NCBI RefSeq assembly: GCF_900107455.1
Contig: NZ_FNQB01000001.1
Coordinates: 2,666,001-2,730,000, forward strand
DNA: 64,000 bases
Source of the DNA: Asanoa ishikariensis
GTDB lineage: Bacteria > Actinomycetota > Actinomycetes > Mycobacteriales > Micromonosporaceae
Reading direction: 5' to 3'
Shown: piece after piece, positions 1 through 64,000 of the stretch
Numbering within the stretch: position 1 is the first letter of the stretch
Layout of the letters: each line of letters begins with the position of its first letter
The notes under the pieces: model-generated
What the model was told of the DNA's origin: nothing
Seen by the model: the letters and a program-made list of their open reading frames with translations, nothing else
Database searches by the model: none
Translations under genes and position numbers: made by a program

Positions 1-803
<803 letters not shown>

Positions 804-832
804 CCACCTAGGTCAACGCAACACCCCACGGG

Positions 833-870
833 GAGCGGAGGGTCGGTCGATGGCCCTCCGCTCTCTATTT
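833..870 (+). terminator. Intrinsic terminator after the chitinase gene
   Basis: A perfect 10-bp stem GAGCGGAGGG/CCCTCCGCTC closes an 11-nt loop and is followed by CTATTT. It lies 30 bp after the chitinase stop and separates that gene from the DGPF/sigma pair. Confidence 0.8.
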
Positions 871-883
871 CTGTGCGGGAGGA

Positions 884-913
884 TGTCCGGAGCGGGCGAC
901 CGGCGCCGACGTC
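884..913 (+). promoter_or_regulatory. Candidate ECF-type promoter of the DGPF-sigma operon
   Basis: TGTCCG (884-889) and CGACGTC (907-913) are separated by 17 nt. From memory, ECF42 promoters have a TGTCGA-like -35 and a CGA-containing -10, and the group autoregulates its DGPF partner genes. The match is imperfect and rests on memory of the consensus. Confidence 0.25.
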
Positions 914-959
914 CCGGGTGGAAGGCGCCAGCGGGGCGCCGCACACCGAGGAGACGACG

Positions 960-1379
960 ATGAAATACATGATCATGCTGACCGGCTCGCAGCGCGACTT
1001 CGACATGATCACCGGAACCGGCGCGGACGGCACGGTCTGGACCGGAGAGGACCTCGCCGCCCTGCACGAGTTCATGACCAAGTGGAACAACGAGCTCGTC
1101 GAGTCCGGTGAGTTCGTCGACGGCCAGGGCCTGGCCGCGCCGGTGCACACCCGCCGGGTCTCGCTGCGCGACGGGGTGCCGGTGGTCACCGACGGCCCGT
1201 ACGCGGAGACCCAGGAGGTGCTCGCCGGCTACACGATCGTCGAGTGCGCGAGCTTCGACCGGGCCACGGAGATCGCCGCCAAGCTGGCCGACACCCCGCA
1301 CCCGTCGAGCGCGCAGCTCGCCAACGAGTGGTACGTCGACGTGCGGCCGATCGCCGGAGCGCCGGAGTTCGGCGACTGA
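960..1379 (+). CDS. YCII/DGPF-domain protein, ECF42 partner
   Basis: A 139-residue YCII-related protein of the DGPF type. The motif appears as TDGPYAETQEVLAGY, after an N-terminal MKYMIML strand. The biochemical role of these proteins is unsettled; the fold is a dimeric alpha-beta ferredoxin-like barrel. The start is ATG behind GAGGAGACGACG; an in-frame upstream ATG at 873 would add 29 residues with no homology. The stop TGA overlaps the start of the sigma factor (TGATG), so the two are co-translated. DGPF genes are the standard neighbours and targets of ECF42 sigma factors, which supports both calls. Confidence 0.88.
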   Translation: MKYMIMLTGSQRDFDMITGTGADGTVWTGEDLAALHEFMTKWNNELVESGEFVDGQGLAAPVHTRRVSLRDGVPVVTDGPYAETQEVLAGYTIVECASFDRATEIAAKLADTPHPSSAQLANEWYVDVRPIAGAPEFGD

Positions 1380-2587
1380 TGGCGCTGGCACCGGGGGAGG
1401 ACCTGCTGCGCCAGCTCGCGCCGCAGGTCCTCGGTGCGGTCGTGCGCCGCTACGGCCACTTCGACACGGCCGAGGACGCGGTGCAGGAGGCGTTGCTGGC
1501 CGCCGCCCGCCAATGGCCGGCGCAGGGGGTGCCCGACAACCCGCGCGCCTGGCTGATCCGGGTCGCGGCCCGCCGCCTGACCGACCTGCTGCGCGCCGAC
1601 CAGGCCCGCCGCGGCCGGGAGGACACGGTCGCGGCCTGGCCGGTCCCGGCGCCCGGCCCGGCCACCGACGACTCGCTCGTCCTGTTGTTCATGTGCTGCC
1701 ACCCGTCACTGTCGCCGGCGTCGCAGATCGCGCTGACCCTGCGCGCGGTCGGCGGCCTCACCACGACGGAGGTGGCCCGGGCCTTCCTGGTGCCCGAGGA
1801 CACGATGACCCGGCGGATCACCCGGGCCAAGAAGTCCATCAAGGACAGTGGTGTGCCGTTCGGCCTGCCGCCTTCCGCGGAACGGGCCATCCGGCTGGCC
1901 GCCGTGCTGCGGGTCCTCTACCTGGTCTTCAACGAGGGCTACGTCGGCACGACCGGCCCGACCCTGCAACGCGTCGAACTGTCCACGGAGGCGATCCGGT
2001 TGGCCCGGCTCGTGCGGCGGCTGCTGCCGGAGGACGCCGAGGTGACCGGCCTGCTCGCGTTGATGCTGCTGACCGACGCGCGCCGGGCCGCCCGCACCGC
2101 TCCGGACGGCACTCCCGTGCCGATGGACGAGCAGGACCGGCGGCGCTGGAACCGCGCCCAGATCACCGAGGGCGTGGCGCTGGTGTCGGAGGCACTGACC
2201 CGAGGCGACCCGGGCCCGTACCAGATCCAGGCCGCGATCGCCGCCGTGCACGACGAGGCGGCGCGGGCGCAGGACACCGACTGGCCCCAGATCATGCTGT
2301 TGTACGAGGTCCTGCTCGCGCAGGGCGACAACCCGATGGTGGCGCTGAACCACGCGGTCGCGGTGGCGATGGTCCGCGGACCCGAGGCCGGTCTGGCCCT
2401 GCTGGAACCGCTCGGCACCGACGACCGCCTGGCCGCCGACCACCGCTGGCACACGGCCCGCGCGCACCTGCTGGAGCTCTCGGGCGATCTCGCCGCCGCG
2501 CGCGCCGCCTATCTGTCCGCCGCGGCGAAGACCATGAGCCCACCCCAACAGCGCTACCTCCACACCCGAGCCGCCCGCCTGGCCTGA
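1379..2587 (+). CDS. ECF sigma factor, ECF42 type with C-terminal TPR-like extension
   Basis: A 402-residue sigma-70 family protein. An ECF core (sigma2 around residues 10-75 with EDAVQEALLAA; sigma4 around 105-165) is followed by about 230 extra residues. This extension is the TPR-like C-terminal domain typical of ECF42, ending in a helical repeat (WHTARAHLLELSGDLAAARAAY). No anti-sigma factor lies nearby; in this group the C-terminal domain is thought to control activity. The ATG overlaps the stop of the DGPF gene. A longer in-frame start at 1244 lies inside that gene and is rejected. Expected to direct RNA polymerase to the DGPF-operon promoter; the inducing signal is unknown. Confidence 0.9.
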   Translation: MALAPGEDLLRQLAPQVLGAVVRRYGHFDTAEDAVQEALLAAARQWPAQGVPDNPRAWLIRVAARRLTDLLRADQARRGREDTVAAWPVPAPGPATDDSLVLLFMCCHPSLSPASQIALTLRAVGGLTTTEVARAFLVPEDTMTRRITRAKKSIKDSGVPFGLPPSAERAIRLAAVLRVLYLVFNEGYVGTTGPTLQRVELSTEAIRLARLVRRLLPEDAEVTGLLALMLLTDARRAARTAPDGTPVPMDEQDRRRWNRAQITEGVALVSEALTRGDPGPYQIQAAIAAVHDEAARAQDTDWPQIMLLYEVLLAQGDNPMVALNHAVAVAMVRGPEAGLALLEPLGTDDRLAADHRWHTARAHLLELSGDLAAARAAYLSAAAKTMSPPQQRYLHTRAARLA

Positions 2588-2933
2588 CGGAATACGTTCG
2601 ACATGATCGGCGTTGGCTCGTAGCGTGATGGTCATGTTCTTCAGCAGCCCCGTGCGGCCCGCAGGTCTTCACCTGCGTTGTGCCGCCGACGGCGCTGATC
2701 TCTGACCCTTTCCCGCAGCAGCAGAACCCGCGGGGAGGGGTTGGTCCCGGCCCGGTTCTGGCGCGGAGTCTTCTGTCATCACGGCCCCTTGAATGCGGCC
2801 CCGACGCGGGGTGGCGCCCGCCCGCGCACGTCAACGGCCCGTAGGGCCGAGGGTTCTCCATGCCGACTGACAGTCCAGGCATCGGTAGCAGCCCTGCCCT
2901 CCTTTCATCCAGTTCAGGAGGACTGAACCAATC
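2588..2933 (+). other. Long leader region upstream of the EF-Tu paralogue
   Basis: This 346-bp stretch holds a 23-codon upstream ORF (listed separately), a small perfect hairpin CCCCG-ACG-CGGGG at 2799-2811, and a very good ribosome binding site (AGGAGGA, about 11 nt before the tuf ATG). No clear -10/-35 pair was recognised. Confidence 0.4.
2634..2705 (+). CDS. Candidate leader peptide upstream of divergent tuf
   Basis: A 23-codon ORF starting MFFSSPVRPAGLHLR and ending in CAADGADL. It sits about 230 bp before the EF-Tu paralogue, followed by a small hairpin and then the strong tuf ribosome binding site. Its own ribosome binding site is weak, so translation is uncertain. If real, it could report ribosome stalling and control a translation-factor gene, as leader peptides do for ribosome-targeted resistance genes. 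I do not recognise the peptide; this is an inference from position. Confidence 0.25.
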   Translation: MFFSSPVRPAGLHLRCAADGADL

Positions 2934-4121
2934 ATGGCGAAGAGCCAGTACCTACGCACCAAGCCACACCTCAACATCGGCACGATGGGGCATGTCGACC
3001 ACGGCAAGACGACCCTGACCGCCGCGATCACCAAGGTCCTCGCCGAGGCCGACCCGGCAACCAACCGGTTCGTCGCCTTCGACGGGATCGACCGGGCTCC
3101 GGAGGAGACCGCGCGGGGCATCACCATCAACATCGCCCACGTCGAGTACGAGACCGCGACGCGGCACTACGCGCACGTGGACATGCCCGGCCACGCCGAC
3201 TACGTGAAGAACATGATCACGGGGGCGGCGCAGGTGGACGGCGCGATCCTGGTCGTGTCCGCGCTCGACGGTGCGATGCCGCAGACCCGGGAGCACGTGC
3301 TGCTCGCCAGCCGGGTCGGGGTGCCGCACCTCGTGGTGGCGCTGAACAAGGCCGACGCGGTCGAGGACGCCGAACTGCTGGACCTGGTCGAGCTCGAGGT
3401 TCGGGAACTGCTGTCCGAGTACGGCTTCCCGGGCGACGAGCTGCCGGTCGTGCGGGTGTCCGCGCTGCGGGCGCTGGAGGGCGACCCGGTGTGGACGCGG
3501 TCCGTCGTGGACCTGCTCGACGCGGTCGACCGGTACGTGCCGGTGCCGCGCAGGGCCGTCGACGAGCCGTTCCTGATGCCGATCGAGAACACGCTCACGA
3601 TCTCCGGCCGGGGCACGGTGGTGACCGGGGCGATCGAGCGCGGCACCCTGCGGGTCGGCGACCAGGTCGAGGTGATCGGTCTGGGCGACACGCTCCAGAC
3701 GGTCGCGACCGGGCTCGAGACGTTCGGCAAATCGCTGGTCACGGCCGAGGCCGGTGACAACGCGGCGATCCTGCTCCGTGGGGTCAAACGCGACCAGGTG
3801 CAGCGCGGCCAGGTCGTGGCGGCGCCCGGTTCGGTCACGCCGCACCGCCGGTTCACCGCGCGGCTGCACGCGTTGACCGCGGCCGAGGGTGGGCGGCACA
3901 CGCCGTTCCTCGCCAACTACCGGCCTCAGTTCTACTTCCGGACCACCGACGTGGCCGGGGCGATCGAGCTGGGGGAGGGGGTCACCATGGTCATGCCCGG
4001 TGACACGGTCGACCTGACCGTCGAGCTGAGCCGGCCGGTGGCCATGCACGTCGGGCTCGGCTTCGCCGTCCGCGAGGGCGGCCGGACGGTCGCGGCGGGC
4101 ACGGTCACTCACATCTCATAA
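2934..4121 (+). CDS. tuf: Elongation factor Tu, divergent stand-alone paralogue
   Basis: A 395-residue EF-Tu, the GTPase that brings aminoacyl-tRNA to the ribosome. G1 is GHVDHGKT (residues 19-26), the switch I region has RGITIN, G3 is DMPGH and G4 is NKAD. Domains II and III run to the usual C-terminal [16 protein letters not shown]. It differs clearly from a housekeeping actinobacterial EF-Tu: Met replaces the usual Cys in DCPGH, and domain II lacks a few residues. It stands alone without fusA or rpsG/rpsL, unlike the main tuf gene. Streptomyces carry similar divergent copies (tuf3), linked to stress expression and elfamycin tolerance; the same role here is inference. Confidence 0.92.
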
Positions 4122-4196
4122 AACGAACGCTCGTTTAGTTTGGCCTTCTGGGGGCTTTGCCCCTAGAAGGCCATCCTAAAACGAGCGTTCATTCAG
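4119..4196. terminator. Bidirectional terminator, long nested hairpin
   Basis: The core stem at 4142-4172 is a 14-bp inverted repeat (GGCCTTCTGGGGGC / GCCCCTAGAAGGCC, one mismatch) with loop TTT. It is extended outward by AAACGAACGCTCGTTT on the left and AAACGAGCGTTCATTC on the right. It lies between the convergent tuf and DUF4389 genes and would stop transcription both ways. The outer arms are themselves nearly palindromic and look like TetR-type sites, but the 3'-3' position argues against an operator. Confidence 0.8.
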
Positions 4197-4206
4197 TTTA
4201 GGCCCC

Positions 4207-4869
4207 TCAGGGGGCCAAACGGAACGGCGGGTAGCGGTCGGTGGCCAGCGTGAACGCGTACGCGGTGACCCGGTTCTGCCAGCGCAGCAGCCCCTCCACA
4301 TAGGCGAACAGCCCCCGCGGGTAGCGCCCCGTGAACAGGATCGCGAACCACGCGATGATCACCGCGACCACGCCGCCGATGTGCAGGAAGAACAGCACGA
4401 TGTAGTGCGGTATCGCGAGGAGCCACTTGACGATCGGCAGGAAGCGGTTGAGCGTCCCGCCCGGGTAGTCGTAGTCCAGCCGCACCGACTGGTGGTCGTC
4501 CGTGGCCGGGTAGCGGTCGTCCATCAGTGCGAAGTAGACGGTGACCCGGTTGGCGAAGCGCTGGAGCTCCAGGTTCCAGTCGAACCACCAGCGCGGGTAC
4601 TTCTTGCGGAACAGGATCATCAGCAGCGGCCCGAAGAACAGCACACCGCCGAAGCCGTACGCCACCGTCTCGGCGCTGTTGCCGTCGTCGCCGCCCCACT
4701 GGCCCCACTCGGCGCCTCCGCTGTAGACGGTGCCGAGCAGGATCACGATCGGTATCACCATGAACAGCCGGAAGAAGCTGGTCAGCCGGTTGAGCGGCCG
4801 GTCCGGATAGGCGACGGAGAAGTTCACCGGGTGCGGCTGCACCGCGTACGTCGGGTCGTTCGGTTGCAT
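4207..4869 (-). CDS. DUF4389 membrane protein
   Basis: A 220-residue membrane protein with two DUF4389 units. Each has a YPDRPLNRL- or YPGGTLNRFLP-like lead, one or two membrane helices (about residues 33-50, 75-90, 145-180) and an aromatic-rich LQRFANRVTVYFALMDDRYP or LLRWQNRVTAYAFTLATDRYP segment. The repeat suggests an internal duplication. The molecular function of the family is unknown. It is transcribed toward tuf and shares the bidirectional terminator; the next gene upstream is divergent. Confidence 0.85.
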   Translation of the reverse strand: MQPNDPTYAVQPHPVNFSVAYPDRPLNRLTSFFRLFMVIPIVILLGTVYSGGAEWGQWGGDDGNSAETVAYGFGGVLFFGPLLMILFRKKYPRWWFDWNLELQRFANRVTVYFALMDDRYPATDDHQSVRLDYDYPGGTLNRFLPIVKWLLAIPHYIVLFFLHIGGVVAVIIAWFAILFTGRYPRGLFAYVEGLLRWQNRVTAYAFTLATDRYPPFRLAP

Positions 4870-5007
4870 CGGCTCGTCCCCTTCGTACCCCGCGAAATAT
4901 CCGTTATGTCCATCCTGCGGGGTCTGTGGGGCCCTGGGGCCGGAATCCCGAACGGCCGTCGATCCGGTACCGCTACGTCACAGGAATGTGTGCCAGACTC
5001 ACGAACC

Positions 5008-5499
5008 GTGTTGTCCCCACGTCGTGTCCTGATCGTGGCGACCCTGGCTGTCGCCCTGGTCGCCCCGCTGGGTGGCTGCTCGGTCGCCAAGCAGATCGTC
5101 GGAGCTGATCCGAAGCCGGTCGACGAGAGCCCGCAGAAGGCCCGCGAAAAGGTGGAGGCCTACCTGGCCGCGATGGGCAAGCGGGACGCGGCCGCCGGTC
5201 GCAAGGAGCTCTGCCCCACGTTGGCCGGCACGTTCGACAAGACCGCCACGGGCGACGGCGGCGACTTCAACAAGAAGACCAAGGTCTCCGGCGGGATCGT
5301 GACCGACGTGCGGGCCGACGGCAACGGTCAGAAGGTGACGACCGCGATGCTGGTCACCCCGCCCGGCGGCAAGCCCACCCCGGTCGGGGTCGTTTTCCTC
5401 GTCACCAACATCGATACGGGCTGGTGCATCGCGGGTGAGGACCCGGCAGTGGTACTCCCGTCGATGCCCTCGTCGTCCAGCCCCACGCCTTCCCAGTGA
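5008..5499 (+). CDS. Small lipoprotein of unknown function
   Basis: A 163-residue predicted lipoprotein. The N-terminus LSPRRVLIVATLAVALVAP is a signal peptide ending in a lipobox-like LGGC. The mature part has a helix with charged residues (QKAREKVEAYLAAMGKRD), a small alpha/beta domain and a Ser/Pro/Thr tail. GTG at 5008 is chosen because longer in-frame starts run through the divergent DUF4389 gene and lack a signal peptide. The layout resembles the NTF2-like fold seen in many actinobacterial lipoproteins, but I cannot confirm that. It ends 24 bp before aroG, which has its own leaderless promoter. Confidence 0.72.
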   Translation: MLSPRRVLIVATLAVALVAPLGGCSVAKQIVGADPKPVDESPQKAREKVEAYLAAMGKRDAAAGRKELCPTLAGTFDKTATGDGGDFNKKTKVSGGIVTDVRADGNGQKVTTAMLVTPPGGKPTPVGVVFLVTNIDTGWCIAGEDPAVVLPSMPSSSSPTPSQ

Positions 5500-7951
<2,452 letters not shown>

Positions 7952-8031
7952 CAGTTTCGCGTGCTTTGCTGAGTAGTTGACGTCCGGTTCCTTCCGGGGG
8001 CCGGCGTCGGCTCAGCGAAGCGGGGGTTGGC

Positions 8032-9570
8032 ATGGCCAACACCGGCCTGTGGCGGTGGTCCGCCTGGGCCTTTCTGGCGGTCGCGGGCGGATTGGTGCTC
8101 GCGACGCTGGCGGGGGCTGCCCCCGTACTGAGCGTGGTGGCCGCGGTGGCCGCCTTCGTGGTGGCGGGGGTCGTCCTGGTCGTCCGCCGACCGCCCCGGG
8201 TGACCGCGTGGACCTCGCTGACCGTCGCGTCCGGATCGGTGGCCTTCTCCCGGGTCTACGGCGCGGTGACCGGCCCGTCGATGACCGGCGGTCGCGGCGG
8301 GCTGGCGGGCGGGGACATCCGTGCCCTGGTTCTCTACCCGGCCCTCGTGATCGGGTTGGTCCTGCTCGGCGGGACCGGCACCGCCGCCGACCTGACCGAC
8401 AGCCTCGACGCCTCCGTGGTCACCCTCGGGGTGTTCGTGCTGCTGTGGCTGTTTCTGTTGCACGGCCAGGTCGTTCCGACCGGCAGCCGGCTCGCGGTGT
8501 CCGCGCTGCGTCCGGTCGCGATCGCGGTCGTCCTCGGCGCACTGGTCCGGCTGCTGTTCGTCATCCGGCCCCGGGCTCCCGCGATCAGGCTCGTGGTGGT
8601 CGGGATCGTTCTGGCGCTCGTCGGCGCGATCGGGCTGGTGGCCCGGCAGGCCGGCTACGACGTGGACGGCCGGCTCTTCGGCGGTGGGATCTTCGCCGTC
8701 GGGTTCGCCATCCTGATCGCCACCGCCCTGCTGCATCCCTCCTCCGCCGCGGTGCCGGAGCGCCGTGGCGAGGGCCGTCCGAGCGCCCGGCTCAGCCGGG
8801 GTCGGGCGACGCTGTTCATCGTGCTGACCCTGCTCGGCCCGCTGGCGTGGGTGACCGCCGTCGCCTTCGGCCAGTTCGACCCCGGCTCGCCGGAGGACTT
8901 CGGGCCGCCGGTGCTGGCCGCCGCGTTGATCGCGCTGCTGCTCCTCTGGCGGCTGTCGCTGCTGGCCCGCGTAGCGGACCGGCGCGCCGACGAGCTCGGG
9001 GTGGTGGTCGGTGAGCTGCGTGGGCTCCAGGCGGAGCTGGCCTACCGCGCGTCACACGACCCGCTGACCGGCCTGTCCAACCGGTCGGTGCTCATGGAAC
9101 GGCTGACCTCCCTCCCGCCACGGCGGCCGCACGCGCTGCTGCTGGTCGACCTCGACGGGTTCAAGGAGATCAACGACTCGCTCGGCCATCCCACCGGCGA
9201 CGAGCTGCTGGTGTCGGTCGGCCGCCGCCTGACGGAGCTGGCACCGCCCGGCGCCACCCTGGTCCGGCTCGGCGGTGACGAGTTCGCACTGCTGCTGCCG
9301 GGCACGGCGGAGGCCGGTGGCCTGGCCGTCGGAGGCACGATCTGCGCCCGGTTGCGGTTGCCCTATCCGTCCACGCAGGGCGAGCTGGTCGTCAGCGCGA
9401 GCGTCGGGGTGACGGCCGGGCCGCTGGCCGCGCGCTCCCCGGCCGACCTGCTGCGCGAGGCCGATCTGGCGCTGTACGCGGCCAAGGCGGCCGGCAAGGA
9501 CCGGGCGGCGGCGTACCGGCCGGATCTGGCGCCGCCGGGCCTAGGTTTCGGGGTCCAGCGTCGCCAGTAG
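8032..9570 (+). CDS. Membrane diguanylate cyclase (GGDEF)
   Basis: A 512-residue protein. About 320 residues form eight to ten membrane helices, a short helical linker follows (LARVADRRADELGVVVGELRGLQAEL), and then a GGDEF domain. The active site RLGGDEF is intact, with the metal-binding Asp in LLVDLDGFKEINDSLGH, so it should make cyclic di-GMP from two GTP. No RxxD inhibitory site lies five residues before GGDEF, so product feedback there is not expected. No EAL domain is present. In actinomycetes c-di-GMP controls sporulation and development. The last 30 bp overlap the end of the convergent ArsR-type gene. Confidence 0.92.
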   Translation: MANTGLWRWSAWAFLAVAGGLVLATLAGAAPVLSVVAAVAAFVVAGVVLVVRRPPRVTAWTSLTVASGSVAFSRVYGAVTGPSMTGGRGGLAGGDIRALVLYPALVIGLVLLGGTGTAADLTDSLDASVVTLGVFVLLWLFLLHGQVVPTGSRLAVSALRPVAIAVVLGALVRLLFVIRPRAPAIRLVVVGIVLALVGAIGLVARQAGYDVDGRLFGGGIFAVGFAILIATALLHPSSAAVPERRGEGRPSARLSRGRATLFIVLTLLGPLAWVTAVAFGQFDPGSPEDFGPPVLAAALIALLLLWRLSLLARVADRRADELGVVVGELRGLQAELAYRASHDPLTGLSNRSVLMERLTSLPPRRPHALLLVDLDGFKEINDSLGHPTGDELLVSVGRRLTELAPPGATLVRLGGDEFALLLPGTAEAGGLAVGGTICARLRLPYPSTQGELVVSASVGVTAGPLAARSPADLLREADLALYAAKAAGKDRAAAYRPDLAPPGLGFGVQRRQ

Positions 9571-10521
9571 GTCCGTGCCTCGCTGAGTGAGGCGATAGAC
9601 GACGGCCCGGCCGACCCGGCCGCCGGCCACCACTCCGGCGTCGCGGAGCACGGACAGGTGCGTGCTCACCGTGCCCAACGACACGTCCAGGGTGTACGCG
9701 AGCTGCGTGCTCGTCGCCTCCCGGCGCAATTCACGGACCACCCGGGCGCGGCCCGGCCCCAGCAGCGCGCCGAGCGGATCCCCGGCCGGGCCGGCCACCT
9801 CCGCCGCCGGGCCGCGGGCCGGATAGACCAGCGCGTACAGGGGCGGACGCTCGCAGGTCCAGGAGCCGACGCCGGCGGTCTTCGGCACGAACACCAGGCC
9901 CTCGTCGGTGATCCAGCGGTCGGGGTAGTCCTGCTCGCTGAACCGGATCGCGTCGTCACCGACCCAGACGGAGTGCCGGGTCATGTTCCGGACCGCCTCC
10001 TTCCAGCCGTACGCGGCGAGCAGACCGGCGCGGTGCATGATGTCTCGCTCCAGTAGCGCGCGGCGGCGGGGCCAGTCCGGCGCGACGTGCCGCCGCCAGC
10101 CCTCGGCCAGCACGGCGGCGGTCCTGCGCCCGAGGTCGTCTCCGCGGAGCCAGCCGGTGTTCTGTGGCTCCCAGCTCGCGGCGACCGACGTCGCGACCGT
10201 CTTTCGGATCTCCTCGTCGGTGAACGTGGCGACGCTGTCGAGCTCGTCGCTGAGTCGCGTCTTGGTGCCACCGGTGGGCGGGACGGCGACCATGTCGGGC
10301 AGCCACTTGGTGGCCGAGACCAGCGCGAGCAGGCCGGCGGCGAACGGGTCGCCGGCCAGCCATTCGTGGAAACCGGGACGGTGCGCGGTGTGCCAGCTCT
10401 TCAGCCATGGCTCCGGCGCCGGCCGGTGCAGCGCGATCAGCGAGCCCAGCGTCTCGGCGAGCGGGGACAGCGCGAACCGGCAGCGGGCCAGCGCGGTGGG
10501 GGACAGTCTCAGCAGAGTCAT
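9541..10521 (-). CDS. ArsR-like winged-helix regulator (DUF5937 type)
   Basis: A 326-residue regulator. The N-terminal 220 residues resemble the DUF5937 region (MTLLRLSPTALARCRFALSPLAET). The C-terminus is an ArsR-type winged helix with the recognition region LDVSLGTVSTHLSVLRDAGVV. No metal-binding Cys cluster is seen. It is divergent from the MFS transporter with 56 bp between them, the usual arrangement for a regulator and its exporter target; that link is inference. It converges on the diguanylate cyclase with a 30-bp overlap. Confidence 0.85.
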   Translation of the reverse strand: MTLLRLSPTALARCRFALSPLAETLGSLIALHRPAPEPWLKSWHTAHRPGFHEWLAGDPFAAGLLALVSATKWLPDMVAVPPTGGTKTRLSDELDSVATFTDEEIRKTVATSVAASWEPQNTGWLRGDDLGRRTAAVLAEGWRRHVAPDWPRRRALLERDIMHRAGLLAAYGWKEAVRNMTRHSVWVGDDAIRFSEQDYPDRWITDEGLVFVPKTAGVGSWTCERPPLYALVYPARGPAAEVAGPAGDPLGALLGPGRARVVRELRREATSTQLAYTLDVSLGTVSTHLSVLRDAGVVAGGRVGRAVVYRLTQRGTDLLATLDPET

Positions 10522-10577
10522 CGTTACGCCTTTCGCCGCAAGGTTAGCGGCCGGCCCGGCGCGGCCGGAATGCTCCC

Positions 10578-11765
10578 GTGGTGCTGTTCACCCCTTCCTT
10601 CCGCGCCTTCTACCTAGGCCGCCTGGTGTCGCTCGCCGGCGGCGCGATGACCCCGATCGCGCTCGCCTTCGCCGTGCTCGACGCCAGCGGTCGGCCCTCC
10701 GACCTCGGCATCGTGCTGGCCTGCCAGTTGGTGCCGCACCTGGCCCTGCTGCTGGTCGGCGGCGTCGTCGCGGACCGGCTGCCCCGCCGCGCCGTTCTCG
10801 TCGTGGCCAACCTGGGCGCGGGCCTGACCCAGGGCGGGATCGCGCTCGTGCTGATCACCGGCGGCTACCGGCTCTGGTTGGTGGCGGGGCTGGCGCTGCT
10901 GGCCGGTGGGTTGGAGGCGTTCACGTCGCCCGCGTTGCGCGGCATCGTGCCGGAGCTGGTCGGCTCCGACCAGCTGCAACGGGCCAACTCGTTGTTGTCG
11001 GCGACCCGCAGCGCGGTGCTGATCGTCGGCCCTACGGTCGCGGGCCTGGTGGTGGTCGCGGCCGGGGGCGGCTGGGCGATCGCCGTCGACGCGGTCAGCT
11101 TCGTCGCGGCGGCCGCCTTCCTGTCGCGGCTGCCCCGGGTCGCACCGGCGCCGGCGGCCGGGGCCGGACTGCTGCACGACATCCGCGACGGCTGGCGGGT
11201 GTTCGTCGCGATCCCGTGGGTGTGGCCGGTCGCGCTCGCGTACGCGGTGATCAACCTGGTCAACGTCGGTCCCTGGCAGATCCTCGGGCCTTCGCTGACC
11301 CAGCAGCGCTCCGGCGAGGCCGCCTGGGGCATGGTGCTCAGCGTGCGGGCCGTCGGGCTGCTGGTGATGAGTGCCGTGATGTACAAGCTGGCGCTGCGCC
11401 GCCCGCTGCGCTTCGGCCGGCTGGCCGGCGCGCTCGGCGCCTGCTCGCTGCTGGCGCTGGGGCTCGGCCTGCACCCGGTCGCCCTGGCTGCCTGCGCGTT
11501 CCTCGGCGGGGTGGGCTTCGCCGCGTCGGGGATCACCTGGGAGAGCGCGGTGCAGCAGCATGTGCCGTCGGCCCACCTCGGCCGGGTCTCGTCGATCGAC
11601 GACCTGCTGTCGTTCGCGGCGATCCCGGCCGGTCAGCTCCTGGTCGGCCCGGCCGCGGCCGCCTGGGGCGGGGCGAAGGTGGCGCTCTGCTGCGGTGTGG
11701 CGTTCGTGGTGGCGGCGCTGGCGCCGCTGGGCGTACGGGCGGTCCGCACGTTGGCGGCGACCTGA
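10578..11765 (+). CDS. MFS transporter, EntS-like exporter
   Basis: A 395-residue major facilitator superfamily protein with about 12 membrane helices. The N-terminal FRAFYLGRLVSLAGGAMTPIAL and the cytoplasmic loop VADRLPRRAVLVV (motif A region) match the EntS-like MFS group, which includes small-molecule and siderophore exporters. The substrate is not predictable. The start is the first of two adjacent GTG codons. It is divergently paired with the ArsR-like gene and may be repressed by it. Confidence 0.86.
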   Translation: MVLFTPSFRAFYLGRLVSLAGGAMTPIALAFAVLDASGRPSDLGIVLACQLVPHLALLLVGGVVADRLPRRAVLVVANLGAGLTQGGIALVLITGGYRLWLVAGLALLAGGLEAFTSPALRGIVPELVGSDQLQRANSLLSATRSAVLIVGPTVAGLVVVAAGGGWAIAVDAVSFVAAAAFLSRLPRVAPAPAAGAGLLHDIRDGWRVFVAIPWVWPVALAYAVINLVNVGPWQILGPSLTQQRSGEAAWGMVLSVRAVGLLVMSAVMYKLALRRPLRFGRLAGALGACSLLALGLGLHPVALAACAFLGGVGFAASGITWESAVQQHVPSAHLGRVSSIDDLLSFAAIPAGQLLVGPAAAAWGGAKVALCCGVAFVVAALAPLGVRAVRTLAAT

Positions 11766-11774
11766 GCGCGCCCG

Positions 11775-12611
11775 TTACGGCATCAGGTCGCGGAGGGTGG
11801 CGATGTCCGTCGCGTGGCCCTCGTGGGCCTTGCCGGACGGGGTCTCGACGATGACCGGAAGGCCCTCGGTCGACGGGTGCCGGAGCAGCTCAGCGAAGGC
11901 CGCGGTGCCGATCGTGCCCTTGCCGATCGTCTCGTGCCGGTCCCGCAGCGAGCCGCAGGTGTCCTTCGAGTCGTTGGCGTGCAGCAGCTTGAGCCGGCCG
12001 GCACCGACCGTCGCGGTCAGCAGGTCCAGCGTCGCCGTCATCCCGCCGGGCGCGGCCAGGTCGTGGCCCGCCGCCCAGGCGTGGCAGGTGTCGAAGCACA
12101 CCCCGAGGCGGGGGTGCTGGTCGACGGCGTCGAAGTACTCCGCCAGGTGCTCGACCCGTGACGCCAGCGACCGGCCGCCACCGGCGCTCGGCTCGACCAG
12201 CAGCAGCGGTCCGTCCTGGTCGAGCAGCGGCAGCAACGCCTCGCGGACCTGCTTGAGCGCGGCGTCGTAGTGCGCCGGGTCCACCGAGCTGCCGGCGTGG
12301 AAGACCACCGCGCGGGCACCGATCGCCGCGCCCCGGGTCAGCGCGTGCGCCAGCGTCGCCGTGGAACGCTCGACCGTCTCCGGCGTGGGTGAGCCGAGGT
12401 TGACCAGCAGCGACGCGTGCACGTAGACCGGCACGCCGCGCTCCTCGCAGCCGGCCCGGAACAGCGCGTCCTGGTCCGGGTTGCCGGGCGGCAGCGCCCA
12501 ACCGCGCGAGTTGGACACGTAGACCTGGGCGGCCTCGGAGCCGGCCGCGTCGAGGTAGGGCAGCGCGGTCTTCGCGATGCCCCCACCCGTCGGCGTGTGC
12601 GAGCCGATCAC
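11775..12611 (-). CDS. nfo: Endonuclease IV (AP endonuclease)
   Basis: A 278-residue endonuclease IV, a TIM-barrel enzyme that cuts DNA 5' of abasic sites and removes blocked 3' ends during base excision repair. Metal-ligand segments are visible: VVFHAGSS, LLVEPSAGGG, FDTCHAWAAGHD, LLHANDSKDTCGS and IVETPSGK. The GTG start is set by the family N-terminus IGSHTPTGGG. It overlaps the stop of the upstream PASTA kinase gene (GTGA), so it is translationally coupled to a signalling kinase with no obvious repair link. It ends 9 bp from the convergent MFS gene. Confidence 0.93.
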   Translation of the reverse strand: MIGSHTPTGGGIAKTALPYLDAAGSEAAQVYVSNSRGWALPPGNPDQDALFRAGCEERGVPVYVHASLLVNLGSPTPETVERSTATLAHALTRGAAIGARAVVFHAGSSVDPAHYDAALKQVREALLPLLDQDGPLLLVEPSAGGGRSLASRVEHLAEYFDAVDQHPRLGVCFDTCHAWAAGHDLAAPGGMTATLDLLTATVGAGRLKLLHANDSKDTCGSLRDRHETIGKGTIGTAAFAELLRHPSTEGLPVIVETPSGKAHEGHATDIATLRDLMP

Positions 12612-14599
12612 TGACAAAAGAGGACGACCTGGCTCTGCGGTTCGACCGGCGTGTTCTCGTTCGGCTGTTGCGCGAACACCGTGCCGTTGGGGTTGAGCTG
12701 CGGGTTGGGCGTCAGGCCCATCCCTTGCACCTGCTGCACCGCCTGCTGGCAGGGCAGGCCGATCAGCCGGGGCACGACCACCTGCGGCGGGCCCTCGCTG
12801 ACCTCCAGCTCGATCTTCGCGCCCGGCTCGACCCCGGCGCCGTCGCTGGGCGTCTGCTTGGTGACGGTGTCGCGAGGCTGGTCGGATTTCTTGTACGAGA
12901 TCAGCGGTTCCAGGCCGAGCGCAATCAGCTCGTTGCGGGCGTCGTTGAGGTTCTTGCCTACCACGCGCGGCACCGACAGCGGCGCCGTGCCCTTGCTGAC
13001 GAACACGGTGACCTTGTCGCCGGGCTTGGTCTCGGTGTCCGCCGCCGGGTCGGTCGCGACCACGGTGCCCTTGGGCAGGTTGTCGTCGTAGCGGTCGGGG
13101 CCCTTGACGATCTGGAGCTTGCGCTCCTCGAGCTCGGCGGTGGCCAGTTGGAGCGTCATGCCGGCCACGTCCGGGACGGTGTAGCGCTCGGCGCCCAGCG
13201 AGAGCACCAGGGTGATCGTGCCGCCCTTGAGGATCCGGCCGGCCGCCGCGGGTTGCTGGCTGAGCACGACGTCCTTGTCGACCTTCTCGTCGAACTGGGC
13301 CTCGCCGTAGGCGATCGTGAAGCCGCCCCGCGTCGCTTGCTGCTCGGCGGCGGCCTTGGTCATCGAGGCGAGCTGCGGGGCGACCGTGTAGCGGCCCATG
13401 CCCCACCACCAGCCGCTGATCGCGAAGACGAGGCCGAGCACCACGATCGAGGCGGCCACCGCCATCCGGCCGCGCGGGTTCGCCATCACCGTGCGGTAGC
13501 GCTCGCCGAGCTTCGACCGCAGGCCCGGGGCGCTGTCGTCGTCGTAGTCGTCGTACGCGGGCTCGGGTGCCCGGCGCCGGCCGCTGGGCGGCGGCTCGGC
13601 CTGGCCGGGCAGGCGCGACCAGGTGGGCCGCGCCGGCTCCGCGGTGGGCGCGGTGACCCGGGGGATCGTCACGGTACGCGCGGACACCTGCCGCAGCACG
13701 GCGGTGTTGGCGTTGGCCGTGCCGAGGTCGTCGCGGGCGGTCTGCACCTCGGAGAGGAACGCGCCGGCGTCGGTCGGCCGGCCCTGCGGGTCACGCCGGG
13801 TGGCCCGGGCGACCAGCTCGTCGACGACCGCAGGGATGCCCGGCACGAGCGTCGAGGGCGCCGGGACGTCGCGGTCGACGTGCTGCCAGGCGACCTCGAC
13901 CGGCTGGGCGCCGTCGTACGGGACCCGGCCGGTGAGCATCTCGAACAGCACGATGCCGGCGGAGTAGACGTCGCTGCGCGGGTCGGCGCGGCCGTCGGTG
14001 ACGAGCTCCGGCGCGACGTAGGCCACGGTCGCCATCAACTGGCCGCCGTCGCCGTCGGTGGCGCTGGCCTCGACGGCGCGGGCCAGGCCGAAGTCGGCCA
14101 CCTTGACCACGCTGTCGATCAGGTTGCCCGGCCCGCCGCTGGGTGCCTCGGCGACGAGCACGTTCTCCGGCTTGACGTCACGGTGCACCAGGCCGGCGCG
14201 GTGGGCGGCGGAGATCGCGGCGAGCATCTGCTCGAGGATCGCCAGCGCCTCGCCCGGGTTGAGCCGTCGCCGCTGGGCCAGCACCTCGCGCAGGGTGTGG
14301 CCGCGCACGAACTCCATGACAAGGTACGGAAGCCCGGCGTGGCGGCCCTGGTCGTAGACCGCGACCACGTTCGGGTGAGTGAGCCGGGCGATCGTCTTGG
14401 CCTCGTCGGTGAACCGTTCGAGGAACTCCGGATCGCGCGCCTGCGTCGGATGAATGATCTTCAGGGCGACCGTGCGCTCGAGGCGTTCGTCGGTCGCGGT
14501 GTAGACGGTGGCCATGCCGCCACGGGCCACCCGGCCACGGATGCGGTACCGCCCGTCGACCAGTGTGCCCAATAGCGAGTCAGCCACCTGGATGTCCAT
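12608..14599 (-). CDS. Ser/Thr protein kinase with four PASTA domains
   Basis: A 663-residue PknB-type receptor kinase. The kinase domain (about 14-285) has the P-loop region RGGMATVY, ATP lysine K47, catalytic HRD at 139-141, DFG at 169-171 and VAPE. A Pro/Asp-rich linker leads to one membrane helix (about 381-400) and four extracellular PASTA repeats (about 404-660), which bind peptidoglycan fragments or lipid II in this family. ATG 14599 fits the family start; longer upstream reading is low-complexity. A gene for an Rv2175c-like protein, known as a PknL substrate in M. tuberculosis, lies 0.9 kb away, although mycobacterial PknL lacks PASTA domains. nfo follows with a 4-bp overlap. Confidence 0.95.
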   Translation of the reverse strand: MDIQVADSLLGTLVDGRYRIRGRVARGGMATVYTATDERLERTVALKIIHPTQARDPEFLERFTDEAKTIARLTHPNVVAVYDQGRHAGLPYLVMEFVRGHTLREVLAQRRRLNPGEALAILEQMLAAISAAHRAGLVHRDVKPENVLVAEAPSGGPGNLIDSVVKVADFGLARAVEASATDGDGGQLMATVAYVAPELVTDGRADPRSDVYSAGIVLFEMLTGRVPYDGAQPVEVAWQHVDRDVPAPSTLVPGIPAVVDELVARATRRDPQGRPTDAGAFLSEVQTARDDLGTANANTAVLRQVSARTVTIPRVTAPTAEPARPTWSRLPGQAEPPPSGRRRAPEPAYDDYDDDSAPGLRSKLGERYRTVMANPRGRMAVAASIVVLGLVFAISGWWWGMGRYTVAPQLASMTKAAAEQQATRGGFTIAYGEAQFDEKVDKDVVLSQQPAAAGRILKGGTITLVLSLGAERYTVPDVAGMTLQLATAELEERKLQIVKGPDRYDDNLPKGTVVATDPAADTETKPGDKVTVFVSKGTAPLSVPRVVGKNLNDARNELIALGLEPLISYKKSDQPRDTVTKQTPSDGAGVEPGAKIELEVSEGPPQVVVPRLIGLPCQQAVQQVQGMGLTPNPQLNPNGTVFAQQPNENTPVEPQSQVVLFCQ

Positions 14600-14672
14600 C
14601 GGCAGGCAGTCTATGTGCCCGCCCGGGCGGGGCGACACAGCCGTGCCGGCAAAGTCACCGGTAACCCCGCAA

Positions 14673-15365
14673 TCAGGGGTTTTCGTCCTGGTCATGGCGG
14701 TGATGCCGGTGACGCTTCCGACCCTCGTCCGTGGGTTCGTCGTCCGGGCCGGACGCGCTCGGCGTCGGGCTGGGTGACGCGGACGGCTCTTCGGTCGGTT
14801 CGGGGGTCGGTGTCGGGCTGGGGCTCGGCGCCGGCGGGTCGACCTGTGGCGGGGCGTCGTCGGAGTCTTCGGGCACCGGTGCGCCCTTCGGCGGCACCGG
14901 CTCCGCGGCGGGTCCGTCGCCGCCCGGGACACCGTCGTGCGTATCCCATGAACCAGCGCCACCGGCCGAGGCCGCGCGGCCGGCCACGGTCAGTGGCCCA
15001 CCCTGGCGTGCGATCCGCACGGTCCGCTCCGGCCGTGCCTCCGCCGCGGCGGCGGGGCGTTGGCCGGTGCCCTCGCCGACAGCCACGACGGACGCCGGCG
15101 TCTCGCCCTGGCCGGTGGTGTCCGTCGCCAGCAGCGCGCCCAGACCGTTGACGACCGCGAAGTAGGTGCCGACCGCACCGACCAGGCTGGCCAGGGCGAA
15201 CCCGCCGGTGGCCCGCAGCCGGCGCGGTGGCCGGGCCTGCTCAGGGAAGATGAGCTCCGTGGTCTCTTCGCCGTCCTTGCGGCGCGACCGCGCCCGGGTC
15301 AGGTCGTACTGGACCGACCGCCACGCGCCCTCGAGCTCCTTGCGCACGCCCCGCCAGGTGGTCAC
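14673..15365 (-). CDS. Single-pass membrane protein with Pro/Ser-rich tail, unknown function
   Basis: A 230-residue protein I do not recognise. The first ~55 residues are basic and cytoplasmic (ELEGAWRSVQYDLTRARSRRK). One membrane helix follows (about 60-80), then a ~145-residue extracytoplasmic tail full of Pro, Ser, Thr and Glu that ends in a His/Arg-rich stretch. GTG is chosen because GGAAGGA precedes it. It stands between the PASTA kinase (same strand, 73 bp downstream) and the divergent Rv2175c-like gene, so it may be transcribed with the kinase. A role as kinase substrate or wall-anchored partner is only a guess. Confidence 0.7.
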   Translation of the reverse strand: MTTWRGVRKELEGAWRSVQYDLTRARSRRKDGEETTELIFPEQARPPRRLRATGGFALASLVGAVGTYFAVVNGLGALLATDTTGQGETPASVVAVGEGTGQRPAAAAEARPERTVRIARQGGPLTVAGRAASAGGAGSWDTHDGVPGGDGPAAEPVPPKGAPVPEDSDDAPPQVDPPAPSPSPTPTPEPTEEPSASPSPTPSASGPDDEPTDEGRKRHRHHRHDQDENP

Positions 15366-15458
15366 GAGAGTTCCTTCCGAATGATCGGCCGGTACGGCCA
15401 TACCCCGTACCGGGTGGTTCGGTGGTGTCACGCCATGTCGACGTGGCAATGTGAGCGG

Positions 15459-15800
15459 GTGACCGAAACCGTTCCCGCTCAGTGGCTGCCGTTGCCCGAC
15501 GTGGCGGAGCGCCTCGAAGTGTCGATCAGCAAGGTGCACCAGATGGTCCGCGACGGCTCGCTGCTCGCGGTCCGCCGCGACGGCGTCCTCCGGGTGCCGG
15601 CCGAGCTGGTGGCGAATCGCACCGTGCTCAAGCACCTGCCTGGCGTCATCACGTTGCTGCACGACGCTGGGTACAACGACGAAGACTGCTTGCGGTGGCT
15701 CTACGCGCCCGACGAGACGTTGCCGGGCTATCCCGCGGCTGCCCTCGGCGGTGACAAGGCGACCGAGGTGAAGCGCCGAGCCCAGGCGTTGGGCTTCTAG
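15459..15800 (+). CDS. Rv2175c-family DNA-binding protein
   Basis: A 113-residue protein of the Rv2175c family. It has a winged helix-turn-helix (LPDVAERLEVSISKVHQMVRDG), then a basic strand (LAVRRDGVLRVP) and the family C-terminus KHLPGVITLLHDAGY...EVVKRRAQALGF-like ending. Mycobacterial Rv2175c binds DNA and loses binding when phosphorylated by the adjacent PknL. Here a receptor kinase gene lies close by on the other strand, so the kinase-regulator pair is probably kept. GTG 15459 gives the family length; ATG 15435 in frame is an alternative. Its possible Thr phospho-acceptors near the N-terminus fit the model but are unproven. Confidence 0.85.
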   Translation: MTETVPAQWLPLPDVAERLEVSISKVHQMVRDGSLLAVRRDGVLRVPAELVANRTVLKHLPGVITLLHDAGYNDEDCLRWLYAPDETLPGYPAAALGGDKATEVKRRAQALGF

Positions 15801-15803
15801 GCT

Positions 15804-16127
15804 TTGCGCCTCGTCTACCTGGCGGTCCTGGCGGGCTGCCTGGCCGGTGCCCTGTGGCTGGAACCGACCCTGCGGGTCAACGTCCTGCGCCGCTGGCGCC
15901 GTCTGCTGTTGACCCTGGTGCCGGTGATGGCGGTGTTCGCGGCCTGGGACATCGCCGCGATCGCCGCCGGCCACTGGTCGTTCGACCCTCGTCAGACGAC
16001 CGGTGTCCTGCTGCCCGGCGGCCTGCCGCTGGACGAGCTGCTGTTCTTCCTCGTCGTGCCGCTGTGCGCCATCCTCGGCTTCGAGGCGGTCCGCGCAGTG
16101 ACGCGGCTGCCGGCGGGTGACGAGTGA
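15804..16127 (+). CDS. Heterodimeric lycopene cyclase, first subunit (CrtYc type)
   Basis: A 107-residue membrane protein of the actinobacterial lycopene cyclase domain family. It has three helices and the conserved PxxE-type motif in GGLPLDELLFFLVVPLC. In heterodimeric cyclases two such small proteins together form beta- or epsilon-ionone rings on lycopene (or rings of C50 carotenoids). TTG is used as start, 3 bp after the Rv2175c-like stop, so it is co-transcribed with that gene. It overlaps the next subunit by 4 bp. The pair fits CrtYc/CrtYd; ring type cannot be read from sequence alone. Confidence 0.85.
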   Translation: MRLVYLAVLAGCLAGALWLEPTLRVNVLRRWRRLLLTLVPVMAVFAAWDIAAIAAGHWSFDPRQTTGVLLPGGLPLDELLFFLVVPLCAILGFEAVRAVTRLPAGDE

Positions 16128-16480
16128 CCTACACGACGGCGGCGCTGCTCGGCGCACTCCTCGCGCTGGCGTTGGACCTGCTGGTGCTGCGGACCCGCCT
16201 CGTCCGCCGGCGGGTGTTCTGGACCACGTACCCGATCATCGTGTTCTTCCAGCTCTTGTCCAACGGGGTGCTGACGGGGCGCGACATCGTCCGCTACGAC
16301 CCGGCCGCGATCGTCGGGGTGCGGCTCGTGTACGCGCCGGTCGAGGACCTGGTCTTCGGGTTCGCGTTGGTGTTGTCGACGTTGTCGCTGTGGGTGTGGT
16401 GGGGGCGTCAGGGCGTTCAGCGGGAGCCGTCGGCGGGGACCGGGTCGTCGTGGTTGTTGCGGTGGTTGCGGAAGCGGTAG
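16124..16480 (+). CDS. Heterodimeric lycopene cyclase, second subunit (CrtYd type)
   Basis: A 118-residue, three-helix partner of the preceding cyclase subunit. It carries the family motif YAPVEDLVFGFALVLSTLSLW and a basic C-terminal end (LLRWLRKR). The GTG overlaps the stop of the first subunit (GTGA), giving coupled, near-equal synthesis of the two halves. Its 3' end overlaps the convergent mannosyltransferase gene by 64 bp. No phytoene synthase or primary desaturase lies next to it, so the pathway is split in this genome. Confidence 0.85.
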   Translation: MTYTTAALLGALLALALDLLVLRTRLVRRRVFWTTYPIIVFFQLLSNGVLTGRDIVRYDPAAIVGVRLVYAPVEDLVFGFALVLSTLSLWVWWGRQGVQREPSAGTGSSWLLRWLRKR

Positions 16481-18396
16481 GCCAGGGCGGCGACGATCGC
16501 TACGTCGAGGATGGCTCCGGGGAGTTTGGTCAGTACCGGCAGGCCCAGGCCGTTCGGAAGAGTCAGCACGGTGACCGCGATGGCGGCGGTCGCGAGGGCT
16601 GTTCTGGTTCGGCCCGGTGGGGTGGCGCAGGCGAGGACGGCCAGCGGGACCAGGGCGTACCAGGGGTAGAACACCGGCAGCAGGACCGCGGCCGCGACGA
16701 GCGCCCATCCGCACGCGGCGACCACGTCTCGGCGGCGTTTTGCCTCGTCGGTGTCTGGGTGATCTGGCGAGGTTTCTGGTTCAGCGCGTGAGATGACCCG
16801 GCTGGATCCGGTGACGGGCTCGTCGTCAGCGGCCGCGTCGGGTCCGCCTCCGGCGGGTGTGGTGGCCGGCTCGCGGTTGGCGGTCCCTGGCTGCGACAGG
16901 ACTCCGGCGGATTCCGCGCCAGCGCTGCCTGGGGTGGGGAGTGCGTTGGCCGGGTGGAGCGCGAGTGTGGCGCGGAGTGCGCGCCAGCAGAGGGCGAGGC
17001 CGATGACGGCGAGCGCGACGATGCCGCCGGCGCGGGCGACGTCGATCGTCGTGTCGACGGCGCCCGGGTAGCCCGCCGCGCGGAACACGTAGCCGGCCGC
17101 CATGCCGATGCCTGTCGGCAACGACGTCCACTGCACGAGGCTGCCGGTGTCGGAGAGCGCGCCGATCCAGCCGAGATCGAGCCCGGTGGCCAGGGTGGCG
17201 GCGGTGAACACGAGCGCGCCCGTGCCGGTCACGGTGAGCCCGGCCTGCGCGATGGTGGCCCAGGCGGGGGTGTTGCGGCGTAGCCGCCAACCGGCGACCA
17301 GGAGGATGACGAAGGGGAGGGCGAGGATCGCGGTGACCTTGACCCCGACCGCGAGCCCGAGGAAGGCGCCGGCCCCGACGGCCGAGCCCCACGACAATGC
17401 CCGGTCGGCCAGGAACGAGATCCCCGCCGCGTTGGAGGCATAGTTCGGCGAGGGCGCATCACCTGTTGACGTGTGCGGGGAGTGCTCCCCGATTCCCGGA
17501 TCCGGGATATTTGACCTGGTGGCGACCGGTCCGGAGACCGCGTCGGGTGCACCGCGCGCGGACGTGGCGAGGACCACCGCAGTCGGTCGGCGAGACGCGA
17601 CGGCTGGCACGGCGACCGCCAGCGCGGCGACGATCAGACCGGCCATGAGGGCGTCGTTGTGCGCGCCGGAGACGAGGTGGACCGCGACGAGCGGCGAGAG
17701 CAGCCCGAGCCAACGTGCGGACGCCGGCCGTACGCCGACGGCGTTGGCCAGCCGGCCGGCGTACACGGCGATCAACACGCCACCGACCAGCGCGACGAGC
17801 CGGAGCAGGGTGACGGTCACCAGCAGTTGGTGGTCCGCCGATCCGCCCACGACGCGGGCGACGGCAGCGGCGGCACCGGAGAGCGCGATGCCGACCGGTC
17901 CGTAGGGTGCCGGCGTGTGCTGCCACAGGTCCGGCACCGCGCTCGACCAGAGGCATCCACCGTCGGCCGCACCGACCGCGTACGGGTCCAGCCCCGATCG
18001 CCAGATCTCGCCCTGGCAGGCGTAGGAGTAGACGTCGCGGCTGGCCAGGGGCGGTGCGAGCAGCAAAGGCACGGCCCAGAGCGCAGCCGTGGTGACCAAC
18101 CAGCGGCTGCTGACGCCGCCCAACCGCGAGCCGAGCCGCCACCAGGCGCCGGACAGGATCGCCAGCCCGACCACCCACGCGGCGAGGCCCCACCAGAAGC
18201 CGGCGCCGGGCGTGCCTGGACCGCGCAGGCCCAGACCGGGATCCCGCCCCGGCAATGCCCCCGCTCCATATGCCCCGGCGGCGACAACGGCGACCCCGAC
18301 AAGCCCGGTGACGCGCAGACCCCACGGGCTGTCCAGGCCACGCACGCCATCGATGATCCCACGCCGGTCGCGGACCGCAACGGCGCTGGCCTCCAC
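16417..18396 (-). CDS. Polyprenol-phosphomannose-dependent alpha-1,6-mannosyltransferase (MptA/MptB type)
   Basis: A 659-residue polytopic GT-C glycosyltransferase of the MptA/MptB family, which extends the alpha-1,6-mannan backbone of lipoglycans from polyprenyl-phosphate mannose. The first periplasmic loop has LLAPPLASRDVYSYACQGE, with an Asp expected to be catalytic. ASGAHNDALM-like (HLVSGAHNDALMAGL) and late FYPWYALVPLAV segments are also present. Two hydrophilic Pro/Ser-rich loops (about 270-330 and 490-550) interrupt the membrane helices and look like lineage-specific inserts. The GTG start is uncertain. In M. tuberculosis mptA (Rv2174) also lies between Rv2175c and a prenyl synthase gene, so synteny supports the call. 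Confidence 0.85.
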   Translation of the reverse strand: MEASAVAVRDRRGIIDGVRGLDSPWGLRVTGLVGVAVVAAGAYGAGALPGRDPGLGLRGPGTPGAGFWWGLAAWVVGLAILSGAWWRLGSRLGGVSSRWLVTTAALWAVPLLLAPPLASRDVYSYACQGEIWRSGLDPYAVGAADGGCLWSSAVPDLWQHTPAPYGPVGIALSGAAAAVARVVGGSADHQLLVTVTLLRLVALVGGVLIAVYAGRLANAVGVRPASARWLGLLSPLVAVHLVSGAHNDALMAGLIVAALAVAVPAVASRRPTAVVLATSARGAPDAVSGPVATRSNIPDPGIGEHSPHTSTGDAPSPNYASNAAGISFLADRALSWGSAVGAGAFLGLAVGVKVTAILALPFVILLVAGWRLRRNTPAWATIAQAGLTVTGTGALVFTAATLATGLDLGWIGALSDTGSLVQWTSLPTGIGMAAGYVFRAAGYPGAVDTTIDVARAGGIVALAVIGLALCWRALRATLALHPANALPTPGSAGAESAGVLSQPGTANREPATTPAGGGPDAAADDEPVTGSSRVISRAEPETSPDHPDTDEAKRRRDVVAACGWALVAAAVLLPVFYPWYALVPLAVLACATPPGRTRTALATAAIAVTVLTLPNGLGLPVLTKLPGAILDVAIVAALAYRFRNHRNNHDDPVPADGSR

Positions 18397-18434
18397 GGAC
18401 GCGGGCCAGCGGGTCGGCCGCGGTGTTCCGTGGG

Positions 18435-19577
18435 TCAGTCGGTGCGGGTGGTGGCGGCGTGGGCGAGGTCGATCAACGCCGCTCGGGCTTCGCCGTCGAT
18501 CGGTGCCGACTCGATCGCCGTCAGCGCCGAATCGAGCAACGCGCTGATTCGCCGCTCGGTCCGTTCGGCGGCGCCGCTGGCCACGATCACCTCGCGGAGG
18601 TGGGCGATGCCGGCCGCGTCGAGGTCCGGTGAGCCGAGCAGGCGCTGCAGGTCACTTCGGCCGGCCTCGTCGGCCGTTTCGAGCGTGGCCGCCACCAGGA
18701 AGGTGCGCTTGCCCTCGCGGAGGTCGTCGCCCGCCGGTTTGCCGGTCAACGCCGGGTCGCCGAACACACCCAGGAGGTCGTCGCGCAGTTGGAAGGCCTC
18801 GCCGAGCGGCAACCCATAGCCGGAGTAGGCGGTCCCGACCTCCGCGGGTGCCGCGGCCAGGGCGGCGCCGAGCAGCAGCGGTCGCTCGACCGTGTACTTC
18901 GCCGACTTCAGGCGCGCGACCTTGCCGGCGCGCTCGACGGACGTGTCGCCGGTCGCCTGGGTCAGGACGTCCAGGTACTGGCCGATCGTCACCTCCGTGC
19001 GCATCTCGTCGAAGACCGGGCGGGCACGGGAGAGCGCCGCCGGGTCGAGGCCGCCCGCGTGCAACAGCTCGTCGGACCACACCAGGCAGAGGTCGCCGAG
19101 CAGCACGGCGGCGGAGTCGCCGAAGCCGTCGGCGTCGCCGGTCCAGCCGTGGGCCCGGTGCCGGGTCGCGAACCGGCGGTGCACCGCCGGCTCACCACGC
19201 CGGGTGTCGGAGCGGTCGATCAGGTCGTCGTGGATCAACGCGCTGGCCTGGACCAGCTCCAGCGCCGCCAGGGCGGTGACGACCTGGTCGGAGTCGTTGC
19301 CGCCGGCACCGCGGAACCCCCAGTAGCCGAATGCCGGCCGCAGCCGCTTGCCGCCGCGCAGGACGAAGGCCTCGATCGCGTCGGCAACGGGCGCCAGGGC
19401 GCTGTCGACCTCGGCCATCCACGCCCGCCGGTCGGCCAGGAACCAGGCCAACGACTTGTCGACCCGCTGCCGCAGGCCGAGCCGGTCGGTAGCGGGCAGG
19501 CTCGGGGCGGCGATCGGCCAGCCTGAATCGGCGGGAACCGCGCCGGCGGCGTCGGAAGGGCTCGTCGGCTCGGTCAC
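18435..19577 (-). CDS. Polyprenyl diphosphate synthase (GGPP synthase type)
   Basis: A 380-residue trans-prenyltransferase. GGKRLR (75-80) binds the IPP diphosphate. The first Asp-rich motif is DDLID (117-121) and the second is RDDLLGVFGD. The small residues before the first motif (SALIH) fit a C20 or similar product, so geranylgeranyl diphosphate for carotenoids or a longer chain for quinones or dolichyl-type lipids. The enzyme lies beside an Mpt-type mannosyltransferase and lycopene cyclases, as idsA2 (Rv2173) lies beside mptA in mycobacteria. The GTG start carries about 30 disordered residues. It is 38 bp upstream of the mannosyltransferase gene and likely in one operon with it. Confidence 0.92.
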   Translation of the reverse strand: MTEPTSPSDAAGAVPADSGWPIAAPSLPATDRLGLRQRVDKSLAWFLADRRAWMAEVDSALAPVADAIEAFVLRGGKRLRPAFGYWGFRGAGGNDSDQVVTALAALELVQASALIHDDLIDRSDTRRGEPAVHRRFATRHRAHGWTGDADGFGDSAAVLLGDLCLVWSDELLHAGGLDPAALSRARPVFDEMRTEVTIGQYLDVLTQATGDTSVERAGKVARLKSAKYTVERPLLLGAALAAAPAEVGTAYSGYGLPLGEAFQLRDDLLGVFGDPALTGKPAGDDLREGKRTFLVAATLETADEAGRSDLQRLLGSPDLDAAGIAHLREVIVASGAAERTERRISALLDSALTAIESAPIDGEARAALIDLAHAATTRTD

Positions 19578-19759
19578 GCCACGACGCTAGGGTCAATCCG
19601 CCTGAACGACAACCGCAGCGGTCTCCGGCGACCGGCAGATCACCGCCGCAGCCGTCCGGCGGACCGCGACCGAGGCCACATCCAGGGCGCGGCCGAGCCC
19701 GGTGCGCCCCCCGACCAGCGCCCAGGTCACGCCGCCGGGCGGCCGGACCGCACGACCCG

Positions 19760-21142
19760 TCAGTCATCGCCGGCCGCCCGATGACCCCCGACCGGCTCGT
19801 CGCACAGCGGCCGTGGCAGGTAGGGCCGCGCCGCCACCAACAGGTCGGCATAGTCACGCGCGGCGGGCAGCCGGGCATGCGGAGCGATCCGGTCCCCGAA
19901 GGCGGTGAGCAGGTCGAGGGCCCGCGTCGACCCCGAGCGGATCGTGTCGAGCACCGCCGCACCGGCCACCAGCAACGCGCCCTCGGCCTCGCCCGCGTCG
20001 AGCCGCGCCCGGGCCAGCCAGGCCTTGTCCAGCGCGGCGGTGCGCGGCTGACCGGAGCGCGCCGCCGCCCTCGACAGCAACGGAAGCGCGCGGGCGGGCC
20101 GGCCGAGCGCGACCAGGCACCGACCGGCGAGCGCGTCGAGCTCGCCCTCGTCGAGCCAGTAGAGCCAGGGCGGGTCGTGCTCCGCCGCCCGCCGCTCGGT
20201 GGCCCGCTGCGCCGCGACGAGCGCGGCCTCGGCGGCACCGCGCAACCCGGCCGCCGCCGCCGCGAACGCGATCCGGTGCAGCAGCAGCGCCCGCCCCGAC
20301 GCCGACAGCGCCCGCCGCGACCCCGCGTAGGCGGTGCGCGCCAGGAGCAACGCCGGCGCCGGGTCGCCGGAACCGGCGAGCAGGTGGCTGGCCGAGCCCA
20401 GCACGTGGCCGGCGAGCGGCCGGTCACCCGCGGCGGCCGCCGCGCCCAGCGCCGCCCGATAGGCGGACAGCGCGCCCAACGGATCGCCCGCGTCGGCCAG
20501 CGTCCACCCACGGAGCTGGGCGACCTCGGCCCGCAGCCGCGCCGCCCTGCGGGTCAGGGTGGCACCGGTCGGCGGCGTCGTGGCCCGGGCGGTGGCCGCC
20601 ACGAGCCGGTGCACGGCAGCGGCCAGGTCGGCCCCGCCGAGCACGTCGTCGAGCCGGCGAGCCGCGACCAGCCGGGCGGTCACCTCGGTCACGGTCGGCC
20701 GCTCGCACCAGCCGGCGGCCGGGGGAGCGGACCGCGGCGGACCGATCAGCGCCGGCGGGTCGCCGGCCAGCCAGGTGTGCGCGAGCCCGAGCAGGTCGAG
20801 CCCGACCCGGTCGCGGCTCTCCGGCCGCCCGGGGCCGGCCCGCCCGGGCGCGACCAGGCGGTGGCGCAGCCGGCTGCGCTCCGCCGCGGCCGCGAGGCCG
20901 TCGACCGGTGTGTCGAGCACGGCGGCGAGCCAACCGAGCCAGAAGTCGGCCGGCAGCCGGTCCTCGCGTTCCCAGCGGCTGACCTCGTGCCGGGTCACGG
21001 TCGGGCTGCCGGAGGCGGCGCAGAGCTGCTCGGCCAGCCGGAGCTGGCTCCAGCCCCGGCGTAACCGAAGCTGAGCCAGGTAGGGACCGAACGGCGGACG
21101 CGGACCGGCCGCGTCGAACGGGTGCGGTGGCGACGCGGACAT
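19760..21142 (-). CDS. XRE-family regulator with TPR-like C-terminal region
   Basis: A 460-residue protein. An N-terminal helix-turn-helix (FGPYLAQLRLRRGWSQLRLAEQLCAASG...TVTRHEVSRWERE) is followed by about 380 Ala/Leu/Arg-rich helical residues that look like degenerate TPR repeats (for example GDPLGALSAYRAALGAAAAAGDRPLAGHVLGSA, shown in the middle). Such XRE-TPR proteins are common actinobacterial regulators, often with peptide or metabolite ligands. Two ATG codons overlap in tandem; the second is 6 nt from GGGAGGG and is preferred. It is divergent from metF. Targets are not evident. Confidence 0.8.
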   Translation of the reverse strand: MSASPPHPFDAAGPRPPFGPYLAQLRLRRGWSQLRLAEQLCAASGSPTVTRHEVSRWEREDRLPADFWLGWLAAVLDTPVDGLAAAAERSRLRHRLVAPGRAGPGRPESRDRVGLDLLGLAHTWLAGDPPALIGPPRSAPPAAGWCERPTVTEVTARLVAARRLDDVLGGADLAAAVHRLVAATARATTPPTGATLTRRAARLRAEVAQLRGWTLADAGDPLGALSAYRAALGAAAAAGDRPLAGHVLGSASHLLAGSGDPAPALLLARTAYAGSRRALSASGRALLLHRIAFAAAAAGLRGAAEAALVAAQRATERRAAEHDPPWLYWLDEGELDALAGRCLVALGRPARALPLLSRAAARSGQPRTAALDKAWLARARLDAGEAEGALLVAGAAVLDTIRSGSTRALDLLTAFGDRIAPHARLPAARDYADLLVAARPYLPRPLCDEPVGGHRAAGDD

Positions 21143-21371
21143 CATGGACCCTCCCCGAAGCAGCGGTGCACGCCTGTGGCCCCCGGATGCCGCGAACGGC
21201 ACCCCACGCGCCGACCAACGGACCATGGGGACGGCCCGCGGCGCGTAGAACATATGTACCCCTCGGGTGCGACGTTTTCCCGTCCCCATCCCACTGGCAG
21301 CGCCGTCACCAGCGCGAACGCGTGTTATCCACAGGCGCCCGGTGCGCCGACCCGCCGAGCCGCCCAGCCGG

Positions 21372-21377
21372 TACGCT
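21372..21377 (+). promoter_or_regulatory. -10 element of a leaderless metF promoter
   Basis: TACGCT stands 6 nt before the GTG that the MTHFR protein alignment supports, with no ribosome binding site between. This pattern indicates a leaderless transcript. Confidence 0.5.
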
Positions 21378-21383
21378 CGACCC

Positions 21384-22301
21384 GTGGCGCTCGGACTCCC
21401 CTCGATCCTTCCGGGATCGCAACCATCGATCGGTGACCTGATCCGCGAGGCAGGCCCGACCTTCTCGTTCGAGTTCTTCCCGCCCAAAACACCTGAGGGC
21501 GAGGTGCAGCTGTGGCGGGCGATCCGTGAGCTCGAACCACTACACCCGTCCTTCGTCTCGATCACCTACGGCGCGGGCGGCACCACCCGCGACACCACCG
21601 TCTCGGTCACCGAGCGGGTCGCGACCGAGACCACGCTCCTGCCGATGGCCCACCTGACCGCCGTCAACCACTCGGTCGCCGAGCTACGCAACGTGATCGG
21701 CCGGCTGGCCGCGGCCGGCATCCGCAACATCCTCGCGGTGCGCGGCGACCCGCCCGGCAACCCCAACGGTGAGTGGGTGCGCCACCCGGAGGGCGTCGAC
21801 TACGCCGAAGATCTGGTCAAGATCATTCGCGAGTCCGGTGACTTCTGCGTCGGCGTCGCGGCCTTCCCCTACAAGCACCCGCGTTCGTCCGACATCGCCA
21901 GCGACACCGACTACTTCATCCAGAAGTGCCGCGCCGGCGCCGACTTCGCGATCACCCAGATGTTCTTCGACGGCGACGACTACCTACGCCTCCGCGACCG
22001 GGTGGCCGCCGCCGGCTGCGACACCGCGATCCTGCCCGGCGTCATGCCGGTGACCCGGATGAGCACGATCGCCCGCTCCGAGCAACTGTCGGGTGCGCCG
22101 TTCCCGCCGGCGTTGGCGGAGCAGTTCGCGCGAGTCGGCGACGACCCCGAGGCGGTGCGCAAGCTCGGCATCGAGCAGGCCAGCGAGATGTGTGCCCGGC
22201 TGCTCGAGGAGGGCGTGCCCGGCATCCACTTCATCACCCTCAACCGGTCGACGGCGACCCGCGAGGTATGGCAGCACCTACGGGTCGACGCGGGCGTGTG
22301 A
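21384..22301 (+). CDS. metF: 5,10-Methylenetetrahydrofolate reductase
   Basis: A 305-residue MTHFR, the FAD-containing TIM barrel that reduces 5,10-methylene-THF to 5-methyl-THF for methionine synthesis. Characteristic segments are FSFEFFPPKTPEGE (catalytic Glu), SITYGAGGTTRDTT, LAVRGDPPGNP and TQMFFD. The GTG is set by the protein family and a -10 box just upstream; longer in-frame ATG starts read through the divergent promoter. An MTHFR-like gene (Rv2172c) also closes the equivalent block in M. tuberculosis. No cobalamin or SAM riboswitch is seen. CDP-alcohol phosphatidyltransferase follows after 30 bp. Confidence 0.95.
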   Translation: MALGLPSILPGSQPSIGDLIREAGPTFSFEFFPPKTPEGEVQLWRAIRELEPLHPSFVSITYGAGGTTRDTTVSVTERVATETTLLPMAHLTAVNHSVAELRNVIGRLAAAGIRNILAVRGDPPGNPNGEWVRHPEGVDYAEDLVKIIRESGDFCVGVAAFPYKHPRSSDIASDTDYFIQKCRAGADFAITQMFFDGDDYLRLRDRVAAAGCDTAILPGVMPVTRMSTIARSEQLSGAPFPPALAEQFARVGDDPEAVRKLGIEQASEMCARLLEEGVPGIHFITLNRSTATREVWQHLRVDAGV

Positions 22302-22331
22302 CCTCGACCGCCGATGGACGGTTGAGCTGAC

Positions 22332-23009
22332 GTGGGCACACGGCTGGGTTGGCACGAATACGCGTCCCGATGGGCGGCACTGCACGGCGGCTTCGACCCG
22401 AGACAGGCGGGCGCGGTCGTCCGAGGCTGGATCCGTCTCTCCTACGAGATCGGCTCCCGCCTAGGCCGCCTGCGGATCTCCCCGACGGCGGTCACGGTAG
22501 TCGGCCTGGGCCTCTGCGCGGCCACCCCGATCGCCGCCACCCGAGCCCCGTCGGGCCTGGTGACGGCCGCGATCCTGGTCCTGCTGGCAGCCGTCGCCGA
22601 CAGCGTCGACGGCGCGGTGGCCGTAGCCTCCGACCGCACCACCCGCCTGGGCTACGTCTACGACTCGGTCGCCGACCGCCTGGGCGAGATCTTCTGGCTG
22701 ACCGCCTTCTGGGTAGCCGGCGCCCCCGCACCCCTGGTCGTCACCGCCGGCGCGCTGTCCTGGCTGCACGAATACATCAGGGCCCGGGCCACAGCCGCCG
22801 GCATGAGCGAGATCGGCACGGTCACCGTCGGCGAACGCCCGAGCCGCGTCAGCGTCACCACGGTCGCCTTCCTGGCAGCGGCGGCCGCCGGCACCCTCGA
22901 CCGCGACCTGACCCCAGGCACCCTGACCGTCTTCCTGGCGATCTGGATCCTCCTGGCGACCTTCGGCCTCGCCCAACTCCTCCGCGCGGTCCGCCGCCTC
23001 CTGCGCTGA
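22332..23009 (+). CDS. CDP-alcohol phosphatidyltransferase with altered motif
   Basis: A 225-residue integral membrane enzyme of the CDP-alcohol phosphatidyltransferase family, which joins a CDP-activated lipid to an alcohol (inositol phosphate, glycerol phosphate or similar). The motif DxxDGxxARx8Gx3Dx3D is present as DSVDGAVAV...GYVYDSVAD, with correct spacing and all four Asp but Val in place of the usual Arg. About six membrane helices follow the standard layout. The GTG start is 30 bp after metF, so it is probably in the same transcript. The alcohol substrate is unknown, and the Arg change may alter nucleotide binding. Confidence 0.82.
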   Translation: MGTRLGWHEYASRWAALHGGFDPRQAGAVVRGWIRLSYEIGSRLGRLRISPTAVTVVGLGLCAATPIAATRAPSGLVTAAILVLLAAVADSVDGAVAVASDRTTRLGYVYDSVADRLGEIFWLTAFWVAGAPAPLVVTAGALSWLHEYIRARATAAGMSEIGTVTVGERPSRVSVTTVAFLAAAAAGTLDRDLTPGTLTVFLAIWILLATFGLAQLLRAVRRLLR

Positions 23010-23040
23010 GACCCGAAGAGCCGAACAGATCCAAGCTGGA

Positions 23041-23120
23041 CTCGGGTCCGTCGGGGGCACGACCGTCGCTCCCGCCAGGGACCGCTCGCTCCGCGTCACT
23101 GCCAGGTCCGCGCTGAACAC
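23041..23120 (+). repeat. Dispersed intergenic repeat, copy A
   Basis: One of four related intergenic copies in this window. The core is CGACCGTCGCTCCCGCC followed by GACCGCTCGCTCCGC and CTGCCAGGTCCGCG. It lies after the phosphatidyltransferase stop. The other copies are at about 33425-33510 (inverted), 40398-40475 and 54190-54240. Confidence 0.65.
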
Positions 23121-23277
23121 CCGACCTGGCTGCGCTGACGCAGGCCCTGTCCAGGCGCGAGGTCGCCGAGCGACTCGGCGCGGGACTGCCTGACCTCGGC
23201 CGGAACAACCCGGTCGTGCCCCGTCGTCGGGGTCTGACCCGGTCGCCCGCCTGACCGCCAAGGAAGCGGGTTCGGCG

Positions 23278-23874
23278 TCAGGTCAGGCCGGCGCGGCGGA
23301 GGATGTCGACGATGACCGTTGACTTCTGGCTCGCGTACTCGGCCATGTAGGTCACGCCTGACCTCGCGATGCGGCGCTTTTCCTCCGCGTAGCGGGCGCG
23401 GTCTTCGGGATGGTCGCGCAGCCAGTCGCGCAGGATCAGGTGGCGTAGGTGTTCGTCGCAGTCGGGTGGGAAGACGTGCACGTTGGTCATCGGGTCGAAG
23501 CCGTGCAGCAGCCGGTGTTCGTACCAGTCCGGCTCGCGGATCCGCAGCACGTAGCCCGCCGCCTCCAGCGCCGGTAGATACGCGGCTTCCGCCCGCGGAT
23601 CCTCGATGATCACGTCGATGTCGATGCGGAACTTGGCCGCCATCCCTGGCACCGCGGTCGAACCCACATGCGCCACCGCCAGCGCTGTCGGGCCGAGCGC
23701 GCCGCGGATCCGGTCGGCGTGCCGGGCGTACAGCGCAGGCCAGGACGGGTCGTACGCCACGATCTCGATCGGGCCCGGCAGTCGCGGCGGCTCGCCGACA
23801 TTCCGGGAACGCAGCCATTCCTCCGTGACCGGGGGCTCGGGCTTGGGCAGCGGCGGCAGGCGCATCGCGGTCAC
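23278..23874 (-). CDS. GrpB-family protein (nucleotidyltransferase fold)
   Basis: A 198-residue GrpB/UPF0157 protein. The core reads IEIVAYDPSWPALYARHADRI, then HVGSTAVPGMAAKFRIDIDVII (the pol-beta-like nucleotidyltransferase motif with Asp pair) and later NVHVFPPDCDEHLRHLILRDWLR. Members are uncharacterised; some fuse to dephospho-CoA kinase. The GTG at 23874 overlaps the stop of the crtI-like gene (GTGA); an internal ATG at 23865 is the alternative. It is the last gene of the carotenoid operon, which gives no obvious clue to its job. Confidence 0.88.
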   Translation of the reverse strand: MTAMRLPPLPKPEPPVTEEWLRSRNVGEPPRLPGPIEIVAYDPSWPALYARHADRIRGALGPTALAVAHVGSTAVPGMAAKFRIDIDVIIEDPRAEAAYLPALEAAGYVLRIREPDWYEHRLLHGFDPMTNVHVFPPDCDEHLRHLILRDWLRDHPEDRARYAEEKRRIARSGVTYMAEYASQKSTVIVDILRRAGLT

Positions 23875-25319
23875 GCCGGACCGATCTGTTCCGCGACGAT
23901 GCGGGCCGACAGTGCGACCATCGGCAGCCCGCCGCCCGGGTGGGTCGAGCCGCCCACCAGGAACAACCCGGGCACCGGGCCGCGGTTGGCCGGCCGCAGC
24001 AACCCGCCGGCGGTGCCGTAGATCGCCCCACCGGGGGCCGCGGCGGAGGCCTCGAGCGAGGCCGGCGTCAGCACCTCCCGGAACAGCACCCGGTCGCGGA
24101 CGTCGACGCCGCGCGCGGCGAGCACCGACAACACCCGGTCGGCGTACGCGGACGCCAGCCCCGGCCGGTTCCAGTCGACCGCACCGCGGCCGACACCGTG
24201 TCGCGGCGCGTTGACCAGCACGAACCATGCCTCGTGGCCGGGCGGGTGAACCGAAGGGTCGTCGGCGACCGTGACGAACACCGCCGGGTCCGGGGCGGGC
24301 CGCCCACCGAACACCGCGTCGAACTCGGCGTCGTAGTCGGCCGGGAAGAACACCGTGTGGTGAGCCAGCGCGGGGGTGCGGCCCGCGACGCCCAGCAGCA
24401 GCACGAAACCCGCCAGGCTGCGGTCGCTCAGCCGGGCCAACCGGCGCGGCGTCGGCAGCAGGTCCCGGTACAGGGTCAAAGCGTCCACGTTGGACACCAC
24501 CACGTCGGCCGGTACGAAGGTCGTGCCCACCCGCACCCCGGTCACCCGGCCGCCGCCCGTCGCGATCCCGGTCACCGTCGTCCCCGTGTGCACCGACACG
24601 CCCAGCGCGACACACCGTTCGAGCAGCGCGTCGCCCAGTGCCCCGAGCCCGCCCGGCAGGTACCAACCCCCGAACGACAGCTCCGCGTACGGCACCGCCG
24701 CCAGCGCGGCCGGAGCCCGGCGGGGGTCCGCTCCGGTGTAGGTCGCGTACCGGTCCAGCAGCATCCGCAGCCGAGGATCCCGCAGCCGCCGCCGGCCCAG
24801 GCCGCGCAACGACTGGCCCGGGGCCACCGCCGCCAGGTCGCCGAGCCGCCACGCCAGCCCGGCCAGCGCGGTCGGCGAGTCGACCGGGCGGCGCAGGATG
24901 TCGCGCCACGACGCGTCCCAGACCCGGCCGGCCCGGCGCCACAGCCCCTGCCAGTCCGCCGCGGCCTCGGTGCCGAGCGCGGCCGCGATCCGGTCGGCGA
25001 ACTCGGCCGGGTCGGCGCACGAGTCGAGCACCGTGCCGTCGGCGAACACGTGCCGGACCACCGGGTTCAGCGGCACCAGCGACGGGGTCACCCCGCCGAG
25101 GTCGGCGAACAGCTCGTCGAACACCTGCGGCAGGGTCAGCAGGCTCGGCCCGGTGTCGAACCGATAGGTGCCCTCCGGCCGCTCCACCACCCGGCGGCCG
25201 AGCTTGCCACCGACCACCGTGGACCGCTCGTACACGGTGACCTGATGTCCGGCAGCGGCCAGCCGCGCCGCACAGGCCAGCCCGCCCACGCCGGCGCCGA
25301 CCACGACGACCTCAGCCAC
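23871..25319 (-). CDS. Carotenoid FAD-dependent desaturase/oxidoreductase (CrtI/CrtD family)
   Basis: A 482-residue FAD enzyme of the phytoene desaturase family. The Rossmann motif VVVGAGVGGLACAARLAAAG is at residues 4-23, followed by the VGGKLGR and DTGPSLLTLP family signatures. The C-terminal flavin site reads LFLVGGSTHPGGGLPMV. Its place beside cruF and a glycosyltransferase points to a tailoring 3',4'-desaturase (CrtD-like) rather than the primary phytoene desaturase; that is inference. It overlaps the upstream GT2 gene closely and the downstream grpB gene by 4 bp. Confidence 0.88.
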   Translation of the reverse strand: MAEVVVVGAGVGGLACAARLAAAGHQVTVYERSTVVGGKLGRRVVERPEGTYRFDTGPSLLTLPQVFDELFADLGGVTPSLVPLNPVVRHVFADGTVLDSCADPAEFADRIAAALGTEAAADWQGLWRRAGRVWDASWRDILRRPVDSPTALAGLAWRLGDLAAVAPGQSLRGLGRRRLRDPRLRMLLDRYATYTGADPRRAPAALAAVPYAELSFGGWYLPGGLGALGDALLERCVALGVSVHTGTTVTGIATGGGRVTGVRVGTTFVPADVVVSNVDALTLYRDLLPTPRRLARLSDRSLAGFVLLLGVAGRTPALAHHTVFFPADYDAEFDAVFGGRPAPDPAVFVTVADDPSVHPPGHEAWFVLVNAPRHGVGRGAVDWNRPGLASAYADRVLSVLAARGVDVRDRVLFREVLTPASLEASAAAPGGAIYGTAGGLLRPANRGPVPGLFLVGGSTHPGGGLPMVALSARIVAEQIGPA

Positions 25320-25334
25320 GCGCGCCTCCCCGGA

Positions 25335-26459
25335 TCACAGCACCACCGGCCGGTCCCGCCACCGCAGCGCGCCGGCCCGCCGCAGCCGGAACGAACGGAC
25401 CACCAACCAGCCGAACAGCAGCACCGAGACCGGCTGCGCCAGCGCGTCCGGCCACCACCGCCCGCCCGTGGCGGCCGCGCTCGCGACCCGGCCCAGCACT
25501 CCCAGTGCATATCCGATGCAACCAGCCAAAACCAACAGGGCAGAGGACGACGCCAACCCAGCGACAGTCAACAACACGGGTACGACGTAAACGAGCAGAA
25601 GCAGCCCCACCACGGCCGAAGCACCGAACGCGGAGCCGAACGACGCCCACAGCGACTTCGTGTAGCCGGCGGCCAACTCGCCCCACGACCCGTACATCCG
25701 GCATGCCGCGACCCGCGAACCGTCGGCCAGCGCGATCCGCCCGCCGGACCGTTTGACGGCCCGGGCCAGCTCGATGTCCTCCAACACCGACGACCGCACG
25801 CCCGCGTGCCCGCCGGCGGTCCGATAAGCCGAACGATCCACCACCAGGAACTGCCCACCCGCCGCGGCCAGCGACGGTCGGGCCGAGCGCTCCAGAGCCC
25901 GCAGCGGCAGGAACGTCAGCCACGACCACTGCAACAGCGGCTGCACGAGCCGCTCACCCCACGACCCCACGACGATGCGGGGGTACGGCGACAGCAGCCC
26001 GACGCCGGCCGAGCGCAGCAACGCCGCCGCACCCGCCACCGCACCGGGCTCCAGCACCACGTCGGCGTCGACGAACGCCAACACCGCGGCGGAAGGGTCG
26101 GCGGCGTCGGCGAGCTGTTGGCAGGCGTGTGGCTTGCCGAGCCAGCCCGGCGGCAGCGGCGCCCCGGTGAGCAGCCGGACCCGCGGGTCGTCGCCGGCCA
26201 CCGCGCGTACCAAGTCGGCGGTGCCGTCGGTCGAGCCGTCGTCGAGGACCAGGATGGCCAGTTCGGGCACGCCTCGCTGGCCCAGCAGTGACCGCAGGCA
26301 CGGCTCCACCCGGGCCGCCTCGTCGCGCACCGGGAGCAGCACCGCGACCGGCTCCGGGAAGTCCACCGCGACGGGGCGCCGCAGCAGCCTGGCGTTCACC
26401 ACGGCATGCAGCGCCAGGACCCCGGCCAACGCGGCCGGCAGCCAGGCGAGCGCGCTCAC
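25335..26459 (-). CDS. Membrane-bound family 2 glycosyltransferase, probably carotenoid glycosyltransferase
   Basis: A 374-residue GT2 enzyme. An N-terminal membrane helix (about 5-22) precedes a GT-A domain with VLDDGSTDG, the metal-binding FVDADVVL and the acceptor region SSVLEDIELARAVKRSG. Three to four C-terminal helices follow. Neighbours cruF and a CrtI-type desaturase indicate that it glycosylates the hydroxylated end of a carotenoid, as CruG-type enzymes do; substrate and sugar are inferred. GTG at 26459 overlaps the cruF stop (GTGA). It ends 15 bp before the desaturase start. Confidence 0.87.
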   Translation of the reverse strand: MSALAWLPAALAGVLALHAVVNARLLRRPVAVDFPEPVAVLLPVRDEAARVEPCLRSLLGQRGVPELAILVLDDGSTDGTADLVRAVAGDDPRVRLLTGAPLPPGWLGKPHACQQLADAADPSAAVLAFVDADVVLEPGAVAGAAALLRSAGVGLLSPYPRIVVGSWGERLVQPLLQWSWLTFLPLRALERSARPSLAAAGGQFLVVDRSAYRTAGGHAGVRSSVLEDIELARAVKRSGGRIALADGSRVAACRMYGSWGELAAGYTKSLWASFGSAFGASAVVGLLLLVYVVPVLLTVAGLASSSALLVLAGCIGYALGVLGRVASAAATGGRWWPDALAQPVSVLLFGWLVVRSFRLRRAGALRWRDRPVVL

Positions 26460-27205
26460 CCGCGTACCCGAAGAGAAATGGCGAGCGGAAGCGCGACCAG
26501 GCCCATGCCCAGGGCGCCCCAGCCGGCCGACGCGGGCAGCCCGAGGAAGGCGGCGTGCGCCAGGATGCTGGAGAGATAGGTCCACAGGTAGAGCGCGTAC
26601 ATCGGCGCGTCCCGCCCAGGGACGATCGCGGTCGGGCCGGCCAGCCCGTTGAACACGGTCATCATCAGCACCGCGACGACCAGCCAGCCGGCGTAGTTGC
26701 CCAGCGGCACGTCCGGCACCCCGGGCAGGCTCGGCGACGCGTTGGACCAGGTCCAGTAGCCCTCGGCGACCATCTGGGGATCGAGGAACAGGTCCCACGC
26801 GGCGAGACCGACGCCGGCCACCCCGACCCGCAGCACGGGGTGCCGGACCAGCCGCACCGCCGCGAGCCAGGCCGGCCACGCCATCCACGTCCAGGCCAAC
26901 GGGATCACCCACGGCACACCGGCGATCTTCGGACCGAGCGCTCCGGAGTACGTGTAGTCGCCGAACGGCACGCCGCTCGCCACTCCCGCCGCCTCCACGA
27001 AGAGCCCGCCACCGGTGGTGACCAGCACCAGCACGGTTGCGACCCGTGGGCCGCGGGTCAGCGCGGCGTGCCCGACCGACAGCAGGTAGCCGAGGACGAC
27101 CGTCGTGACGGTGACCGCGGCGCGGGCACCACCGTCGGTCAGCGGATAGCAGATCTGGGCGAGGATCAGCAGACCCAGCCCGTACCAGGGCAGCCTTCGG
27201 GTCAT
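26456..27205 (-). CDS. cruF: Carotenoid 1,2-hydratase-type protein CruF
   Basis: A 249-residue polytopic membrane protein of the CruF/DUF422 family, with about seven helices. Characteristic stretches are FVEAAGVASGVPFGDYTYSG, GPKIAGVPWVIPLAWTWMAWP, AAWDLFLDPQMVAEGYWTW and PLGNYAGWL. CruF and relatives add water across the 1',2' double bond of a psi end group, making the hydroxyl that is later glycosylated. The ATG overlaps the stop of the GNAT gene (ATGA), with AGGGA just upstream. Position before the GT2 gene matches the order of reaction. Confidence 0.9.
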   Translation of the reverse strand: MTRRLPWYGLGLLILAQICYPLTDGGARAAVTVTTVVLGYLLSVGHAALTRGPRVATVLVLVTTGGGLFVEAAGVASGVPFGDYTYSGALGPKIAGVPWVIPLAWTWMAWPAWLAAVRLVRHPVLRVGVAGVGLAAWDLFLDPQMVAEGYWTWSNASPSLPGVPDVPLGNYAGWLVVAVLMMTVFNGLAGPTAIVPGRDAPMYALYLWTYLSSILAHAAFLGLPASAGWGALGMGLVALPLAISLRVRG

Positions 27206-27756
27206 TCCCTGGATGGCGCGCGCACCGGCAGGTCGCGGCCGAGCACCGCGAAGGCCCGCTCGTCGCCGGGAAAGCGGAAGTCGCGCAGCACGTCGACGAA
27301 GTCGAAGCTGCGGTAGAGCCGCCAGGCGCGGGACCGTTGTTCGTTGGCCTCCGGTGTGGACAGCAGCGTGGTCGCGCCCTGTGCCATCCCGAGCAGCGCG
27401 CGGAGCTGGCGGGCTCCCACGCCGTGACCCTGCGCGGCCGGGCGGACGTGCAACTCGACGACCTCGAAGCAGTCGGTCAGCCAACGCTTGCGGTGCTCCT
27501 CGCTGAGCGCGGAGCGGACCTGGTCGTGCCACCACTGCCCGGCCCCGGAGACGTAGCCGTAGCCGAAACCGGCGAGCTGTCCTTCGGTGGTCAGCGTGGC
27601 GACCGCGCGGAAACCAGAGCGGCGCACGTGCGTGGCGATGATCCCGCGCCGGGCCTCCATCAGCTCCGGCCGGTAACCCATCGCTTCTCCGTAGACGGCC
27701 ACCACGTCGTCGAGCCGACGTGCCAGATCGTCCGGCTTCCACGGCACCAGCCTCAT
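27202..27756 (-). CDS. GNAT acetyltransferase in carotenoid operon
   Basis: A 184-residue GNAT-family protein. The acetyl-CoA loop is in VRPAAQGHGVGARQLRALL (Q/RxxGxG/A), and the late strand reads SRAWRLYRSFDFVDVLRDF. The substrate is unknown. It is fixed inside the operon by 4-bp overlaps at both ends (crtA-like stop/ATGA start; its stop/cruF start). It could acylate a carotenoid intermediate or sugar, or act on something unrelated; known carotenoid acyltransferases are usually of other families, so I make no firm claim. Confidence 0.85.
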   Translation of the reverse strand: MRLVPWKPDDLARRLDDVVAVYGEAMGYRPELMEARRGIIATHVRRSGFRAVATLTTEGQLAGFGYGYVSGAGQWWHDQVRSALSEEHRKRWLTDCFEVVELHVRPAAQGHGVGARQLRALLGMAQGATTLLSTPEANEQRSRAWRLYRSFDFVDVLRDFRFPGDERAFAVLGRDLPVRAPSRE

Positions 27757-28448
27757 GCCGGATCGCTCCTTGTCATCTGTTCCCAGCCGAGCACCCTGCG
27801 GTCACCCATGATGCCGCATACCGCGAACCGGGCAAAAAGCTCCTCGGCGTACCAGCCGACCTGCGCCGTGCGCGCGATGGCGGCACGATGCTCCGGCTGA
27901 CGGTACGCGAAGCCGACCAGATCCGTTGTGCTCCGCCACACGGTGACCGTGCCCTGCCAGCCGATCGGTGCCTCGCCGATGCCGAACCGGGCGAGCAGTC
28001 CCGGCGCGTCGCGCAGGGTTGCGGCCACCGGGGGGATGGCGCGCCAGAAGGTCGCGGCCCGCGACGGCCTCAGGCGGGCCCGGGTCAGAGCCAGGACCAT
28101 TCCGTCGGTACGGGTGTGCGGGGCTGCCTCGAACGGTTGGCGGCCGCTCCAGGTGCCGCGGCTGGCGATCGGGGCGAGGTCGATCTGGGCGTGGGCCGTG
28201 CTGAGGTCGGTCCAGCTCTGGATGGCTTGTGGCGTTTTGTTTGGTTCGTGTACGAGCAGGGCCGCCCAGCGCGTGGCGTCGACGTCGCCCGGGCCGAAGC
28301 CGAGGCCGGTGCCCGTGCCGAGCAGTTTGGCGAAGCGGACGCCGGGGTGGCGGCGGAGCCGGGCGCGGTCGGTCGCCATCCGGGCGAGCACCTGGGGGAG
28401 GGCCCGCGGGGGCATCCGCCAGACGTGCAGGGTGACGACCGTGTCCAT
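27753..28448 (-). CDS. crtA: Spheroidene monooxygenase-like protein (CrtA family)
   Basis: A 231-residue protein of the spheroidene monooxygenase family. It has the typical GIGEAPIGWQGTVTVWRS, FAYRQPEHRAAIARTAQ and WYAEELFARF segments. In purple bacteria CrtA introduces a keto group at C-2 of acyclic carotenoid ends; in actinomycetes the product is not defined. It starts the tightly overlapping operon and is coupled to the GNAT gene by ATGA. The family is often heme-dependent, but I cannot point to the ligand. Function on the end group later hydrated by CruF is inferred. Confidence 0.85.
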   Translation of the reverse strand: MDTVVTLHVWRMPPRALPQVLARMATDRARLRRHPGVRFAKLLGTGTGLGFGPGDVDATRWAALLVHEPNKTPQAIQSWTDLSTAHAQIDLAPIASRGTWSGRQPFEAAPHTRTDGMVLALTRARLRPSRAATFWRAIPPVAATLRDAPGLLARFGIGEAPIGWQGTVTVWRSTTDLVGFAYRQPEHRAAIARTAQVGWYAEELFARFAVCGIMGDRRVLGWEQMTRSDPA

Positions 28449-28486
28449 CGCGCCCAGTCTCCACCGTTCGTGGCCGGGCTGCTTTC

Positions 28487-28550
28487 TGGGTGGCCCTGGT
28501 CTTGGGCGGCCCTGGTCTTGGGTGGCCCCGGTTTCGGGTGGGCCTGGGTC
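28487..28550. repeat. Tandem repeat, four 16-bp units
   Basis: Four consecutive units of TGGGTGGCCCTGGTCT with slight divergence (unit 2 TGGGCGGCCC..., unit 3 TGGGTGGCCCCGGTTT, unit 4 CGGGTGGGCCTGGGTC). They fill the space between the YbaK gene's stop and the crtA-like gene's start. Confidence 0.8.
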
Positions 28551-29040
28551 AGGCGACGTCGGTGACGGTGCCGCTGGTCAGTCGCTCGAGCTCGGCCGGG
28601 GTGATCGGGAAGACCGCGTGCGGGATGCCGCCGGCGGCCCAGACCTCGGCGAACGCGAACAGAGCGGTGTCGACGAGGGTACGCATGGCGGGCTTGCCAG
28701 GGTGGACGGGCGCCACGCCACCGATCGCCTGGCCGGTGTGGTCCCGGACGAAGTCGGGGCTGGCCCGGCGGACCTTCCCGATGCCGTGCTCCTTGGCCAC
28801 CCGGGCGGTGTCGACCCGGTGTGCGCCGCTGGTCAGCACCAGCAAGGGCGTGCCGTCCGCGTCGAAGACGAGCGAGTTGGCGATCTGGCCGACCTCGACG
28901 CCGAGCTGGGCCGCGGCCGCGGCGGCGGTGGGCGCGGCGTCCGCCAGGATCCGGACCTGGCTGGGGCGGCCGGCGGCGTCGCGGGCACCGGCGGCGTCGA
29001 GCGCGTCCTGGACGGCGCGGACGTTGGGATGCGGTTGCAT
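28549..29040 (-). CDS. YbaK/EbsC-family protein (putative aminoacyl-tRNA deacylase)
   Basis: A 163-residue single-domain YbaK-type protein. Family members remove mis-attached amino acids from tRNA (for example Cys from tRNA-Pro). The conserved segments are VGQIANSLVFDADGTPLLVLTSGAHRVDT, with the catalytic-type lysine region VAKEHGIGKVRRASPDFVRDHTGQAIGGVAPVH (quoted in part). The ATG is well placed. The exact specificity (ProX, YbaK or other) is not clear. It is on the same strand as the carotenoid operon, separated by a 16-bp tandem repeat. Confidence 0.88.
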   Translation of the reverse strand: MQPHPNVRAVQDALDAAGARDAAGRPSQVRILADAAPTAAAAAAQLGVEVGQIANSLVFDADGTPLLVLTSGAHRVDTARVAKEHGIGKVRRASPDFVRDHTGQAIGGVAPVHPGKPAMRTLVDTALFAFAEVWAAGGIPHAVFPITPAELERLTSGTVTDVA

Positions 29041-29513
29041 CGGGACACGCTCTCATGCCGCGCGGCCCGTGCGCGCCCGGTTTCCGCGAAGTGGCGTTCC
29101 CGCTGGTGGGCCGCGTGTTTTCGGCGCTTCGCGGGTGCTGGCGAACATCAGCCGACATCAGCGCGCGGCACGTTGCTTTTTTGTCAGACCCAAGGTGTAC
29201 TCTTCTTGTAGTTAGAACGCGTGTTCGATTAGCTCGCACACTCGTTCTGGCGGTCCGGTAGGCGCGATTCGCGGCGCGGCTTCCGGAACGTGCGGCTTCG
29301 CGGGCCGCACATCAGGCAGGACCGTCGCCCGCCGCCCTCGACCCCCGGGCGGTGGGCGACGGACCAGCCGACCTGCCGGTCGGGTGTGGTGTGGGGAAGC
29401 GTCACGCCCGACCGGCAACTAGAACGACCGCTGCGCCTTCCTCCGCTGCGGGGCACGTCCGCGGGTCCTTCCGGGGCCCGTGCACAGGCTGCAAACGCGG
29501 AGGAGACAGGTTC
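29041..29513 (+). other. Regulatory region and structured leader of the mutasome operon
   Basis: No gene is seen in this 473-bp stretch. It holds the LexA box at 29213-29228 and then about 285 nt of probable leader with three hairpins: TGCGGC/GCCGCA (29292-29309), a 13-bp stem with one mismatch (29322-29362) and a 10-bp stem GCCGGTCGGG/CCCGACCGGC (29375-29416). A good ribosome binding site, GGAGGAGA, precedes the HEPN gene. Confidence 0.6.
29213..29228. promoter_or_regulatory. LexA (SOS) box
   Basis: TAGAAC-GCGT-GTTCGA differs at one base from the actinobacterial/Gram-positive SOS box TCGAAC-N4-GTTCGA. A possible -10 element (TACTCT) lies about 18 bp upstream. The box precedes HEPN-imuA'-imuB-dnaE2, genes known to be LexA-controlled in actinobacteria. 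Confidence 0.8.
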
Positions 29514-29957
29514 ATGACGACAGCCCAGGCGCCGACCGTGCCGGCCCACGTGCTGCCGCACCGCACGCCGGCCCAGCTACTCGCGATCGCCCGCAACGGC
29601 CTCGCCGAGGCCGCGCAGACCCGTCCCGACGGCCTGCGCTACGCCGCCGCACACCTAGCCGCCCTACGCGCGGCCGCCGCGATGCTCGCGGCCCGGGCCC
29701 GCCCCTCGCCGACCCGCCGCAACCGGATCACCAGCGTCTGGGCGCTGCTCGTGATGGTCGCGCCGGAGCTCGACGACTGGGCGACCTACTTCGCCGCCGG
29801 TGCGACCAAGCGCGCCGCCGCCGAGGCCGGCATCCCCCGGGTCGTGACCGCCCGCGAGGCCGACGACCTGCTCCGCGCCGCCGAGCAGTTCGTGGCCGTG
29901 GTCGAGGTCGCGCTCGGCATCTCCCATCAGCCCTCCCTGGACGGCCTGGCCGCCTAG
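29514..29957 (+). CDS. SAV_6107-family HEPN-domain protein
   Basis: A 147-residue all-helical protein of the SAV_6107 HEPN family. The region LRYAAAHLAALRAAAAMLAARARPSPTRRNRITSVWALL and a following acidic helix are typical. HEPN domains are often RNases or toxin-like, but the RxxxxH site is not clearly visible, so activity is uncertain. In Streptomyces the homologue lies next to the ImuA'/ImuB/DnaE2 genes, as here. The ATG follows GGAGGAGA at good spacing. It is the first gene behind the LexA box, so it is likely DNA-damage-induced; its role in mutagenic repair is not established. Confidence 0.82.
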   Translation: MTTAQAPTVPAHVLPHRTPAQLLAIARNGLAEAAQTRPDGLRYAAAHLAALRAAAAMLAARARPSPTRRNRITSVWALLVMVAPELDDWATYFAAGATKRAAAEAGIPRVVTAREADDLLRAAEQFVAVVEVALGISHQPSLDGLAA

Positions 29958-30150
29958 GCCGGGTCTTGCCGCTCATCGCGGCCTGCGATTGGCCGGCTGC
30001 CGCCTGGCGGCGTCCCGGGCATCAACCCGGGTTCCCGGGCCACCACCAGACAACGCCTGGACTCCGTCTCGGCTCACGATGATCGGCCGGACCCGGCTTA
30101 CCACCGCAACACGGCACAACCAGCACAACCAGCACGACGGGGGTGAGCGC

Positions 30151-31398
30151 ATGGCGGGGCAGATGACGCTGGGATCAGCGGCATTGTCGGGTCTGGTCCG
30201 GCCGGCCAGCGCCGCGCCCGACGACGCGCACCGCACGTTGCCGGTGCCGGCCGAGCTGCGCGGGCTGCTGCCCGGGCGCGGCCTGCGCCGGGGCAGCACC
30301 GTGGCGGTGGGGACCGGCCCGCGCTCACCCAGCGGCGGCACCTCACTGGTCCACGCACTGATCGCCGAGGCGTCCCGGGCCGGTTCCTGGTGCGCGGTGG
30401 TGGGCGTGCCGGCATTCGGCGCGGTCGCGGCCGCCGACGGCGGCGTCGCCCTCGAGCGGTTGGCGCTGGTGCCCAACCCCGGCCCCGAATGGGCCACGGT
30501 GGTGGCTGCCCTGATCGACGGCGTCGACGTCGTGGTGCTCGCCGTCCCGACCCAGGGCGCCGTCGCGAGCACGGTCACCGCCCGGCTGGCCGCCCGCGCC
30601 CGGCAACGCGGCAGCGTCCTGGTGCCCTACGGCCAATGGGACGGCGCCGACCTCACCCTGCGCGTCACCCGCGGTCGTTGGGAGGGCCTGTCCGCAGGCC
30701 GCGGCCGGCTTCGCCGGCGAGAGGTCACCATCGTCGCGCGCGGCCGAGGCGCCGCCACCCAACCCCGCGAGATCACTGTCTGGATGCCGGGCTACCGCCC
30801 GCTGACCGGCACCGTCGCGATCGCACCGTTCGAACCCGTCGCCCTGCCAGCCCTGCACGCGGTCCCCGACCCGACCCCACCCGCCGCCGAGCTGCCGGGC
30901 CCGCCGTCCGGCGGCGATCAGGGCACTGTGGCGGGTGGCCGGGTTATGGGCAGGGCGCCGGGTTCGTCGCAGGCGAGCGACCGGGGTGTCGCGGCGGATG
31001 GCCGGGAGCCGGGCGATCCGCGGGCATCGTCGGGGTCCGGGTTGCCGGCTTCAGCCGAGGTTGAGCGGTCGTCTGGGTCCGTTGGCGGCGACGCGCCGGA
31101 TCTGCCAGAGGGCCGGCCTGCCGGCGCTGACCCGGACGCGGGGTGGAGTGCGTCGTTGTTCGATCTGGTCGCGACCGGTGACCATGCTGGGCTGCCGAAT
31201 GACACGGATCCGTCGGTCCGTGGGGAGCAGGATCCGGTCGATGACGAACTTTCGGTGGGCGTCCGGGAGATGGCCGCGACAGGCGGATCACCGCGGGCCG
31301 CGCACGACGAGCCGGCCAGCGCCGACTCTGCCGGCGCCGATCCGGCCGAACCGGAGCAACGGCCGCGGCTCAAGCTGGTCGCGGGCGGGGCCCGATGA
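30151..31398 (+). CDS. ImuA'-like mutasome accessory protein
   Basis: A 415-residue RecA-like ImuA' protein. The first ~230 residues form the domain: LPVPAELRGLLPGRGLRRGSTVAV, then a loop PRSPSGGTSLVHAL at the place of Walker A, and VVVLAVPTQG as Walker B-like strand. The Walker A consensus is degraded, as expected for this family. The remaining ~180 residues are low-complexity Gly/Ser/Asp/Pro-rich and end in PRLKLVAGGAR. ATG follows GGGGTGAG. The protein bridges ImuB and the recombination machinery in mycobacteria. Its stop overlaps the ATG of the repeat-encoded small ORF (ATGA). Confidence 0.83.
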   Translation: MAGQMTLGSAALSGLVRPASAAPDDAHRTLPVPAELRGLLPGRGLRRGSTVAVGTGPRSPSGGTSLVHALIAEASRAGSWCAVVGVPAFGAVAAADGGVALERLALVPNPGPEWATVVAALIDGVDVVVLAVPTQGAVASTVTARLAARARQRGSVLVPYGQWDGADLTLRVTRGRWEGLSAGRGRLRRREVTIVARGRGAATQPREITVWMPGYRPLTGTVAIAPFEPVALPALHAVPDPTPPAAELPGPPSGGDQGTVAGGRVMGRAPGSSQASDRGVAADGREPGDPRASSGSGLPASAEVERSSGSVGGDAPDLPEGRPAGADPDAGWSASLFDLVATGDHAGLPNDTDPSVRGEQDPVDDELSVGVREMAATGGSPRAAHDEPASADSAGADPAEPEQRPRLKLVAGGAR

Positions 31399-31640
31399 CC
31401 GGCCGGCGGGTCGCAGCCACTGGCGCTCCGGGTGCCGCGGGCGAGTCAGCCGCCACGGGCAAGTCGGGTGCCGCGGGCGAGTCGGTCACCACGGGCAAGT
31501 CGGGTGCCGCGGGCGAGTCGGCCGCCACGGGCAAGTCGGGTGCCGCGGGCGAGTCGGGGGCCGCGGGCAAGTCTCGCGCTGCGGGCCCGCCGGGTGCGGG
31601 GCAGGGCGTGGGTGTCGGGCGGGGTGCGGGCGGTGGGTGA
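31395..31640 (+). CDS. Candidate repeat-encoded small protein between imuA' and imuB
   Basis: An 81-codon ORF whose ATG overlaps the imuA' stop (ATGA) and whose stop overlaps the proposed imuB start. The middle is a 12-residue repeat (GAAGESAATGKS) made four times by a 36-bp DNA tandem repeat, followed by a Gly-rich end. No homology is recognised. The perfect overlaps at both ends suggest either a real linker peptide or a read-through path that keeps ribosomes moving from imuA' to imuB. All three frames are open through the repeat, so coding is uncertain. Confidence 0.35.
   Translation: MTGRRVAATGAPGAAGESAATGKSGAAGESVTTGKSGAAGESAATGKSGAAGESGAAGKSRAAGPPGAGQGVGVGRGAGGG
31430..31573. repeat. 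4 x 36-bp tandem repeat in the imuA'-imuB junction
   Basis: Four near-identical 36-bp units begin at 31430, 31466, 31502 and 31538, each starting GGGTGCCGCGGGCGAGTC and ending GGGCAAGTC. Only a few bases vary between units. Because 36 is a multiple of three, copy-number changes would keep the frame. Confidence 0.92.
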
Positions 31641-33204
31641 TGACGGTGCGGTGGCGCGTACCGCGGTGCTCTGGTGTCCGGACTGGCCCGTCATCGCGGC
31701 CGAGATCGTCGACGGGGTTCCGGCGACCGGTGCGGTCGCGGTGCTGCACGCCAATCGGGTGGTGGCGGCGTCCGAGGTGGCGCGGGCCGACGGCGTGCGG
31801 CGGGGGCTGCGCAAGCGGGAGGCGCAGAGCCGGTGTCCCGGCCTGGTCGTGGTCGACCACGACCCGGCGCGTGACGCGCGGGCGTTCGAGCCCGTCGTCG
31901 CCGCCGTCGAGGAGATGGTCGCGGGGGTCGAGGTGGTCCGGCCCGGGGTGTGCGGGTTCGCGGCGCGGGGGCCGGCCCGCTACTTCGGCGGGGAAGAACC
32001 CGCCGCCGAGCGGATCGTCGAGCACGTCGCGCAGGCGTGCGGGGTGGAGAGCCAGATCGGGGTCGCCGACGGCGGGTTCGCGGCTGGGCTCGCGGCCCGG
32101 GAGGGGCTGATCGTCGGGAGCGGGGAGACCGTGGCGTTCCTGGCGGGCCGGCCGGTCGAAGCGCTCGCCCGCCCGACCCTCACCGAACTGCTCCGCCGGC
32201 TCGGGATCACCACCCTCGGCGCGTTCGCCGGGCTGGGCCGGGGCGACGTGCTCGCGCGGTTCGGTTTCGACGCCGCGCTGGCGCATCGGCTGGCCGGGGG
32301 CGGTGACGAGCGGCCCCTCGCGGTCCGGCGGCCGCCGCCGGACCTGGAGGTCAGCGAGGACTACGGCGACGACCCGCTGGAACGGGTCGACGTGGCCGCG
32401 TTCGCCGCACGGATGCTCGCCGAGCGGCTGCACGAGCGGCTGGCCGGCTACGGGCTGGCCTGCACCCGGCTGTCCATCGGCGCGGTCACCGCGCACGGCC
32501 AGGAGCTGCACCGGGTCTGGCGGCACGACGGTCTGCTGACCACGGCCGCGATCGCCGACCGGGTGCGCTGGCAGCTCGACGGCTGGCTGTCGGGCACTAC
32601 CCGCCGCGGCGCCCGGACCGCGCCGGCCCGGCCGACCGCCGGCATCATCCGACTGCGCCTCATGCCCGAGGGCGTGCTGCCGCACGCCGGACTCCAGCCT
32701 GGGCTGTGGGGCGAGACGGGGGAGGAGAAGGAGCGGGCGCACCGTTCGTTCAACCGGATCCAGGGCATCCTCGGCCCCGAGTCGGTGGTCACCGCCGTGC
32801 TCGGCGGCGGTCGTTCCCCGGCCGACCAGGTGCGCCTGGTGCCCTGGGGCGACGAGCTGACGCCCACCCGGCCCGCCGCGCCCTGGCCGGGCCGGCTGCC
32901 GTCGCCGGCCCCCGCGCTGGTGCTGCCCGCACCGCTGCCGGCCACCGTCCGCGACGCGGCCGGCGAGCCGGTCGGCGTGTCCGCCCGCCTGCTGGTCACC
33001 GCCGCACCGGCCCACCTCACGATCGGCAGCGGCCCGCCGGTCGAGATCGTCGGCTGGGCCGGTCCCTGGCCGGTCGACGAGCGCTGGTGGGCGCCCGCCG
33101 AGGCCCGCCGCCGTGCCCGGTTCCAGGTCGCCCTGGCCGACGGCAGCGCCTTCCTGCTCTCCCTGGCCGCCGGCCAATGGTCCGTGGAGGCCATCTATGA
33201 CTAG
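31633..33204 (+). CDS. imuB: ImuB, catalytically inactive Y-family polymerase
   Basis: A 523-residue Y-family polymerase homologue of the ImuB type. The N-terminal strand reads TAVLWCPDWPVIAAE, where active polymerases have DMDAFYASVE. The palm region has GVCGFAARGPARYFGGE where DinB has SVDEAFLD. Catalytic acids are therefore missing and the protein should act as an adaptor linking DnaE2 to the beta clamp. The finger/palm HhH region (LRRLGITTLGAFAGL) and a ~200-residue C-terminal tail are present. GTG 31633 is used; GTG 31651 is a likely alternative, just before the conserved strand. Part of the LexA-controlled operon. Confidence 0.9.
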   Translation: MGDDGAVARTAVLWCPDWPVIAAEIVDGVPATGAVAVLHANRVVAASEVARADGVRRGLRKREAQSRCPGLVVVDHDPARDARAFEPVVAAVEEMVAGVEVVRPGVCGFAARGPARYFGGEEPAAERIVEHVAQACGVESQIGVADGGFAAGLAAREGLIVGSGETVAFLAGRPVEALARPTLTELLRRLGITTLGAFAGLGRGDVLARFGFDAALAHRLAGGGDERPLAVRRPPPDLEVSEDYGDDPLERVDVAAFAARMLAERLHERLAGYGLACTRLSIGAVTAHGQELHRVWRHDGLLTTAAIADRVRWQLDGWLSGTTRRGARTAPARPTAGIIRLRLMPEGVLPHAGLQPGLWGETGEEKERAHRSFNRIQGILGPESVVTAVLGGGRSPADQVRLVPWGDELTPTRPAAPWPGRLPSPAPALVLPAPLPATVRDAAGEPVGVSARLLVTAAPAHLTIGSGPPVEIVGWAGPWPVDERWWAPAEARRRARFQVALADGSAFLLSLAAGQWSVEAIYD

Positions 33205-33273
33205 GGATCTGTCTCGAAGTGCCGACCGGGCCGCGGCGGACCCAGGCGCTGCCTGGAACAACGCCGGTCACGA

Positions 33274-33296
33274 CCGGATACGACACCGGTATCCGG
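33274..33296 (+). terminator. Possible terminator hairpin after imuB
   Basis: CCGGATAC and GTATCCGG form a perfect 8-bp stem with a 7-nt loop, 70 bp after the imuB stop. There is no T-tract, so it may only be a processing or pausing structure. Confidence 0.4.
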
Positions 33297-33424
33297 CCGC
33301 GCCCGGAGTGGCCCCAGCCGGCGTCTGGGCCTCGCCTCGTTCCGGCCCCCACCTCGAGCCGGACCCCGACCAGCGGATCATGAACCGCTTCGCAAGGTCA
33401 TCTCGATGTAATGGTTATGAAGAC

Positions 33425-33510
33425 GCGGACCTGGCAGCGAAGCGCAGCGAGCGGTCCCCGGCGGGAGCGACGGTCGCGCCCACCGCGGACCCGGGACAGG
33501 CTCTTGCGTT
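33425..33510 (-). repeat. Dispersed intergenic repeat, copy B (inverted)
   Basis: Read on the minus strand, this copy has GACCGTCGCTCCCGCCGG, GACCGCTCGCTGCGC and GCTGCCAGGTCCGCG in the same order and spacing as copy A at 23041. It ends about 30 bp before the dnaE2 start. Confidence 0.65.
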
Positions 33511-33539
33511 CTTCGCTCCTGAGGTCCGGGGGTGTGCCC

Positions 33540-36500
33540 ATGGGCTTCAATAACCCCGGCATCTCGTGGTCGCAGTTGGAGGGGACGCTCTCCGGTCGGC
33601 ACCTGCACGTCGTCGACCCGCTGGCGGTCGACGCCGACGGTGGCGACTCGCCGGCGTGGACCCGCAAGCGCCCCCGTTACGAGCCGCCGCCGGAGCCGCC
33701 GCCCGAGCAGGGCACGGTGCCCTATGCCGAGTTGCACTGCCACTCCAACTTCAGCTTCCTCGACGGGGCCAGCCACCCCGAGGAGCTTGCCGAGGAGGCG
33801 CGGCGGCTCGGGCTGACCGCGCTCGCCATGACCGATCACGACGGCTTCTACGGTGTGGTGCGGTTCTCCGAGGCGGCGCGGGCGCTCGGGTTGCCGACCA
33901 TCTTCGGTGCGGAGCTGTCGCTGTCCGAGGGGATACGGGGCCGGGACACGGTGATCCGGTCGGGCGAGCCCGACCCGCACGGGCGGCACCTGCTGGCGTT
34001 GGCGCACGGCCACGAGGGCTACGCGCGGCTGTCGTCGGTCATCGGGCAGGCCCAGCTCGACGGCGGTGAGAAGGGCCGGCCCGAATACGGCTCGCTGGAA
34101 GACGTCGCCGCGCAGCTGCGTGACCACGTGTTGGTGCTGACCGGGTGTCGCAAGGGGACGGTGCCGGCGGCGCTGCTCACCGAAGGGGTCGACGCGGCGG
34201 CGCGCGAGCTCGACCGGCTGGCGCGGCTGTTCGGGGAGGACAACGTCGCGGTCGAGCTGACCGACCACGGCGATCCGACCGACGGCGACCGCAACGACGT
34301 GCTGGCCGCGCTCGCCGCCCAGCGCGGGCTGCCGACCGTTGCCACCAACAACGTGCACTACGCCACGCCGGCGCGGCGGCGGCTGGCGACGGCGGTGGCC
34401 GCGGTGCGGGCGCGGCGCAGCCTCGACGAGATCGACCCGTGGCTGCCCGCCGCGGCGACCGCCCACCTGCGCACGGGTGCCGAGATGGCGCAACGGTTCG
34501 CGGCCTATCCGGGTGCCGTGGCGCGCGCCGCCGAATACGGGCGTGACCTGGCCTTCGACATCCAGCTCGTGGCGCCGAAGCTGCCGGACTACCCGGTCGA
34601 TCCGGGCGAGTCCGAGATGGACCATCTGCGCAAGCTGACGATGGAGGGTGCGCTGGTGCGCTACGGGCCGCGGGCGGCCCATCCGGATGCCTACCGCCAG
34701 CTCGACTACGAGCTCACGATGATCGAGCAGCTCGGCTTCCAGGGCTACTTCCTGGTCGTCTACGACATCGTCAAGTTCTGTCGCGACAACAGGATCTACT
34801 GCCAGGGGCGGGGGTCGGCCGCCAACTCCGCGGTCTGCTACGCGCTGTGGATCACCAATGTCGACGCCGTCCAGCACGGGCTGCTGTTCGAGCGCTTCCT
34901 CGCACCGGAGCGCGACGGGCCGCCCGACATCGACGTCGACATCGAGTCCGACCAGCGGGAAAAGGTCATCCAGCACGTCTACACGAAGTACGGCCGGCGG
35001 CACACGGCCCAGGTCGCCAACGTGATCTCCTACCGGCCGCGGTCGGCGGTGCGCGACATCGCCAAGGCGTTCGGGTTCTCGCCCGGCCAGCAGGACGCGT
35101 GGAGCAAGCAGATCGACCGGTGGGGCTCGGTGGCCAAGATCGACGTCGACGACATCCCGGAGCACGTCGTCGACTTCGCCAACGAGCTGCAGACCTTCCC
35201 CCGGCATCTGGGCATCCACTCCGGCGGCATGGTGATCTGCGACCGGCCGATCATCGAGGTCTGCCCGGTCGAGTGGGGGCGGATGCCGGGCCGCACCGTG
35301 CTCCAGTGGGACAAGGACGACTGCGCCGCCGTCGACCTGGTCAAGTTCGACCTGCTCGGGCTGGGCATGCTGTCCGCGCTGCGCTACGCGTACGACATGA
35401 TCGAAGACGAGCTCGACATCAGCACGATGCCGCTCGACGACCCGGAGATCTACGACATGCTGTGCCGGGCCGACTCGATCGGGGTGTTCCAGGTGGAGAG
35501 CCGGGCCCAGATGGCGACGCTGCCCCGGCTGAAGCCCCGCGTGTTCTACGACCTGGTGGTCGAGGTCGCGCTGATCCGGCCGGGCCCGATCCAGGGCGGC
35601 TCGGTGCACCCGTACATCCGCCGCAAGAACGGCAAGGAGAAGTGGGAGCACGACCACCCGCTGATGGCGAAGGCGCTCGACAAGACGCTCGGCGTGCCAC
35701 TGTTCCAGGAGCAGCTCATGCAGCTCGCCATCGACGTCGCCGGCTTCGACGCGTCCGGCGCCGACCAGCTCCGCCGGGCCATGGGCTCCAAGCGGTCCGC
35801 CGAGCGGATGGCCGAGATTCGCGACCGGCTCTACGCGGGCATGGCCGCGCGGGGCATCACCGGCGCGCTGGCCGACGACATCTTCCTCAAGCTGTCGGCG
35901 TTCGCGAGCTACGGCTTCCCCGAGAGCCACGCGATGAGCTTCGCCTACCTCGTCTACGCCAGCTCCTGGCTCAAGCGCTACCACCCGGCCGCCTTCCTCG
36001 CCGCGCTGCTCAACGCCCAGCCGATGGGCTTCTACTCGCCGCAGACCCTGACCGACGACGCCCGCCGGCACGGCGTCGAGGTCCGCCGCCCCGACATCAA
36101 CGCCAGCGACGCCCAGGCGATCCTGGAGTCCACCAGGGACACCCGCTGGGGCAGTGGGCCGGGCGAGCCGCCACACCAGTGGGGCCTGGGCGGTCCCGCG
36201 GTCCGGGTGGGCCTGGCCGGCGTACGCACGATCGGCGCGGAGCTGGCCGACAAGATCGAGCAGGAACGGGTGGCGGCCGGGCCTTATCGCGACATGTCCG
36301 ACCTGGCCCGCCGGGTCGGCCTCACCACCGCCAACATGGAGGCCCTGGCCACCGCCGACGCCTTCGCCTGCTTCGGCCTGACCCGCCGCGAGGCGCTGTG
36401 GGCGGCCGGCGCCGCGGCCCAGGAACGTCCCGGCCGGCTACCCGGCACGACCGCCGCGACCCAGGCGCCGGTCCTGCCCGGCATGGGCGAGGTCGACCGC

Positions 36501-36896
36501 CTGGTCGCCGACGTCTGGGCCACCGGCCTGTCGCCCGACAGCCATCCGGCCCAGTTCATCCGCCCGCAGCTAGCGGCGATCGGCGCGATCCCGATCGCCC
36601 GCCTGGGCCGCTACGAGCACGGCCAACGCGTACGCGTCGGCGGCATCGTCACCCACCGCCAACGCCCGGCCACCGCCGGCGGGGTCACCTTCATCAACCT
36701 CGAAGACGAGACGGGCATGCTCAACGTCACCTGCTCACCGGGGCTGTGGCTGCGTTATCAACGGGTCGCCCGGCGCAGTGCGGCCCTGGTCGTCCGTGGG
36801 CAGTTGGAGATGGCGGAGGGGGTGGTCAACCTGCGCGCGGACCGGCTCGACGCCATCACACCCCCGGTCACCTCGGCATCCCGCGACTTCCGCTGA
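33540..36896 (+). CDS. dnaE2: Error-prone DNA polymerase III alpha subunit DnaE2
   Basis: A 1118-residue C-family polymerase of the DnaE2/ImuC type, which carries out translesion synthesis with ImuA' and ImuB. An N-terminal PHP domain begins at [18 protein letters not shown]. The polymerase active site is in [11 protein letters not shown] (about 34919-34950), and [27 protein letters not shown] is the finger region (quoted in part). The C-terminus has an HhH and an OB fold ([14 protein letters not shown]). ATG 33540 fits the family start; a longer in-frame start at 33411 reads through the repeat copy. The end overlaps the convergent hydrolase gene by 29 bp. Confidence 0.95.
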   Translation: [1118 protein letters not shown]

Positions 36897-37641
36897 CGAG
36901 GTCGGCGATCGCCTCGGCGACGAGGTCCGGGTGGCGGAGGGGGAGCAGGTGGTCCGCCTCGGGGATCACCGACAGCTCGCAGTGCGGGAGCCGCGCGGCC
37001 ACCGCGTGGCCGCAGTCGACGACGCTCGGATGGTCGAGCCCGCCGATCAGGACCCGGCTCGGTGCGGTGATGGTGTGCAGCCGGTCGAAGGCGGGTGGGT
37101 CGGGCTGCTGCAGGTCGCCGCAGGCGACCATGGCCGCCACCGCCCCACCGACCTGAGCCCGGGCGGCCGGCCCGGGGTCGGCCCGCGCCCACGTCCGCAA
37201 CCCGAGCTCGACCAGCCCGTCCCGGTCGTCCGCGGCGAACAGCGCCTCGAACCGCGCGAAGTAGTCGTCGGGAGGCCAGGGATAGTCCGCGACGCCAGGA
37301 GTGACGGGGAGAAGCGAAGCGACCCGCTCAGGGTGCGAGAGCGCCAACCCGATCGCGGCGGCCCCGCCGCCGCTGTGGCCGACTACTACGGCGCCGGCCA
37401 GATCGGCGGTGACCGCGACCAGGTCGTCGTGCCAACTGAACGGTCGGGTGGGTGCGGGCGAGCGCCCGTACCCCCGGTTGTCGTAGCGGATCGGTCTGAT
37501 CGATCCGGGCAGCCGGTCGAGCACCCCGTCCCAGATGCTCGCGTCGCCCCAGCCCGGATGCACGAGGACCACCGGCGTGCCCGAGCCACCGGGATCGCCG
37601 ACCCAGACCGAGTCGGCGCCGACCGCGAGGAGCCGCTCCAC
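36868..37641 (-). CDS. Alpha/beta hydrolase
   Basis: A 257-residue alpha/beta hydrolase. The nucleophile elbow is VVGHSGGGAAAIGLAL (Ser), the acid is in VLIGGLDHPSVVD and the His in IPEADHLLPLRH. The oxyanion loop reads VLVHPGWGDASIWDG. This is the general fold of esterases, haloperoxidases and lyases, and no substrate can be named. It starts with GTG and converges on dnaE2 with a 29-bp overlap. The TetR gene lies 75 bp upstream on the same strand and may control it. Confidence 0.9.
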   Translation of the reverse strand: MERLLAVGADSVWVGDPGGSGTPVVLVHPGWGDASIWDGVLDRLPGSIRPIRYDNRGYGRSPAPTRPFSWHDDLVAVTADLAGAVVVGHSGGGAAAIGLALSHPERVASLLPVTPGVADYPWPPDDYFARFEALFAADDRDGLVELGLRTWARADPGPAARAQVGGAVAAMVACGDLQQPDPPAFDRLHTITAPSRVLIGGLDHPSVVDCGHAVAARLPHCELSVIPEADHLLPLRHPDLVAEAIADLVSGSRGMPR

Positions 37642-37649
37642 GGCCGGAG

Positions 37650-37762
37650 CCTAGCCCGGCACCGATCCCCGCTCGATGCCCGAGCGGGACCTCGGCCGCC
37701 GAGCCAGTGGTGGTGCCTAGCCCGGCACCGGCCTCGCTCGATGGCCGAGCAGGGCGTCGGCC
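37650..37762. repeat. Direct repeat duplicating the end of the TetR gene
   Basis: About 47 bp is present twice, at 37650-37697 and 37716-37762. Both copies start CCTAGCCCGGCACCG, contain GCTCGATG and CCGAGC, and end TCGGCC. The second copy is the 3' end of the TetR gene, the first is degraded and noncoding. Confidence 0.75.
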
Positions 37763-38376
37763 ATCGTCTCGCCGAGCCAGCGCTCGAACCGGTCCAGCGA
37801 CCACCTCCGCCGGCGGACCAGGCGGTAGAGCACGTCCGGGGAGGTCAGGGTCCACAGGATGTCGGCGGCGTCCTCGACCGACAGCCCGGCGCGCAGGCCG
37901 AACCGGTCGGCCACGTGCTGGGCGATATTGGTGGTGCCGAGCGCGCGCTCGTTCTCGATCGTGTCGATGAACGTGCGGACCTCGCGGTCGCCGGCCGCGC
38001 CCTCGGTCAGCAGGATCGGCACCAGCGGACCGATCCGTTCGTAGATCTCGCGGCTCATCCGGGCGTACAAGGCCAGGCATTCGCGTCCGTCAGAGGCAGC
38101 GCGCAGGGCCCGCCCCGTCGCCCGGTCGATCATCGGGATCGGGTCCGCGTCGCCGGCGATGGTCACGTCGTACACGGCTTTGAGCACCGCCGCTTTGCCG
38201 CCCACCGTGTTGTAGACGGTCTGCACGCTCACCTGCGCCCGACCCGCGATCGCCTCGACGGTCGTGCCGGCGTAGCCCCGGCGGACGAACAGGGCCCGGG
38301 CCGCCTCGAGCACCCGCTGCCGCGTGGCGCGGGACTGCTCGGCGCGCACCGAGCTCTGGTAGCGCCGGGTGGTCAC
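37717..38376 (-). CDS. TetR-family regulator
   Basis: A 219-residue TetR repressor. The helix-turn-helix is in TRQRVLEAARALFVRRGYAGTTVEAIAGRAQVSVQTVYNTVGGK (middle shown), with the typical VSVQTVYNTVGGK recognition helix. The C-terminal ligand domain is divergent. GTG gives the family length. It is divergent from the methyltransferase gene and upstream of the hydrolase gene; an imperfect inverted repeat ATCATT-N8-AGTGAT at 38405-38424 in the divergent region could be its operator. Its 3' end is duplicated in the following gap. Confidence 0.9.
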   Translation of the reverse strand: MTTRRYQSSVRAEQSRATRQRVLEAARALFVRRGYAGTTVEAIAGRAQVSVQTVYNTVGGKAAVLKAVYDVTIAGDADPIPMIDRATGRALRAASDGRECLALYARMSREIYERIGPLVPILLTEGAAGDREVRTFIDTIENERALGTTNIAQHVADRFGLRAGLSVEDAADILWTLTSPDVLYRLVRRRRWSLDRFERWLGETMADALLGHRARPVPG

Positions 38377-38404
38377 CCCACCAGTGTTCCCCGGCGGACC
38401 GCGA

Positions 38405-38424
38405 ATCATTGGGACTGGAGTGAT
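38405..38424. promoter_or_regulatory. Possible TetR operator
   Basis: ATCATT-N8-AGTGAT is an inverted repeat with one mismatch, located between the divergent TetR and methyltransferase genes. Evidence is position and symmetry only. Confidence 0.3.
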
Positions 38425-38484
38425 CCGTGAGCGGGTTCTGGCCAACGCGGATCGGCACGCCACGCCCGCCAAGCACGCGACCGT

Positions 38485-38490
38485 TAGGCT
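38485..38490 (+). promoter_or_regulatory. -10 element of leaderless methyltransferase promoter
   Basis: TAGGCT is followed by 6 nt and the GTG of the methyltransferase. No ribosome binding site fits between. Confidence 0.45.
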
Positions 38491-38496
38491 CGGCGC

Positions 38497-39240
38497 GTGG
38501 AGCGAACAACGGTCCGTCCCGGCCCCCGCACCGCGGTCGTCTGGCAGGTGCTGCGCCGCGAGCTCGACCGTGCCCCCGAGGGCGGCCTCACCATCCTCGA
38601 CGTCGGTGGCGGCACCGGCGGCTTCGCGGTGCCGCTGGCCGAGGCCGGCCACCGCGTCACCGTCGTCGACGCCAGCCCGGACGCGCTCGCGGCGCTCAAC
38701 CGCCGTGCCGTCGAGGCCGGCGTCGCGCCGCGCGTACGCGCCGTGCAGGGTGACGGCGACGCCTTGACCGGCCTGGTCTCCCCGGGCTCGGTCGACCTGG
38801 TGCTCTGCCACGCCGTGCTGGAAGTCGTCGACGACCCGCGCGGGGTGGTCGCCGCGATCACCGCCGCGCTGCGTCCCGGCGGCGCCGCGTCGGTGCTGGT
38901 CGCGTCCCGGGCCGCCGCCGTGCTGGCCCGCGCGACCGGCGGCCACCTGGCTGCCGCCGCCGCGCTGCTCGCCGACCCGGACGGCCGCACCGGCCCGCGG
39001 GACCTGTTGCGCCGCCGCTACGACGCGGACGGCGCGGCGGACCTGCTCCGCGGTGCGGGGCTCGAGGTCGAGGACATCCACGGCGTACGCGTGGTCGCCG
39101 ACCTGGTCCCCGCCGCCGCGGCCGACGAGGACCCGCGGACCCTGCTGGACCTCGAGCTGGCGGCCGCGGCCCGGTCGCCGTACCGGGACATCGCCGCCCA
39201 GCTCCACCTGCTCGCCCGCCGCCCCGCCGACCCGGTATGA
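38497..39240 (+). CDS. Class I SAM-dependent methyltransferase
   Basis: A 247-residue class I methyltransferase. Motif I is ILDVGGGTGGFAVPLA, the acidic ribose-binding residue is in VTVVDASPDAL, and motif IV reads DLVLCHAVLEVVDDP. The later half resembles the CmoA/SmtA-like group of actinobacterial proteins. The substrate is unknown. Its stop overlaps the start of the phosphodiesterase gene (ATGA), so they are co-translated. The start is a GTG with a -10 box 6 nt upstream. Confidence 0.88.
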   Translation: MERTTVRPGPRTAVVWQVLRRELDRAPEGGLTILDVGGGTGGFAVPLAEAGHRVTVVDASPDALAALNRRAVEAGVAPRVRAVQGDGDALTGLVSPGSVDLVLCHAVLEVVDDPRGVVAAITAALRPGGAASVLVASRAAAVLARATGGHLAAAAALLADPDGRTGPRDLLRRRYDADGAADLLRGAGLEVEDIHGVRVVADLVPAAAADEDPRTLLDLELAAAARSPYRDIAAQLHLLARRPADPV

Positions 39241-40382
39241 GCGAGTTCGACCAGGTCGTCCCGAGGTACGGCGCCGACAGCCTGATGGACGTGCTGCCGA
39301 GCGCGCTCGCGCACCTCGGCGTCCCGGGCGTCAGCGACATCCTCGGGTTGGAGCTCGCCGGCGTACGCCGGATCGCGGTCCTCCTGGTCGACGGCCTCGG
39401 CTGGCACCAGATCCCGACCGCGGCCCCGTTCGCGCCGACCCTCGCCGACCTCGCCGCCCGCGCCCCGCGGATGATCACGACGGGCTTCCCGTCGACGACG
39501 CCCACCAGCCTGGTCTCGCTGGGCACCGGCGTCAGCCCCGGCACGCACGGCGTACTCGGCTTCCGCGTCGCCATCCCCGGCACCGACACCGTCCTCACGC
39601 ACACCCACTGGCGTAGCGACCCGGATCCCGCCGACTGGCAGCCGGTGCCCACGCTGTTCGAGCGGGCCGAGGCCACCGGGCTGGCCGTCAGCGTCGCGAA
39701 CCGTCCCGAGTTCGCACACAGCGGCCTGACGGTGGCCGCCAACCGCGGCGCCGCGTACCGCTCCGCGTCCGACGTCGACGAGCTCGCCGAGGCGATGCTC
39801 AAGGGCCTCGGCGACGCCGGCTCGCCGCCCGCGCTGTCCTACGGCTACTACCCGGACCTGGACCGCTACGGCCACGTCTTCGGCGTCGACTCGGAGCCGT
39901 GGCGCGAGGCGGCGGCCCAGGTCGACCGCCTGCTCGACCGGGTCCTGCACGGCCTGCCCACGGACGCGGCCCTGCTGGTCACCGCCGACCACGGCCAGCT
40001 CGACGTGCCGGCACACCACCGGTTCGACTTCGACGCCGACCCGCGGCTGCAGGCCGGCGTCCGCGTCGTGGCCGGCGAGCCCCGGGTCCGCTACCTGCAC
40101 ACCTTGCCCGGCGCCACGGACGACGTCCTGGCCACCTGGACCGAGGTCCTCGGCGACGCCGCCTGGGTGGCCCGCCGCGAGGACGTCATCGCCCAGGGCT
40201 GGTTCGGCCCGGTACCCGACCGCAACGTCGAGCGCATCGGCGACGTGGTGGCCATCTGCCACGGCACCCACGCGGTCGTGGCGCCCCACTCGGAGCATGC
40301 GATCAAGGCGATGCTGATCGCCTACCACGGCGCCTACTCGGCGGTGGAGATGGAGATCCCGCTGCTGGTCGCGCGTCCTTAG
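39237..40382 (+). CDS. Alkaline phosphatase superfamily phosphodiesterase (nucleotide pyrophosphatase type)
   Basis: A 381-residue metal-dependent hydrolase of the NPP/alkaline phosphatase superfamily. The first metal site is in VLLVDGLGW, the nucleophile Thr in TTGFPSTTPTSLVSLGTG, and later sites in PDLDRYGHVFG, LLVTADHGQLD and ICHGTHAVVAPH. Such enzymes cleave phosphodiester or pyrophosphate bonds of nucleotides or lipids; the substrate is not known. No signal peptide is visible, so it is probably cytoplasmic. It is translationally coupled to the upstream methyltransferase. Confidence 0.9.
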   Translation: MSEFDQVVPRYGADSLMDVLPSALAHLGVPGVSDILGLELAGVRRIAVLLVDGLGWHQIPTAAPFAPTLADLAARAPRMITTGFPSTTPTSLVSLGTGVSPGTHGVLGFRVAIPGTDTVLTHTHWRSDPDPADWQPVPTLFERAEATGLAVSVANRPEFAHSGLTVAANRGAAYRSASDVDELAEAMLKGLGDAGSPPALSYGYYPDLDRYGHVFGVDSEPWREAAAQVDRLLDRVLHGLPTDAALLVTADHGQLDVPAHHRFDFDADPRLQAGVRVVAGEPRVRYLHTLPGATDDVLATWTEVLGDAAWVARREDVIAQGWFGPVPDRNVERIGDVVAICHGTHAVVAPHSEHAIKAMLIAYHGAYSAVEMEIPLLVARP

Positions 40383-40397
40383 GGCGACAAGCAGGAG

Positions 40398-40475
40398 GTC
40401 CCGGGCCCGTCGTGGTCCGGACCGTCGCTCCCGCCGGAGACCGCTCCGCTTCGCTGCGCTGCCAGGCCCGCGGCA
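40398..40475 (+). repeat. Dispersed intergenic repeat, copy C
   Basis: Contains GTCCCGGGCCCGTCG, GGACCGTCGCTCCCGCCGG, GACCGCTCCGCTTCGCTGCG and CTGCCAGGCCCGCGG, in the same order as the other copies. It lies directly after the phosphodiesterase stop, in the gap before dinB. Confidence 0.65.
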
Positions 40476-40576
40476 GCCAAGCTCAAAGCCCGGCCCCGAT
40501 GTCCGAATACGCGAATACCGGTTGCGCGAATTGATCATGCCGACGCGGCCTCCGGAGTTTCGTCGTACCCCCTGGT

Positions 40577-40582
40577 TAGCCT
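40577..40582 (+). promoter_or_regulatory. -10 element of leaderless dinB promoter
   Basis: TAGCCT lies 6 nt before the dinB GTG, without a ribosome binding site. No LexA box was seen in front of it. Confidence 0.45.
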
Positions 40583-40588
40583 CTTCTC

Positions 40589-41875
40589 GTGGGACGCAGT
40601 CAGGTGGTGCCGCGCGGGGGTGACCCGCGGTTCGGGGCCGGTGCCGATGACACCGGGTGCCCGATCCTGCACGTCGACATGGACGCGTTCTACGCGTCGG
40701 TCGAGGTGCGCAAGCGGCCAGACCTGGCCGGGCGGCCCGTCGTGGTGGGCGGCATCGGTGTGCGCGGGGTGGTGAGCTCGGCCAGCTACGAGGCGCGGGC
40801 CTACGGCGTGCGCAGCGCGATGCCGACCGCGCGGGCGCGGGCGCTCTGCCCTGGTGCGGTGTTCCTGCCGGTCGACTTCGAGGCCTACGGAGAGGCCTCG
40901 CGCGCGGTCATGGCGATCTTCCACGACGTCACGCCACTGGTCGAGCCGCTCTCCGTCGACGAGGCGTTCCTCGACGTGGCGGGCGCGGCGCGACTACTCG
41001 GGCCGCCGGCCGCGATCGCCGCGTTGATCCGCCGGCGGGTGTCCGACGAGCTGGGGCTGAGCTGCTCGGTCGGCGTGGCGTCGACCAAGTTCGTGGCCAA
41101 GCTGGGCTCGGCCCGGGCCAAGCCCGACGGCGTCGTGGTCGTGCCACGTGACCAGGTGCTCGACTTCCTCCACCCGCTGCCCGTCGACGCCTTGTGGGGC
41201 GTGGGGGAGAAGGCGGCGGAAACCCTGCGCAGGCTGGGTCTCGCGACCGTGGGCGCGGTGGCCGAGGCGCCGGTCGGGCTGTTGCGGTCGGCACTCGGCG
41301 ACGCCGCCTCGGCACACCTGCACGAGCTGTCCTGGGGGCGTGATCCGCGGCGGGTCTCGACGGAGCACGTCGAAAAATCGATTGGGGCCGAAGTTACTTT
41401 CGACACTGACGTCGCCGACCCCGAAGTGATCAAGCGTGCGCTCCTGGAATTGTCGACCAAGGTCGGTGTCCGACTACGACAGGCCGACCAGGCCGGCCGC
41501 ACGGTGTCCATCAAGGTCCGACTGGCTGACTTCCGCACCGTCAACCGCTCCCGCACCATGGGCACCCCGACCGACGTGGCACGCGAGATCTTCGCTACCG
41601 CGTGGGCGCTCTACCAGGCGCTCAACCCCGGCGACCGGATCCGCTTGGTGGGGGTGCGGGTGGAGGGTCTGGCGATCGCATCGGGTGCCGCGCGGCAGCC
41701 GGAGCTCGGTGCCCCGGAGCACGGTTGGCGAGAGGCTGAAGCGGCCGCTGATGCGGCCGCTGCCCGATTCGGGCGGTCTGTCGTCCGGCCGGCCAGCCTC
41801 CTCACGGGCGAACGGCAGGAAATTCGACCCCGGCCGTCGGTCGTCCCGCTTTCCGACCCGCGAAGCCCCTCGTAG
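40589..41875 (+). CDS. dinB: DNA polymerase IV (DinB)
   Basis: A 428-residue Y-family translesion polymerase. Catalytic residues are intact: HVDMDAFYASVEV (D30, D32) and PLSVDEAFLDV (D124, E125). The HhH thumb motif (DALWGVGEKAAETLRRLGL, quoted in full) and the little finger domain (VSIKVRLADFRTVNRS) follow. This contrasts with the dead ImuB 8 kb upstream. An N-terminal extension of about 22 residues precedes the first catalytic strand. The C-terminal RPASLLTGE may contribute to clamp contact. It begins with GTG from an apparent leaderless promoter and is followed by the DUF3040 gene after 78 bp. Confidence 0.94.
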   Translation: MGRSQVVPRGGDPRFGAGADDTGCPILHVDMDAFYASVEVRKRPDLAGRPVVVGGIGVRGVVSSASYEARAYGVRSAMPTARARALCPGAVFLPVDFEAYGEASRAVMAIFHDVTPLVEPLSVDEAFLDVAGAARLLGPPAAIAALIRRRVSDELGLSCSVGVASTKFVAKLGSARAKPDGVVVVPRDQVLDFLHPLPVDALWGVGEKAAETLRRLGLATVGAVAEAPVGLLRSALGDAASAHLHELSWGRDPRRVSTEHVEKSIGAEVTFDTDVADPEVIKRALLELSTKVGVRLRQADQAGRTVSIKVRLADFRTVNRSRTMGTPTDVAREIFATAWALYQALNPGDRIRLVGVRVEGLAIASGAARQPELGAPEHGWREAEAAADAAAARFGRSVVRPASLLTGERQEIRPRPSVVPLSDPRSPS

Positions 41876-41953
41876 ACTTGCGGGTAAGCAGTCGGTTGAC
41901 TGTCACGGTCTGTCGGCCCGCCCGGGTCGACCTCGCGACCGGGGAGGAGTGCC

Positions 41954-42337
41954 GTGCCGCTCTCTGAGCACGAGCAGCGGCTGTTCGAGCAGATCGAGCA
42001 GTCGCTTGCCGAGGACCCAAAGTTCGCCTCGGCCGTGCGAGCCAGCGACCCGCGTTTCCACGCGCGCCGTCGTCTGCTCTTGGCCGCCGTCGTGATCATC
42101 GCTGGCTTGGCCCTGGTTGTCTTCGGCACGGTGAACAAGACACCGCTGCTCGGCGTGGCGGGTTTCGTCGTCATGCTGGGCGCCGCGGCGTTCGCCATGC
42201 AGTCGCACCGCAAGGGGCAGCAGCCCGACCTGCACGTCGTGGGCGGCACCGCCAGCCGCCGCACGCGCGTCCGGCGTTCGGGCCTGATCGACCGTCTCGA
42301 AGAGCGCTGGCGGCAGCGCCCGGAGGGACACCGCTGA
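41954..42337 (+). CDS. DUF3040 membrane protein
   Basis: A 127-residue DUF3040 protein. The N-terminal PLSEHEQRLFEQIEQSLAEDPKFA is the family hallmark. Two membrane helices follow (about 41-58 and 65-82), then a basic cytoplasmic tail. Function is unknown; members usually lie just upstream of mraZ or near division genes in actinobacteria. Here mraZ is 18 kb away. GTG is preceded by GGGGAGGAG at close spacing. A strong terminator lies 50 bp downstream. Confidence 0.9.
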   Translation: MPLSEHEQRLFEQIEQSLAEDPKFASAVRASDPRFHARRRLLLAAVVIIAGLALVVFGTVNKTPLLGVAGFVVMLGAAAFAMQSHRKGQQPDLHVVGGTASRRTRVRRSGLIDRLEERWRQRPEGHR

Positions 42338-42386
42338 CGACCCGCTGAGGCGGCGTTCTGGCCGCCACACCGGGGCACTCTCTGGT

Positions 42387-42416
42387 GGCGTCGGACCATG
42401 CGTCCGACGCCTTTTT
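42387..42416 (+). terminator. Intrinsic terminator after DUF3040 gene
   Basis: GGCGTCGGAC and GTCCGACGCC form a perfect 10-bp stem with a 5-nt loop, followed directly by TTTTT. It closes the dinB-DUF3040 unit. Confidence 0.9.
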
Positions 42417-42440
42417 CTGGCTCCGGAAGGCCGTCCCCCG

Positions 42441-42860
42441 GTGCTCTTCCGCACCGCCGTGAACACCGACATCCCTGACGTCGCGGCCCCGCACGCCGAC
42501 AGTTGGCGCCGCTTCTACCGGGGCGCCGAGAGCGACGAGTACCTCGACGGCGCCATGCCGCCGAAACGCCTGACCGCGTGGTCGCTCCGCTTCACCGCCC
42601 CGGACCCCGGCACGTGACGATCGCGGCCGAGCTCGAACTCACGAGCTTCGCCCACGTCGGTGTGACGACGATCCGGACCATCCGCTCGTCGAGCTCCACC
42701 GCGTACCCGGAAGTGGCCCTCACCGGCGCGCCGCACACCGGCGCGGCGAAAGCGTCCGGAACCCGACAGGACAGCGCCGCCGCCGGCCTGGTCCACCTCG
42801 TCGTCGGAACCAACGGAAAGGCCGCGCCACCGAGCAGGTCGGTGGCGCGGCCTTCGGACA
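42441..42860 (+). pseudogene. Degraded GNAT acetyltransferase gene
   Basis: From GTG 42441 a frame reads LFRTAVNTDIPDVAAPHADSW and RRFYRGAESDEYLDGAM, the typical start of a GNAT acetyltransferase (usual form: ADSWRRFYRGAYSDAYLDG). It stops at TGA 42615-42617 after 58 codons. Beyond the stop, a second frame gives SFAHVG and a third gives DDDPDHPLVELHRVP, matching the next strands of such proteins (FAHVVLDDDP...LVDNLHV) only if frameshifts are allowed. The acetyl-CoA loop is not seen. The gene therefore appears broken by at least one stop and one or two frameshifts. Confidence 0.6.
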
Positions 42861-42865
42861 AACCG

Positions 42866-45298
42866 TCAGCGGGCCCGGTTGGTGAGCAGGCGGCGTGGGC
42901 TCAGCCGGCCGACCTGCTCTCGTGCCCGGGACATCGCCGTGACCACCGCCGTCGAGGCGTCGACCACCGCGCCCCGCCAGCGGCCAAGGACCGACGGCGG
43001 GAACATCGCCGCGACCAGGCGGGTGCGTCGGCTGGCCCGGTTCGCCAGCCCGCGGCGGACCGACCGGACCGCCTCGGGCAGGCCGGGGCCGGCCAGTGGG
43101 CTCCGGGCGTAGCGCGCCCGCTCCTCCGCCTGCCCCAGCAGCCGCACGCCGTCGCCGCCGGTCGAGTCGTCGCGTAGCTCGGCCGTCGCCAGTCGTTCGG
43201 CGGTCGCCCTTGGCGTCTCGGTGCGGTCGATCGGGATCCGGAAGTCGACGAGCGTGTCCATCAACTCGTCCCAGGCCGCGTGCGCGTGTGCGCGGCTGCG
43301 CCGGGCCACCTCGCTCGTCGGGATCACCGTCGCGGCGCCCGGCTCCAGGTTTGCCGCGGCCGCGGTCGAGGCTCGGCGTCTGCGGCGCAGCGCGCCCCGG
43401 CGGAACGCCGGCAGGCCGAGCAGCAGCACGGCCAGCAGGACGGCGCCCGCGGTGTAGAACGGCCACTTCGGCACCGTCGGGGCCGGGCCGCTGGGCAGGG
43501 CCTCGTTGCCGCCCGGGTCTTCCTTGCCGGGCAGGTCGTCGGAGTTGTCCGACCCGGCACCGGCGGACGCCGAGGGGAGCGCCGACGGGGTGACGATCGG
43601 CGCGTCGGGGTCGGGGGCGTAGTTGGGGCGCACCGCGCCCGGTACTCCCGTGCGCGGCGTCGCGTCGAAGGGCACCCAGCCGTACTCCGGACCGAAGTAG
43701 ACCTCGGTCCAGGCGTGCAGGTTGAGGTTCGTCAGCACCATCGCGTCGCCGTCGCGGGAGGTGCCGTTCGTGAAGCCGAACGCCACCCGGGCCGGGATGC
43801 CGGCCGCCCGGACCATCCAGGCCATCGTCGCCGCGTACTGCTGGCAGTAGCCCTTCTTGTTGTTCAGGAAGTTGAGGATGTCCTCACCGGAGGTGCCGCC
43901 CTCGGTCTGCAACTCGTAGCGGAAGCCGTTGGACGAGGAGAAGTAGCGGTAGATCGCCATCACCTGGTCGTAGGTGTTGGTCTTGCCGCCGACCAGCTCG
44001 TCGACCTTGTTCTGCACCTGCCGGACCGACGGCACCTGGGTGAACCGCTTGACCTCGAGGCTGTCCGGGTCGGGCGTGGGCGCGTCGCGCAGCGCCTCTT
44101 CGGTGTAGCGGCTGCGGACGAAGTCGAACCGGAAGTCCTTGCCGTTGACCTTCGCCTTGTTGGAGAAGATGACCTGCTGGTTCGTGTCGTACAGCCACTG
44201 GTTGTCGAGCCCGTCGGTGGCGATCGGGATGCCGTAGGTCGGCGCGTACGACATCTGGAAGTCCGACGAGATCTCGACCTCGGCCGAGTACTGCTCGTAG
44301 CTGACCCCCGTGCGCGGCTCCTCCCGCGGGTCCTCGAGCTGGAGCAGGCTGCGGCCCTGCGGCGAACGGCTGCGGAAGCCCTCGGAGCTGATGTCGTCGG
44401 CGACCGCGAACCGCAGGTAGAACGGGTCCGGGTCGGTGGTCGTCACGCGCGCGAAGGTGACCAGGTCGGACTGCCGCAGCTGGCCCGAGAGCGCCGCGAA
44501 CAGGTTGACCCGGCCGGGGCGGCCGGAGCCGTCGCCGAGCCCGACGCCGTCACCGGAGCCGCCGTTGAAGCGGGTCAACAGACCTGAGGTCATCCCGGGT
44601 ACGGCGACCGGCAGCGCGACCGCCGCCAGCACACCGACGATCGCGAGCCGGCGCCCGGCGGCGGCCAGTGGCGACGGCTCCCAGACGTCGACGTCGCGTC
44701 CGTCGCCGGTGAACCGGCGGCCGAACCGGCGCACCCCGTCGACCTTGTCGGCGACCAGCAGCCAGAGGAAGCCCATCGCGCCGATCACGAACGGCAGGAA
44801 CGAGACGCTGGTCGGGTAGACGGCGACGGGCACCGAGTAGATGGCCAGCATCGGCAGCCCGGCCAGCGCCGGTTTGCGCAGCCCGACCACCGCGAGGTCG
44901 ACCATCACCGCGACCGCGCCGATGCCCAGCACGGTGACGAACAGCAGCGGGTCCCGGTCGGGCACGGGGACGGCGAACGTGCGCATGTCGTCGCCGGACT
45001 GGGTCAGCAGGGCACCGAAGTGCTCCAGCGTCCCGGTCCACGGCAGGATGCCGGCGAACTCGTCGCCGCTGGGGAACAGCCAGGTCAGCGACAGCAGCAG
45101 GGTCACCAGCATGGTGATGAACTGGACCCAGACCGGCGCCCGCGCGGTGCGGGCGAGCGTGGCGGCCCCGGCGATCAGGGCCACCGCGATCGTGCACTGG
45201 ATCAGCCAGGTCCACTGCTCGAAGATCATGCTCAGGGGTGCCGAGGCCATCAGCGTGGCGATCGCCGCCACGAGCCCCATGTGCCGCCGGCTCCTCAT
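42866..45298 (-). CDS. Transglutaminase-like membrane protein (TgpA/DUF3488 type)
   Basis: An 810-residue protein. About six N-terminal membrane helices (DUF3488) are followed by an extracytoplasmic transglutaminase-like domain, a Ser/Pro linker, another helix (about residues 560-580 from PFYTAGAVLLAVLLLG) and a cytoplasmic tail (DUF4129-like). The catalytic triad is visible: Cys in KKGYCQQYAATMAWMVRAAG, His in NLNLHAWTEVYFG and Asp in WVPFDATPR. The ATG overlaps the DUF58 stop. Such MoxR-DUF58-transglutaminase operons are widespread, probably acting in envelope protein maturation or cross-linking; substrate unknown. Confidence 0.93.
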   Translation of the reverse strand: MRSRRHMGLVAAIATLMASAPLSMIFEQWTWLIQCTIAVALIAGAATLARTARAPVWVQFITMLVTLLLSLTWLFPSGDEFAGILPWTGTLEHFGALLTQSGDDMRTFAVPVPDRDPLLFVTVLGIGAVAVMVDLAVVGLRKPALAGLPMLAIYSVPVAVYPTSVSFLPFVIGAMGFLWLLVADKVDGVRRFGRRFTGDGRDVDVWEPSPLAAAGRRLAIVGVLAAVALPVAVPGMTSGLLTRFNGGSGDGVGLGDGSGRPGRVNLFAALSGQLRQSDLVTFARVTTTDPDPFYLRFAVADDISSEGFRSRSPQGRSLLQLEDPREEPRTGVSYEQYSAEVEISSDFQMSYAPTYGIPIATDGLDNQWLYDTNQQVIFSNKAKVNGKDFRFDFVRSRYTEEALRDAPTPDPDSLEVKRFTQVPSVRQVQNKVDELVGGKTNTYDQVMAIYRYFSSSNGFRYELQTEGGTSGEDILNFLNNKKGYCQQYAATMAWMVRAAGIPARVAFGFTNGTSRDGDAMVLTNLNLHAWTEVYFGPEYGWVPFDATPRTGVPGAVRPNYAPDPDAPIVTPSALPSASAGAGSDNSDDLPGKEDPGGNEALPSGPAPTVPKWPFYTAGAVLLAVLLLGLPAFRRGALRRRRRASTAAAANLEPGAATVIPTSEVARRSRAHAHAAWDELMDTLVDFRIPIDRTETPRATAERLATAELRDDSTGGDGVRLLGQAEERARYARSPLAGPGLPEAVRSVRRGLANRASRRTRLVAAMFPPSVLGRWRGAVVDASTAVVTAMSRAREQVGRLSPRRLLTNRAR

Positions 45299-46602
45299 CG
45301 CGCCACTCCCAACGTGCCGGCAACGGTTTCGGCCATGGTGGCCCGGTAGGCGAAGCCCTGCGAACCGCGTGCCGCCTGCGGCCAGAGCGCCGGCAGCTTG
45401 TCGCCGTGTGCCGCGCCGACGACCCGCCAGCCGCTGCTGAGCAGGCCGAGCGCGGCCGCCTCGCGGGCGGCGTCGGCCTCGACCCGGGCTTCGGGTGCGA
45501 GGTTGAGCCAGGTCGACGTGTCGACCAGGACCGCGATGCAGGTCGCGTTGTTGCCGCGCAGCGCGGCCAGCAACTCGGTCTCGCCGGGCTCCAGCCCGCC
45601 CAGCACGGCGATCACGAGACCGCCGTCGGAGCGTCGCCGGACCCGCTCGACCAGGAGCCCGACGTCGCCGCGCGGGGACAGCTTGACCTCGGCCAGATGG
45701 TCGAGGAGCGCTCCCTCGCCGCCGGCCTCGGCCGCGTCGACGTCGATGGTGCCGTCGGTGACGAGCCGCAGCTTGTAGCCGGCCGCGCGCAGGTGCACGG
45801 CGATCGAGGCGGCGGCCGAGACCGCCCACTCGAAGCTGGAGGTCGGCCCCTCGCCGCGGTGCCCGTGCTGCCGGGTGTCCAGCACCACGGTGGCCCGGCT
45901 CTCCCACGGCTGTTCCTCGCGGCGCACCATCAGTTCGCCGACCCGCGCGGTCGACTTCCAGTGCACCCGGCGCAGGTCGTCGCCGCGCCGGTATTCGCGG
46001 GTCGCGGCGTCGTCCTCGCCGTGCACGGCCACCGACCGGGCCCGGCTGTCGCCGGTGCCGGTGTACTCGCCGACCAGGCGGACCGACGGCAGCGGCACCA
46101 CCTGCGGGATCACGGTGAGCCGGTCGACCGACGGGAACGAACGGGACAGCTCGCACAGCCCGAACGGGTCGGTCAGCCGGACCACCAGCGGGCCTACCTC
46201 GTAACGGCCGCGAACGTCGGCCCGCACCGTGTAGGCCACGGAGCTGGCCTGGTGCGCGCCGAGCCGTTCCAGCACCACCCGTGGCCGGCTGCCCAGGGCG
46301 TACGGCAGGCGGTCCTCGAGCAGCAGGGTGCCAGTGGGCAGCCGGGACAGGTTCTGCAGGCGCAGGATGACCCGGGAGCTGGCGCCGACCTGCACGCGGT
46401 GCGGTTCCAGCGACCGGCTGCAGGCCAGCTTGTAGCGGCTGCGGCCGACGTAGGCCGCCGCGAGCAGCGGCAGGATCGCCAGCAGCACGGCCACCCGGAG
46501 CAGATCCTTCTCACCCAGGATCAGCGCCGAGAGGGCGGCCGCGCCGCCGGCGGCGAGGAACGAGCGACCGCGCGTGGTCAGCCCGCGCAGCGCTTCGCGC
46601 AC
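45295..46602 (-). CDS. DUF58 protein
   Basis: A 435-residue DUF58 protein. Two N-terminal membrane helices (about 15-50) precede a beta-rich region, and the signature EYRRGDDLRRVHWKSTARVGELMVRR-type segment (EYRRGDDLRRVHWKSTAR) is followed by a vWA-like domain (ATVVLDTRQ). Members work with a MoxR AAA ATPase and often with a transglutaminase, both of which are its neighbours. The GTG is 1 bp after the MoxR stop and the stop overlaps the transglutaminase ATG, so all three are one translational unit. Confidence 0.92.
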   Translation of the reverse strand: MREALRGLTTRGRSFLAAGGAAALSALILGEKDLLRVAVLLAILPLLAAAYVGRSRYKLACSRSLEPHRVQVGASSRVILRLQNLSRLPTGTLLLEDRLPYALGSRPRVVLERLGAHQASSVAYTVRADVRGRYEVGPLVVRLTDPFGLCELSRSFPSVDRLTVIPQVVPLPSVRLVGEYTGTGDSRARSVAVHGEDDAATREYRRGDDLRRVHWKSTARVGELMVRREEQPWESRATVVLDTRQHGHRGEGPTSSFEWAVSAAASIAVHLRAAGYKLRLVTDGTIDVDAAEAGGEGALLDHLAEVKLSPRGDVGLLVERVRRRSDGGLVIAVLGGLEPGETELLAALRGNNATCIAVLVDTSTWLNLAPEARVEADAAREAAALGLLSSGWRVVGAAHGDKLPALWPQAARGSQGFAYRATMAETVAGTLGVAR

Positions 46603-46603
46603 G

Positions 46604-47650
46604 TCACATCCTCCGGTAGTCGCCGCGTCCGTCGGTGGACTGTGGCCGGGTGTCGTATGGGGACTGGGCGCGGTGGTGGGGGAGCGGCAACCGGTGCACG
46701 ATGTCGGCGACGATCGCGTCGGTCGTGCGGCGGGCGAGCTGGGCGTCGGCGGTCGGGATGATCCGGTGCGCGAGCACCGGCACGGCCAGCGCCTGGAGGT
46801 CGTCGGGGAGGACGTAGTCGCGGCTTTCGAGGGCGGCGACGGCCCGGGCCGTGCGGATCAGGTGCAGCGCCGCGCGGGGCGACGAACCGAGCCGCAGGTC
46901 GGGCGCCTCGCGGGTGGCGGTGACCAGGTCGACCGCATATTGCTTCACCGCGTCGGCCACGTGCACGTCGCGCACCGTGGCGATCAGCCGCCGCACGGTG
47001 TTGGCGTCGGCGACCGGCCGCAGCGCCTGCAGCGGGTCGTGCGCGCCGTGCGCGTCCAGCATCGCGAGCTCGGCGGCGGGGTCGGGGTAACCCATCGCGA
47101 TCCGGGCGGTGAACCGGTCGCGCTGCGCCTCGGGCAGCGGGTAGGTGCCTTCCATCTCGATCGGGTTCTGCGTCGCGATCACCATGAACGGCGTCTGCAG
47201 CTCGTAGGTGGTGCCGTCGACGGTGACCTGATGCTCTTCCATGCACTCCAGCAGCGCCGACTGGGTCTTCGGCGAGGCGCGGTTGATCTCGTCGCCGACC
47301 ACCAGGTTGGCGAACACCGCGCCCGGCTTGAACTCGAAGTCGTGGTTCTCCTGGTTGTAGACGCTGACCCCGGTGACGTCGCTGGGCAGCAGGTCCGGAG
47401 TGAACTGGATGCGTCGCACGGAACAGTCGATCGACCGGGCCAGCGCCTTGGCCAGCTTGGTCTTGCCGACGCCGGGGACGTCTTCGATCAGCAGGTGGCC
47501 CTCTGCCAGGAGGACGGCGAGCGCTAGTCGCACCGTTGCCGTCTTGCCTTCGATGACCTGCTCGATGTTGGTCACGATGGCGTCGCTGGCAGCTCGGAAC
47601 TCGGGACCGGGCAATGGTGCGCCCAGATCGTCCCAGGTCTGCTGTGTCAC
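46604..47650 (-). CDS. MoxR-family AAA+ ATPase
   Basis: A 348-residue MoxR ATPase. Walker A is EDVPGVGKTKLAKAL, Walker B is LVVGDEINRASPKTQ, sensor 1 is VIATQNPIEMEGTYPLPEAQ and the arginine finger region is RDRFTARI. MoxR proteins act as chaperones that assemble or activate partner complexes, typically with vWA-domain proteins such as DUF58. The GTG is preceded by GAGGAGG; longer in-frame starts are rejected. First gene of the three-gene operon. Confidence 0.94.
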   Translation of the reverse strand: MTQQTWDDLGAPLPGPEFRAASDAIVTNIEQVIEGKTATVRLALAVLLAEGHLLIEDVPGVGKTKLAKALARSIDCSVRRIQFTPDLLPSDVTGVSVYNQENHDFEFKPGAVFANLVVGDEINRASPKTQSALLECMEEHQVTVDGTTYELQTPFMVIATQNPIEMEGTYPLPEAQRDRFTARIAMGYPDPAAELAMLDAHGAHDPLQALRPVADANTVRRLIATVRDVHVADAVKQYAVDLVTATREAPDLRLGSSPRAALHLIRTARAVAALESRDYVLPDDLQALAVPVLAHRIIPTADAQLARRTTDAIVADIVHRLPLPHHRAQSPYDTRPQSTDGRGDYRRM

Positions 47651-47948
47651 GGGCCTCCTCCTCGGGGGTGTTGCGGCTTCATACTCAAGAGCGTCTGGGC
47701 CCGTGGTTTGGTTCACCCGGTGCGGGCAGAATTCGGCAGGCCGCCGCAACACCGCCGGCCCCACCCGTCCCATCAGGCTATCTGGATTTTTCGGCGGCGC
47801 CGACCCGGCTGCCCCCGCTGTCCAGGATGGGTGGTTTGGCCGCGCGAGAGGGTCTTCGCCGGATAATCGGAAACAACGACAAACCGCGCGGTGAAATGGC
47901 GGATTGATATCTTTCATAAACGATCATCGACCACTATCGTGATGCGCC

Positions 47949-49412
47949 ATGGCTTCCCCTCAGGCGGACTCGCGTCCGCAACCGGCAGAGGGCCCGGCGT
48001 CCCTCGAGAACTTCGGTTACCGCCAGGAGCTTCGGCGGGAGCTCCGTTTCATGGACATGCTGGCCTACGGCCTCGTGTTCATGGTGCCGATCGCACCCTT
48101 CGCGATCTTCGGCTCGGTCTTCCAGGTCTCGGGCGGCATGGTCGCCCTCACTTATCTCGTCGCGCTCGTGGCGATGCTGTTCACGGCCAACTCGTACGCG
48201 CAGATGGTGAAGGCCTTCCCCATGGCCGGATCCGTCTACAACTACGCGAGCCGTGGAATCGCGCCACCGGTCGGATTCGTCGCGGGTTGGGCGATTCTGC
48301 TCGACTACATCCTCGTTCCCAGCCTTCTCTACGTGGTCGCGGCATTCTCGATGAACGCGATCGTGACCGCGATTCCGACAGCGGTATGGCTGGTCCTCTT
48401 CGTCCTCGTCAACACCGTCGTCAACTACCTCGGCATCAAAATCACCGCGACCGTGACCCGCTGGTTCCTGATCGCCCAGCTCATCGTGCTGGCCCTGGTG
48501 GTCGTCGTCTTCCTGATCGCGCTCGGCCAGGGCAAGGGCAACGGCCTGTCCGCCGGCACCGCGCTGTTCAACGGTGACCTGTTCGGCTGGTCCCTGATCT
48601 TCGCCGCCGTCGGCGTCGCGATGCTCTCCTTCCTCGGCTTCGACGGCATCTCGATGCTCGCCGAGGAGAACCGCGAGGAGGCCAGCAAGATCGGTCGCGC
48701 GATGGCCGGCGCCCTGATCGTCGCGGGCGTGCTGTTCGTCCTGCAGACCTGGCTCGGCTCGATGCTCGTGCCGAACCCGGATGCCCTGCTCAACGGCGGC
48801 CCGGTAGCCGGCGACGAGTTCGCCGCGGCCGCCGAGTCGGCCAGCGGGCACTGGATGTACGTGCTGACCTCGCTGGCCACCGCGCTGGCCTGGGGCATCG
48901 CCAACGCGATGGTCGCGCAGGGCGCCACCTCACGGCTGCTCTTCGCGATGGCCCGCGACAAGCAACTCCCGTCGTTCCTGGCCAAGGTGTCGCCGAAGCA
49001 CGCGGTGCCGACCAACGCGGTGTTCCTGGTCGCCGGTCTGTCCCTGGTGCTCGGCCTGACGCTCTGGTTCACCCGGGAGGCCGACGCGATCGCCGACCTC
49101 GGCCGCCTGGTGAACTTCGGTGCGCTGGTCGCGTTCATCGTGCTGCACGTGACGGTGTTCTGGTGGTACGTGGTCCGCAACGGCAGTCGCGACTGGGTGC
49201 GCCACGCGATCCTGCCGGCGCTCGGCCTGGGCATGCTCGTCTTCGTCGTGATCAACCAGAAGATCTTCGCCCAGTTGATCGGCGGGATCTGGGTCCTCCT
49301 CGGCATCGCCGTGGTCGCCTTCCTGGTCGCCACCAAGCGCACGCCGATGCTCTCCGGCATGTCCGAGGAGACGACGGTGGACCCCGACGACAACCTGACG
49401 CCGGCTCCCTAA
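47949..49412 (+). CDS. APC-family amino acid/polyamine permease
   Basis: A 487-residue APC superfamily transporter with about 12 membrane helices. The first helix region FMDMLAYGLVFMVPIAPFAIFGSV and the helix-6 region FLGFDGISMLAEENREEASKIGRAM are typical of amino acid permeases (the PuuP/YhdG side). It is followed after 34 bp by an acetamidase/formamidase gene, which suggests import of an amine or amide that is then hydrolysed; this is inference. The 298-bp upstream gap has an AT-rich end with a possible TATCGT -10 box 8 nt before the ATG. Confidence 0.9.
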   Translation: MASPQADSRPQPAEGPASLENFGYRQELRRELRFMDMLAYGLVFMVPIAPFAIFGSVFQVSGGMVALTYLVALVAMLFTANSYAQMVKAFPMAGSVYNYASRGIAPPVGFVAGWAILLDYILVPSLLYVVAAFSMNAIVTAIPTAVWLVLFVLVNTVVNYLGIKITATVTRWFLIAQLIVLALVVVVFLIALGQGKGNGLSAGTALFNGDLFGWSLIFAAVGVAMLSFLGFDGISMLAEENREEASKIGRAMAGALIVAGVLFVLQTWLGSMLVPNPDALLNGGPVAGDEFAAAAESASGHWMYVLTSLATALAWGIANAMVAQGATSRLLFAMARDKQLPSFLAKVSPKHAVPTNAVFLVAGLSLVLGLTLWFTREADAIADLGRLVNFGALVAFIVLHVTVFWWYVVRNGSRDWVRHAILPALGLGMLVFVVINQKIFAQLIGGIWVLLGIAVVAFLVATKRTPMLSGMSEETTVDPDDNLTPAP

Positions 49413-49446
49413 GATCACGAGCACAGCACACACGGAAGGCGGAAGC

Positions 49447-50451
49447 GTGACCGACGTTCTCCGCTACCGGCCGACGGCCGCCGAACTGAGCTACACGTTC
49501 GGCGGCCGTGAGCCGGTGGCCCGCATCAAGTCCGGGGACATCCTGGACACGTACACCGAGGACTGTTTCGGTGGTGTCGTCAGGGGTGTCGGCGACCTGC
49601 CCTCGCAGGTCTGTGAGTTCCCCTACCTCAACCCGGTCACCGGACCGTTCTACGTGGAGGGTGCGGAGCCCGGCGACACGCTCGCGCTGCACTTCGTGTC
49701 GATCACGCCGGCCCGCGACTGGGCCGTCTCGTCGACGTTCCCGCACTTCGGCGCGCTCACCGCGACGCACACCACGGCGATGCTGCACGAGCCGCTCGAG
49801 GAGCGGGTCTGGGTCTACGAGATCGACAAGACCAACGGGCTGGTCCGGTACACGGCCCGCAACAGCGACTTCACCGTCGACCTGCCGCTGGACCCGATGC
49901 ACGGCACGGTCGGGCTCGCACCGGGCGCGTTCGAAGCCCGGATGACCATCGTCCCGGACGTGCACGGCGGCAACATGGACACCCCGGAACTGCGCGCGGG
50001 CAGCACCGTCTACTTCGGTGTCAACGTGCCGGGCGCGCTGTTCGCGCTCGGTGACGGGCACGCCCGCCAGGGCCAGGGCGAGGTCAGCGGTGTCGCGGTC
50101 GAGGCGGCGATGAACACCGTCGTCGCGGTCGAGCTGATCAAGGGTGTGGCCACGCCGACTCCGCGGCTGGAGACGGACGACCACCTGATGTCGGCGGGTT
50201 CGGCGCGACCGCTGGAGGACGCGTTCCGGATGAGCCAGCACGACCTGGTCACCTGGGTCGCCGACGCCGGCAAGCTGGACGTCCTCGACTCCTATCAACT
50301 GATCAGCCAGGCGGGCGAGGCACCCGTGGGCAATGTGTGTGACGCCAACTACACGATGGTCGCCAAGGTGGCCAAGCGCTATCTTCCCTCCGTCGACATG
50401 TATCAGGGCGCCCACGCCCGACTGCGCGCCCTCGCCGACAGCTATCGCTGA
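49447..50451 (+). CDS. Acetamidase/formamidase family protein
   Basis: A 334-residue FmdA/AmdA-type amidohydrolase, a family that releases ammonia from formamide or acetamide. Typical segments are GPFYVEGAEPGDTLALHF, MHGTVGLAP, PDVHGGNMDTPELRAGSTVYFGVNVPGALFALGDGHARQGQGEVSG (quoted in pieces: HGGNMD, GALFALGDGHA, QGQGEVSG). The metal-binding His/Asp region GDGHA is intact. GTG follows GGAAGGCGGA. It is paired with the upstream APC permease, so both may serve nitrogen acquisition. Confidence 0.92.
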   Translation: MTDVLRYRPTAAELSYTFGGREPVARIKSGDILDTYTEDCFGGVVRGVGDLPSQVCEFPYLNPVTGPFYVEGAEPGDTLALHFVSITPARDWAVSSTFPHFGALTATHTTAMLHEPLEERVWVYEIDKTNGLVRYTARNSDFTVDLPLDPMHGTVGLAPGAFEARMTIVPDVHGGNMDTPELRAGSTVYFGVNVPGALFALGDGHARQGQGEVSGVAVEAAMNTVVAVELIKGVATPTPRLETDDHLMSAGSARPLEDAFRMSQHDLVTWVADAGKLDVLDSYQLISQAGEAPVGNVCDANYTMVAKVAKRYLPSVDMYQGAHARLRALADSYR

Positions 50452-50479
50452 ACGCCGTCGAGGGGGAGGGACGGATTCG

Positions 50480-51106
50480 GTGCGGCTGCGCGAAGAACTG
50501 TTCGTGCTCGGCTTCGACAACGCCGGCAAGCCGGCCGTTCACCCGGAGAGCCTCGACATCGGAGTCGCCGGTGCCCGGCTGGTCGAGCTCGTGCTCGCCG
50601 GCCGGGTCGGCGTCTCCGGTGGTCGGCTCGGCGTGATCGAGGCGGTGTCGACCGGCGACGCCGAGACCGACGCCCTGCTGGCGGCGATCGGGCGCGCGAC
50701 CAAGCCGCCACCGCTGGCCGGGGCGCTGAACCAGCTCCGCACCGGAGCCGGCGACACCGTCCGGGCCGACCTGCTGGCCGAGGGCGTGCTCACCAAGGTC
50801 GCCCAGCGCCGGCTCGGGCTGCTGTCGGTGACCCGCTACCCGGTCGACGAGACGGTGGTCCGGTCGATCACGGTCCGGATGTGGTACGCGGCACACGGCC
50901 GTTCGCAGCCCGACGAGCCGACCGCCGCCCTGTGCGGTCTGGTGCACGCGGTGCTGCTGCACGACCACGTCTTCGTCGCCATGCCGCTGGCCGGGCTCGA
51001 CCAGCGCCTGCGGGAGATCCGGGGCAAGCTGTCCGACCCGGTGCGGGAGATCATCGATGCCGTCGGCACGACGGTGGCGAGTGCGGCGTTCGCGATCTAT
51101 CGCTGA
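50480..51106 (+). CDS. GPP34 (GOLPH3-like) family protein
   Basis: A 208-residue GPP34 protein. The start is the family sequence LREELFVLGFDNAGKPAVHPESLDIGVAGARLVELVLAGRV (quoted in part), and the later GVLTKVAQRRLGLLSVTRYPV corresponds to the beta-hairpin and basic region that in eukaryotic GOLPH3 binds phosphoinositides. Actinobacterial members are often near tellurium-resistance or membrane genes; their role is unknown. The GTG has GGGGAGGG upstream. Its stop is 18 bp before the ATG of the leuS leader peptide, whose promoter overlaps this gene's 3' end. Confidence 0.88.
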   Translation: MRLREELFVLGFDNAGKPAVHPESLDIGVAGARLVELVLAGRVGVSGGRLGVIEAVSTGDAETDALLAAIGRATKPPPLAGALNQLRTGAGDTVRADLLAEGVLTKVAQRRLGLLSVTRYPVDETVVRSITVRMWYAAHGRSQPDEPTAALCGLVHAVLLHDHVFVAMPLAGLDQRLREIRGKLSDPVREIIDAVGTTVASAAFAIYR

Positions 51107-51112
51107 CCGGGG

Positions 51113-51118
51113 TATTAT
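51113..51118 (+). promoter_or_regulatory. -10 element of the leuS leader promoter
   Basis: TATTAT, a near-perfect -10 hexamer, is followed by 6 nt and then the ATG of the leader peptide. The transcript is therefore probably leaderless and begins with the leader ORF. Confidence 0.65.
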
Positions 51119-51124
51119 GCCCCC

Positions 51125-51163
51125 ATGGCCAGGGCCTTCCTGCTCCTTATCGAGCCGTGCTGA
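51125..51163 (+). CDS. leuS leader peptide (Leu codons in tandem)
   Basis: A 12-codon ORF, MARAFLLLIEPC, with three adjacent Leu codons (CTG CTC CTT). It starts right after a strong -10 box and ends 26 nt before the terminator stem. Ribosome stalling at these codons under leucyl-tRNA shortage would report the need for leucyl-tRNA synthetase. The arrangement is that of classical amino acid operon attenuation. Confidence 0.7.
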   Translation: MARAFLLLIEPC

Positions 51164-51213
51164 CGCGCTGACGCGACCGGCACGGCTACCCCTCCTGTGT
51201 GAGGGGCTTTTTT
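51153..51213 (+). promoter_or_regulatory. Attenuator of leuS (pre-hairpin and terminator)
   Basis: A first hairpin pairs AGCCGTGC (51153-51160, inside the end of the leader ORF) with GCACGGCT (51180-51187). One base later the terminator stem CCCCTC/GAGGGG (51189-51206) is followed by CTTTTTT. A stalled ribosome on the Leu codons would cover the first arm. The competing antiterminator is not obvious by eye. Confidence 0.65.
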
Positions 51214-51303
51214 ATGCCCTTCTTAGCTTGATCAAAACCGCCGATCATTCACCCCGCGCGACGCGGTGCTGGCCCTGACGATGAAAATACCGAGGTGGCG
51301 AAC

Positions 51304-54165
<2,862 letters not shown>

Positions 54166-54189
54166 GCGACCTCCAGATCCAGAGATTGA

Positions 54190-54240
54190 AGTCCCGGGTC
54201 CGTCGGGAGCGCGACCGTCGCTCCCGCCGGACCCGGCCTC
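54190..54240 (+). repeat. Dispersed intergenic repeat, copy D (partial)
   Basis: Contains GTCCCGGGTCCGTCGGGAG and CGCGACCGTCGCTCCCGCCGG, matching the first half of the other copies, then diverges. It lies after leuS and before the convergent VOC gene. Confidence 0.6.
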
Positions 54241-54269
54241 CGTCGTTGGTCCCTCGGTCCCAGTGCGGG

Positions 54270-54944
54270 TTAGTCGTCGCGGCCCTGCCAGGTGGTGATG
54301 CAGGCCTCGTTGCCCTCGGGGTCGGCCAGGACCCAGAAGGCCGGGGCTTCCGCCGACGAGACGAGGCGGCCGCCGGCGGCCAGGGCCGCCTCTAGTCGGC
54401 CGGCGGCCTCGTCGTGGGGGACGCACACGTCGAAGTGGATGCGGTTGCGTTGCGGGCGGGGCTGGTCCATCTGCTGGAACCAGATCGCCGGGCCCTGGCC
54501 GAACGGGTCGACGAGGACGATGTCCGCGTCAGGCTCGGGCGCGTAGCCGAGCACCGCCGCCCAGAACGGCCGGATCGCCGCGATGTCCAGTGCGTCGATC
54601 GCGATCTCCAGGAGCTGGACCGCTCCGGCTCCGATCGCCGGGTCTGTCCGTAGGCCCAAGTCGGACAGCGCGGCGGTGAGGCGGCGGGCCAGGTCGACGT
54701 CGCGGGCGGTCACGGCCGCCCGCTTGCGCGACTGGAGCGTCAGGACCACGCGCTCCGGGCGGAGGTCGACGCGTAGGTGGTCGTCGGCCTCGCTGCCGCA
54801 CGTCGCGACCGCATGCGTCGCCGCCGAGGCCGCCTGGGACAGCGAGCTCACCGGGACGCTGGTGCGCAGTGTGCCGAGCAACAGGCGCCAGCCCAGGTGG
54901 CTGACCGCGTCGGAGGCTTCCTGGCGGCGCGACGTCTCTTCCAT
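54270..54944 (-). CDS. VOC-family protein with pterin dehydratase-like N-terminal region
   Basis: A 224-residue protein. The first ~100 residues (SDAVSHLGWRLLLGTLRTSVPV... and HLRVDLRPERVVLTLQSR) resemble the pterin-4a-carbinolamine dehydratase fold. The last ~115 residues form a VOC/glyoxalase-like domain (AAIRPFWAAVLGYAP, RNRIHFDVCVPHDEA, FWVLADPEGNEACITTW). Such two-part proteins are common in actinomycetes and uncharacterised. ATG 54944 is used; a GTG at 54998 would add 18 residues. Metal ligands His and Glu of the VOC domain are present. Confidence 0.82.
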   Translation of the reverse strand: MEETSRRQEASDAVSHLGWRLLLGTLRTSVPVSSLSQAASAATHAVATCGSEADDHLRVDLRPERVVLTLQSRKRAAVTARDVDLARRLTAALSDLGLRTDPAIGAGAVQLLEIAIDALDIAAIRPFWAAVLGYAPEPDADIVLVDPFGQGPAIWFQQMDQPRPQRNRIHFDVCVPHDEAAGRLEAALAAGGRLVSSAEAPAFWVLADPEGNEACITTWQGRDD

Positions 54945-55051
54945 GCCGGGGATCGTCGCATGGACCACCGACAATTCCGCCGGGGAGACAAGGCTCACCG
55001 CGGCGGTGCGCGGTGTCGGGTGCGGAAAGAGCGGTCAGTAGGAATACGACC

Positions 55052-55813
55052 ATGAGATTTGACGGTCGGGTTGTGCTGATCACCGGGGGCGCCGGAGTGA
55101 TCGCCGGTGCTACGGCGCAGGCGTTCGCGGAGCGGGGTGCGACCGTCGTGCTGGCGGGGCGGGACGGCAAGAAGCTCGCGGCGGCGGCCGGCCGGCTGGA
55201 CGAGGGCGACGGCGACGGCGAGATCGACTGGGTCGCGGCCGACGTCACCGACAGCGGGCAGTTGGCCACCCTGGTCGCGGAGGTCGTCCGGCGCCACGGC
55301 GGGTTGCACGTGGCCTTCAACAGCGCGGGCGTCTTCACCCCGCCGGCGCCGCTGGCCGATGTGGACGAGAAGGACTGGGCGCGGCACGTCGACGTCAACC
55401 TGACCGGCGTCTTCCTCGCGATGAAGCACGAGATCAGGCACATGCGGACCAACGGCGGCGGGGTCATCGTCAACATGGCGTCCAACATCGGGGCGCACGG
55501 CCGCCGGCCGGGCATCGCGGCCTACGCGGCGACCAAGGCCGCCGTCAGCGTGCTGACCCGCACCGCCGCCCGCGACCACATCGGTGACGGCATCCGGATC
55601 AACGCGGTCAGCCCCGGCGCCAGCGACACCCCGATGTCCTTCCGGCCCGGCGAGACCCGGGAGGACCGGGACGCCCGGATCCGGACCACGGTCCCGGCCG
55701 GCCGGGTCAGTGAGCCACGGGAAGTGGCCCAGGCCGTGCTCTGGCTGGCGTCCGACGAGTCCAGCTTCGTGGTCGGCCACGACGTCGTCGTCGACGGAGG
55801 CACCACCGCGTGA
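55052..55813 (+). CDS. Short-chain dehydrogenase/reductase
   Basis: A 253-residue classical SDR. The cofactor motif is VLITGGAGVIAGATA (a TGxxxGxG variant), the NAG motif is FNSAGVF, catalytic Ser is in VNMASNIG and YxxxK is YAATK. The C-terminus ends in the usual VVGHDVVVDGGTTA. The basic residue after the glycine motif (LAGRDGKK) favours NADP(H). The substrate is unknown. Its stop overlaps the GTG of the GNAT gene (GTGA), so both are co-expressed. Confidence 0.92.
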   Translation: MRFDGRVVLITGGAGVIAGATAQAFAERGATVVLAGRDGKKLAAAAGRLDEGDGDGEIDWVAADVTDSGQLATLVAEVVRRHGGLHVAFNSAGVFTPPAPLADVDEKDWARHVDVNLTGVFLAMKHEIRHMRTNGGGVIVNMASNIGAHGRRPGIAAYAATKAAVSVLTRTAARDHIGDGIRINAVSPGASDTPMSFRPGETREDRDARIRTTVPAGRVSEPREVAQAVLWLASDESSFVVGHDVVVDGGTTA

Positions 55814-56253
55814 CCACGTGGTCGCTGCGCCCCGCGACCGCGGCGGACGTCGAGCCCGTCGCGGAGCTCAGGGCGGTCGTGCTGCGCGCGGACCTCGAAC
55901 GGCTGGGCCGATTCGACGAGCATCGCGTGCGCCAGCGGCTGCGGGACGGCTTCGAGCCGCAGCACACGTCGATCATCGTGGTCGACGGCGCCTTCGCCGG
56001 CAGCGTCGCCATGCGCCCCGCCGACGACGGCCGGCGGCTGGAGCACTTCTATCTCGCGCCGGCCCGGCAGGGTCAGGGCCTCGGCTCAGCCGTCCTGCGC
56101 ACCGTGCTGGACCAGGAGCGCGACACCGTCCGCCTCAACGTCCTGCAGGGCAGCAAGGCCCGCCGGCTGTACGAACGGCACGGCTTCACCGTGGAGCGGG
56201 AGGATCCGATCGACGTCTGGATGGTCCGCCGGAGCGGCGCCAGCGCCAGATGA
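55810..56253 (+). CDS. GNAT acetyltransferase
   Basis: A 147-residue GNAT protein. Acetyl-CoA binding is in LAPARQGQGLGSAVLRTVL, and the last strand region is KARRLYERHGFTVEREDPID. N-terminal WSLRPATAADVEPVAELRAVVLR is typical. The substrate is not predictable. It is coupled to the upstream SDR by a 4-bp overlap, and its 3' end overlaps the convergent VTT gene by 68 bp. Confidence 0.9.
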   Translation: MTTWSLRPATAADVEPVAELRAVVLRADLERLGRFDEHRVRQRLRDGFEPQHTSIIVVDGAFAGSVAMRPADDGRRLEHFYLAPARQGQGLGSAVLRTVLDQERDTVRLNVLQGSKARRLYERHGFTVEREDPIDVWMVRRSGASAR

Positions 56254-56959
56254 TGACCGCCGTGGCGAACAGCCCGAACGAGGCCGGCGCCACCGCGAAC
56301 CAGTTGATGGAACCCGGCGACACCACCGCCGACCCGATGGCCGCGTAGCCGAAGGCGGACGGCGTCGAGGCGATCACGCTGCCCACCAGGTAGGGAGCCA
56401 ACCGCGCCCCGGTCGTGCCGTAGCCGTAGCTGACCAGGCCGAACCCGCCGATCGGCAGGAGCCGGACGGTGATCACGCCGAACACGGACTGCCGGGTGAA
56501 CCAGCCGTCGAGCCGGGCCAGCCGGCCCCGCACCCGTTCGAGGACGAAGTCCCGCCCCAGCCAGCGGCCGATCCCGAAACCCAGCAGCGCGGCCAGGAAC
56601 GCGGCCGCCAGCGTGTAGCCGGCGCCGCCCAGTGGACCGAACAGCGCACCCCAGGCCACCGTGATCAAGGTGCGCGGCACCAGCACGATCAGCAGCGCGG
56701 CACCCACGCCGACCGCCGCCACCGGCGCGAACGGCCCCAGCCGGTCGACCGCGTCCGGGATCGCCCGCAGGTCGGGCGGGGCCACCAACAGAAGCAGGCC
56801 GAACGCGCCGAGCATGGCGACCAGGATGGCGAACCGCAGCACCGGGTGCCAGCGCCGGCGGGCGCCGGCCGTCAGGGCCAACCGGGCCGGGCCAGGCGGA
56901 AGCGCGGGCCGGGCCGGCGGCGCCTCGATCGCCGGCCGCGGCTCCGGCGACTCGGTCAC
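56186..56959 (-). CDS. TVP38/TMEM64 (VTT-domain) membrane protein
   Basis: A 257-residue DedA-like VTT membrane protein. A ~35-residue Pro/Arg-rich cytoplasmic lead is followed by five to six helices, with the family core VPRTLITVAWGALFGPLGGAGYTLAAA (quoted in part) and RLLPIGGFGLVSYGYGTTG. Relatives are lipid scramblases or flippases, some for undecaprenyl phosphate. The GTG overlaps the gatD stop (GTGA), tying it to the MurT-GatD peptidoglycan enzymes. That fits a lipid-carrier role but is inference. Confidence 0.9.
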   Translation of the reverse strand: MTESPEPRPAIEAPPARPALPPGPARLALTAGARRRWHPVLRFAILVAMLGAFGLLLLVAPPDLRAIPDAVDRLGPFAPVAAVGVGAALLIVLVPRTLITVAWGALFGPLGGAGYTLAAAFLAALLGFGIGRWLGRDFVLERVRGRLARLDGWFTRQSVFGVITVRLLPIGGFGLVSYGYGTTGARLAPYLVGSVIASTPSAFGYAAIGSAVVSPGSINWFAVAPASFGLFATAVIIWRWRRSGGPSRRRSDPPAPR

Positions 56960-57666
56960 GGTGCGACGGCGACCTGGCGCTCATGGCGCAGGCGGTCGGT
57001 CCAGGTGTCGTCGAGCGGCGGCAGGTAGCCCGCTCCGGTCGCCCAGCGCAGCAGCAGGTCCGCCAGCGCCGGGTTGCGGGACAGGGCAGGACCGTGGGAG
57101 TACGTGCCGATCAGGTTGCCCCGCCACGCACCCTCGCTGGTGCCGTCGTTGCCGATGCCCGTGGTCACCTGGGCCAGTGGGGAGACGCCCGGGCCGAGAT
57201 GCGTACGCCCGCCGTGGTTCTCGAAGCCGGACAGCGGCGGCAGGCCCAACCGCGGGTCGATCACCCCGTGCAGCTCACCGACGGCCCGGGCGGGGCCCCG
57301 GTCGGACTGGAGGTCCAGCAGCGACAGGCCGGGGTAGGAGGAGCCCTTGGCGAAGAAGGACGTGCCGAGCAACTGGTAGCCGGCGCACACCGCGAACACC
57401 ACGGAGCCCCGCGCGACCGCCCGGTGCAGGCCGCCGTCGGCGTTGAGCCGCTGGGCGGCCAGGGCCTGGGGGCCGTCCTCGCCGCCGCCGATCAGGTAGA
57501 GGTCGGCGGAGTCGGGGAGCGCCTGGTCGGAGCGGATCTCGATGGTCTCCACCGGGATGCCACGGCCCCGCGCCCGGGCGGCCAAGATCAGCATGTTGCC
57601 GCGGTCGCCGTAGGTGGACAGCAGGTCCGGGTAGATCCAGACGATCCGCAGGTCTTCAGTTGACAC
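56956..57666 (-). CDS. gatD: Lipid II isoglutaminyl synthase, glutamine amidotransferase subunit GatD
   Basis: A 236-residue class I amidotransferase of the CobB/CobQ-like group. The nucleophile Cys is in VVFAVCAGYQLLG, and the catalytic His in LIGTYSHGPALSRNP. N-terminal RIVWIYPDLLSTYGDRGNM is typical of GatD. It releases ammonia from glutamine for MurT, which amidates the D-Glu residue of lipid II to D-isoglutamine. The GTG overlaps the murT end by 11 bp, and its own stop overlaps the VTT gene. Confidence 0.94.
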   Translation of the reverse strand: MSTEDLRIVWIYPDLLSTYGDRGNMLILAARARGRGIPVETIEIRSDQALPDSADLYLIGGGEDGPQALAAQRLNADGGLHRAVARGSVVFAVCAGYQLLGTSFFAKGSSYPGLSLLDLQSDRGPARAVGELHGVIDPRLGLPPLSGFENHGGRTHLGPGVSPLAQVTTGIGNDGTSEGAWRGNLIGTYSHGPALSRNPALADLLLRWATGAGYLPPLDDTWTDRLRHERQVAVAP

Positions 57667-58891
57667 GGTCCAGCTCCGCTCGGATGTCCTGGAAGGCGGT
57701 GTAGTTGGCGATCACTTCGAGCCGGCCGGGCGGCACCGCCGCGAGCGCGTCGGGGAAGGAGGTGACGTGCTCGAAGGGGATGCCGTTGACCTGGAGGCGC
57801 ACGGCCAGGTCGTACGCGCGGTCGCCGGTGATCAGCACGCGCCGGCCGTACAACGGGGCGAAGTCCACGTCGAACAGCCACGACGTGTCCAGGCCGTCGG
57901 GGTCCCGGGCGTTGATGGACAGCAGGGTGGGTGCCGCCTCGGCCATGTCGAAGGCCTCGAGCCAGCTCGCCGGGTTCTTCGCGAGCAGCAGCCGGATCAG
58001 CCGCCCGTCGCGCTCGACCTGGGCGTAGCGGCCGGCGACCGAGGTCACCGTGCTCAGTCGCATGACCGCGTCGGCGGGACGGACGCCGAACTGCGCGGCG
58101 ACCGCGAGCGCGGTGGCCGCGTTGCCGATGTTGACCGTGCCGGGGAGCTGGAGCTTCACCTGGTGCCACGCGCCGGTCGGGTCCACGACGCCGTCCTCCT
58201 CGACCACCCAGTGCGGCCTCGGCCGGCGCAGCGGGCACGTGGTGCACCGCCAGTCGCCGCCCGCCCGCTGGATGGCGCCGCCGCACTCGGGGCAGACCCA
58301 GGAGTCGTCGTGCCAGCGCTGGCCGGCGCTGAACCAGGTCACCGAGGGGGAGCCGAGCGCCGCCCAGGTGACCATCGGGTCGTCGGCGTTGGCGACGATC
58401 TGCACGCCGGGGTGGGCGGCCAGCGCGGTCCGCCACATCTGCGCCATCATCGCCACCTCCTTGGCCCGGTCGAGCTGGTCGCGGGAGAGGTTGAGCAGCG
58501 CGACGACCCGCGGACGGGTCTCCTCGAGTACCCGGGCCAGGTAGTGCTCGTCGACCTCGAGCACCGCGTACGGCGTCGAGCCGGCCTTGGCCAGCGCGGA
58601 GGTGTGGCCCGTCGGCATGTTGGCGCCGAACGCGTTGGTGGCCACCCGGCCGGCGCTCTCGAGCGCGGCCACGGTGAGCTTCGTCGTGGTGGTCTTGCCG
58701 TTGGTGCCGGAGATCAGCGCCACCGACCGCCCGGCGGCGAGGTGGGTGAGCAGCTCAGGGTCGATCTTGAGTCCGATCCACCCGCCGATCACGGAACCGT
58801 CACCGCGCCCGGCGGCGCGGGAGAGCGCCGCCGCGGTGCGCGACACCGAGCTGGCCACCTTCGCCCGCAGGGGCATTTTCGCGTCCGTCAC
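57656..58891 (-). CDS. murT: Lipid II isoglutaminyl synthase, ligase subunit MurT
   Basis: A 411-residue Mur ligase-like subunit. The ATP loop is ALISGTNGKTTTTKL (about 58-72), and a zinc ribbon inside the central domain reads CPECGG...WRCTTCPLRRP, which is typical of MurT. The C-terminal DUF1727 region is present (ALLLAKNPASWLEAF is the family signature). With GatD it makes the amidated stem peptide needed for efficient transpeptidation and D,D- or L,D-cross-linking. GTG start. The 509-bp upstream gap is shared with the divergent NlpC/P60 gene. Confidence 0.95.
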   Translation of the reverse strand: MTDAKMPLRAKVASSVSRTAAALSRAAGRGDGSVIGGWIGLKIDPELLTHLAAGRSVALISGTNGKTTTTKLTVAALESAGRVATNAFGANMPTGHTSALAKAGSTPYAVLEVDEHYLARVLEETRPRVVALLNLSRDQLDRAKEVAMMAQMWRTALAAHPGVQIVANADDPMVTWAALGSPSVTWFSAGQRWHDDSWVCPECGGAIQRAGGDWRCTTCPLRRPRPHWVVEEDGVVDPTGAWHQVKLQLPGTVNIGNAATALAVAAQFGVRPADAVMRLSTVTSVAGRYAQVERDGRLIRLLLAKNPASWLEAFDMAEAAPTLLSINARDPDGLDTSWLFDVDFAPLYGRRVLITGDRAYDLAVRLQVNGIPFEHVTSFPDALAAVPPGRLEVIANYTAFQDIRAELDRVN

Positions 58892-59400
58892 GCGAGCGAG
58901 GTTACCGGACAGGACATAGCACGCGGCTGGTCGCGCGCAGACGTCGGGACCGGGAAAATGTCCGATTTATCCCTGGGTACCCGAACGAGTCGTGTGCCTA
59001 TCGTCACTGATCGTTATCACGGACTGCGGATCGGACAGTGACCCACTGTCGGTGAGGAATCGGGCACTGCCTGTCTATCTGGGCGAGGTGCCGCGTGCCA
59101 ACTTCATTGGGTAATGAATCGGTCTCGCTACGTATAACACCCGATCGGCTACAAACTGAGGGCCGGTCACGTTAATCGCGTGGCCACCGTGCCGCATGGG
59201 GACACGCCTCACCCCGCTCATCCCCGCGGTGCAGTCCTTGACGTCGAGCCCACGGCAAACCAGAGCGGGGATGGGGGGAACCAGCGTCGCCACTCCGCCG
59301 CCAGCGGACGGGGCGGACGCCGGGGGTCGTCCGGCGCGGCAACAGCCGCGCCCGTACACCCGGCGGCGCCTTCCGTACGCGTGCCGGAGGGATCTCGTAA
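58892..59400. other. Divergent control region of murT and the NlpC/P60 gene
   Basis: No gene is recognised here. The left part is AT-richer than its surroundings and should contain both promoters. It includes a perfect inverted repeat at 59103-59118. The right part (from about 59240) is a GC-rich, structured leader reaching the NlpC/P60 start codon. Confidence 0.5.
59103..59118. promoter_or_regulatory. Inverted repeat, possible operator
   Basis: TTCATT-GGGT-AATGAA is a perfect 6-4-6 palindrome in the promoter region between murT and the NlpC/P60 gene. The binding protein is unknown. Confidence 0.4.
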
Positions 59401-59402
59401 GT
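59240..59402 (+). promoter_or_regulatory. Candidate c-di-AMP (ydaO-type) riboswitch
   Basis: Leader of a wall hydrolase gene with ydaO-like elements: CAGAGCGGGG followed by GGGGGAACCAGC on the 5' side, and CTCGTAAG near the 3' end. In actinobacteria this riboswitch class typically precedes NlpC/P60 and Rpf-type hydrolase genes. The central GGGTGAATC-like element was not found, so the match is partial. Confidence 0.42.
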
Positions 59403-60201
59403 GCTAGAGCTCCGTTCACGCCGTCCGGGTCGGTCCGCCGCCCGAGCCGGCAGGATCGTCGCTACCACCGCCGCCGCGTGTCTGTGCGCCGGCCAACTGA
59501 TCGCCACGTTGCCGGCGCGGGCCGCAGCGGCCGAGGCCGCAATCCGGCCGGCGATCGCCGCGAGCAACACGCGGCCGAAACTCCCGTGGGGCAGCGCCGC
59601 GACGTTGCGGATCACCGTGACCGACCCCAAGACCGGCAAGCCCGCGGGCGCGGGGACGGCGGTGGCACTCGAGCAGTGGTCCGCCGCCTCGCGGACCTGG
59701 CGGGCCAGGGGAACCAAGGCGTTGTACACCAACGGCTACAACTGGTTCTCGGTCAAGCCGCTCTCCACCACCTCGTACCGCATCGTGTTCAAGGGTGGTG
59801 GTGGCTACGCCAGGTACTGGTCGCCGACCATGCGGGTCACCGTCACGCCGAGCGGCGCGAAGGTGCTCGCGGAAGCCAAGAAGCACGTCGGCAAGCCGTA
59901 CCGGTACGCGGCCTCCGGGCCGTCGGCCTTCGACTGCTCCGGCTACACGATGTACGTCTACCGCAAGGCGGCGGGCAAGAAGCTGCCGCACAAGGCGAAC
60001 AGCCAGCAGCGGTACGGCCGGGCGGTGTCGAAGTCGGCCGCCCGCCCCGGTGACCTGATCGTCGTCCGCAGCGGTTCGTACGGCACGCACGCCGGCGTCT
60101 ACGCGGGAGGCGGCTACATGTACGACTCGCCGCACGCCGGCAGCCGGGTGGGCAAGCACAAGATCTGGTCGCGGAACTACGTGGTGCGCCGGCTCGTCTG
60201 A
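59401..60201 (+). CDS. Secreted NlpC/P60 peptidoglycan hydrolase
   Basis: A 266-residue exported protein. A twin-arginine-poor Sec-type signal (RSAARAGRIVATTAAACLCAGQ... to PARAAA) is followed by an Ig-like domain (about 55-140; ATLRITVTDPKTGKP) and a C40 NlpC/P60 domain (about 150-266). Catalytic Cys is in SAFDCSGYTMYVY and His in YGTHAGVYAGGGY. It should cut D-Glu-diaminopimelate bonds in the stem peptide. GTG start, directly after the structured leader. A large hairpin follows the stop. Confidence 0.92.
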   Translation: MLELRSRRPGRSAARAGRIVATTAAACLCAGQLIATLPARAAAAEAAIRPAIAASNTRPKLPWGSAATLRITVTDPKTGKPAGAGTAVALEQWSAASRTWRARGTKALYTNGYNWFSVKPLSTTSYRIVFKGGGGYARYWSPTMRVTVTPSGAKVLAEAKKHVGKPYRYAASGPSAFDCSGYTMYVYRKAAGKKLPHKANSQQRYGRAVSKSAARPGDLIVVRSGSYGTHAGVYAGGGYMYDSPHAGSRVGKHKIWSRNYVVRRLV

Positions 60202-60221
60202 CGTTCCTCGTAGCGATTCCC

Positions 60222-60256
60222 GTGGGGGCACGGCGGCCTGGCCGCCGTGCCCCCAC
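60222..60256 (+). terminator. Terminator hairpin after the NlpC/P60 gene
   Basis: GTGGGGGCACGGCGGCC and its perfect complement are separated by one base, giving a 16-bp stem with a minimal loop 20 bp after the stop. There is no long T-tract, as is common in high-GC actinomycetes. Confidence 0.75.
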
Positions 60257-60487
60257 TTCGCTCCACCACTTGCCGAGGAAATCCCTCCACCAAGCCCCGA
60301 GAGGCCCCCAAACGTCCGTAACGGGTGTGGCTAACGAGGCGATTGTGCAAATCGTTACGCGCTCAATGGAGCTTGTCGGTATTTGGACAAGCAGTGGGCC
60401 GGCTCGGCCCTCCACTCCGCCCCACCCCTCTCGACCTGCGGTTTTACGCGCGGTGCGGCGGGATGTGAAGGCGGATTCTGGTTGCGG

Positions 60488-60523
60488 GTGGAGGGAAGTG
60501 GAGTAGAGTGGGGATCAATGGCG
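60488..60523 (+). promoter_or_regulatory. mraZ: MraZ-binding repeats
   Basis: Four direct repeats spaced exactly 10 bp: GTGGAG (60488), GTGGAG (60498), GTGGGG (60508) and a weaker ATGGCG (60518). Known MraZ sites are TGGGN units separated by 5 nt, the same period. MraZ would therefore repress its own dcw promoter here. Confidence 0.72.
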
Positions 60524-60590
60524 GGGCCGGGAGGGTCCGCCGGCCTCGGGTGGACCGCGAATCCGCCCGCCGCGCGAGGGGGTGGGCCGA

Positions 60591-61022
60591 ATGTTTCTCG
60601 GCACGCATACCCCACGCCTGGACGAAAAGGGCCGGTTGATCCTGCCGGCGAAGTTCCGGGACGAGTTGGCGGGAGGTGTCGTGATCACCAAAGGGCAGGA
60701 GCGCTGTCTCTACGTCTTCCCGACTCCCGAGTTCCAGCGGATCGCGGGGCAGTTGCGCGAGCAGCCGATGACCCACAAGGCCGCACGGGCCTACAGCCGG
60801 GTCTTCTTCGCCAGCGCACATGACGAGGTGCCCGACAAACAAGGTCGGGTCACCATCCCAGCACACCTGCGGGAATACGCGGGTCTGTCCCGGGAGCTGG
60901 TCGTGATCGGCGCCAGCACCCGGGTCGAGATCTGGGACAAGCAGGCCTGGGACACCTACCTCGCGGAGAGCGAAGACGACTTCGCCGACATCGAGGAGGG
61001 GGTGCTGCCCGGCGGACTGTAG
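60591..61022 (+). CDS. mraZ: Transcriptional regulator MraZ
   Basis: A 143-residue MraZ with two SpoVT-AbrB-like units. The first contains [25 protein letters not shown] and the second [17 protein letters not shown]; the DxKGR signatures are intact. It forms a ring-shaped oligomer that binds tandem repeats before its own gene and controls the division and cell wall cluster. ATG 60591 is the family start; an upstream in-frame GTG adds three residues. The C-terminus is acidic ([12 protein letters not shown]). Confidence 0.96.
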
Positions 61023-61218
61023 GGCGACGTCGCACCGGGTTCCGCGAAAACCCGGTACCGCCGCCGTTCGCCCGCCGTACCGCGAGATCTCCACCCGCTC
61101 CGTCCCTGGCGTCCCTTCCCCGGTGCCAGGCATGGGGGCGGATGGGGATCTGGCGGTACGGCGAGCGATGCAGCCGTCTGGCACGACGGAAGACGGCGGG
61201 TCACTGGGGGGACAACCG

Positions 61219-62328
61219 ATGCAGGAGCCACGCGGCACTCACGTGCCGGTGCTGCTCGAGCGGACGCTCGAGCTACTCGCTCCGGCGCTCGGCCGTCCAA
61301 CCCGGCAGGGCCCGCGCGTCCACGTCGACGCCACCCTCGGTCTCGGTGGGCACGCCGAGGCGATTCTCACCGCGCACCCCGACGTCCTGTTGATCGGGCT
61401 CGACCGCGACACCGAGGCGCTGGCGGCGTCCCGGCAGCGGCTGGCCCGCTTCGACGACCGCGTCCGGCTGGTGCACGCCGTCTACGACGAGCTGCCCGCG
61501 GTGCTCGACGACCTCGGCATCGCGTCGGTCGACGGGGTGCTGATGGACCTCGGTGTCTCCTCACTGCAACTCGACGTCCCGGACCGGGGCTTCGCGTACG
61601 CCCAGGACGCGCCGCTGGACATGCGGATGGACCAGACCCGGGGCACCACGGCCGAGACCGTCGTCAACACCTACAGCCCAGGGGACCTGATCAGGGTGCT
61701 GCGGGTGTACGGCGAGGAGAAGTTCGCCAACCGGATCGTGGACGCGATCGTGCGCGAGCGGGCCAAGGCGCCCATCACGTCGTCGGCGCGGCTGGCCGAG
61801 CTCGTCCGCGACGCGATACCGCAGGCCGGCAAGCGGACCGGCGGGCATCCGGCCAAGCGCAGCTTCCAGGCGTTGCGGATCGAGGTCAACGGCGAGCTCG
61901 AGACGTTGGAGCGGGCGGTGCCGGCGGCACTGGACGCGCTCGACCTGGGCGGCCGGATCGTCGTGCTGTCGTACCACTCGCTGGAGGACCGGATCACCAA
62001 GCGGGCCATGGCCGGCCGCGCCCGGTCCACCGGGCCGATCGAGCTGCCGGTCGAGCTGCCCGGCACCGGGCCGACGCTGCGTCTGCTCACCCGCGGCATC
62101 GAGCTGCCGAGCGAGGACGAGGTGACGGCGAACCCGCGGGCCGCGTCGGTGCGGCTGCGGGCGGCGGAACGGATCGATCCCGACGCGGTCACACCGGACC
62201 GGCCACGCCGGGTCAAGGCATTGCACCAGCCCGCCGCGCGAACGGCGGGTCGGACCGGAGCCGGCGACCGCCGTGCTCCGGCCGCGGAGTCCCACGAGGA
62301 CGACGAGAACCAGGGGGAGGGAACATGA
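61219..62328 (+). CDS. rsmH: 16S rRNA (cytosine-1402-N4) methyltransferase RsmH
   Basis: A 369-residue RsmH (MraW). Conserved segments are [56 protein letters not shown] and the late [15 protein letters not shown]. It methylates N4 of C1402 in 16S rRNA. The C-terminal ~50 residues are a disordered basic/acidic tail. ATG 61219 is supported by GGGGGGAC upstream and by the family start; a longer reading from 61123 lacks homology. Its stop overlaps the next ATG (ATGA). Confidence 0.96.
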
Positions 62329-62861
62329 CAGATCAGAAGCGCGCACCGCGGTCGGGGGGCCGGACCACGGAGCGCCAGGTCGGGCGGGGGATCCGCGCGC
62401 ACCGGACGGACCCGCGCGCGGCGCGGCAGTTCCCGACGGAGGGCACTGCCGCCCTGCGTCCGAAAGAGCGGACGACCGCTCCCGCGGCGGGGGTGCCGCG
62501 GCTGAAGGTCGCACCGCCGCTGCCCGTGACGGGTCCGCGCGTGCCGTTCGTCGCGCTGATCCTGCTGCTGGTGGTCGGTGGCGTGCTCGGCATCCTCGTG
62601 GTCAACACGAAGATCGCCGAGAACGCGTTCCGGGTCGAGAGGCTCAAGGAGACCGGCAGCGCACTCGATCTCCAGGAGCAGGAGCTGCGGCGGGAGATCG
62701 CCCAGGCGCAGGCGCCGGGCAACCTCACCGCCCAGGCCCGCAAGCTGGGCATGGTCGGCGGCGGCGACCCGGCCTACATCCGACTCCAGGACGGCAAGAT
62801 CATCGGTATTCCGAAGCCGGGTGCGGGCGCGCCCTCGGTGACCAGCAACCAGGGGCGGTGA
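62325..62861 (+). CDS. ftsL: FtsL-like divisome protein
   Basis: A 178-residue single-pass membrane protein in the FtsL position of the dcw cluster. About 70 basic, disordered cytoplasmic residues lead to one membrane helix ([20 protein letters not shown], about 74-93). A short coiled-coil-like helix follows ([31 protein letters not shown], quoted in pieces) with the AxxLGM motif. Such proteins join FtsQ and DivIC/FtsB to activate FtsW-FtsI. It is linked to rsmH and ftsI by 4-bp overlaps. Confidence 0.85.
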
Positions 62862-64000
62862 GCGTGCCGCCGCGGACGCCGGACCCGCGGCGCGATCCGT
62901 CCGGGGCGCGCCGGAACCCGCCCCGCGCGGGTCGGCCGGCCGATGACGACGGACCCGCCCCGGCCCGCAGTGGCCGGGGCGGGATCTTCGAGGCACAGGC
63001 ATACACGCCACGCGGGCGGACCGTGCGGGAGCAGGCGCGCACGCGCACGCCCCGGGCCACGCCGGCGAAGCCGGTCACGCCGGAGAAGCCGGCGAAGCCC
63101 GAGCAGCCGACGCTGCGGGTGGTCGACGGCGGCCGGGCCGACGAACCGCGAGCCCCGCGCAAGGCGGCATCCCCGGCCCGGACGGGGGCGACCCCGGCGG
63201 CGCGCGGCGGCACGACCGCGGGCGCCCGCTCCGGCACGCGCGGGGCCGGCCCGGCGCGCAGGACCACCACGACGACGGCACCGCGCGGCGACGGCACCGG
63301 TCGGGCGCCCGCGCGGACGCCGCGTCCCCGGACCGGCACCACGAAGGGTGGCGCCACCGCACCCCGGCCGCCGCTGCGCCGCAAGCCGCGCACGCGGCCG
63401 AAGCTGGCCGACCCGAACCGCCGGCTCCGGCTCGGCGCCTTCCTCGCGCTGGCCATGTTCGCCTGCATCGGCATCCGGCTGGTGACGCTCCAGGTCCTGC
63501 CGACACCCGCGTACGCCGACGGCGGCATCCAGGACCGGCTCCGCTCGGTGACCCTGTTCGCCTCCCGCGGCGGCATCTACGACCGCTCCGGCGTGCCGTT
63601 GACGCACAGCGTCGAGGCGCGGCACGTCTACGCGGACCCGGAGATGGTCGAGAACGCGGCGGACGCGGCGGCCAAGCTGTCGCCGCTGCTGGGCGTGGCC
63701 CGGTCAGACCTGGAGAAGCGGATGGCCAAGCGGAAGCTGGCCGGCGGCATCCCGTCCACCTTCTCGTGGCTCGCCCGCGGTGTGCCGATCGAGAAGGCCC
63801 AGCAGGTGATGGCGCTCAACATCGCGGGGATCGGCATCGGCCGCGACGAGCGCCGGGAGATCCCGGGCGCCGACCTGGCGGCCAACCTGATCGGCATCAC
63901 CGGCGAGGACATGACCGGCCTGGAAGGGCTCGAGGCGCGTTACGACGACGTGCTGCGCGGCACCAACGGCAAGCACCGATTCGAGGCCGGCAACGGCGAG
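62858..64000 (+). CDS. ftsI: Penicillin-binding protein (FtsI type), N-terminal part, runs off the window
   Basis: The first 381 codons of a class B penicillin-binding protein. GTG overlaps the ftsL stop (GTGA); a second GTG lies two codons on. About 185 residues are a disordered, Arg/Pro/Thr-rich cytoplasmic extension. One membrane helix follows (LGAFLALAMFACIGIRLV), then the dimerisation domain, with LFASRGGIYDRSGVPLTHSVEARHVYADPE and DLAANLIGITGEDMTGLEGLEARYDDVL typical of FtsI (quoted in part). The transpeptidase domain with its Ser is outside the window. It makes septal peptidoglycan. Confidence 0.93.
   Translation, partial: MSVPPRTPDPRRDPSGARRNPPRAGRPADDDGPAPARSGRGGIFEAQAYTPRGRTVREQARTRTPRATPAKPVTPEKPAKPEQPTLRVVDGGRADEPRAPRKAASPARTGATPAARGGTTAGARSGTRGAGPARRTTTTTAPRGDGTGRAPARTPRPRTGTTKGGATAPRPPLRRKPRTRPKLADPNRRLRLGAFLALAMFACIGIRLVTLQVLPTPAYADGGIQDRLRSVTLFASRGGIYDRSGVPLTHSVEARHVYADPEMVENAADAAAKLSPLLGVARSDLEKRMAKRKLAGGIPSTFSWLARGVPIEKAQQVMALNIAGIGIGRDERREIPGADLAANLIGITGEDMTGLEGLEARYDDVLRGTNGKHRFEAGNGE

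Follow-up and report, generated by a model that had tools for sequence, protein, structure and literature searches.

The question raised by this locus is how leuS, the gene of leucine--tRNA ligase, is controlled in Asanoa ishikariensis. In the window, by which we mean the whole stretch of 64,000 nucleotides that was analyzed, leuS is preceded by a short ORF with Leu codons and by two hairpins, in which the initial annotation had seen the parts of ribosome-mediated attenuation. All of these parts were found and are conserved, and our data support this interpretation. The leuS leader is very probably a ribosome-mediated transcription attenuator sensing charged tRNA-Leu, and we consider this the best reading because the Leu ORF, the box of a leaderless promoter, the overlapping hairpin and the terminator are all present and conserved. 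The features of the locus are the following.

51113..51118, forward strand: -10 box TATTAT, read directly in the sequence and conserved in the family loci.
51125..51163, forward strand: leader peptide ORF (leuL), MARAFLLLIEPC and a stop codon, read directly, with homologous ORFs in relatives.
51140..51148, forward strand: Leu codons CTG CTC CTT, the last two being candidate control codons according to codon and spacing counts in 179 leaders.
51153..51162, forward strand: region 1, 5' arm of the putative pause/protector hairpin, holding GCCGTGC and two stop-codon bases (folding, covariation).
51178..51187, forward strand: region 2, 3' arm of the putative pause/protector hairpin, containing GCACGGC (folding, covariation).
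51189..51206, forward strand: predicted terminator hairpin CCCCTC-CTGTGT-GAGGGG (folding, terminator scan, covariation).
51195..51200, forward strand: CTGTGT, loop of the terminator; candidate for antiterminator pairing with GCACGG (51180-51185) and for a hairpin-stabilised pause (pairing energy, YG step).
51207..51213, forward strand: U-tract CTTTTTT (sequence, family alignment).
51214..51219, forward strand: conserved RTGYCY (here ATGCCC) directly 3' of the U-tract, fitting the G-10/Y-1/G+1 elemental pause signal (family alignment).
51304..54165, forward strand: leuS, leucine--tRNA ligase, presumed controlled gene (TIGR00396, 886 bits versus a cut-off of 548).

The near-perfect -10 box claimed by the initial annotation was confirmed, TATTAT being separated by 6 nt from the ATG at 51125, and the predicted transcription start is the A of this ATG or a neighbouring base, which would make the transcript leaderless. 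The ORF contains 12 codons with three consecutive Leu codons, as had been described, and a stop codon at 51161-51163; its last codons fall inside the first hairpin, in which 51153-51162 and 51178-51187 form 10 bp. The terminator starts one base past this hairpin, and its arms CCCCTC (51189-51194) and GAGGGG (51201-51206) are followed by a run of six T. RNA beginning at 51125 has a folding energy of -40.8 kcal/mol (z -3.63), and none of 200 shuffled sequences was equally stable. Also, this is the sole terminator-like site within 50700-51700, where 0.4 were expected from shuffles. The fold, the z-score and the covariation presented below all agree with the proposal of a hairpin overlapping the ORF end and a T-tailed terminator before leuS. 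The start of leuS itself is most likely the ATG at 51304.

The gene upstream of the leader belongs to the GPP34 family and ends at 51106, so that the leader promoter abuts the stop codon of this gene. No -35 box was recognisable at the locus, and none was conserved in the aligned leaders. Between 50000 and 52500, neither a T-box nor any other Rfam family was matched up to an E-value of 1. In the 9.1-Mb genome, the pattern GGGGNTTTTTNRTG has a single occurrence, at the leuS leader, and the narrow pattern GGGGNTTTTT has 4 (reversed control, 3). A covariance model built from Micromonosporaceae leaders (R1) returned no second copy of the leader in this genome up to an E-value of 10. Elsewhere in the window, an mraW RNA motif (Rfam RF01746) was detected at 61069-61171 on the forward strand, with 61.4 bits for a gathering threshold of 50.

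Conservation of the Leu run and the terminator in relatives had been proposed as a check, and it was borne out within the Micromonosporaceae. A DNA match to the leader at an E-value of 0.01 or better was obtained in 125 of the 150 genomes of the family (25 gave none), and 110 loci with 104 distinct leader sequences were analyzed, the 15 genomes whose matches were weak or partial being left out. In all 110, leuS lies downstream, and the box, the ORF, the stem and the terminator are kept in front of it. A TANNNT box precedes the start of the short Leu ORF by 6 nt in 63 loci and by 7 nt in the other 47; the script favoured ORFs with such a box, yet dropped no locus. The leader peptides are mostly 12 residues long and end like LLLTEPC or LLLSEPC, some being shorter (e.g., MARAFLLLT). 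Across 42 aligned family sequences, CT-CTT, GCCG, CGGC, CCCCT and the last GGG are invariant. The start codon is in frame with the Leu run in 178/178 anchored loci, a set that was selected by the ORF, with none of the 110 family loci lost. The spacing from the last Leu codon to GCCG is exactly 5 nt in 166 of 179 leaders.

Covariation was studied in 100 aligned sequences, whose alignment was fitted to the model and hence leans towards it. Over both helices 98.7% of the cells are paired, and this value falls to 45-55% when the partners are slid. Two-sided changes were observed in 8 of the 14 pairs, amounting to 67 cells, a level reached by 0 of 500 shuffles. The strongest covariation concerns the fifth pair of stem 1 (C-G in 62 sequences, U-A in 34, U-G in 4). 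These changes indicate that both helices are RNA structures under selection.

The leader extends well past the family. With stricter filters, R1 matched 125 of the 296 genomes of the class at an E-value of 0.01; no match was obtained in the 20 genomes listed for one family (f2) of the same order. We examined 87 class-level loci, which form part of the R1 matches, with a script that required both leuS and a leader ORF preceded by the box, and the 18 loci that failed were then read by eye. A total of 81 precede leuS, 69 according to the script and 12 as judged by eye, the latter including a locus cut at its start (L223) and one with a single Leu codon (L228). Among the other 6, one is at a contig end (L182), one precedes ilvB (L254), one fits neither description (L257), and three (L250, L255, L256) resemble one another. 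These three are weak R1 matches, around 351-463, with a short ORF containing Ile codons (VPQHLMIIN* in L250), a stem and a T-rich terminator. For the genes that follow, the matches to threonine/serine dehydratase families are weak: in two of them, pyridoxal-phosphate dehydratase families are matched weakly, and in the third at an E-value of 3e-6 only. Possibly, the three leaders attenuate a dehydratase gene in response to Ile.

Named genomes were also scanned with a pattern, which returned at least 119 stretches, and 80 loci were examined among the matches listed. The genera among these matches are Streptomyces, Micromonospora, Catellatospora, Plantactinospora, Actinoplanes, Paractinoplanes, Hamadaea, Jiangella, Serinicoccus and Wenjunlia. 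Within this listed set, leuS follows within 800 nt in 75 of the 80 loci, the other 5 sequences ending too soon, and a leader ORF with its box is present in 79/80; in 36 of these 79 ORFs the peptide is exactly MRAVRLLLSEPR. R1 also matches genomes whose leader is exactly this peptide (L188, L189, L190, L192, L193, L197, L201), with E-values of 3e-12 to 9e-12. One genome (G411) has two leuS-type leaders at separate places, each before a leuS-like gene (L198 and L199, the former with Ns after the terminator), and possibly carries two leuS genes.

The attenuators of the leu and trp operons of E. coli and Salmonella comprise a leader peptide, a 1:2 hairpin and an intrinsic terminator. The leuS leader resembles them by its leader peptide with cognate codons, its 1:2 hairpin and its intrinsic terminator, and differs by its predicted leaderless start, its synthetase target, its control codons (CUY, not CUA) and the lack of a strong 2:3 antiterminator among the pairings found. 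CUA is the control codon reported for the leu leader of these species (PMC1183508). T-boxes of Firmicutes, and those known before ileS in Actinobacteria (PMC1262725), likewise place a synthetase gene under the control of tRNA charging, as we propose here; unlike them, the leuS leader has no Rfam match, and its sensor would be a translating ribosome.

The closest known systems are those of Streptomyces. The initial annotation had suggested that a leaderless leader and a synthetase target set the locus apart, a view that does not hold, since the same layout has been published for Streptomyces leuS (PMC1262725; PMC8079986). In S. lividans TK24, the leader peptide LeuL2, MRAVRLLLSEPR, lies upstream of leuS, is known from RNA-seq to be leaderless, and is followed by a hairpin and uridines (PMC8079986). 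Leader peptides were also described there before alaS, thrS and trpS, thrL being leaderless as well (PMC8079986). The A. ishikariensis locus shares with leuL2-leuS a 12-aa Leu leader, a hairpin with a U-run and the leuS target, and its predicted start would be leaderless as well. It differs by the peptide (MARAFLLLIEPC here), by the stem (GCCGTGC/GCACGGC here, GCCGCGC/GCGCGGC there) and by a shorter apical part. The window element is an orthologue of the leuL2-leuS attenuator and thus an element of known kind. Classical leuS attenuators with an antiterminator and a terminator were predicted in S. avermitilis and S. coelicolor (PMC1262725); these also have a leader ORF with Leu codons and a terminator before leuS, whereas the antiterminator hairpins reported there have no covarying counterpart among those we looked for. 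A literature search, largely of papers accessible without subscription, returned no report of a leuS leader for Micromonosporaceae.

The scheme that we infer for the start site in this genome, the ribosome footprint, the response to Leu-tRNA and the read-through would be as follows. Transcription would begin at the ATG of the 12-codon leader, and a ribosome would initiate directly there. When charged tRNA-Leu is ample, the ribosome would complete the leader and depart, and region 1 would pair with region 2. The 1:2 hairpin would slow the RNA polymerase, and the terminator would then form, so that most transcripts would end some 90 nt short of leuS. If charged tRNA-Leu is scarce, notably the reader of CUC/CUU, the ribosome would halt at CTC-CTT. 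The leading edge of a ribosome was assumed to lie about 12 nt from the A-site codon. The edge of the stalled ribosome would therefore cover the invariant GCCG of region 1 and prevent the 1:2 hairpin. The freed region 2 would interfere with the terminator and leuS would be read through, perhaps by the weak candidate pairing of 51180-51185 with 51195-51200.

This last step was searched for in the window, in the 110 family loci and in 179 sequences, and no strong or covarying antiterminator was found by pairing, permutation or partition-function tests. The remark of the initial annotation that the antiterminator pairing is not obvious was therefore justified: none was established, and the weak candidate lacks covariation. 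Region 2 (GCACGG, 51180-51185) can pair with CTGTGT (51195-51200) in the window at -4.8 kcal/mol. In the register of the window, this pairing has an A-C mismatch in 68 of the 110 family loci. Real combinations of region 2 with the terminator arm and loop are weaker than swapped ones (-6.59 versus -7.05 kcal/mol), and permutations were at least as good in 100/100 cases (96/100 within groups). Region 2 with the terminator arm and loop was thus not retained as more than a weak candidate antiterminator, and the Leu run with GAGGGG was set aside too, its support in the permutation test being marginal.

Partition-function folds of the 179 sequences gave the terminator as the main form whether the ribosome was absent, stalled at the final Leu codon or placed on the stop codon, with mean shares of 0.90, 0.97 and 0.95; the share was below 0.5 in 17, 7 and 8 sequences, respectively. 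This dominance of the terminator, whatever the modelled state of the ribosome, favours another explanation, in which a constitutive partial terminator sets a fixed low level of leuS and the leader peptide no longer regulates. The behaviour of other leaders points the same way, and it counts against the attenuation reading of leuS: in S. coelicolor, mutation of the control codons of the ilvB leader is described as having no effect, and for the ilvB and leuA leaders together the mutated codons are said to have no effect or one unlike classical attenuation (PMC1262725). Nevertheless, conservation across families extends to the Leu codons, the CTT identity (174/179), the reading frame and the 5 nt up to GCCG, none of which a passive terminator needs. 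We regard a constitutive terminator as unlikely, and retain ribosome-mediated attenuation.

A kinetic effect, namely pausing, would be a more plausible means of control than a strong antiterminator. A YG step lies 10-13 nt past stem 1 in 110/110 family loci and in 67 of 69 others, although YG steps are frequent in this loop anyway; the distance agrees with the published distance from hairpin to pause (PMC12288461). The end of the terminator is also distinctive. In 102 distinct family sequences the post-stem consensus is N T T T T T [TC] R T G Y C Y, with T at +9 in 101, G at +10 in 102 and C at +12 in 98, and conservation fades after +13. When -1 is set at +9, the last G of the stem becomes G-10 and +10 becomes G+1. 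G-10/Y-1/G+1 is the published elemental pause signal, together with a downstream duplex (PMC12288461). This signal is matched by 50/50 distinct end sequences of the family and by 42/62 from other families. Among the named loci listed, G+10 occurs in 16/16 with a GCCGTGC-type stem and in 2/64 with a GCCGCGC-type stem, mostly Streptomyces; since only 2 of these 64 have it, G+10 is not common to all leuS attenuators among the matches listed. From these alignments, the terminator end may act as a pause signal.

We considered, and rejected, a further small reading frame opened by the RTG that follows the U-tract, for which GAGGGG would serve as Shine-Dalgarno sequence: the triplet is ACG in L200, L215, L221 and L229, G+10 is missing in 62 of the 64 GCCGCGC-type named loci listed, and in every fourth family locus, which we viewed, the frames found there are short and mutually unlike. 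About 170-180 nt upstream of the ilvB gene of A. ishikariensis (L414), a GC-rich, hairpin-like inverted repeat is seen by eye, followed by TTTTTGTGCCCGGA / ATTTTTGTGCCCGGA. The string ATTTTTGTGCCCGGA is nearly the one seen in relatives just after the terminators of leuS leaders, and attenuator terminators more widely may share this post-U-tract motif.

The codons of the leader contrast with those of the gene. Of 179 leaders, 174 have CTT and 5 have CTC as their final Leu codon, and the penultimate one is CTC or CTT (CTY) in 165/179 and CTG in 14. In the window, the Leu codons of leuS are CTG in 66/66 cases. The CTY share is 34% in 43 other window ORFs, selected by a GC3 script and not by annotation (p 4.7e-12 versus leuS), and none of the 27 window ORFs with at least 30 Leu codons is as low as leuS. 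Parts of leuS from 29 of 30 family loci, our own included, contain 716 Leu codons, distributed as 698 CTG, 5 CTC, 0 CTT, 6 CTA and 7 TTG. Likewise, 34 complete leuS genes among the 80 named loci listed use CTY in 64 of 2532 Leu codons, compared with 40.7% in their neighbours.

Control genes of the same genome, some of whose frames were counted from stop to stop, use CTY freely, so that, among the genes compared, leuS alone avoids it. CTY makes up 17/31 Leu codons (55%) in the main EF-Tu and 40/96 (42%) in rpoB (p 1.5e-13 for both together versus leuS), 28/85 in IleS, 25/79 in ValS and 26/59 in MetG. The CTY avoidance of leuS runs opposite to the codon usage of highly expressed genes, and these five genes rule out that the CTG-only leuS is a mere high-expression bias. 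A general trait of leucine genes is contradicted by leuA (13/40) and ilvB (18/44). The gene leuS thus seems purged of the codons that its leader senses. Upstream of leuA (L413), we observed a short ORF with Leu codons CTC CTG CTT, leuA itself using CTC; this ORF is possibly the LEU element of PMC1262725. The window carries a second EF-Tu gene (2934-4121, forward strand, 626 bits) with 13/37 CTY, unlike the Leu codon mix of the main, higher-scoring copy (G000:C2:1100418).

A strict link between the leader and CTY avoidance was not retained. In the 18 genomes, out of 21 sources, that yielded a leuS ORF, the CTY fraction of leuS was 0-0.36 in 12 with a leader and 0.04-0.34 in 6 for which the script found none, and these ranges overlap; R1 showed that the script had overlooked the leaders of L271 and L282. 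Selective-charging theory holds that leaders favour the codons most sensitive to starvation, which for Leu in E. coli leads to CUA (PMC1183508). CUU, CUC and CUA were named as the codons that vary greatly in an E. coli gene under leucine starvation (PMC3783181), and the leader codon choice is therefore of the starvation-sensitive kind.

Taken together, these features lead us to a tentative model, somewhat less likely to be right than wrong, in which the switch would be autogenous, gauging LeuS activity through one Leu isoacceptor. Stalling would occur at CUC/CUU in the leader, and the purged leuS would stay translatable under this stalling. In Micromonosporaceae and in 42/62 end sequences of other families, excluding the Streptomyces type, the terminator would be fused to an elemental pause, so that pausing, not a strong antiterminator, would buy the ribosome time for the decision.

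The conserved codons could alternatively act as RNA, the run CUYCUU pairing with the 3' arm of the terminator for antitermination or sequestration, like the proposed LEU element of leuA. In the window, GCUCCUUA can form 8 pairs with UGAGGGGC, including two wobbles, by hand count. Real pairs are slightly better than swapped ones, permutations being as good in 3/100 cases and in 12/100 within groups, and both loci whose terminator is CCCTCC/GGAGGG (L232, L247) have CCCTCC in the leader too. These statistics are marginal, however, and the pairing is weak in several loci (-3.5 kcal/mol in L100, -5.2 in L190, -5.3 in L080). Moreover, stalled ribosomes would mask these very codons and give the wrong sign of control, which makes this reading highly improbable. 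Finally, the terminator does predict a short stable RNA of roughly 90 nt, but the idea that it is a trans-acting small RNA, with leuS mainly under its own promoter, is scarcely credible given that the leader precedes leuS in 81/87 class loci examined and in 75/75 examined named loci with enough DNA among the matches listed, and is single-copy in its own genome according to R1.

Ribosome-mediated attenuation thus accounts best for the leuS leader. New here are the contrast between CTT/CTC in the leader and CTG in leuS, and the pause-like terminator end, which is found in Micromonosporaceae and not in Streptomyces. A little-studied leuS attenuator of Streptomyces is now placed in many actinobacterial families, with a covariance-tested structure that lacks an Rfam match. 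Also, the codon contrast allows the selective-charging idea, which is based on E. coli, to be tested in bacteria of high GC content in which CTC is freely used by rpoB and EF-Tu.
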